From IMG/VR virus record IMGVR_UViG_3300022822_000076, positions 1 to 26,982 of that record: DNA of 26,982 nucleotides. One strand, written 5' to 3'. Shown piece after piece: positions 1 to 26,982 of this stretch. Position numbers and translations under genes: made by a program. The notes beneath the pieces were generated by a model that saw only the letters and a program-made list of their open reading frames with translations, was not told the origin of the DNA and ran no database searches. Within the stretch, counting starts at the first letter, position 1, and every line of letters starts with the position of its first letter. Source of the stretch: a virus.

Positions 1-57
1 ATTTAGAAACCGGTTTTGTATGAGACTTGTAGTCTCGTAGATTCTTTCTTCTTTCAT
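1..57 (-). CDS. Possible start of a gene running off the left edge
   Basis: An ATG at 57-55 opens a frame of 19 codons that is still open at the window edge. An in-frame stop lies two codons upstream, so this ATG is the only ATG start. The visible peptide is charged (it begins MKEERIYETT) and matches nothing I recognise. The TATTTAT motif at 118-129 and a purine-rich stretch lie upstream, as for other genes here. A perfect 6-bp hairpin (GAGACT, loop, AGTCTC, 22-36) and a palindrome (AAACCGGTTT, 7-16) fall inside the frame and could mean that the stretch is structured rather than coding. Too little is visible for a functional call. Confidence 0.35.
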   Translation of the reverse strand, partial: MKEERIYETTSLIQNRFLN

Positions 58-117
58 AAGTTAACTGCGGTTGGTTATAGCTTAAACTACCCACTTCCTT
101 TAAAGGCCTACAATTTA

Positions 118-129
118 GTATAAATATTA
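118..129 (-). promoter_or_regulatory. TATTTAT late-type motif, site 1
   Basis: The coding strand reads TAATATTTATAC and starts in the stop codon of the 67-residue gene at 127-330. The next possible start (57) is 60 bases away. It is one of eleven sites sharing the core TATTTAT. Confidence 0.45.
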
Positions 130-330
130 ACCTTTTTTCATTTCTTGGAAAGATTTTTCTTTTTTCTCTTCTTCTACCTCGATCTTCTTAGCAATGTCTT
201 TTTGTGAGTCCTCTAACTTTATTTGAAGGTTAGCAACTGTTTTAGCATCAGACCCTTTAATAGTTATTATATTTAAGGCGCTGAGGAGTACTTGAATTTC
301 TAATGTGTTTAGTTTTTGATTTATATACAT
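127..330 (-). CDS. Small hypothetical protein, paralogue of the next gene upstream
   Basis: A 67-residue protein. The N-terminal half is helical and hydrophobic and the C-terminal half is strongly Lys/Glu-rich (residues 44-67), probably a helix or short coiled coil. The pattern L-x3-EI-x3-L-x2-L ... KGS ... KL is shared with the 57-residue protein at 374-547, so the two look like tandem copies of one small family. It follows that gene by 43 bases and probably shares its transcript, downstream of the fibre gene. The function is unknown. Small soluble proteins of this kind are common between structural genes of T4-like phages. The start is the only ATG near the N-terminus. Confidence 0.7.
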   Translation of the reverse strand: MYINQKLNTLEIQVLLSALNIITIKGSDAKTVANLQIKLEDSQKDIAKKIEVEEEKKEKSFQEMKKG

Positions 331-373
331 ACCTTTAATATAGGTAGCATAAGCTGTTTTGCAACTTAGAATA

Positions 374-547
374 TTATCCGGTTAGAGATTTATACTGTTG
401 TTGTAGTTTTAAAACCGTATGATATAAGTCTACGACTTGAGATCCTTTAAAAGAACAATCTCGGAGAGTATTAAGTATGAACTCGATCTCTTTCGGGGAG
501 AGGTTGTTCTTAGAGGGTTCTTCTTTAACGTTTTTTAGTATTCCCAT
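374..547 (-). CDS. Small hypothetical protein (57 aa)
   Basis: Reading the minus strand from the ATG at 547-545 gives 57 codons and a TAA at 376-374. The protein starts MGILKNVKEE and contains LSPKEIEFILNTL, then KGS and KLQQQY. The spacing of L, EI, L, KGS and KL parallels the 67-residue neighbour at 127-330, which supports it being a real gene and a paralogue. The start lies 19 bases after the stop of the fibre gene, in an A-rich leader without a Shine-Dalgarno sequence, as is usual in this window. No catalytic or membrane motif is visible, and the function is unknown. This gene accounts for most of the apparent gap between 331 and 566. Confidence 0.7.
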   Translation of the reverse strand: MGILKNVKEEPSKNNLSPKEIEFILNTLRDCSFKGSQVVDLYHTVLKLQQQYKSLTG

Positions 548-566
548 GACTTTAATTTGTTATTCT

Positions 567-1793
567 TTATGAGTATATGTAGATTTCTCCACTGTCTACT
601 TTTATATTTCCGTTTTCTTGGTATTTTGCAGCATCTGCTTGACCTGCATCTATATCTACTACTGCGCTCATATAAGCTTCCGGTGTGAATGTTGATAGTG
701 CAGCGTTAAAAGCTGTATCAACTCCCCATCTTTCTGCTGATGCATCATATCCTAACAGGTCGCCGAAGTTTTGAGTACTTTGTTGTACGACTAGTCCACC
801 GTCTCCTGCTGTTGAAGACCCAGAAGCGAATAAAACAAATCTATCTGCTACTAGTAGGTTTTGTGTATCTGCAAATGAAGCGGTTCCGTTTACTGTTAAG
901 TCTCCGTTTACTATTAAGTCTGTTACTGTTGGACTTGCGTCTAGACCAACTATTATAGATTGTCCAGCTGTTGATGTAGTAATATTACTGCCGCCTATTA
1001 TAGTGAATGTTTGTGAGGGTATACTTACTATACTAGCTCCACCGCTGTCTGCGTCTATACTTAATACTGTCTGTATTCCAGTTAATGTAGAACCGTCTCC
1101 TGTAAATGATCCGGTAAATGAACCAGTTGCTATTGTATCTAGAAGTTTTAGGTCTGATACAGTTGCTACTGCTGTTCCTAATGCTGCAGTGGTTGTACCT
1201 AATACTATAGAGCTGTTCGCTAACATAGTGTTGGTAACACCTGCTGCCTTAACTCTTAATGTGTCTGATGATATTTCTATTGAAGAGTTATCTACCTTAA
1301 CGGATAGTGCAGTACCAGCGCCACCGTCTAGGCCGCTTCCAGCTATTGATGTGTTTAACTGGGTTGCAGTAATTCCAGCGTTTGCTACGCTTATTCCTGA
1401 AGAAGCTAATGCTAAGGTACTACCGTTTAATTCTACAGTAACTGTTGTAGGAGCTGATCCGTTAAAAGTGAAGTTTGCAATACCGTTACCGTCTGTTAGT
1501 GAGTTAGTAACTGTACCGCCTACACCTGTTAGTCCGGAACCATCTCCTATAAAGGAACCAGTAAATGAACCTGTAGCGCTTAAACCAGTTGCTCCTAGGG
1601 TCCTTACGACCGTCCCAGTGCCGTTACTTCCTACTGTTGTTAGTGAAGTTGCTCCACTACCTACAAGGAAGTTACCTGTACCAGAGGTTGATAAACCTGT
1701 GCCTCCGTTAGGTACTGTTAAAGATGTATCTAAAGATAAGGATGCTAGTTCTGCGGATGATCCGGAGACTATAATTTTTTTCCAATTCGCCAT
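567..1793 (-). CDS. Repeat-rich tail fibre-like structural protein
   Basis: A 408-residue protein very rich in Gly, Ser, Thr, Ala and Val, with the beta-structured low-complexity look of phage fibres. It starts MANWKKIIVSGS, an N-terminus I associate with fibre-type proteins of marine phages. A unit of about 19 residues (ATGSFTGSF-x-GDGS-x-LTG) occurs at residues 73-91 and again at 222-240. Shorter patterns such as VPNGGTGLSTSGTG also resemble fibre shafts. The last 100 residues are less repetitive (FADTQNLLVADRF onward) and may form a tip or trimerisation head. It is preceded by a TATTTAT motif at 1831-1842. Role inferred from composition: trimeric tail or neck appendage. There is no signal peptide or enzymatic motif. 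Confidence 0.75.
   Translation of the reverse strand: MANWKKIIVSGSSAELASLSLDTSLTVPNGGTGLSTSGTGNFLVGSGATSLTTVGSNGTGTVVRTLGATGLSATGSFTGSFIGDGSGLTGVGGTVTNSLTDGNGIANFTFNGSAPTTVTVELNGSTLALASSGISVANAGITATQLNTSIAGSGLDGGAGTALSVKVDNSSIEISSDTLRVKAAGVTNTMLANSSIVLGTTTAALGTAVATVSDLKLLDTIATGSFTGSFTGDGSTLTGIQTVLSIDADSGGASIVSIPSQTFTIIGGSNITTSTAGQSIIVGLDASPTVTDLIVNGDLTVNGTASFADTQNLLVADRFVLFASGSSTAGDGGLVVQQSTQNFGDLLGYDASAERWGVDTAFNAALSTFTPEAYMSAVVDIDAGQADAAKYQENGNIKVDSGEIYIYS
1074..1130 (-). repeat. Fibre protein internal repeat, second copy
   Basis: This encodes residues 222-240 of the fibre-like protein. It matches the first copy (1521-1577) at about 17 of 19 residues and is also similar at the DNA level, so it could support recombination that changes shaft length. 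Confidence 0.7.
1521..1577 (-). repeat. Fibre protein internal repeat, first copy
   Basis: This encodes residues 73-91 of the fibre-like protein, containing TGSFTGSF and GDGS. It pairs with the copy at 1074-1130, about 450 bases further along the gene. Confidence 0.7.
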
Positions 1794-1830
1794 TTTCTAC
1801 TATAAAGTATTAGGTTCTAAGTATTTGTAT

Positions 1831-1842
1831 TTATAAATATCA
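1831..1842 (-). promoter_or_regulatory. TATTTAT late-type motif, site 2
   Basis: The coding strand reads TGATATTTATAA. Its first three bases are the TGA stop of the collagen-like gene. The fibre start at 1793 is 37 bases downstream. Confidence 0.6.
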
Positions 1843-2274
1843 ACTGCCGAAGAAAAGATCACCGGACCCTGAAAAGAATATACCTCCTCGGGTAGCGGTT
1901 GGGGTTGTAACGTTCTCTTTTAGTAGTACTACTCCTTTGTAGTTGATTGAGAAGATATCTACTGATGCTGATGTAAGTGTGAATATATCCTCTGTTAGGT
2001 GTACGGAGGCGGATACGCTTCCGGTTACTATAAAGTCAGCGGGTGCTCCTAGGGGTCCTGGTATTCCTTGAATTCCCGGTACTCCTTGAGGGCCTGGTGA
2101 TGTGACTTGTACGACCTTAGTGACAGGTAATGTTATTTCAATCTCCGGAGGGCAGTTGTTATCGACAATGTTTACCGTGTTATGAATAGTCTCTACTGTT
2201 ACTTCATTTTGAACAGTCTCTACCATTACAGTATTCGGAATTAAATCAATCGTTATTTCCGTAGGTTCGGACAT
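1840..2274 (-). CDS. Collagen-like tail or fibre protein
   Basis: A 144-residue protein. Residues 1-50 hold a Val/Thr/Asn-rich repeat in which VET-x2-N-x-V occurs twice, followed by IEIT-x-PVTKV. Next come about six Gly-X-Y triplets (GPQGVPGIQGIPGPLGAP, about residues 60-77), a collagen-like triple-helix stretch typical of trimeric phage fibres. The C-terminal part (FIVTGSVSASVHL ... GGIFFSGSGDLFFGS) looks beta-rich. The N-terminal 50 residues are paralogous to the short upstream gene at 2253-2447, which overlaps this gene by 22 bases. It lies between a probable tail protein and the fibre, so an appendage role is likely but not proven. Confidence 0.75.
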   Translation of the reverse strand: MSEPTEITIDLIPNTVMVETVQNEVTVETIHNTVNIVDNNCPPEIEITLPVTKVVQVTSPGPQGVPGIQGIPGPLGAPADFIVTGSVSASVHLTEDIFTLTSASVDIFSINYKGVVLLKENVTTPTATRGGIFFSGSGDLFFGS

Positions 2275-2455
2275 GTACTAGTCAGTTGTCTGTTTGAGGA
2301 TAGTATATGTATAACTTTAGTAACCGGTTGAGTAATCTCAATTTGAGATGAACATTTATTACTAATAACAAGTACAGTATTTTGAGCAGTCTCTACCAAT
2401 ACATCTTTGATGTTTATATCAACCGTTATTTGAACTGGTCCAGACATCTATTAAT
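2110..2455 (-). repeat. Diverged tandem duplication (offset about 173 bp)
   Basis: The end of the gene at 2451-2855 plus the start of the gene at 2253-2447 recurs 173 bases further along. CAGTTGTCTGTTT sits at 2456-2468 and 2283-2295, and CAGTCTCTACC at 2387 and 2214 (plus strand). The start codons also align. The second copy has an extra 27-base unit (VET-x2-N-x-V repeat) and a 2-base indel near its junction. The boundaries are approximate. Confidence 0.65.
2253..2447 (-). CDS. Short paralogue of the collagen-like protein, probably a decayed duplicate
   Basis: A 64-residue protein whose first 50 residues follow the N-terminus of the collagen-like neighbour: MS-x-P-x2-IT-x-D, VET-x-QN-x-V, then IEIT-x-PVTKV. 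After that it ends in an unrelated tail (SSNRQLTSTCPNLRK). That tail is a frame-shifted reading of the DNA that encodes the KQTTD C-terminus of the gene at 2451-2855, carried along by the tandem duplication. It has lost the Gly-X-Y repeats and the C-terminal domain. It starts 4 bases after the previous stop and overlaps the next gene by 22 bases, so it may still be translated, or serve only to couple translation. It may be a pseudogene. Confidence 0.5.
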   Translation of the reverse strand: MSGPVQITVDINIKDVLVETAQNTVLVISNKCSSQIEITQPVTKVIHILSSNRQLTSTCPNLRK

Positions 2456-2855
2456 CAGTTGTCTGTTTAGATAATCTTACTCTACCTTCTAATACCCTTG
2501 TTCTTAAAGCTCCAGATGTTATCTCTAGGTCATAGTATGCTTCGCCTGAAAAGTTTAAACTACTGGCTAGCTCATAACCTATATAAATACCTATACTGCC
2601 GCTTGTTGTCGGGTTACTTAAACTACTTCCAGAGAAACTTAAAAATGCATTGTCTGCTTTTTTGACGTAAGTATCGTTAAGACTTGATGTTAATGTTACA
2701 TAGGTTTCTCCCGAACCTGAGTATAGTGAACGTATTTCCATTTTACCGGTATGTCCGGTAAGGTCAATCGGGATAGAGCCCGAACCTTTATACTGTAATT
2801 CAAAATCTACAGTAGTCCCTTGTTCTAGTGTAAAAGAATATCTCCCTGCCGCCAT
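2451..2855 (-). CDS. Tail or baseplate-type structural protein
   Basis: A 134-residue predicted all-beta protein. It begins MAAGRYSFTLEQGTTVDF, continues with IDLTGHTGKMEIRSLY, and ends with YYDLEITSG and VLEGRVRLSKQ. This layout resembles the N-terminal domains of BppU-like upper baseplate or fibre-attachment proteins that are common in phages. That likeness comes from my recognition of the pattern, not from a search. No catalytic residues or transmembrane segments are seen. A TATTTAT motif sits 10 bases before the ATG, so this gene probably heads the unit that includes both collagen-like genes. The first possible start is used. Confidence 0.65.
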   Translation of the reverse strand: MAAGRYSFTLEQGTTVDFELQYKGSGSIPIDLTGHTGKMEIRSLYSGSGETYVTLTSSLNDTYVKKADNAFLSFSGSSLSNPTTSGSIGIYIGYELASSLNFSGEAYYDLEITSGALRTRVLEGRVRLSKQTTD

Positions 2856-2865
2856 CTTTATTTAG

Positions 2866-2877
2866 TTATAAATATCA
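2866..2877 (-). promoter_or_regulatory. TATTTAT late-type motif, site 3
   Basis: The coding strand reads TGATATTTATAA, 10 bases before the ATG at 2855. It is identical over 12 bases to the sites at 1831-1842 and 11416-11427. Confidence 0.6.
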
Positions 2878-2900
2878 ACAATGACAGGAAGATTCAATGT

Positions 2901-3158
2901 TTATGCTTTTTCTTGCGAGATAAACTCTCCTTTGTCTAGGTCTATAGATCCATCTCCGTACTTTTCGTTAAGGCTCTTACCTAGCTTTAAGTCTGATGTT
3001 TTTATTTCATCTAAAGTGTTATGTAGTTCTTTTTTTCTAGTATCTATATCATACTGGTAAGATTCTAAATTTCCAAGTTCTAATACTGTGGTTTGTCTTA
3101 ATGCTTGAAGATCTTTAATACTCTTTAGTTCCTCTTCTGTTAACTTGCTGTTTTCCAT
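2901..3158 (-). CDS. Small coiled-coil hypothetical protein
   Basis: An 85-residue protein rich in Leu, Glu and Lys, with heptad-like spacing across residues 5-62 (LTEEELKSIKDLQALRQTTV ... LGNLE). It probably forms a long alpha-helix or coiled coil. The C-terminal tail contains EKYGDGSIDLDKGEF, a pattern I associate with a small protein family frequent in marine T4-like phages, with no known role. The leader holds short direct repeats of AAAAGTAT just before the ATG, has no Shine-Dalgarno sequence and no TATTTAT motif. It lies between phoH and the tail genes. Confidence 0.7.
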   Translation of the reverse strand: MENSKLTEEELKSIKDLQALRQTTVLELGNLESYQYDIDTRKKELHNTLDEIKTSDLKLGKSLNEKYGDGSIDLDKGEFISQEKA

Positions 3159-3229
3159 TTTTATACTTTTATACTTTTATAGTTATATAACATTAATATA
3201 GTACCCTTATTACCTAAAGGCAACTTATA

Positions 3230-3925
3230 CTAGTCTCTATAGTCAGCAAAGACATCTAAGATAGGGTCTACTATTTCGTGTCTATGGTTCTGTAGTAAGT
3301 GAGCTAGTTGAACTCCTTCTATATTCATTTCTAACCTTCCAAAGAAACCAAAACCAGACTCTTTCTTATTCCTAAGGTCACATTGTGATATATCTCCGCA
3401 GAAGATCATTTTTGAGTTTCTACCTAGACGTCCTATCATTAATTCCGTTTGTCTCATAGTGGCATTCTGTGCCTCATCAATGATCACGCAGCAGTTAGAG
3501 AAGGTATTACCTCTAAGGAATCCAAAGGGGGAGACAATGATTTTCCCTTGCGTTACTAATTTTTCTGTTTTCTCTTTTCCTATAAGGTCAAACATTATAC
3601 TGTACATTGGCGCTGTTAAGTAAGATAGCTTTTCATCCACTCCTCCTGGTAAGAATCCTAAATCTTCACCCGCTGTTACATATGGTCGAGCTATAATTAG
3701 TTTTTCTATCTGGCTGTTAAGTAGTAAATCAAGCCCTACTTGTATAGCGAGCATTGACTTACCGCTACCGGCTTTACCTTTTATCGCTGTTATTGGGTGT
3801 TGAAGTATTTGAGCTTTAATTTTTTTCTGCTCTTCGTTTAAGGTGATTCCAAACTTAATTGGACTTTTGAGTTTTCGCTTCTCTTTAAAAACCTCATCAG
3901 TATGGTGATTACTTGTTTGTGGCAT
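3230..3925 (-). CDS. phoH: PhoH-family ATPase
   Basis: From the ATG at 3925 the protein has 231 residues. Walker A is GKAGSGKS (residues 50-57) and Walker B is VIIDEA (147-152). The PhoH signatures ARPYVTAGEDLGFLPG (79-94), a FLRG motif and a late QNHRH motif are present, so the family call is firm. PhoH proteins are P-loop ATPases with helicase or RNA-metabolism links. Their role in phages, where they are a common marker gene, is unresolved. A longer frame starts at 3967, but a TATTTAT motif lies at 3936-3947, inside that extension and 10 bases before the 3925 ATG. The extra 14 residues are not PhoH-like, so I prefer 3925. The gene follows the terminator behind the capsid gene and so needs its own promoter. 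Confidence 0.9.
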   Translation of the reverse strand: MPQTSNHHTDEVFKEKRKLKSPIKFGITLNEEQKKIKAQILQHPITAIKGKAGSGKSMLAIQVGLDLLLNSQIEKLIIARPYVTAGEDLGFLPGGVDEKLSYLTAPMYSIMFDLIGKEKTEKLVTQGKIIVSPFGFLRGNTFSNCCVIIDEAQNATMRQTELMIGRLGRNSKMIFCGDISQCDLRNKKESGFGFFGRLEMNIEGVQLAHLLQNHRHEIVDPILDVFADYRD

Positions 3926-3935
3926 AATAACTTTC

Positions 3936-3947
3936 TTATAAATAGTT
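3936..3947 (-). promoter_or_regulatory. TATTTAT late-type motif, site 4
   Basis: The coding strand reads AACTATTTATAA, 10 bases before the preferred phoH start. It lies just after the capsid-gene terminator, where a new promoter is expected. Confidence 0.6.
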
Positions 3948-3981
3948 AAACTAAGTGAGAAGTACAAGCTCTCTAAAAAGA

Positions 3982-4009
3982 AAAAGCCTAGGCGTTAACC
4001 TAGGCTTTT
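3982..4009 (-). terminator. Rho-independent terminator after the major capsid gene
   Basis: A perfect 11-bp inverted repeat (AAAAGCCTAGG and its complement) surrounds a 6-base loop. On the minus strand the stem is followed by CTTTTTCTTTTT, a classic intrinsic terminator. It begins 25 bases after the capsid stop codon. The stem also ends in A/T runs on the plus strand, but nothing is encoded there. Confidence 0.9.
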
Positions 4010-4034
4010 AGTTATGGTATTACGTTAGTAGAAC

Positions 4035-5693
4035 TTACAGTGTGTTTAGACCGCTTACATAGATCTTACCAAAGTACTCTGGACGAACCATTTTCTTAGC
4101 ATATCTAGTAAGTAGACCTTTTCTCGGTACGAAAGTATCTGGATCGTATACTAATGGAGTCATTATTAGAGGGATATATGGGGCAAATACTGCTCCAGTC
4201 TCTAGGAACTGACTACCTTTGAATCCCATTAAGATGGTATTCTCTTTCATATATGGGTTCTTGTAAACAGTGTATCTACTGTTAATTTGACCCATCTTCT
4301 GGACACCGAATGCATAAGAACCTTTACTTACATCTCCGTCAGAGTTTGTAGCAAATCCTGGTATGCTTTCTAGTATTGTAGCTACTGTTGGAGAAACTAC
4401 ACAGAAGTTGGCACCGCCTCTTAATGTTCTTTGGTGAATAATGTTAGATAGTTTTTGCATCTTAGTTCCAAGAGTTTGGAACCATGCACCTTGGCTGTTG
4501 TAGAAACCTCCAGCGTTAACACCTGCAGCATCAAACCCAGTATTACCTGCATTGATGAAGTTGTTGTTAGCAGCAGACCAGTACTCAGTACCAGCAGCAG
4601 CGGAAGTTATTAGCATATCAAGTATCTCTAAGTCAATCTCTAATGAAATATACTCAGACATTACACTTGTTAATTCAGCCTCTGCATCGAGAGAGTGATA
4701 AGCGTTAAGGTCTTGAGCAAATTCAGGAGTCCATTGTGCTTTTAACTTTTTAGTCTTAGCAATGATTCCTTCAGATCTCATAGACACGTTGATTTGTGGT
4801 ATTACAATCTCAGTTTCAGATTCTGCGTTAGGTACGGCAGAAGCAGCTCCAGCTTCGAAATCGCCTCTTGAGTTGGCAGCAGTTTGCTTATTGTAGAATA
4901 CAGTAGCATTGTTTAACGTATTAACGTCAGCGTCTGTACCAGTTACTAGGAATTCAATTCCAGTACCGTTAATCTTAGTGAATTCTGAAAGAACGTCAGC
5001 GTCAGTAATTGCGTCGAAGTTAATCATGAATCCTCTTATAGCTTCTATATCGTATGCTGGAAGTGCAGTTGCAACATTAGCAAGAGTTATTTTCTTAACA
5101 GATGTTACTGCAGGATCAAGAACACCAGCTGCAACAGATGCAGAATAGTCGCTATTGAAGTTTACATCGGCAAATGAAGCAGATGCAGCAGTTACAGTAA
5201 GACCAGCAGAAGACGTTTGATTAGTTGCGTAAGTAAATCTACCTGCTCCATAAAGACCTCCTGTAGAAGTGTTACCGAAGTTTGCAGAAGTATCTCCGTA
5301 AGTAGAGTCTCCAGAAGTGAATGGGTTTTTAGAAGTTCCGTATTGGAAGTCTAAGAAGAATACTAATCCAGAAGGTAAGTTCATAGGTTGAACAGAAACA
5401 AATTCCTTTGCTGCTATTTGACCGAATACTTTTCTTACCAATGGAAGAGCTACTCCGGCCCATTGCTCACCAGAACCAGCAGTAAAGCTAGCTCCAGTTC
5501 CTGTAGAAGATTGCTCTACTACTAGTTGCTTTGCTTGATTTTCGAGGATCATAGACATGTTATTCTTGTCTATATCGTCTGACATTCCTTCTAGAAGGCC
5601 TGTCTTTTCCCATTTTCCTGCTAATCTAACAGCGTCAGATTGCAGACTGTGCCATGGATTGGCAGATTCTAATAATTGTTGTACAGTTGACAT
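4035..5693 (-). CDS. gp23: Major capsid protein (T4 gp23-like)
   Basis: A 552-residue protein, close to the T4 gp23 length. The N-terminus (LLESANPWHSLQSD ... LAGKWEKTGLLEG) and the central NISMRSEGIIAKTKKLKAQW-type segment (here INVSMRSEGIIAKTKKLKA, with WTPEFAQDL after it) are gp23 hallmarks. So are EYISLEIDLEILDML and the C-terminal VRPEYFGKIYVSGL. It forms the hexameric shell of the prolate or icosahedral head. In T4 the gp21 protease removes an N-terminal segment ending at Glu65; Glu60 (LVVE) or Glu51 (MILE) could be the equivalent here. It follows the scaffold gene by 20 bases. The leader is A-rich (AACAACAATAAAAA) with no Shine-Dalgarno sequence. A strong terminator follows. Confidence 0.97.
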   Translation of the reverse strand: MSTVQQLLESANPWHSLQSDAVRLAGKWEKTGLLEGMSDDIDKNNMSMILENQAKQLVVEQSSTGTGASFTAGSGEQWAGVALPLVRKVFGQIAAKEFVSVQPMNLPSGLVFFLDFQYGTSKNPFTSGDSTYGDTSANFGNTSTGGLYGAGRFTYATNQTSSAGLTVTAASASFADVNFNSDYSASVAAGVLDPAVTSVKKITLANVATALPAYDIEAIRGFMINFDAITDADVLSEFTKINGTGIEFLVTGTDADVNTLNNATVFYNKQTAANSRGDFEAGAASAVPNAESETEIVIPQINVSMRSEGIIAKTKKLKAQWTPEFAQDLNAYHSLDAEAELTSVMSEYISLEIDLEILDMLITSAAAGTEYWSAANNNFINAGNTGFDAAGVNAGGFYNSQGAWFQTLGTKMQKLSNIIHQRTLRGGANFCVVSPTVATILESIPGFATNSDGDVSKGSYAFGVQKMGQINSRYTVYKNPYMKENTILMGFKGSQFLETGAVFAPYIPLIMTPLVYDPDTFVPRKGLLTRYAKKMVRPEYFGKIYVSGLNTL

Positions 5694-5713
5694 TTTTTAT
5701 TGTTGTTTTTTCT

Positions 5714-6718
5714 TTAAATTAAACCTGCAAGTTTTTTCATTCTAGTAATCATCGGGTCAACTTCCATTACAGGTTGTTTTGGGGAAGCTCCAATAATAGC
5801 AGCAGAAGCGAAGTTTTTAGATTCTCTAACAAGTTTTTTCGTAGTCTCTTTCGGAGATACTTTTATAAAATTCTCTTGTAGTGTTTCGTAAACTAGTTTT
5901 ACTTCTTTTACTGTTACTGCTTTATCAAAAGCAGCGATAGTGTTTACTTTCTGAGATTCTTTTAAGTTTGTGCTTTTAAAAATCTTGTTTAAGTAAAGTA
6001 ATTTTGAATTGAGTAAATTAACTTCATTCAATTCGGTTCGTAAGTCTTTAACGGCAGTAACGGCTTCGGTAAGGTCAGCTTCTAACTTGGTTAGGTGTTC
6101 CTTATTTTCTTTACCCTCTCTCTTAAGTTTTTCATTCATGTACTTATCTTTTTTACTTTGATGAGCACTGTCATTAATAACCTCTTCTTCATGATCTTTC
6201 ATTTCAGAAGTACTTTTATCGGTACCTTCTTCAATTTCAAGTTCATCTTCTCCGTCTAAATCTTCAATATCTACTTCCTCTTCTTCTGCGTCTCCTTCTT
6301 CTGAGTCTACATCTAGTTCGTTGGCTTCAATCATTTCGTCTACAACCTCTTCGATGAATGTTCTTAAATCTTCTTCTGACATATTGTCAAAGTCAATTTC
6401 TACATCCTCTTCAGAGCTTATTTCAGAATCCATTTCCGAGTCATCTTCTTCAGGTGCTTCTTCTTCTTCTTCCTCATCTGAACTGTCAAGTTCTGCTAAG
6501 AGTTCTTCAAGATCGAATACTTCATCTGTTTCTTCTTCGTCTACGTCTTCTGTGTGTGTTTCTTTTGCATCCATTTCAGCTAGTTTCTGTTCGAACATAG
6601 TCTTTAATCGAGGCGTAAGTGCTTCTTCCAATGCTGCCTTAGCATTGGCAATAGAAACTTCTTTTACCGCTTTTGCTTCTGCAATAGCTTCTTTAAATAA
6701 ATTTCGGTTGTTTTTCAT
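5714..6718 (-). CDS. gp22: Prohead core scaffolding protein (T4 gp22-like)
   Basis: A 334-residue protein directly upstream of the capsid gene, as in T4. Residues about 55-165 are extremely acidic, with runs of Glu and Asp. Residues about 190-245 form a likely coiled coil (EKLKREGKENKEHLTKLEAD region), and the C-terminus ends MKKLAGLI, a tail I associate with gp22 scaffolds. Several L-x-E tripeptides could be cleavage sites for the gp21 protease. It would build the internal core around which capsid protein assembles and then be degraded. The identification rests on order, composition and the C-terminal tail, because scaffold sequences diverge strongly. A degenerate TATTTAT-like site (ACAAATTTATTA, 6727-6738) lies 8 bases upstream. 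Confidence 0.88.
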   Translation of the reverse strand: MKNNRNLFKEAIAEAKAVKEVSIANAKAALEEALTPRLKTMFEQKLAEMDAKETHTEDVDEEETDEVFDLEELLAELDSSDEEEEEEAPEEDDSEMDSEISSEEDVEIDFDNMSEEDLRTFIEEVVDEMIEANELDVDSEEGDAEEEEVDIEDLDGEDELEIEEGTDKSTSEMKDHEEEVINDSAHQSKKDKYMNEKLKREGKENKEHLTKLEADLTEAVTAVKDLRTELNEVNLLNSKLLYLNKIFKSTNLKESQKVNTIAAFDKAVTVKEVKLVYETLQENFIKVSPKETTKKLVRESKNFASAAIIGASPKQPVMEVDPMITRMKKLAGLI

Positions 6719-6892
6719 TTTCCTAATAATAAATTTGTTTGGGAACTGCGCTTAATATAATATAGCACAATAAAGTGTTAAGTTAAATTTAAGTACTATA
6801 TTAGATGATAGTACATATGTAAAAATGCTCTTATGAACATCTACTATTATATATAGGTCTCTTTTATAAGAAAACCTCTTTTTTACATATTA
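6719..6892 (-). promoter_or_regulatory. 174-base non-coding leader before the scaffold and capsid genes
   Basis: This is the longest gene-free stretch in the window. It is extremely AT-rich and has no open frame. On the coding strand it holds TTAACA followed 16 bases later by TATATT, a sigma70-like arrangement. It also has a 10-base palindrome (TACATATGTA, near 6813) and a degenerate TATTTAT-like site next to the gp22 start. It plausibly carries a promoter that gives high expression of scaffold and capsid. None of these elements is certain. Confidence 0.4.
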
Positions 6893-7492
6893 TTATACTG
6901 GACAGTTTCCAAAGCTACAGAGTATCTCTTGGATAATTTGATTAGCTCTAGTATACTTTACTGTGTTATTACCTAATCCTTCGTTCATAACTTTCATATA
7001 TGATCCAGGGTTAGATGGGGTAGATACGAAATCGAAGCAGAGTAGTTCGAAATCACTCTGTACTTCCATTACTGCAGAACCTGCTTTTAAGGATCCTGTT
7101 CCTCTGGAAGATACTCCTACAGTTATATTAGACTCTATAAGAGCTTTTAGTATATTACCGGAAGGTGTGGGTAGTATTTCTATCTTACCCATTATGTTGT
7201 CTCCTTCCCACCACAGGTCGGTTATATTATGTGAGACGTTCTTAAGGTTAATTACAGTAGTATCTGGGTGATCTAACTCCCCTACTGCTCTGTTTTCCGA
7301 TACGCTAATTTTATATTTTTCTATCTCCCTCTCCCATAATTCCCTTGAGTAGTATCGACCATTACCGTTTTTTATTTCCGCTGTTGCAAGGATACCGTGT
7401 ACTAAGGGATTTCCTCTACTGGATAATTTATTCTCAGTTAAGGTAGTCTTTAGGGGTTGAAATATGTTGGTTTCTACTAGTAGTTTACTCAT
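6893..7492 (-). CDS. gp21: Prohead core protease (T4 gp21-like)
   Basis: A 199-residue protein of typical gp21 size. NGRYYSRELWEREIEKY (about residues 44-60), GELDHP with the candidate catalytic His75, VGVSSRGTG with the candidate nucleophile Ser128 or Ser129, and DFVSTPSNPG (about 154-163) are the conserved blocks of the T4 prohead serine protease family (related to herpesvirus assemblin). It is made as a zymogen inside the prohead and cleaves scaffold, capsid and core proteins at (L/I)xE sites. It starts 1 base after the stop of the upstream gene, so translation is probably coupled. It lies upstream of gp22, as in T4. Confidence 0.95.
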   Translation of the reverse strand: MSKLLVETNIFQPLKTTLTENKLSSRGNPLVHGILATAEIKNGNGRYYSRELWEREIEKYKISVSENRAVGELDHPDTTVINLKNVSHNITDLWWEGDNIMGKIEILPTPSGNILKALIESNITVGVSSRGTGSLKAGSAVMEVQSDFELLCFDFVSTPSNPGSYMKVMNEGLGNNTVKYTRANQIIQEILCSFGNCPV

Positions 7493-7493
7493 G

Positions 7494-8369
7494 TTATTTC
7501 TTAGTACTTATTACTTCGTCTATTAGTCGTTGTAATGCCTCTAGAGATTCGTCTGTAGTATCTTCTTCAACATTTTCTGGGATATTACTTTGTTTGAAAG
7601 CTAGTATAGCGTCAAATTTACTTATAGCATCGTATATTTTTGAAATATTTGCTCTCATTGCAGGAGCTTGGTCTCTAACGTACTCTACCATATTACTCGT
7701 TGCAGTTAACATGTCTCCTATTATACTATCATACTCTCCAAGTTTACGTGGGAAAGGTGATCCTTCTTTAAGAGGTGTTGAGTTGTTCTCAGTCTTATGT
7801 TCTTTAACTACTATTGGCATGTCCCCGTATCCGCTTGATTTGTATTTTCCTTTTAATTCTTCTACCGGTGTTTCAGTATAACCTAGTCCCTTTACTCCGA
7901 ACTGTCCGTTTTTAACATAGTATATAGGATCCTTAGTAAGGTTCTTTATAACGATTGCTTCTATCTTATCCTGTGTCTTATCTTTGTTCTTCGGGTCGTT
8001 CATCTCTACGTAGAACCCTCTTAGTACTTCTGCACCTATTAGGTTATCTACGTTACTCTTTTCTTTGTAGTCGAAATTATGTGCTGAAAGTGCTTCTACT
8101 TCTGAACTAGTCTTTTTTTCTGTAGCTTTAACTTCGGTTAGACATTCTGCAAAGTTATTAAACCAGTTTATCTTTTCTACAGGGGCAGGTAAATTGCCGG
8201 AAGTGTTTTCTGATATTATACCTTTCTCTTTAAGCTTAGTAGTGGCTTCGGTAAAGTTTTGAATGTTACTAATATACTGTGGAAATTCTTTTCTTACTTG
8301 TTTTAAGAAAAGTTCTTTACTCCCCTTACCTTCTTTAATAAGGTTGTAATTATTCTGTAGGCTTCTCAT
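7494..8369 (-). CDS. Conserved hypothetical, possible prohead core protein
   Basis: A 291-residue, Lys/Glu-rich, mostly helical protein. The N-terminus (MRSLQNNYNLIKEGKG-x-KELFLKQVRKEFP) is a pattern I know from uncharacterised proteins just upstream of the protease gene in marine T4-like phages. The C-terminal part (DMLTATSNMVEYVRDQAPAM onward) is helical. It has no enzymatic motif. Its place between portal and protease matches T4 genes 67/68, which encode prohead core components, so a core or scaffold-accessory role is a positional inference. A TATTTAT motif sits 3 bases before the ATG, so this gene may head the protease-scaffold-capsid unit. Confidence 0.75.
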   Translation of the reverse strand: MRSLQNNYNLIKEGKGSKELFLKQVRKEFPQYISNIQNFTEATTKLKEKGIISENTSGNLPAPVEKINWFNNFAECLTEVKATEKKTSSEVEALSAHNFDYKEKSNVDNLIGAEVLRGFYVEMNDPKNKDKTQDKIEAIVIKNLTKDPIYYVKNGQFGVKGLGYTETPVEELKGKYKSSGYGDMPIVVKEHKTENNSTPLKEGSPFPRKLGEYDSIIGDMLTATSNMVEYVRDQAPAMRANISKIYDAISKFDAILAFKQSNIPENVEEDTTDESLEALQRLIDEVISTKK

Positions 8370-8372
8370 TGC

Positions 8373-8384
8373 TAATAAATAGGT
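8373..8384 (-). promoter_or_regulatory. TATTTAT late-type motif, site 5
   Basis: The coding strand reads ACCTATTTATTA, ending 3 bases before the ATG at 8369. If it is a -10 element, transcripts for this gene would be almost leaderless. Confidence 0.5.
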
Positions 8385-8403
8385 ACTGTGTTACTGTTTA
8401 GTG

Positions 8404-8631
8404 CTATTTCCATAGATCTTTATAATCTAATCCTTTTGTTTTTTTTCTAAGCTTTGCATTGTCAACTAGTTTATATCCCATTTTAAGGTAGTAGTTTCTC
8501 ACTGTGTTTTTCGCACCTTTACCGTCGTTAAATGCATAGGGCGTGTTATATGCACCTGCCCCTGCAGAGGTGCTCATCTCCCGTAACTGCTGCTTTAGGT
8601 AGTTTTTCTGTTTGTCTCTAGGGTCTTTCAT
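8404..8631 (-). CDS. Small basic conserved hypothetical
   Basis: A 75-residue basic protein (MKDPRDKQKNYLKQQLREM ... GAYNTPYAFNDGKGAKN ... GLDYKDLWK). The PYAF and MGYK segments are patterns I associate with small proteins encoded next to the portal gene in marine T4-like phages. No function is known. Its ATG overlaps the stop of the upstream gene by four bases (ATGA), which indicates translational coupling. Its size and position resemble T4 gp67 (80 residues), but its charge does not clearly match that acidic core protein, so I do not equate them. Confidence 0.7.
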   Translation of the reverse strand: MKDPRDKQKNYLKQQLREMSTSAGAGAYNTPYAFNDGKGAKNTVRNYYLKMGYKLVDNAKLRKKTKGLDYKDLWK

Positions 8632-9458
8632 AGAGCGCTTACTAGTTCGTAGTATTGTAGGAGGTTTATAATATTCTCGTCAGAGACTGTTTTAGTTTTC
8701 TCAATAGGTTTAATGTACTTTAATACCTCTTGTAACTTTATCTTAATTACCTCGTCTACAGTGTTCTTCATCTTAGTAGCTAAACTTATTTTAATTTCGT
8801 TTATCTTTTCGTTATGGTAGTCTCTAAGTTTACTTGTATTATCTATAGAGGTTACTACTTCTCTAAGTACACGTTTCTGTTCAGGAAGTAGATGTTCGTA
8901 CTTTTCGTTAAACTTTTCGAGGAGTATGCGATGTGTTAACATTTTAACATCTTTAGGGTATTCCTTGTATTCCTCCATTAAGGCATCTGTTACTTTAGTA
9001 GGTAGCGGCTTAATAAGGTGTTCTAATAATGTTATTTTATTGTGTATAGTATCTTCCGGAGTAATGTTACTATTATTCTGATTCTCTATCAAGTTATTGA
9101 ATGCAGCATACACTTTATAATTACCAACCTTTACTTTAAAGAACTTCTCTTCATCGTATTTACCTCTAATCTCCTTAATTAGGTTGTATTTTTCTTTTTT
9201 AACCTTAGTTCTGTTTAGTTTAACGGAGGCATCTAGTAGGGAGCTTATAATTATCTCTGATTTGGTTTCTGTTTGGTTTTTATAGCTTCCCAATTGTTCG
9301 TAGAGTCTGTACTCTTTACCAAGTTCGGTGTTTACAAAATACTTCTTTAAGATTGTAATTGCAGGGGAGTTAGAGTCGTTCATTGTATCTACAGTAATCT
9401 GTCTTACTAGCAGTTCGAATAGGAGACCGGTGTTTTTATACTTTGAGTGGCGTATCAT
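8628..9458 (-). CDS. Conserved hypothetical, portal-adjacent
   Basis: A 276-residue, Lys-rich, helix-dominated protein. It begins MIRHSKYKNTGLLFELLVRQIT and continues ILKKYFVNTELGKEYRLYE, a recognisable N-terminus of an uncharacterised protein found after the portal gene in marine T4-like phages. No catalytic motif or membrane segment is visible. It probably takes part in head assembly with its neighbours, since it lies between portal and protease. A TATTTAT motif at 9488-9499 lies 29 bases before the ATG. A second copy (TAATATTTATGA, 9455-9466) contains the start codon itself. Confidence 0.75.
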   Translation of the reverse strand: MIRHSKYKNTGLLFELLVRQITVDTMNDSNSPAITILKKYFVNTELGKEYRLYEQLGSYKNQTETKSEIIISSLLDASVKLNRTKVKKEKYNLIKEIRGKYDEEKFFKVKVGNYKVYAAFNNLIENQNNSNITPEDTIHNKITLLEHLIKPLPTKVTDALMEEYKEYPKDVKMLTHRILLEKFNEKYEHLLPEQKRVLREVVTSIDNTSKLRDYHNEKINEIKISLATKMKNTVDEVIKIKLQEVLKYIKPIEKTKTVSDENIINLLQYYELVSAL

Positions 9459-9487
9459 AAATATTACTTACTTATCTGGTGTATTAT

Positions 9488-9499
9488 TAATAAATAGTG
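9488..9499 (-). promoter_or_regulatory. TATTTAT late-type motif, site 6
   Basis: The coding strand reads CACTATTTATTA, just after the portal stop codon and 29 bases before the ATG at 9458. A second core copy (9455-9466) overlaps that ATG. Confidence 0.5.
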
Positions 9500-9501
9500 A
9501 T

Positions 9502-11400
9502 TTATTTCTCTTCTCTTATTTGAGACTCGTCTAATAGGGAACCTTTTGCTTCTTCTTTTTCAAAAAGTAGAGTTTTCCTGTCTTTAAGGTCATCTAAAGA
9601 TTTAGAATGCTTAAGGTATTCTCTATTAACTCCTTCTTGTGGTGGTGGTTTTACTTTATTTTTCTTAGGAGTAGGTTCGGTACTCTCTTTCATTGCTTCC
9701 CGTCCTAACCTATCTTGTCCAAGCGGGTCATCCTGTGTATTTATAAAGCTTGCTTTTTCTTCCGGTCTTCCTACAGGATTAGGTTCGTCTGTATCGTAAC
9801 CTGTAGGTACTTTACCAGGTCTATCGTAGACTCTACCTTTTCCGTATGCTACAGCAATTTGATGAGGTGTTCCGTAAGACTTTCCTGTTTGCATAGGGTC
9901 GTTACCTTCTTCCTCTATTTGAGACATTCTAAACTCTCTCTTAGCGTCTTCTGCAGTTAAATCTCTCATTTCTTCGTACTCTTCGGAAGAGAAGTGGAAT
10001 ATGTTTTCATACATCCAGTCACTAGAGAACATTTTAGTTGCTTTCATTGATTCCATTAAGTCTACTTTCTCCTTTAGAAGGGCGACTTTCTCTTGGTCGT
10101 ATATGATAGAAGGCGTTGTTAGTGATAATTCAAAGTTTACAAGTTCTTCTTGAGTGTATCCTTGAGAGTAAAGGTGTACGAAAGCTATTTTGTATAGTTC
10201 CGAGATCATTACTCTTTGTATTTTCTCAACTGTTCTTGCAAAACGTACATCTTCTGCTGCTAGCGTTGCTTTTCCGTTAAGGTTTTCATCGTACCCTAAG
10301 AATGCTTTAGGTATTTTAAGAGCAGCAAATAGTTTGTTTCGTAGATACTCTACATCGTTTATACCGTCGAACTGTAAACCTCCTAATGTATCTATCTTAG
10401 TAGTTGTATCCCCGTTTCTCATAGGTATGTAGAAATCCTCCATTAGGTTCTGCATGTTGTATTTGAGATTATACTCTCCAGTCTGTTGATCTACGAAAGG
10501 TGTCTTTTTTATTTTCGAAATAGCTTTTTGTATAAAATTCTCAACTTCAGCTGGGGCAATACCTCCTACATTCATATAGAAGATTCTTTTTTCAGGAGCT
10601 CTAACAATTCTATGTACTAACATTGCGTCTTCCATCATAGTATATTGTTTAAATAATTTCCTAGCAGGTTCTAAGTATGATCGACCGTACGGTAGGTAGT
10701 TAACGTCTGTTAATAACCTAAAGTGGGCCATTTCGTAGTTATCGAAGTATACTGCTTTCGTATCATTAGAGTTTGGAGTGCTATAGTATCCGTAACTTTC
10801 TCCTGATAGTCCTCCTTCATTATACCTAAATCTAGTAGACATTGGGTGTTCTTTATCGTAACCGTCTTGTCTCTCTATATGAAATGCTGTGAAAGGAATT
10901 ACGTTATATACTCCGTACTTATCAGAGATTTCTAATTTTAGGAAGAAGTCTCCATATTTACATGCGTTTCTTATCCACCAGGCTAAGTTAAATTCTATGT
11001 TTAGTACATCGTAAAATAGATTGTAAAGTATTTTTTGTATATTCTCATCTGTTGATTTTATATGTAATACTTCTCCTAGGTCGTTTTTTAAGGTAGCTTC
11101 TTCAGATATTATATCTAGGGTAGATGCTATTATAGCGTCTGTGTCCATGATATCGTACTCTGAGTATAGTTGTGTTCTTAATGTTTGGTAGTTATACGCT
11201 TGTTGATTACCGTACATTGATGAAGGGCTAGTAGAGTGTATACTTGAGTACTTATCTTGAAATGAGTTATTTTCAAGATTACCAGCCATCTGGATCTGGT
11301 TAACGTCTGCTATTTTAAGCTGATCTCCTCCAACATTTCTAATGATAACATCTGTGGAGAATAATCTTTTGAGTCTGTTTAATATACTTTTGTCTGCCAT
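9502..11400 (-). CDS. gp20: Portal vertex protein (T4 gp20-like)
   Basis: A 632-residue protein. Portal-family blocks include YDIMDTDAIIASTLDIISEEAT (about residues 79-100), APEKRIFYMNVGGI, the YNMQNLMEDFYIPMR segment, and KIPKAFLGYDENLNGKATLA. It forms the dodecameric ring at the head vertex through which DNA is packaged and to which terminase docks. T4 gp20 has 524 residues. The extra length here is mainly a polar C-terminal tail after about residue 510, rich in Pro, Lys and Glu, probably flexible. It starts 44 bases after terminase, with a TATTTAT motif 15 bases before the ATG. Confidence 0.96.
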   Translation of the reverse strand: MADKSILNRLKRLFSTDVIIRNVGGDQLKIADVNQIQMAGNLENNSFQDKYSSIHSTSPSSMYGNQQAYNYQTLRTQLYSEYDIMDTDAIIASTLDIISEEATLKNDLGEVLHIKSTDENIQKILYNLFYDVLNIEFNLAWWIRNACKYGDFFLKLEISDKYGVYNVIPFTAFHIERQDGYDKEHPMSTRFRYNEGGLSGESYGYYSTPNSNDTKAVYFDNYEMAHFRLLTDVNYLPYGRSYLEPARKLFKQYTMMEDAMLVHRIVRAPEKRIFYMNVGGIAPAEVENFIQKAISKIKKTPFVDQQTGEYNLKYNMQNLMEDFYIPMRNGDTTTKIDTLGGLQFDGINDVEYLRNKLFAALKIPKAFLGYDENLNGKATLAAEDVRFARTVEKIQRVMISELYKIAFVHLYSQGYTQEELVNFELSLTTPSIIYDQEKVALLKEKVDLMESMKATKMFSSDWMYENIFHFSSEEYEEMRDLTAEDAKREFRMSQIEEEGNDPMQTGKSYGTPHQIAVAYGKGRVYDRPGKVPTGYDTDEPNPVGRPEEKASFINTQDDPLGQDRLGREAMKESTEPTPKKNKVKPPPQEGVNREYLKHSKSLDDLKDRKTLLFEKEEAKGSLLDESQIREEK

Positions 11401-11415
11401 TAATTTATAATATAG

Positions 11416-11427
11416 TTATAAATATCA
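11416..11427 (-). promoter_or_regulatory. TATTTAT late-type motif, site 7
   Basis: The coding strand reads TGATATTTATAA, 15 bases before the portal start and just after the terminase stop (11444). Confidence 0.6.
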
Positions 11428-11443
11428 GAAAAAGCTACTTATA

Positions 11444-14428
11444 TCATTTATAGATCCAAGACATGTCTTCGAACCCTCCTTTACCGTTGTCTATCTGTGT
11501 AGGGTTGTTGGCGCTTTGAGGAGTATAGATTATGTCTGGGTTATTATTAGTGGTAGTAATGTTCTCCCATACACTTCTTACGATGTTAGCGTTTCCAGTC
11601 TGTATTCTAAAGGCTGATTCTCTTACATACATCGCTATTGCCCAAGACATTGTTAAATCATCGTTATAACCTCCTTGAGCTTCTGCTCTATTGTTTCTCC
11701 ATATAAAGACTTTTAGTTCATCAAGCATTCTCTTTGAATGTATTATCGCTGACTTGTCATTAATAGATTCTTGTAGTTTTGCTATTATAAGAGGCCTTGT
11801 CTTTAACGTGTTGGAAAAGCCTGGGGTCATATTAGTATTTAGCCCGTGGGGGTCGAAGTAACTTTCTGAGGTAACATTACCAGACTTTGGAGAATGGTAT
11901 AGATTAGTATAACCTCGTTCTTGTACTGTTTCGATAGTAGACCATCCTATGTTTGCATTCTCTACTACTAACAGTGCGTTGTTATACTCTGTCGATATTC
12001 CGACTAATAGGTGGGCAAACTCTTTAGGGGGGAGTTGTCCTTTGTATTCTCCAACCTGGCTACACGTTTCTATATCTATTATATGAAAAGCGGAGAAATC
12101 CTTTCCGTCTCCTCGAGCTACGTCTGCTACTACCATGTAGTTTCTGGAATAGTCTACAGGTTCCCATATCCACAGGTTTCTATCCACCCCTCTTCTCTCT
12201 ACAGGATCTTTTCTATAGGTCTCTTCATAAAATTCTATAAGGTCGCCGTATATTACCGTATCTCCAGAGGTAGAGAATGTAACATCACACTCCTGTGCTG
12301 CTAACCTTGGATCTCCTAATTGAGCATCTTGTGAATCTCTCCAGGTTTGGTCTCTTTCCGGGTGTACGAACCACGGTAACTTGATAGGTAAGAATGCATT
12401 TTCTCCTGTCTCCGCTGCACACCAGGTCTTATGGAACCAATTACCTGTACCGAAAGGGGTTTGGTGTCCTACCATACCGTTGTATATTACAGAATGACAC
12501 CATTCCCCTTCTGTTTTAATGTTATCCGGTAGAGAAAAGTCATACGTCTCAGAAACCCCTTCTGTGATCTCCTTAATAATGTTCCACCGTATTCTATCAT
12601 CTAGTATATTGTCCCAGTGAGTTAGCTCCTCCTCGTTTAATAAATGTTTCCATTTACTAAAAACGACCTTTACGGTTGCCCTTGAACAATGAATAGTTTT
12701 CCTACTCCTAGTTTTATTTAAGATGTTGCTAAGTGACTTCTCAGATTCCTTTATAAAACTGTACTGTGAGAGTTCTGAGCGGTCATATAGCAATTTTATG
12801 AGGTTATCTCCTGCCGGTATTAAGTCTAAGGTGGATTTCCTAGTTTGTTTTTTATAGTTATGTACTGATGTCTTTAAATTTAATTGCTTCCTGTCTATGC
12901 GGAATCCAATGTGCTTATGAAAAATCTCTAAACCTTCACCGGTTATCTCTAAAATATAACAGTCGTGTTTATGTTTATTCCATTCGAAGGCCCATTCACA
13001 ACCCTGCTCTCGTTTTGAAGCGACATATGCGTTACTATGCAGTGCTGTCCTCACATAGACTCTACTATATACTCCGAAGTTTAAGAGTATGCTACGTAAA
13101 CCCTCCACTAGGTCTTTAGAGATACTTGCATAAGTCACTAATCCTTTTACAGTAGCACACCCGTCCCCGTCAAACATTCCTTGAACCACGGCAGCTATAT
13201 TCTTCTCCGACATCGAAAGTATCTTCTTAGGAAGGAACTTAGTTAGCGCTGTATGTTCGCCTAGTTCAAAACCTACTTTATTAAAAATATCCACTAAAGA
13301 GGTAGAACAGAGCCTTTTAGCCAATCTCCCATCGGTTCTGCTGTAATATAGGTCTAACTTATTAAGTTCTCTATCTATATCTTGATCATCCCCGCAGGTG
13401 ATGTCTATTGTAGTTGTTCCGTTAGAACTGCCCTCTGCTAGGTAGAGGCCGAAAAGGTAACTAAGGTCCGGGGTGATTTCCTCTGTGTTGAAGTTTAATT
13501 TTTTTCTATTCTTAGCAATATTTTGGTAGTTTAGAGTATCGTTATTTCCCCAAATACGGTGCCCCCCCTGCACTGCTACAAAGTCTCCTACCTTCAGGGT
13601 CTCTAGTTTATTCCACCCGTAGGTATTACCGGAGAAGGTGTATAGTTTATGGTTTTCTGAACCTTCTAGTTGTGCATTTTTAGAATGTATCTTCAAGGTG
13701 GGGACAGTGCCGTTTCGGTAGAATTGATGCCCTTCTCTAATTTTACCTTTTCCTAGTATGTGGTAAGGTTTAACTGTATTAAAGCCGGGTTCTTGCTTCT
13801 CCGTTATAAAATCCTTTACCTGCTTAATGCCTTCAGAGGTAGTTACATAAGTATCTCCTACTACACATGACAATACTATAGCTCCTCCACCTGTTGCAAG
13901 TGTCTGTTGAGCAGACGCCCATGTTTCAGCTATATTATCTATAAATGCTGCCTCGTCAATTATCAGTAACGATACTGCTTCCGATCTAGCGGCGTCTGCG
14001 TTAGAGGATTTAGCTGTTATCTTAGATCCGTTAACTAGTCTTAAACTTAACTTATTCTTCTCTGCGGACCCTACTCGTAACCAGGTAGGTAGATTCTCGT
14101 ACATAAACTGTACTTTAGTTACAAGGTTTCTAGCAGTAGCTTGTGTTGTTGCTAATGTAAGTATATTCTTATCTTTATGAAAAGTCATTAACCATAGTGA
14201 AAACCCTGCTGCTAGAGTTGATATTCCGAGCTGTCTTGACTTTAGTATTATAGAGTAGTCATTATCTTGGAAGTGGTTTAATGTAGTTTCTTGGAAGGGA
14301 AATAAGTGAAATAGTATTCTACCTCTTTGAGGGTGTTGTATATAGCAGTACTTTTTCATGAAATGTACTGGGTCTTTAGCACATTTTACGTATTCCTGTC
14401 TTATTACTTGTTTTAGTTCTTGACTCAT
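11444..14428 (-). CDS. terL: Terminase large subunit (T4 gp17-like) with an intein
   Basis: The 994-residue precursor consists of 525 residues of terminase interrupted by a 469-residue intein (residues 188-656). The ATPase half has a P-loop of the form KSRQLGIST (63-71), in which the usual Lys before Ser/Thr is replaced by Ile and a Lys precedes the SRQ. Walker B is LLIIDEA (154-160). Motif III (TPFGTGNWF) follows the intein directly. The C-terminal RNase H-like nuclease has Asp769 (VADVARGDGKD), Glu823 (VVENANIG) and Asp923/Asp924 (GGYNDDL), so it appears intact. The enzyme cuts concatemeric DNA and pumps it through the portal encoded just downstream. Splicing is needed to rebuild the ATPase site. 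The start has an A-rich leader with no TATTTAT motif. Confidence 0.96.
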   Translation of the reverse strand: MSQELKQVIRQEYVKCAKDPVHFMKKYCYIQHPQRGRILFHLFPFQETTLNHFQDNDYSIILKSRQLGISTLAAGFSLWLMTFHKDKNILTLATTQATARNLVTKVQFMYENLPTWLRVGSAEKNKLSLRLVNGSKITAKSSNADAARSEAVSLLIIDEAAFIDNIAETWASAQQTLATGGGAIVLSCVVGDTYVTTSEGIKQVKDFITEKQEPGFNTVKPYHILGKGKIREGHQFYRNGTVPTLKIHSKNAQLEGSENHKLYTFSGNTYGWNKLETLKVGDFVAVQGGHRIWGNNDTLNYQNIAKNRKKLNFNTEEITPDLSYLFGLYLAEGSSNGTTTIDITCGDDQDIDRELNKLDLYYSRTDGRLAKRLCSTSLVDIFNKVGFELGEHTALTKFLPKKILSMSEKNIAAVVQGMFDGDGCATVKGLVTYASISKDLVEGLRSILLNFGVYSRVYVRTALHSNAYVASKREQGCEWAFEWNKHKHDCYILEITGEGLEIFHKHIGFRIDRKQLNLKTSVHNYKKQTRKSTLDLIPAGDNLIKLLYDRSELSQYSFIKESEKSLSNILNKTRSRKTIHCSRATVKVVFSKWKHLLNEEELTHWDNILDDRIRWNIIKEITEGVSETYDFSLPDNIKTEGEWCHSVIYNGMVGHQTPFGTGNWFHKTWCAAETGENAFLPIKLPWFVHPERDQTWRDSQDAQLGDPRLAAQECDVTFSTSGDTVIYGDLIEFYEETYRKDPVERRGVDRNLWIWEPVDYSRNYMVVADVARGDGKDFSAFHIIDIETCSQVGEYKGQLPPKEFAHLLVGISTEYNNALLVVENANIGWSTIETVQERGYTNLYHSPKSGNVTSESYFDPHGLNTNMTPGFSNTLKTRPLIIAKLQESINDKSAIIHSKRMLDELKVFIWRNNRAEAQGGYNDDLTMSWAIAMYVRESAFRIQTGNANIVRSVWENITTTNNNPDIIYTPQSANNPTQIDNGKGGFEDMSWIYK
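12461..13867 (-). mobile_element. LAGLIDADG-type intein in the terminase
   Basis: An in-frame insert of 469 codons, precursor residues 188-656. Block A is CVVGDTYVTT with Cys1; block B is GSENHK (256-261). Two LAGLIDADG motifs, LFGLYLAEG (325-333, acidic Glu332) and VVQGMFDGDG (414-423, acidic Asp422), mark a homing endonuclease that looks intact. Block F is near TYDFSLPD (628-635), and block G is VIYNGMVGHQ ending at Gln656, followed by Thr657 as first C-extein residue. The terminal Gln in place of the usual Asn is a known minority variant. Joining Ser187 to Thr657 gives an uninterrupted ATPase motif III (LSTPFGTG), which fixes both borders. Confidence 0.95.
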
Positions 14429-14477
14429 TATAATAACTTTTTTACTTTTGTAGAAAGTGTACCCTACCCTTTACGTT

Positions 14478-15617
14478 TTACTTTATATCGTTCCAATCTA
14501 CTGTAAGAGTGTTTGCTTTACTGCCGGGTTTAGGTATGACTGATATAGGAACTGTTCTAATTGTTATACCCCTACCTGTATATTTCTCCGGATCTTGTGA
14601 GGTAGCTTTTGATGAGTTTCTCTCGAACTGTATTATCGGCTGGTCTTTATCTTCAAAATCTTCAACGTTTAGGTATAAATTAGTAGCTTTTATAGTTAGA
14701 GTATTACCTTCGATAGAGAAGTCTGAATCACTGAATGTTCTTTGAATTATTTTTGAGTTGTCTGAACCGAAAGCCATTTCTTTAAGTCCTACACCGGGTA
14801 CATTAGTGACGAATACTCGTCCGTACGGTAGGTTGTTCTTGGGGTTCATCATTCTAAGAACTCGTGGATTGTCTTCATCCGGTATTAATTTCAAATCGTC
14901 TCGTTCGCCTTTAAAAGCACCTCCTATAACTTTATGAAATACATCGCCGTGGGTTCTCATTGCAGAGGACCATCTAAACTGTCCGTCTTTTTTTATAGAG
15001 ATTGGTAAGTCTGCACCTTTGGTTAGCAATAATATGTCTGCTTTCTTATTATCTCCAGTAGCTTTACCTACATCCTTAGCACCGGTTATACCTTCGTATT
15101 TTACCTCTACTCCATTACCTAATGCTTTTATTATAACAGTTAGTTCTCCTACCTCTGCAATGTACTCGTTAATTTTACTAACAACGATATATTCATTATC
15201 CAATCCAGCATTACCGGGGGAAGTTATATTTTTGTGTATAATCTCTACTCCTTCGAGTGTTCTAAACCCTCCGCCGCTTGATCCTCTAATGGTACCTTTT
15301 TCGTACCCTAAGTTAGCTAGTTCCTTAAATATATCTTGTCTCTTCCTATCGGTGAATATTATAATTCTATTCTTAGAGTGAGCAACTATCTCGCTATCTT
15401 CTAGATTAAGTTGTTTAATTAACTCTTTACCTACCTCTTGAGCTGTAGAGTTAAGGTATTCGAAGGGGTGTTTTCTTTCGTTTAGCTTAAACTCTTCACC
15501 TACTGCATTACTTAGTAATGTTTCTATTATTAGAATATCTTCTTCGTTACTAAGATCTGGATAACCTTTTTCACATCTGAAGGACCATTCTAGAAGTATT
15601 TTATCTATTGTATCCAT
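14478..15617 (-). CDS. Conserved hypothetical, possible PD-(D/E)XK-fold protein
   Basis: A 379-residue protein directly upstream of terminase. The N-terminus (ILLEWSFRCEKGYPDLSNEED) is a short leader pattern that I associate with several marine T4-like phage proteins. In the middle, KADILLL (192-198), then PISIKKDG (205-212), has the D-x(12)-SxK layout of restriction-endonuclease-like folds, with Asp194 and Lys209 as candidate active-site residues. Preceding strands (YIVVSKINEYI, ELTVIIKAL) would fit that core. The C-terminal third looks beta-rich. If the fold is right, it could cut or bind DNA during packaging or exclude competitors. The evidence is limited to this motif, so the function remains open. 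Confidence 0.7.
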   Translation of the reverse strand: MDTIDKILLEWSFRCEKGYPDLSNEEDILIIETLLSNAVGEEFKLNERKHPFEYLNSTAQEVGKELIKQLNLEDSEIVAHSKNRIIIFTDRKRQDIFKELANLGYEKGTIRGSSGGGFRTLEGVEIIHKNITSPGNAGLDNEYIVVSKINEYIAEVGELTVIIKALGNGVEVKYEGITGAKDVGKATGDNKKADILLLTKGADLPISIKKDGQFRWSSAMRTHGDVFHKVIGGAFKGERDDLKLIPDEDNPRVLRMMNPKNNLPYGRVFVTNVPGVGLKEMAFGSDNSKIIQRTFSDSDFSIEGNTLTIKATNLYLNVEDFEDKDQPIIQFERNSSKATSQDPEKYTGRGITIRTVPISVIPKPGSKANTLTVDWNDIK

Positions 15618-15625
15618 TTTTTATT

Positions 15626-16108
15626 CTATGCGGGGGTTAATTCGTCAGGTAAGTCGTCTCCTGTAGGTATATCTTCTTCTGGGGAAGTATCGTCTCCCAT
15701 ATCACCTATATCACTTACTTCTTCTGAATCTATTATCTCTTCTTCTTCTACTGCGGTGGTAAACCTGAGGAGTTTTGATATTGCCTTTGCAGCCATTGTC
15801 TCTTCTCCGAGGTTTAGAAGGTAGTGCTTTTTACCGGAGACTTGTGCTACCCAAGATCTTCCTAAGTCGTAGAGGTAAAAAAACTCTTTATTCTTTAATA
15901 CTACTCTATACGTCTTTGGAGAAGGAGCTACCCATTCTATATCTTCAGTGAACAGGTGGAAGTCAGGGGTCATCAGGTCGCTTAGTATTGGTATTAGTTC
16001 TGAATGTGTTTCTAATATTTTTATACCTGCGTACTTATTACTTCGTGTAGGTTTCAGTTTTGTAGTTACTACTTTCCTGATAAGGTTCCTAAGTATGTTC
16101 TTATTCAT
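15626..16108 (-). CDS. Conserved hypothetical with acidic tail
   Basis: A 160-residue protein. The N-terminal region is basic (MNKNILRNLIRKVVTTKLKP). A middle alpha/beta region contains HSELIPILSDLMTPDFHLF and the aromatic strand EFFYLYDLGRSW. The last 45 residues are strongly acidic (VEEEEIIDSEEVSDIGD onward) and probably disordered. I recognise the HSELIPILSD block as a type seen in marine T4-like phages, without a function. It starts two bases after a TATTTAT motif and ends 8 bases before the next gene. The basic-to-acidic layout would suit a partner-binding or assembly factor, but that is speculation. Confidence 0.7.
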   Translation of the reverse strand: MNKNILRNLIRKVVTTKLKPTRSNKYAGIKILETHSELIPILSDLMTPDFHLFTEDIEWVAPSPKTYRVVLKNKEFFYLYDLGRSWVAQVSGKKHYLLNLGEETMAAKAISKLLRFTTAVEEEEIIDSEEVSDIGDMGDDTSPEEDIPTGDDLPDELTPA

Positions 16109-16110
16109 GT

Positions 16111-16122
16111 TTATAAATAGTC
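16111..16122 (-). promoter_or_regulatory. TATTTAT late-type motif, site 8
   Basis: The coding strand reads GACTATTTATAA, wedged between the stop of the upstream gene (16123) and the ATG at 16108, only two bases away. It would give a leaderless mRNA if it is a -10 element. Confidence 0.55.
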
Positions 16123-16692
16123 TTACTTTCTTAAGCTCTTGAGATATTCTATAGCTTCTTCTTTTTGTTTAGTTAATCCAGTGGAGGCGCCTTTAGACCA
16201 GTTTTCTAATTCCCCTGTTTCGGATATAAATCCATCATTAGTACTGTTTATAAGATCGTCTACCCACAGTTCGTAGTTGTCGATAGTGTTATCTATTTCA
16301 GAATTATGTATGGCATCTCTATAGCTTTCAAATTTACCTGTAATCTTTAGGTGTGTTTCGAACTTAACTTGACATTCAAAGCATCTTTTGTTAATAGTGT
16401 AGAATTCTTTATCGTACCGATGATTCATTACTATTTTACATTCCGGGCAGAATAAAGGGGTTTTAGCAAGGTCTCTTGCTTCTTGTAGCTTTGATACAGT
16501 TTGCTTTATTCCATTCTTAATTACCCAGTTACGTTCGTCTTCTTCCCAGGTCTCTCCTTCTACTCGGTCTTTTACTTGCTTACTGTACCCAGAGGATATA
16601 GTAGTACTCGCCCCTGCTTTACCTTGTATAAGGTTTCGCATTCTCTGTACGTCTTTCTTAGCAAAGTCTTTTTTTAGTTTTGATTCTGACAA
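16123..16692 (-). CDS. Zinc-ribbon conserved hypothetical, TTG start
   Basis: A 189-residue protein with a probable zinc ribbon: Cys82-x2-Cys85 (FCPEC) and Cys104-x2-Cys107 (CFEC), separated by 18 residues. The N-terminus (FAKKDVQRMRNLIQGK) and the EGETWEEDERNWVIKNGIKQ block are a combination I know from a family in marine T4-like phages, of unknown function. The frame opens with TTG at 16692-16690. The first internal ATG is at residue 18, and starting there would remove part of the conserved N-terminal block, so TTG is preferred. It lies 11 bases after the upstream gene. The zinc ribbon suggests nucleic-acid or protein binding. Confidence 0.75.
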   Translation of the reverse strand: MSESKLKKDFAKKDVQRMRNLIQGKAGASTTISSGYSKQVKDRVEGETWEEDERNWVIKNGIKQTVSKLQEARDLAKTPLFCPECKIVMNHRYDKEFYTINKRCFECQVKFETHLKITGKFESYRDAIHNSEIDNTIDNYELWVDDLINSTNDGFISETGELENWSKGASTGLTKQKEEAIEYLKSLRK

Positions 16693-16703
16693 TATATAAT
16701 TGT

Positions 16704-17099
16704 TTAAGCGGTTGTGGTTAGGTTAAACTGTTTCTCAGTACTCTTCATAGGTTTAAGAGTATCTTTGTTATAGGATTTAAGTACTGCTTTAGTTTTAACT
16801 TGGTTAGAGATCTTATTTTTAATTAAAAACTCACCTTCTCCATTAATCTCTACTTTTATTTCCGTAGTCTTTAGTAACGGTATAAACTTAACCTTAGCCT
16901 GTTTATTACTTGCGTACTCTTTGACTGTTATTACGTTAATACTTTTTTCTTCGATTACTTTACTCTCGGGGTTAAAGAACTTTTTACGCTCTTCGGTAAA
17001 CCCTACTTCAAAGTCTTGAGTATTACTAAACCAGTTGTTAATGTTGTTTAAGACTTCTTCTAAGTCTTGTTCCGTCTTTGCTACTATCTTGTATGCCAT
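16704..17099 (-). CDS. Conserved hypothetical, beta-rich
   Basis: A 131-residue, Lys-rich protein with alternating hydrophobic strands (KSINVITVKEY, AKVKFIPLL, TEIKVEINGEGEFLI), probably a small beta or alpha/beta domain. The N-terminus (MAYKIVAKTEQDLEEVLNNI) would form a strand and a helix. There are no cysteines, catalytic motifs or membrane segments. It sits in a run of hypothetical genes ahead of terminase, 11 bases before the zinc-ribbon gene and probably co-transcribed with it. I do not recognise the family. Confidence 0.65.
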   Translation of the reverse strand: MAYKIVAKTEQDLEEVLNNINNWFSNTQDFEVGFTEERKKFFNPESKVIEEKSINVITVKEYASNKQAKVKFIPLLKTTEIKVEINGEGEFLIKNKISNQVKTKAVLKSYNKDTLKPMKSTEKQFNLTTTA

Positions 17100-17145
17100 A
17101 TTATTATAACCTAAAGATAAGAATTTATTACTTAGACGGCAACTT

Positions 17146-17745
17146 TTATTTTTTTAATAGTTTTTTAAGTAATGCTTTCTTTACTTGTTCATGTATTTTC
17201 TTATTACTCTCTCCCATGTCTTTTTCATTCATACCTTTCTTATAGTTAGTTTCGCTAACAAAGTAACTTCCGTTATCACGTATGCCCTGTATAAAACCTC
17301 TTGTATATGATAATAAGTCTGGTCTGTTTTGTAATTCTTTAAACCTAAACATCTCAACTGCTTTCTCACCGTCTTCATACCCGTCTTCTTCAATGTCTGC
17401 TGAAGGTTTATTCATCATAGGACCTTCTTCTAAGGCGTCATAGTCTTCGCTTACTTCTTCTGATACTTTCATATCTGGACCATCTTCATGAGTAGGGGCG
17501 TACTTATTATAAAGTTCTTTAGCTTCTTTGGAATTATCTAACTTTAATAGAATGTCTCTTATCTCTCTTTGTTGATCTATTCCACGAGTATATTTTCTCT
17601 GATCATCTGACATCATATAATACCAGTCGTGAGTTTTTAACTTAGTTTCTAAGTTGCTTAGGAGACCCATGTCGGGAGAATCTGCTTCTTTAACCGGGTG
17701 CTTCTTTGATGCTTTTATTAGCTCTTTTAGATGTGATTTTTTCAT
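17146..17745 (-). CDS. Hypothetical helical protein
   Basis: A 199-residue charged protein. Residues about 38-66 contain HDWYYMMSDDQRKYTRGIDQQ, and residues about 120-160 contain DGYEDGEKAVEMFRFKELQ then YTRGFIQGIRDNGSY. The D-W-Y-Y-x-MSDD pattern is one I associate with phage proteins of unknown function. The centre is acidic and both ends are Lys-rich (MKKSHLKELIKASKKHP and VKKALLKKLLKK). No enzyme motif is evident. A TATTTAT motif lies 19 bases before the ATG, so it may lead a unit with the two genes downstream. Confidence 0.65.
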   Translation of the reverse strand: MKKSHLKELIKASKKHPVKEADSPDMGLLSNLETKLKTHDWYYMMSDDQRKYTRGIDQQREIRDILLKLDNSKEAKELYNKYAPTHEDGPDMKVSEEVSEDYDALEEGPMMNKPSADIEEDGYEDGEKAVEMFRFKELQNRPDLLSYTRGFIQGIRDNGSYFVSETNYKKGMNEKDMGESNKKIHEQVKKALLKKLLKK

Positions 17746-17764
17746 TCTATTGTTTTATTATATG

Positions 17765-17776
17765 TTATAAATATGC
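17765..17776 (-). promoter_or_regulatory. TATTTAT late-type motif, site 9
   Basis: The coding strand reads GCATATTTATAA, between the stop of the 1108-residue gene (17786) and the ATG at 17745, 19 bases away. Confidence 0.55.
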
Positions 17777-17785
17777 GTACTTCTT

Positions 17786-20700
17786 TTATAAGTTTGGTAA
17801 ATTTAGCTTTTTTGCTGCAGGCTTCCAACGTTTAATTATTTTTTCTTGATCTTCTTGAGAAACCTTTCTACTATCTAAGTAAACCTTTACTACATCTTTA
17901 AAGGATTTCTTTAATTTCTTTGCTTTAAAGTACATCCCTTGTAGCATTGCTGGTATTTCTTTATCTAGGGTATAATACTCTCTTTCAGGTAGTGTTTTGT
18001 ATATTAGTATACGGTCTCTTATTTCTTGGTCGTCCGGTAAACTTTTACTAGGTATTATATTATATCCGGACTGTGTTAAGTGCTCTATCTCGTGTCTAAC
18101 GATGTCTTTCAGGTCCATTGAAAGGGTAGTCCATGCTTTTGGAAGGTCTCGAGGGTCTATTGTGAAGTTGAGATTTATATCTCCTGCGAGTCCTGGGTCT
18201 TTCATAGTACCTTTACTGTCGAACTCTTCTTCGTCTCCAGCATCGGCTCCTCCGTCTGCGCTATATACTCTCTCTTCTGTTTGGTTAAGTTCTAATTCTG
18301 CTTCGAGGTAGAATTCTAATTGTCTACCCTTACTATCTACGAGGTCATACTCTTCATTAAAAGATATCTTACCTACGTTATTATCTTCGTCAAACTGTTG
18401 CTTCCAACTGTTGAATACGTCAGAGGATACTTTATTGGTGATAGTATCAAATACTCCTTCTTTTAGTTCTTTTTTTTTACTAGCAGTAGTTTCGTCTTGA
18501 TCTAGGGATTCTTCCAGGTCAGCAGCTAATTCTCTAGCGTATTGATTTAATCCAAACGGGTCTCTTGTCTTATGTTGTTCACCTATGTTCGGAGAGTTGT
18601 CGTAACCGCACTTGTGACAAAGGTAGGGATCTTCTCCTCCGTTTTCTAAGTCCCATATCCATCCACACCCTCTACAAACTACTTCTCCGTCTACTCCTGA
18701 ACTTTCTTCATATACTTTCTCTTCGCTATCTAATTCTGGATGATATCCTAACCATACATGTTTAATGTCTCCGAAAGATTCACCGTCTCCTACTAGTTCA
18801 GCTGATACTATATTGTCTGGTGTACCATACCAATAAGCTACGTCATACCCTCCATCACTTCTCCATTTTACAATTAAACCTCTTTCATGGTCTTCAGTAC
18901 CTGCTTGAAGTACTACTTCCTGGTCTGGTGGTAGTTTTATATTGTTCTCAGTTAGGAAAGTATCTATCTTGGTAGTTAAGTTTTCAGTTACTGAATCAGT
19001 CCAGTTTCTGAAAGTCATTGTTCCATTTAAGTTAGCTTCTTTTTCAAGATCATTTAAGTGTTCTGACTCTTTAGTGTTCGTGGTGTTAATACTGCCTAAC
19101 CTACCTTCTAGGTTTTGTATATGGTGCATCATCTCATGTGCGAATGATCTTACAATATCTTTAGGATGTCTTCCTTCTGTGTAGAGTACTATTGTGCTTG
19201 TTGCTGGTTCATAGTAGGCTGTTTTACCGTTAAATAGTCGAGCATTAGCGCTATTACTATGTTTAAAAGTAACTTTAGGTAGAGGTTTAATATTCATACC
19301 TTTTTCCAACATGTGTTCTGTTAACTCTCTAATCTTTAACTTATAATCTATGTCTTTAGAGTAGGTACTGTTCTCGTTTAATACGTTATTCTTTGTATTA
19401 CTCTGCTCTTTAATAGATTCAACCGGTGCAGCGGTTTCTTGTTGTTTCTTCTCTCTAAAATATAAGACTAAAGCTTTTCTAGAGGCTTTTGAAATACTTT
19501 TCCATAATCCTTTAAGGAGCTCAGGTCTTTTTTGCATCTTATTGAGCATAGTAGCATGTTTATCCCAGGGGTTTGTATCTCTGTCTTCATCCTCTTCTTC
19601 TTCTAGTATTTCCTCTTCTAATACCTCATCCCTTTCCTCTTCTACCTCTTCCTCTATTTCCTCTTCTATTTCTTCTACCTCTTCTATACCTAATGCATCT
19701 AAGTACTCTTCTGCTGTAACGCCTGGTGCTATTAGTTTTACAAGTTCTTCTTTATCTCTATTAGCGATTGCGATTCTTAAGTCTGTTGCTGATGTATTAC
19801 CTACTCCTGCTTCTTCAAAACTATCTATTACTACGTTCGGGAGGTTATCTTCTATACTGCTAAACCTAGCTTTATCATCTTTTCCGAATACAGCGATATA
19901 AGGTTGTGTACTGTCGCTTTCAAATTCTGCGTATGCTGCTCCTACCGGTGAGTTTGTATCTGATATTTTAAATATTACATTATTAGGTAATGTTCCTTTA
20001 CTCTTATAGAGATCAAATACTGCAACTGTTTGATTAGCATCTATTGTCTCTTGCCCGTCTTTTGTTCTCGGTTTAGGGGATATAATAACTAGAACCTTTC
20101 CATCGTCACCGACTTTTTCAGAAGCTGCTTTAATTCTTGCAATATGATCTTTATGAGGAGGTTTGAAAGCTCCAGGGAATACAGCGATTCTACTCTTACT
20201 GTCTTCGTCTAAGTATTTTGTTGTTAACCTAGCTCTTGTATGAAGTGCTCTACTCTCTTGTATCTGTGCTACTGTATCTAAGGCTCTTTGTTTTACGTCT
20301 CCTTTAGACGTTCCTTGTTCTGCTGCTCCTACTTTTATAGATCTTTTAAAGAACCCTTTTACTCTATTTTTAGAGCGTTCGTTCTTTAACCTCTTAACTT
20401 GTTCGATGAATGCATTAAAACTTCCATCTAAGTCAAAATCCTTTAGTAGAGTCTTAACGTCTGTAAAGCTTTTTGATTGCCATACAGTATTACTATCGAG
20501 AATTTTATAGTTAGCTCCGTATGTTACTAGACGGAGGGTAAGTCCTGAAGTATCTATATGAAATTCGTACTCTTTATTTTCTCCTAATTCTGGTATGTCT
20601 TTAATACCCATTCGAGCAAAGACTTCTTCCGGTCTTTCCTCTAGTAGGGGGGTTTTAACTAGTCCTAGTATTATTCCTTGAAGTTCAGCGGGGTAGTCAA

Positions 20701-21112
20701 GTATAGTCTTCTTAAAAGCTCCTTCGTCGGAAGAGAGTGCTATAATATTATCTATCTGTACAAATTCTCCAGGCATGTCAGATATAGGGTACAGTACTGT
20801 GACCATTTCTCCGTGGTTTATAGATTTTTTACCGTTGTACTTGGGGTTCCGTAGAGGAGGTAGTTCATCGTCAGAGAGGCTAGCGAATAGTTCTACTATT
20901 GCTTTTTTAACTACTCTTTTATCGTCTTCTGTTTCTATAGTTACTATAATATCTATATCTCCGAAGTCATCTTTTTCCGGTCTATTTATAGAGCCGGATA
21001 GTTTTGCATCTTTAAAGCCTTCTATCTTGGAAAGTATATTTTCAGTATAGTCTTCAACCGTTTGTTTTACTGCGGTTCTTGTTATCCTACTACCTCCTGC
21101 TGCTCCTGACAT
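17786..21112 (-). CDS. Giant multi-domain protein: nucleotidyltransferase, NMNAT-like and two HExxH domains
   Basis: A 1108-residue protein. Residues 38-57 hold a Pol-beta-type nucleotidyltransferase motif (GS ... GDID; Asp52, Asp54, with Asp121 in FVQID as third acid). Residues 309-327 (VFPGAFKPPHKDHI) and 437-446 (VGNTSATDLR) match the HxGH and SxTxxR motifs of NMN/nicotinate-nucleotide adenylyltransferases, with HKDH in place of HxGH. Residues 476-511 are almost all Glu/Asp. A zinc metallopeptidase-like HEMMH lies at 659-663 with EKEA near 690. A zinc ribbon (Cys813, Cys816, Cys832, Cys835) follows, and a second HEIEH lies at 1008-1012 with KEIPAM near 1051. The start overlaps the previous stop by one base (TAATG). 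No signal peptide is seen. It may be a virion-carried or late multi-enzyme protein; substrates are unknown. Confidence 0.85.
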   Translation of the reverse strand: MSGAAGGSRITRTAVKQTVEDYTENILSKIEGFKDAKLSGSINRPEKDDFGDIDIIVTIETEDDKRVVKKAIVELFASLSDDELPPLRNPKYNGKKSINHGEMVTVLYPISDMPGEFVQIDNIIALSSDEGAFKKTILDYPAELQGIILGLVKTPLLEERPEEVFARMGIKDIPELGENKEYEFHIDTSGLTLRLVTYGANYKILDSNTVWQSKSFTDVKTLLKDFDLDGSFNAFIEQVKRLKNERSKNRVKGFFKRSIKVGAAEQGTSKGDVKQRALDTVAQIQESRALHTRARLTTKYLDEDSKSRIAVFPGAFKPPHKDHIARIKAASEKVGDDGKVLVIISPKPRTKDGQETIDANQTVAVFDLYKSKGTLPNNVIFKISDTNSPVGAAYAEFESDSTQPYIAVFGKDDKARFSSIEDNLPNVVIDSFEEAGVGNTSATDLRIAIANRDKEELVKLIAPGVTAEEYLDALGIEEVEEIEEEIEEEVEEERDEVLEEEILEEEEDEDRDTNPWDKHATMLNKMQKRPELLKGLWKSISKASRKALVLYFREKKQQETAAPVESIKEQSNTKNNVLNENSTYSKDIDYKLKIRELTEHMLEKGMNIKPLPKVTFKHSNSANARLFNGKTAYYEPATSTIVLYTEGRHPKDIVRSFAHEMMHHIQNLEGRLGSINTTNTKESEHLNDLEKEANLNGTMTFRNWTDSVTENLTTKIDTFLTENNIKLPPDQEVVLQAGTEDHERGLIVKWRSDGGYDVAYWYGTPDNIVSAELVGDGESFGDIKHVWLGYHPELDSEEKVYEESSGVDGEVVCRGCGWIWDLENGGEDPYLCHKCGYDNSPNIGEQHKTRDPFGLNQYARELAADLEESLDQDETTASKKKELKEGVFDTITNKVSSDVFNSWKQQFDEDNNVGKISFNEEYDLVDSKGRQLEFYLEAELELNQTEERVYSADGGADAGDEEEFDSKGTMKDPGLAGDINLNFTIDPRDLPKAWTTLSMDLKDIVRHEIEHLTQSGYNIIPSKSLPDDQEIRDRILIYKTLPEREYYTLDKEIPAMLQGMYFKAKKLKKSFKDVVKVYLDSRKVSQEDQEKIIKRWKPAAKKLNLPNL

Positions 21113-22080
21113 TATACTGCGTATTTCTTAAGTGGTGAATCTTCCGGTAGTCTTTTACCTTTTAAACCTAACCTCTCTTGGTTTGCTATCCAATAATTTT
21201 CTAAGTTCTCTGGGATATGTGCTGTAGGTCCTGTATTGTCTAATATCTTTATGTAGATGTCCATTACTTTTCCGTAATCTTCTTTTGTTAATTGTGTTTC
21301 TAGGACATCTGATAATTCAAAGTAGTCGTTTAACTGGTCTTGACTTAGTTCGGTGTTATATAAAGTATTAATTAGATTCAAAGCTTCTTTTGGTGTGCTA
21401 GCTTCTACTTCTCTAGTTTCTTTATCTAAAACTCCTTTTTCATGTTTAAACATCTTACCTTTAGCGGTAAATAGTGCTAGCATTAATTGAGTTCTATGTA
21501 GTCCTTTAACTACTCCTTTGTATATGTTTGAGTAGTAACTAAATCTTAACCATTCTGGGTCTCCAATATTAATATCTACCTGTATTAGTTCTGATTGTCT
21601 CTTACCGTCTACTCCGTATTGTGGGAATGCTAAGAATAAAGAGTTAGCTCCTGCAGATTTAGGATCTGCTTGGAGTATTTTACTCTTCTCGTTAATCTTC
21701 TCAGCAACTAACGTAAGCATTGCTCTTAATTGCGATTGGGATTCTGTAGCCGTTTTAGCTCTCTTTCTTATCCTATCGTAGTATTCGGTAAACTTCTCTT
21801 CATCTAATCCCCAGCTTTTTAAATCCGGCTTTCCGTCTAAGGTCATATGAGCTACAGGGAAAGCTACATCTATATCTCCCGACATATCTTTCTTACCTGC
21901 AGAACCTATTTTCTCGAAGGTTTTAAAAGCAGAGGTTTTGTTGGGAAATACCCTTCCTAACTCTTCAACAAACTTTTCTAGTGTAGGTTCAATCTTATCT
22001 TTCTCTATTGGTGCAGTTGTCCCGAAGACATTACCTCCTTCGGTTAGGATTTCTCGAAGGAGACTTGTTAATGTTGTCAT
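21112..22080 (-). CDS. Nucleotidyltransferase-fold protein
   Basis: A 322-residue protein with a Pol-beta-superfamily motif, IGSAGKKDMSGDIDVAF (58-74): Gly59-Ser60, then Asp69 and Asp71. A further acid, Asp169 (ELIQVDINIGDP), completes a plausible catalytic triad. The region after it is helical, with no recognised substrate-binding domain. The downstream 1108-residue protein opens with the same type of domain, and the genes overlap by one base. They may therefore act together, for example as paralogous transferases or as a heteromer. Related folds include tRNA CCA-adding enzymes, aminoglycoside transferases and toxin or antitoxin MNT-type proteins; the data do not choose among them. A TATTTAT motif lies 3 bases before the ATG. 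Confidence 0.8.
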   Translation of the reverse strand: MTTLTSLLREILTEGGNVFGTTAPIEKDKIEPTLEKFVEELGRVFPNKTSAFKTFEKIGSAGKKDMSGDIDVAFPVAHMTLDGKPDLKSWGLDEEKFTEYYDRIRKRAKTATESQSQLRAMLTLVAEKINEKSKILQADPKSAGANSLFLAFPQYGVDGKRQSELIQVDINIGDPEWLRFSYYSNIYKGVVKGLHRTQLMLALFTAKGKMFKHEKGVLDKETREVEASTPKEALNLINTLYNTELSQDQLNDYFELSDVLETQLTKEDYGKVMDIYIKILDNTGPTAHIPENLENYWIANQERLGLKGKRLPEDSPLKKYAV

Positions 22081-22083
22081 ATT

Positions 22084-22095
22084 GTATAAATATCA
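22084..22095 (-). promoter_or_regulatory. TATTTAT late-type motif, site 10
   Basis: The coding strand reads TGATATTTATAC. The first three bases are the TGA stop of the upstream nuclease gene. The ATG at 22080 is three bases downstream. Confidence 0.55.
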
Positions 22096-22887
22096 CGGAT
22101 TTAGCTTAATGCTTGTTGGTAGCACTTCTGTTATTGGTTTTAAGTTGGGTTGTTTTATTAAATAAACTTCGTAAAGGTGTTTAAATATCCTCTTACATTC
22201 TTCAAACGGTGTAGAAGCTTCTTTTAATTGCCATCCTTTTCCTTGAAGTACTCCTTTCTTTTTACTTTCTCCACGGGTTGCAGCTTTGAGCCATAGTATA
22301 CCCATCTTTTCAATAGGTCTCTCAAAACATTCATTCCACCCTTGTGTATAACAGGCGAGTTGTAGGTCGTATGTATCGTGTAAGTAGTTTGAGGTTTTAA
22401 TATCAACCATCCATAGTTTTCCGTCTATTTCGAGTATTAAGTCAGCTGTTCCAGCTATTTTAAGTTCGTCTGAGAATACATGTATTTCAGATTCTACTAG
22501 TGTTGGTTTATGTGTATCCCAGAAGTCTTTGAACTTTAGGATCATCTTCCAGACTAAGAGACTATACTTTGTCTTACCCCATTGGTCAAGCCATTGAATT
22601 TCTTCGCCTTTAAGGTATGCTTCTATAGCTTCATGTACTTGGGTTCCTTCATTACCCGCTCTACGCATTATAATGTCAGCATTTGCTCCTACGTCTTTTA
22701 ACCAGCTTTGGAAGAACTTTCCTTTTGGGAAGTACGAAAGTACTGTTGTTACAGAGGGATAATATTCTTCCTTGTTACGTTGGTAAAATCTACTGTCGGT
22801 TAGAGTGATTTGACGGGCAGTGGAGTCTGGATGTATTAATCTTTTGACGAATGCATCTTTTTTAATGTCTTTGTTTTTCTCAATCAT
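22093..22887 (-). CDS. RecB/Cas4-like PD-(D/E)XK nuclease
   Basis: A 264-residue protein. The order of motifs is that of RecB-family nucleases: His85 (GTQVHEAIEAYL), Asp149 (IAGTADLILEI), Asp162-x-Lys164 (MVDIKTS) and Gln176 with Tyr180 (LQLACY). It should be a metal-dependent DNA exonuclease or endonuclease, acting in recombination, repair or end processing. There is no CxxC cluster, so the iron-sulphur form typical of Cas4 and AddB is unlikely. It overlaps the primase gene by four bases (ATGA) and so is probably translated with it. The pair would form a small DNA-metabolism module inside the late region. Confidence 0.88.
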   Translation of the reverse strand: MIEKNKDIKKDAFVKRLIHPDSTARQITLTDSRFYQRNKEEYYPSVTTVLSYFPKGKFFQSWLKDVGANADIIMRRAGNEGTQVHEAIEAYLKGEEIQWLDQWGKTKYSLLVWKMILKFKDFWDTHKPTLVESEIHVFSDELKIAGTADLILEIDGKLWMVDIKTSNYLHDTYDLQLACYTQGWNECFERPIEKMGILWLKAATRGESKKKGVLQGKGWQLKEASTPFEECKRIFKHLYEVYLIKQPNLKPITEVLPTSIKLNP

Positions 22888-23810
22888 AGTTGAAACTTTT
22901 TCTCTATTAGTGTTTTAAAAGTCATCGGTGTACTTGTGTGTAGTAGTTTAGTAAATTCTTTAAATCCTAGCTCTGAAGGATCTTCGTTGTTAAGTTCGAT
23001 TAAGAACACCTCCTTCCCATGGTTAAGAAAGGTCTGACAGTGTTCTAATGCTTGTTTGATAGCATCATTGTCGAGTGCTATAAAAATCTGTTTAACACTA
23101 GATTCTACAATCTTGTGCATTAATTTTTTTGGTATTGTTTTACCTAGTAAAGGTATTGCGTTTCGTTTAATTGCTAAAGCGTCAAACATTCCTTCGCAGA
23201 TTATTAAAGGAGAGTTCCAATTAATATGTAATCCTAGAGGTATTATGTTTTTATTAACTTTTGGATTCTTGTACTTATAGTCTGAAGGTCCAAAGTTACG
23301 TCCTACGAAGTAATTTAAAACCCCCTCTTCGGTATAGGAAGGTATGATTACCATGTCTTTATATTTACCGGTTGCACAAAACCCTATTTCATACCTTTTT
23401 ATCTCAGTACTACCTATATTTCTATTTTTTAAGTATCTAAGAGCTTGTCGTGTAGAGGTGTCAGCAGTATTGGGGTCTATCAAAGAGCTATATTCTTTAG
23501 GTAGTTCTATTAACTCTTCTTGTTGATTAGTACCTTCGTAGAATGAAATCTTTACGTAGCTTTTAAGTTCCTGCATCTTACTAGCAGGAGCACCTACTTT
23601 TTTAAATAAGCTTGCTATAGACTTTCCTCTTGCGTTACATACCCAACAATGCCAATGGTTAATACCTTCTTCGTTTTCTTGGAAGTTTACTTCTAGTTTA
23701 TTTTTACGGTGATTGCAGAAAGGACAGTGGTAGGCTTGATTAGCTCCAGAGGTAGCTTTACCTTTTCCTAGAACATTATCAACGAGGTCCATAAGTAAGT
23801 GATTTACCAT
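22884..23810 (-). CDS. gp61: DNA primase (T4 gp61-like)
   Basis: A 308-residue protein. The N-terminal zinc-binding domain has Cys29-x2-Cys32 (HCPFC) and Cys55-x2-Cys58 (CWVC). The TOPRIM domain follows, with Glu206 (LIICEGMFDAL) and Asp247-x-Asp249 (IALDNDA), the metal-binding acids of primase catalysis. The length is close to T4 gp61 (342). It makes RNA primers for lagging-strand synthesis, normally together with a gp41-type helicase, which is not in this window. It is followed with a four-base overlap by the RecB-like nuclease. Its presence among virion genes differs from T4, where gene 61 is far from the head genes. Confidence 0.92.
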   Translation of the reverse strand: MVNHLLMDLVDNVLGKGKATSGANQAYHCPFCNHRKNKLEVNFQENEEGINHWHCWVCNARGKSIASLFKKVGAPASKMQELKSYVKISFYEGTNQQEELIELPKEYSSLIDPNTADTSTRQALRYLKNRNIGSTEIKRYEIGFCATGKYKDMVIIPSYTEEGVLNYFVGRNFGPSDYKYKNPKVNKNIIPLGLHINWNSPLIICEGMFDALAIKRNAIPLLGKTIPKKLMHKIVESSVKQIFIALDNDAIKQALEHCQTFLNHGKEVFLIELNNEDPSELGFKEFTKLLHTSTPMTFKTLIEKKFQL

Positions 23811-23834
23811 TGTACTAAATATAAGAACTATTAC

Positions 23835-24278
23835 TCAGGTCTCCAAGTCTTTTCTAAAAAATTTAGCTAGTATATTTTCATTGTATGAATCTTTTAAGAG
23901 CACTTCGTATACACATTGATAATGTAACTCGTAGTAAGTTAATTGTTTTTTTGAGAAAGTCAACTGCAATACTTCTCTTTCAAAATTTTCTTTTCCTAAT
24001 TGAGCAATTTCTTCTAGCAGAGGTTTATTGGATCCCCAATAGTTTAACCAGTTAGACTCTTTTAAGACTTTCTTTTTTGTTGGTTTACGTCCAGGCCCGG
24101 TCTGTTCAGACAGTTCTCTCTTTGTAAGTTTCTTAGTTAATGTATTTTGTAAGATTTTCCTACCTATATAGAATTTACCGTCTGTTAGGTTTGTTATCTT
24201 ATAGACGAAACCGTGGCAGGTGTCTGGGAATTGTTCTATAGAGGTGATATCCTCATTCTTATATAACCATTTTAACAT
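23835..24278 (-). CDS. GIY-YIG endonuclease-like protein
   Basis: A 147-residue protein. Residues 23-41 (GFVYKITNLTDGKFYIGRK) match the GIY-YIG core, with GFVY for GIY and an exact YIG. A basic loop (residues 48-75) follows, then ESNWLNYWGS (74-83) and a late Glu117 (YYELHYQ), which would be the metal-binding Glu of the fold. Similar free-standing genes are common in T4-like phages, including Seg-type homing endonucleases. I see no separate DNA-binding domain of the Seg type. It could be a homing enzyme, a DNA-degrading enzyme or a repair nuclease. It lies between a virion gene and the primase, 24 bases before the latter. Confidence 0.82.
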   Translation of the reverse strand: MLKWLYKNEDITSIEQFPDTCHGFVYKITNLTDGKFYIGRKILQNTLTKKLTKRELSEQTGPGRKPTKKKVLKESNWLNYWGSNKPLLEEIAQLGKENFEREVLQLTFSKKQLTYYELHYQCVYEVLLKDSYNENILAKFFRKDLET

Positions 24279-24291
24279 AATTTCTTTTTAT

Positions 24292-25236
24292 TTACCTATC
24301 TATGTTAATAAGTATTGTTGTATCTATTGTAGTGCTTGTAGGGAGTGGTTGAGCTACTTTCGCAATTGCTAGTAGTTCTTGATTGTCGTTGTAAAGACCT
24401 ACTCCGGTCACATATGGAGTAAAGGTAGAGCTTGTAGCGAAATTATTTACTATACCGTCTTTAGGTTGGTAGTAGTAGCTTGAACTGTATTCGAATGAAC
24501 TAGATCCAGATATTATAGACTGGTTTAGTGTAAAGTTGTATTCGGAAGGGTTAATGGTACATTTATACTGAGTTTCATATATGTCGTATGAGGAAGAGAA
24601 AGCACAGTACAGTGAAGAGGCTGTTGTAAAGGCGTTTATAATACCGCTAACTGCTTCTGAAGTATCTTTTGTTATTATAGCGATACCGTGTTGGTATATT
24701 ATTGTACCTACGATTGTGTTAGGGTCTGTATTTAATATTAAGTTACCTTCGCCGTCATCAACTATTAGACCTTTTGGAGAGGTTAGTTGAAATGAGTTGG
24801 GTTGTACTTTATCTCCATATAGGTTTTGAGGTATAGAACATACTCCTATTATTGCGTCTGATGAGGTTGGAAAGTATCTTTCAAATGTTAAGTCTGTTTG
24901 TAGGTAGTTTTCATACCTTCCTGCAGACGATACAGGTCCGGTTGTATTTTCGTTTATAAGATTTACCGGTGTAGATAGATTGTCTCCGTAGCTTGAGCTT
25001 ATGTAATTAGAGTAATATAGTTCGCTTATAGTATTATATACTAGTCTTTGATACTCTACGGAGGTTATACCCGTGGTCGGTTCTTCTAATGAGAATAGTC
25101 CAGTTATATTCTTACCTTTAAACATGTTTATCCCTGCGTTATTAATACCTGCAGGGGTTTGGTATGCAAAGGCTTTACTTACCTGTAATGGGGTTACTAT
25201 TATATCGGATGCTAGTAGTGGTTTGTAAACGCTCAT
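24292..25236 (-). CDS. Virion structural protein with shared C-terminal module
   Basis: A 314-residue protein, rich in Ser, Thr, Tyr and Asn, of beta-structural appearance (MSVYKPLLASDIIVTPLQVSKAF at the N-terminus). The C-terminal 86 residues (229-314) contain NPSEYNFTLNQSIISGS and YVTGVGLYNDNQELLAIAK, both matched in the neighbouring gene at 25242-26228. The two are thus paralogous over their ends and probably bind the same partner in the tail, neck or baseplate. No enzymatic motif is present. It starts 5 bases after the upstream stop, as part of a run of three virion-type genes. Confidence 0.75.
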   Translation of the reverse strand: MSVYKPLLASDIIVTPLQVSKAFAYQTPAGINNAGINMFKGKNITGLFSLEEPTTGITSVEYQRLVYNTISELYYSNYISSSYGDNLSTPVNLINENTTGPVSSAGRYENYLQTDLTFERYFPTSSDAIIGVCSIPQNLYGDKVQPNSFQLTSPKGLIVDDGEGNLILNTDPNTIVGTIIYQHGIAIITKDTSEAVSGIINAFTTASSLYCAFSSSYDIYETQYKCTINPSEYNFTLNQSIISGSSSFEYSSSYYYQPKDGIVNNFATSSTFTPYVTGVGLYNDNQELLAIAKVAQPLPTSTTIDTTILINIDR

Positions 25237-25241
25237 TCATT

Positions 25242-26228
25242 TTAAAAGTCTAATTTTACTCTTAATAAAGTTTCTTTAGTGAAGTCTTTTGTTAAAGGTT
25301 TTGAGAGTTTGCAGATAGCTAGTAGTTCGTTTACGTCGTTATATAGTCCTACAGATGTTACGAAGGTTTGTGGAGAGTTGATCTGAGATGGAAATAATAC
25401 GTCTCCTGTAGACCCTGATATAAATGATGGATTTTCAGAGTAATTAAATTCAGAGTTTCTTGCTCTTATAAATACGTAATCAGATGATAATGTCTCTTGA
25501 CTATTGATTGCAAAAGAGGCAGCGTTTGATCCAGATATAGCGTTAAACATTTTTTCAATGTTCTCACCTGCAGAGTCATCAGTTCTACTAAAAGGTACAC
25601 TTCCGGAAAGTGCTAGTGGATTTAATATTATTGTTGAGATGTCAGGTAAGAATAATCCGTAAGATCCAGACTCGGCGCTATAACCCGTACCTCCGTCGTA
25701 AGAAGTTCCATTAGAACCGGATATAAGTTGATAAACTCTTCCACATTCAAGGAAAGTAGCAGTAGGAGTATCAACAGAGTTATCTGTTAATTCAAATACC
25801 TTTCCTAATGATCCGGATATTTTTATATTAAGAGTACCGGGTAGAAGTTTTTCTTTATACCTTGCTCTCTCTATAGAAAGTGCCCAGAAGAATTCAGAAG
25901 TAGTACCTCCGAAATTAAAATCTAACTCTTCGTCTCCATATACTAAGTTTCTAAATTGACCGTAGACGGTTCTTGTAGGGGAAGCTCCAGGTACTAAGTC
26001 GTTGTAGTTTGCACTACCTGATCCTTTCTTGTCTCCGTACGCTATTGCGAATTGTACGCTTCCGGTTGAGGCAGTTTTGTAAACGTTCTTATAGTAAGGA
26101 TCGTTTGTACTTGTTGTAGAGCTTGTAAAGAATGTAGTAAGGGTTGGTGCTTCGTCTGACCATACAGTAGATGTTACTGAGTCTATACTTACTAAAAAGT
26201 CTTCTGAGTCTAATTTCTTATATGACAT
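25242..26228 (-). CDS. Virion structural protein with shared C-terminal module
   Basis: A 328-residue, Ser/Thr/Gly-rich protein with many short SGS segments. The C-terminal 73 residues (256-328) carry NSEFNYSENPSFISGS (258-273) and FVTSVGLYNDVNELLAICK (289-307), closely parallel to the next gene. The N-terminal parts of the two proteins differ clearly, which suggests a conserved attachment domain with different heads. It starts one base after the upstream gene's stop, so translation is probably coupled. The exact location in the virion cannot be read from the sequence. Confidence 0.75.
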   Translation of the reverse strand: MSYKKLDSEDFLVSIDSVTSTVWSDEAPTLTTFFTSSTTSTNDPYYKNVYKTASTGSVQFAIAYGDKKGSGSANYNDLVPGASPTRTVYGQFRNLVYGDEELDFNFGGTTSEFFWALSIERARYKEKLLPGTLNIKISGSLGKVFELTDNSVDTPTATFLECGRVYQLISGSNGTSYDGGTGYSAESGSYGLFLPDISTIILNPLALSGSVPFSRTDDSAGENIEKMFNAISGSNAASFAINSQETLSSDYVFIRARNSEFNYSENPSFISGSTGDVLFPSQINSPQTFVTSVGLYNDVNELLAICKLSKPLTKDFTKETLLRVKLDF

Positions 26229-26229
26229 G

Positions 26230-26883
26230 TTATATTTTCTTGATAGTTACTGGTATAGAAGCTCTTGCTCCGGAGTCTCTTCCTACTACTTGTAGAGTAG
26301 CGGTAAGGGTTGAATTGGTTCCGAATAAGGTATTTATTGTAGTTATTATTGAGCTTAAACTAGTACCTATTACTGTTTTTGATACTGCTGTACCTATTGT
26401 GGTAGTTGAATTTAAAGCTGTTACTTCTGGAGTATCAACTCCTATTCCGTTAAATGAATTAAACAACCTTACGTCGGAGATAGTAAAAGTATACCCGTTA
26501 GTCTCATAAGCTTGTGCTTGAGATAGGTAGTTTAATGTTTGTGGTCTTATTGAGAAAGCTGCTCCTTGTTTTAGAGTTAGTTGACTGTACCCTAAGTCTA
26601 ATACAGGCATTCTAGCAGTACCTCTAGGTAGTGTTACAAGTTTGTATTTCATTACTTGAGTCTGATCTGGGAATGCTTCTAGTACTGGCATATTCTCTAT
26701 TGCTTCTCCGTAGAATCCTGACCCTGAAGGATGCGTAGGATTATACATACTATAATCTACTTCATCGTCAGATAGAGCAAATTGAGTAATTCTAAAGGAA
26801 CCATCTCCTCTTGCGAGAAGTTCTCTACCTTTTGTTGTTAGTATAGCGTCTAATGTTACTGTGGTGTTGCTTAAAAAACCCAT
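26230..26883 (-). CDS. Virion structural protein
   Basis: A 217-residue protein, MGFLSNTTVTLDAILTTKGRELLARGDGSF at its start, then ITQFALSDDEVDYSMYNPTHPSG. The block "TTKGRELLARG ... F-x-ITQFALSDDEVDYS" is one I associate with structural proteins of T4-like marine phages, usually listed without further function. The C-terminal half is Thr/Ser-rich and beta-like. It is the first gene of the three-gene virion cluster and has a TATTTAT motif 16 bases before its ATG. A neck or tail role is likely from context only. Confidence 0.72.
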   Translation of the reverse strand: MGFLSNTTVTLDAILTTKGRELLARGDGSFRITQFALSDDEVDYSMYNPTHPSGSGFYGEAIENMPVLEAFPDQTQVMKYKLVTLPRGTARMPVLDLGYSQLTLKQGAAFSIRPQTLNYLSQAQAYETNGYTFTISDVRLFNSFNGIGVDTPEVTALNSTTTIGTAVSKTVIGTSLSSIITTINTLFGTNSTLTATLQVVGRDSGARASIPVTIKKI

Positions 26884-26899
26884 GTTGTACTTTTATTTA

Positions 26900-26911
26900 T
26901 TATAAATATAT
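26900..26911 (-). promoter_or_regulatory. TATTTAT late-type motif, site 11
   Basis: The coding strand reads ATATATTTATAA, 16 bases before the ATG at 26883 and after the stop at 26935. Confidence 0.55.
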
Positions 26912-26934
26912 GATTTGTTCAAAGTTAGTTATTA

Positions 26935-26982
26935 TTATACCATCTTAATCACTCCTAAGTCTTGCGCTACTCTCTTAGCGTT
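26935..26982 (-). CDS. C-terminal end of an upstream gene
   Basis: From the right edge the minus strand stays open for 15 codons, ending in TAA at 26937-26935. The visible tail reads NAKRVAQDLGVIKMV, a plausible C-terminal helix. The spacing to the next start (51 bases, with a TATTTAT motif) fits a gene boundary. The product cannot be identified. Confidence 0.5.
   Translation of the reverse strand, partial: NAKRVAQDLGVIKMV

Follow-up and report, generated by a model that had tools for sequence, protein, structure and literature searches.

Three adjacent genes of a T4-like phage, here termed A, B and C, form what appears to be a tail-fibre cassette caught after unequal recombination. They lie in the window, i.e. 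the whole stretch of 26,982 bases that was analysed (one virus record). In the proposed mechanism, the product of A, which resembles LtfC/p132, should hold fibres, the short beta-strand repeats of C should dock on A, and the Gly-X-Y stretch of C should form a trimer. B would stem from a second, diverged fibre allele, of which it retains the docking part: its gene would have been cut just before the Gly-X-Y stretch and fused to the 3'-terminal codons of another A gene in front of C, presumably by exchange between two phage alleles, leaving B as a remnant that might at most pass ribosomes on to C. We give unequal recombination of two A-fibre cassettes that had diverged about an even chance and prefer it over plain tandem duplication. 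An earlier, sequence-only reading of this DNA did not cover what A is or how variable the locus is as a whole.

Gene order and features of the cassette

Genes A, B and C are all located on the minus strand, as is a T4-type terminase, and the order past PhoH is an 85-aa ORF, A, B and C. The features, in window positions, are as follows.

4035-5693, minus strand: Gp23 major capsid gene
3230-3967, minus strand: PhoH gene
2867-2874, minus strand: candidate promoter of A-B-C, TATTTATA on the gene strand, 12 nt 5' of the A ATG (motif only)
2451-2855, minus strand: gene A, 134 aa, Ig-fold, phrog_1084 (function unknown); from AlphaFold2, structure and profile matches, and PHROG
2379-2468, minus strand: repeat copy 1 of family D1 (A-tail and start of B)
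2295-2310, minus strand: junction at which the B anchor module ceases to match C and the A-tail copy starts (exact base not resolved)
2278-2295, minus strand: copy of the last five codons and stop of A (KQTTD-stop in the frame of A, out of frame in B)
2253-2447, minus strand: ORF B, 64 aa, fibre N-terminal anchor module only, no Gly-X-Y; from the module profile and alignment
2206-2295, minus strand: repeat copy 2 of family D1 (A-tail copy and start of C)
2179-2205, minus strand: extra 9-residue (27-nt) anchor repeat of C (D2, one base offset), absent from B and L007
2047-2094, minus strand: Gly-X-Y stretch of C, residues 61-76; weak Pfam Collagen match under the cut-off
1840-2274, minus strand: gene C, 144 aa, complete short fibre-like protein, with anchor repeats, Gly-X-Y and a C-terminal domain

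The repeat and its junction

The sequence-only reading had described a duplication of the end of A together with the start of a fibre gene at an offset of 173 bases. This duplication was recovered as repeat D1 (2206-2295 versus 2379-2468; 90 nt, 76% identity, spacing 173), whose gapped local alignment score of 75 is far above the best of 2000 dinucleotide shuffles (29). The extent assigned to it holds only in part: the duplication is real, but its strong part covers just ~90-95 nt; in the last 25 module codons, B and C agree at only 44/75 bases (59%). The 2-base indel of that reading does appear in the alignment just 5' of the copied A-tail, at the junction, so that it may be the junction itself and not an indel.

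The 3' end of A reads AAA CAG ACA ACT GAT TAA (2468-2451), followed by TAG and the ATG of B at 2447, and its copy reads AAA CAG ACA ACT GAC TAG (2295-2278), followed by TAC and the ATG of C at 2274. The 2 differences in 18 bases (GAT/GAC and TAA/TAG) are both synonymous in the frame of A, and each copy keeps a 3-nt spacer before the next ATG, as if the copied tail came from a working A gene; the copy may have been kept as the leader of C. The same 18 bases in related phages match those of the window A at 15/18 positions in L003 and L008 and at 12/18 in L007.

ORF B is a truncated anchor and gene C a complete fibre-like gene

ORF B consists of the anchor module (MSGPVQITVDINIKDVLVETAQNTVLVISNKCSSQIEITQPVTKVIHI), which is followed 8 bases on by AAACAGACAACTGACTAG, the copy of the end of A in another frame. 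The copied tail is translated one base off the frame of A (...SSNRQLTSTCPNLRK), in agreement with the frame-shifted reading of the KQTTD region described earlier. The terminus of B is ...VIHILSSNRQLTSTCPNLRK; its 3' end lies inside C, with a B/C overlap of 22 nt, and neither Gly-X-Y nor another trimer-former or distal domain is present. The anchor strands in B were recognised by the module profile at 31.1 bits (E 5.2e-8), and a second module profile scored B at 34.0 bits (E 7.1e-9), B being outside the training set in both cases. The module is of the same length as in L007, and the glycines that follow it are at least 90% conserved in a 27-row alignment in which B is the exception. These data support B as a truncated fibre N-terminus fused out of frame to a copy of the tail of A.

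The most likely status of B is that of a remnant, an ORF that would let ribosomes reach the start of C. Frameshifting from B into C is unlikely from the sequence because a TAG in the frame of C lies two codons before the C ATG. PHROG and Pfam returned no match for B, and neither B nor C had a tblastn match in the phage collection (E 1 and 0.1). Searches of viral contigs, which may omit records near the window, gave 15 pattern-matching stretches for B alone, none of them confirmed, and no match for the B-type codon pattern; the viral contig searches also found no contig with a full-length fibre carrying the module of B. The duplicated-junction pattern was absent from the viral collection searched, to which records near the window possibly do not belong.

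Gene C starts with anchor repeats of nine residues each (NTVMVETVQ / NEVTVETIH / NTVNIVDNN), one unit more than in B, and its module, outside the training set, scored 45.0 bits (E 2.5e-12). It continues with GPQGVPGIQGIPGPLG and then with a C-terminal domain common to L003, L007 and L008. The additional repeat and the Gly-X-Y stretch ascribed to this copy were both found, the former as the extra 9-residue unit and the latter from residue 61 onward. Only five Gly-X-Y triplets are present, and the match to Pfam Collagen (PF01391), at 14 bits, lies under the curated cut-off of 27.2; PHROG and Pfam gave nothing further. The structure model of C (pLDDT 51) was too poor for use. A ribosomal S11 match of the C profile (E 0.1 or worse) was taken as chance, and L005 and L006 were dropped as relatives of C, their similarity being confined to Gly-X-Y and its surroundings.

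Gene A is related to the fibre-attachment proteins of T5 and DT57C

Gene A is related to the fibre-attachment protein p132/LtfC of T5 and DT57C, as seen in both fold and sequence. Its AlphaFold2 model (pLDDT 90) has an Ig-like fold, with the compact single beta Ig-like domain of ~140 residues that characterises LtfC and p132. The structural matches of A were led by 8hqz_T of DT57C (Z 12.2, rmsd 2.0, 112 aligned) and 7qg9_L of T5 (Z 11.9, rmsd 2.2, 113 aligned), followed by 8zdo_a from the baseplate of phage Douge (Z 10.1), and matches to Ig-folds from outside phages started at Z 8.7. Sequence kinship was detected with a profile of 57 A proteins, which matched 8hqz_Q ('L-shaped tail fiber assembly', E 2.8e-5), 7qg9_R (p132, E 2e-4) and 26dk_M ('Structural protein', E 2.6e-4); A matched PHROG 3304 ('L-shaped tail fiber protein assembly') at E 0.022 only. 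The A family also matched antibody, receptor and toxin chains, which was put down to common folds or chance and disregarded.

In DT57C, LtfC is described as a ring of twelve to whose sheets two short strands from the N-termini of the fibre LtfA are added (PMC10713586), and T5 p132 is described as a dodecameric collar that was not seen in a fibreless strain (PMC11313276). Such strand docking would fit the pairing of A with a fibre gene whose product begins with short strands. LtfA, like the fibre here, carries short beta-strands at its N-terminus, ahead of the part that forms the trimer (PMC10713586). The present locus resembles LtfC-LtfA and p132-pb1 in the fold and detectable sequence kinship of A, but its neighbours are the gp23 and PhoH genes, its strand repeats vary in number, Gly-X-Y would take the place of a coiled coil as trimer-former, and the link between A and C is one of gene adjacency. 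This gives phrog_1084 a probable role, that of holding the fibres in many environmental phages of the T4-like type.

Among cultured phages, Acidovorax phage ACP17 possesses a relative of A (28-29% identity) that overlaps by 11 nt a 165-aa gene bearing a GFPGPRGLPGEPGS stretch, and seven records of Streptomyces phages had partial matches to A (E 1e-3 to 6e-3). The Flavobacterium immuto phages, the nearest by gp23 DNA (72.7%), were absent from the A match lists, and the A pattern gave 46 stretches in genome contigs, none of them confirmed.

The locus after A is highly variable among related phages

In the contigs examined first (L003, L007, L008, L009 and L010), A is directly followed by one fibre-like gene, and B is absent. 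Relatives with both genes full-length, which the sequence-only reading had named as counting against a duplication, were not seen among these five. L003 and L008 lack the first anchor repeats.

A wider search yielded 467 loci with a relative of A, and the best 80 of the 467 were kept. At 77/80 loci, an ORF of very variable length, mostly fibre-like (the longest of at least 35 codons near the end of A), starts from -7 to +16 nt relative to the last base of A, with a one-base overlap in 45 of these loci; in the remaining three (L042, L047 and L051), the sequence stops 30-40 nt past A. The length of this ORF ranges from 48 to 1274 aa among the 61 complete ones. Relatives of the window PhoH and Gp23 were found at 61/80 and 64/80 loci, respectively, and where more than 3 kb precedes A (n = 64), at 52 and 54.

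The N-termini encoded after A share a common pattern in most rows, in which short repeats with beta-strand-like spacing lead to a VVxV strand and a GPxG-like start (exceptions: L064, L068 and L071). A count of 79/81 loci with the module is mostly in-sample for the profile. The fibre N-termini of L018, L019, L023, L024, L025 and L077 contain many more strand repeats before GPxG than other rows, suggesting from the sequences that the number of strand repeats may change freely.

In L014, L056, L066, L069, L072, L081, L083 and L085, a second anchor-type gene follows the first fibre-like gene, forming tandem arrays. No A-tail copy was detected before the second module-type gene at any of 10 other loci tested (300 plain shuffles each; L057, near-identical to L056, was left out). 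Thus, tandem fibre genes recur in this sample, whereas the scar was seen in the window only. L068 and L071 harbor a 48-aa ORF within the first 146 nt after A, before the next fibre gene (65% aa identity, pS 0.48, pN 0.19). These ORFs had been in the training set of the first profile and were rejected as parallels to B, since a module profile built with six related loci left out did not find them.

In T4-like phages, fibres seem to be swapped at the locus that follows A. The fibre repertoire of the environmental members of this group could be read at the boundary after A, next to gp23 and PhoH, and the scar illustrates a possible route of allele change at this boundary. The recombination event itself is ordinary in kind; it is the spot that is worth knowing.

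Divergence of B and C and the origin of the junction

These results raise a further question: were two diverged fibre alleles joined, or did one fibre start double in place? All divergence figures rest on 48 codons and 18 bases. The modules of B and C share 65% DNA identity and 52% protein identity, with pS 0.66 and pN 0.26 over 48 codons; this silent divergence is about equal to that of gene A between phages (pS 0.59-0.63, window versus L003, L007 and L008). It is unevenly distributed: pS is 0.30 over the first 23 codons but 0.97 over the last 25, a contrast with a Fisher p of 5e-5 to 5e-4 for a split chosen after the alignment was seen; another gap placement in B raises the first-part pS to 0.47, making the contrast between the parts weaker. 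In the first 23 codons, pN (0.27) is close to pS (0.30), with no sign of constraint there.

The possibility that a segment of ~173 bp, comprising the A-tail and the fibre start, was doubled within one genome, after which B decayed and C gained a repeat, corresponds to the view of the sequence-only reading and is the strongest alternative, albeit a doubtful one in our estimation. In its favour, the repeat is in register, the motif VETxQN is common to B and C and was not seen in L007, and the near equality of pN and pS in the first 23 codons suits a decaying B. A 49-column protein tree likewise pairs B with C at 93/86 (not starred), B having the longer terminal branch (0.94 versus 0.53 for C); the alternative topologies (p-AU 0.31 and 0.36) were not rejected. 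Against a plain duplication, pS reaches 0.66 over the whole module and 0.97 in its second part, whereas the A-tail copy is identical at 16/18 positions, for which p is 0.0007 at a mismatch rate of 0.5, 0.02 at 0.35 and 0.09 at 0.275. Moreover, had B been neutral for half of the divergence, a pN of 0.52 would be expected over the 48 codons at the observed pS; the value seen was 0.26, so B is too well conserved for that scenario. For neutrality over 0.2 of the divergence, the expected pN is 0.35 (p 0.02), and if pS is ~0.5 to 0.56, neutrality for 0.2-0.3 of the divergence fits (p 0.12 to 0.89). The best local protein match of B, and also of C, is L012 (on the same contig as L007) and not each other. 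On balance, the data on B and C tend to favour a fairly recent joining of two diverged fibre alleles over the in-place decay of an old duplicate. Of the unequal exchange invoked by the sequence-only reading, the truncated copy joined to an A-tail copy stands and the mechanism is likely; the pS values and L012 matches speak against a plain tandem duplication, but the weak pairing in the tree leaves some probability for an old duplication in this lineage.

A working small protein, acting either as a free anchor that limits fibre number by occupying docking sites on A or as a device coupling translation from A to C, seems unlikely. Its intact ORF, the low pN relative to pS over the 48 codons (0.26 versus 0.66) and the overlap of its end with the start of C would all fit such a function, yet B lacks the start of Gly-X-Y with its conserved glycines, and the conservation may predate the cut. 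Nor did B have a relative in the viral contigs searched or the A-tail copy a counterpart in the 10 other loci tested, and the module profile fails to recognise the equivalently placed 48-aa ORFs of L068 and L071 once they are excluded from it. It is likewise improbable, and slightly more so, that B is retained as a working 'blank' anchor, a fibre base lacking its fibre that would occupy some docking sites on an LtfC-like ring and let a phage midway through a fibre change control how many of each it carries. An assembly artefact joining two co-occurring alleles would agree with the window being a single virus record and with the absence of the junction pattern from the contigs of the viral collection, which may lack records near the window, but it is very improbable given that the exact identity at the joint extends over 14 nt, less than the word length that assemblers usually use.

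Comparison with known fibre systems

Phage tail-fibre genes undergo modular exchange at conserved N-terminal or flanking boundaries. The present locus is similar in having a conserved A and anchor, a highly variable remainder and a scar at the boundary, but the scar differs in keeping two tandem anchors with a copy of the end of the upstream gene between them. Gly-X-Y in a fibre-like protein, as in C, is also known from collagen-like phage proteins (e.g. PMC3368898), although the few triplets of C stay under the Pfam Collagen cut-off. No description of this cassette was found in the titles and abstract openings among the literature matches listed, a search mostly outside subscription papers.

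Sequence motifs and mobile elements

The motif TATAAATA occurs 14 times in the window versus 4.4 expected. Six of the sites (2867-2874, 11417-11424, 16112-16119, 17766-17773, 22085-22092 and 26901-26908) are situated 4-21 nt 5' of minus-strand ORF starts and read TATTTATA on the gene strand, making a late promoter or start-site motif possible.

The large terminase gene (11444-14428, minus strand, 994 aa) contains a LAGLIDADG domain (residues 411-508) within the T4-type terminase, probably an intein with a homing endonuclease, and a segE-type GIY-YIG endonuclease gene is located at 23835-24278 (minus strand, E 1.3e-26). In L010 (1241-2968, plus strand), the PhoH gene is split near the P-loop (GSGKA...THNT) by a LAGLIDADG/homing-endonuclease element, which is probably also an intein.
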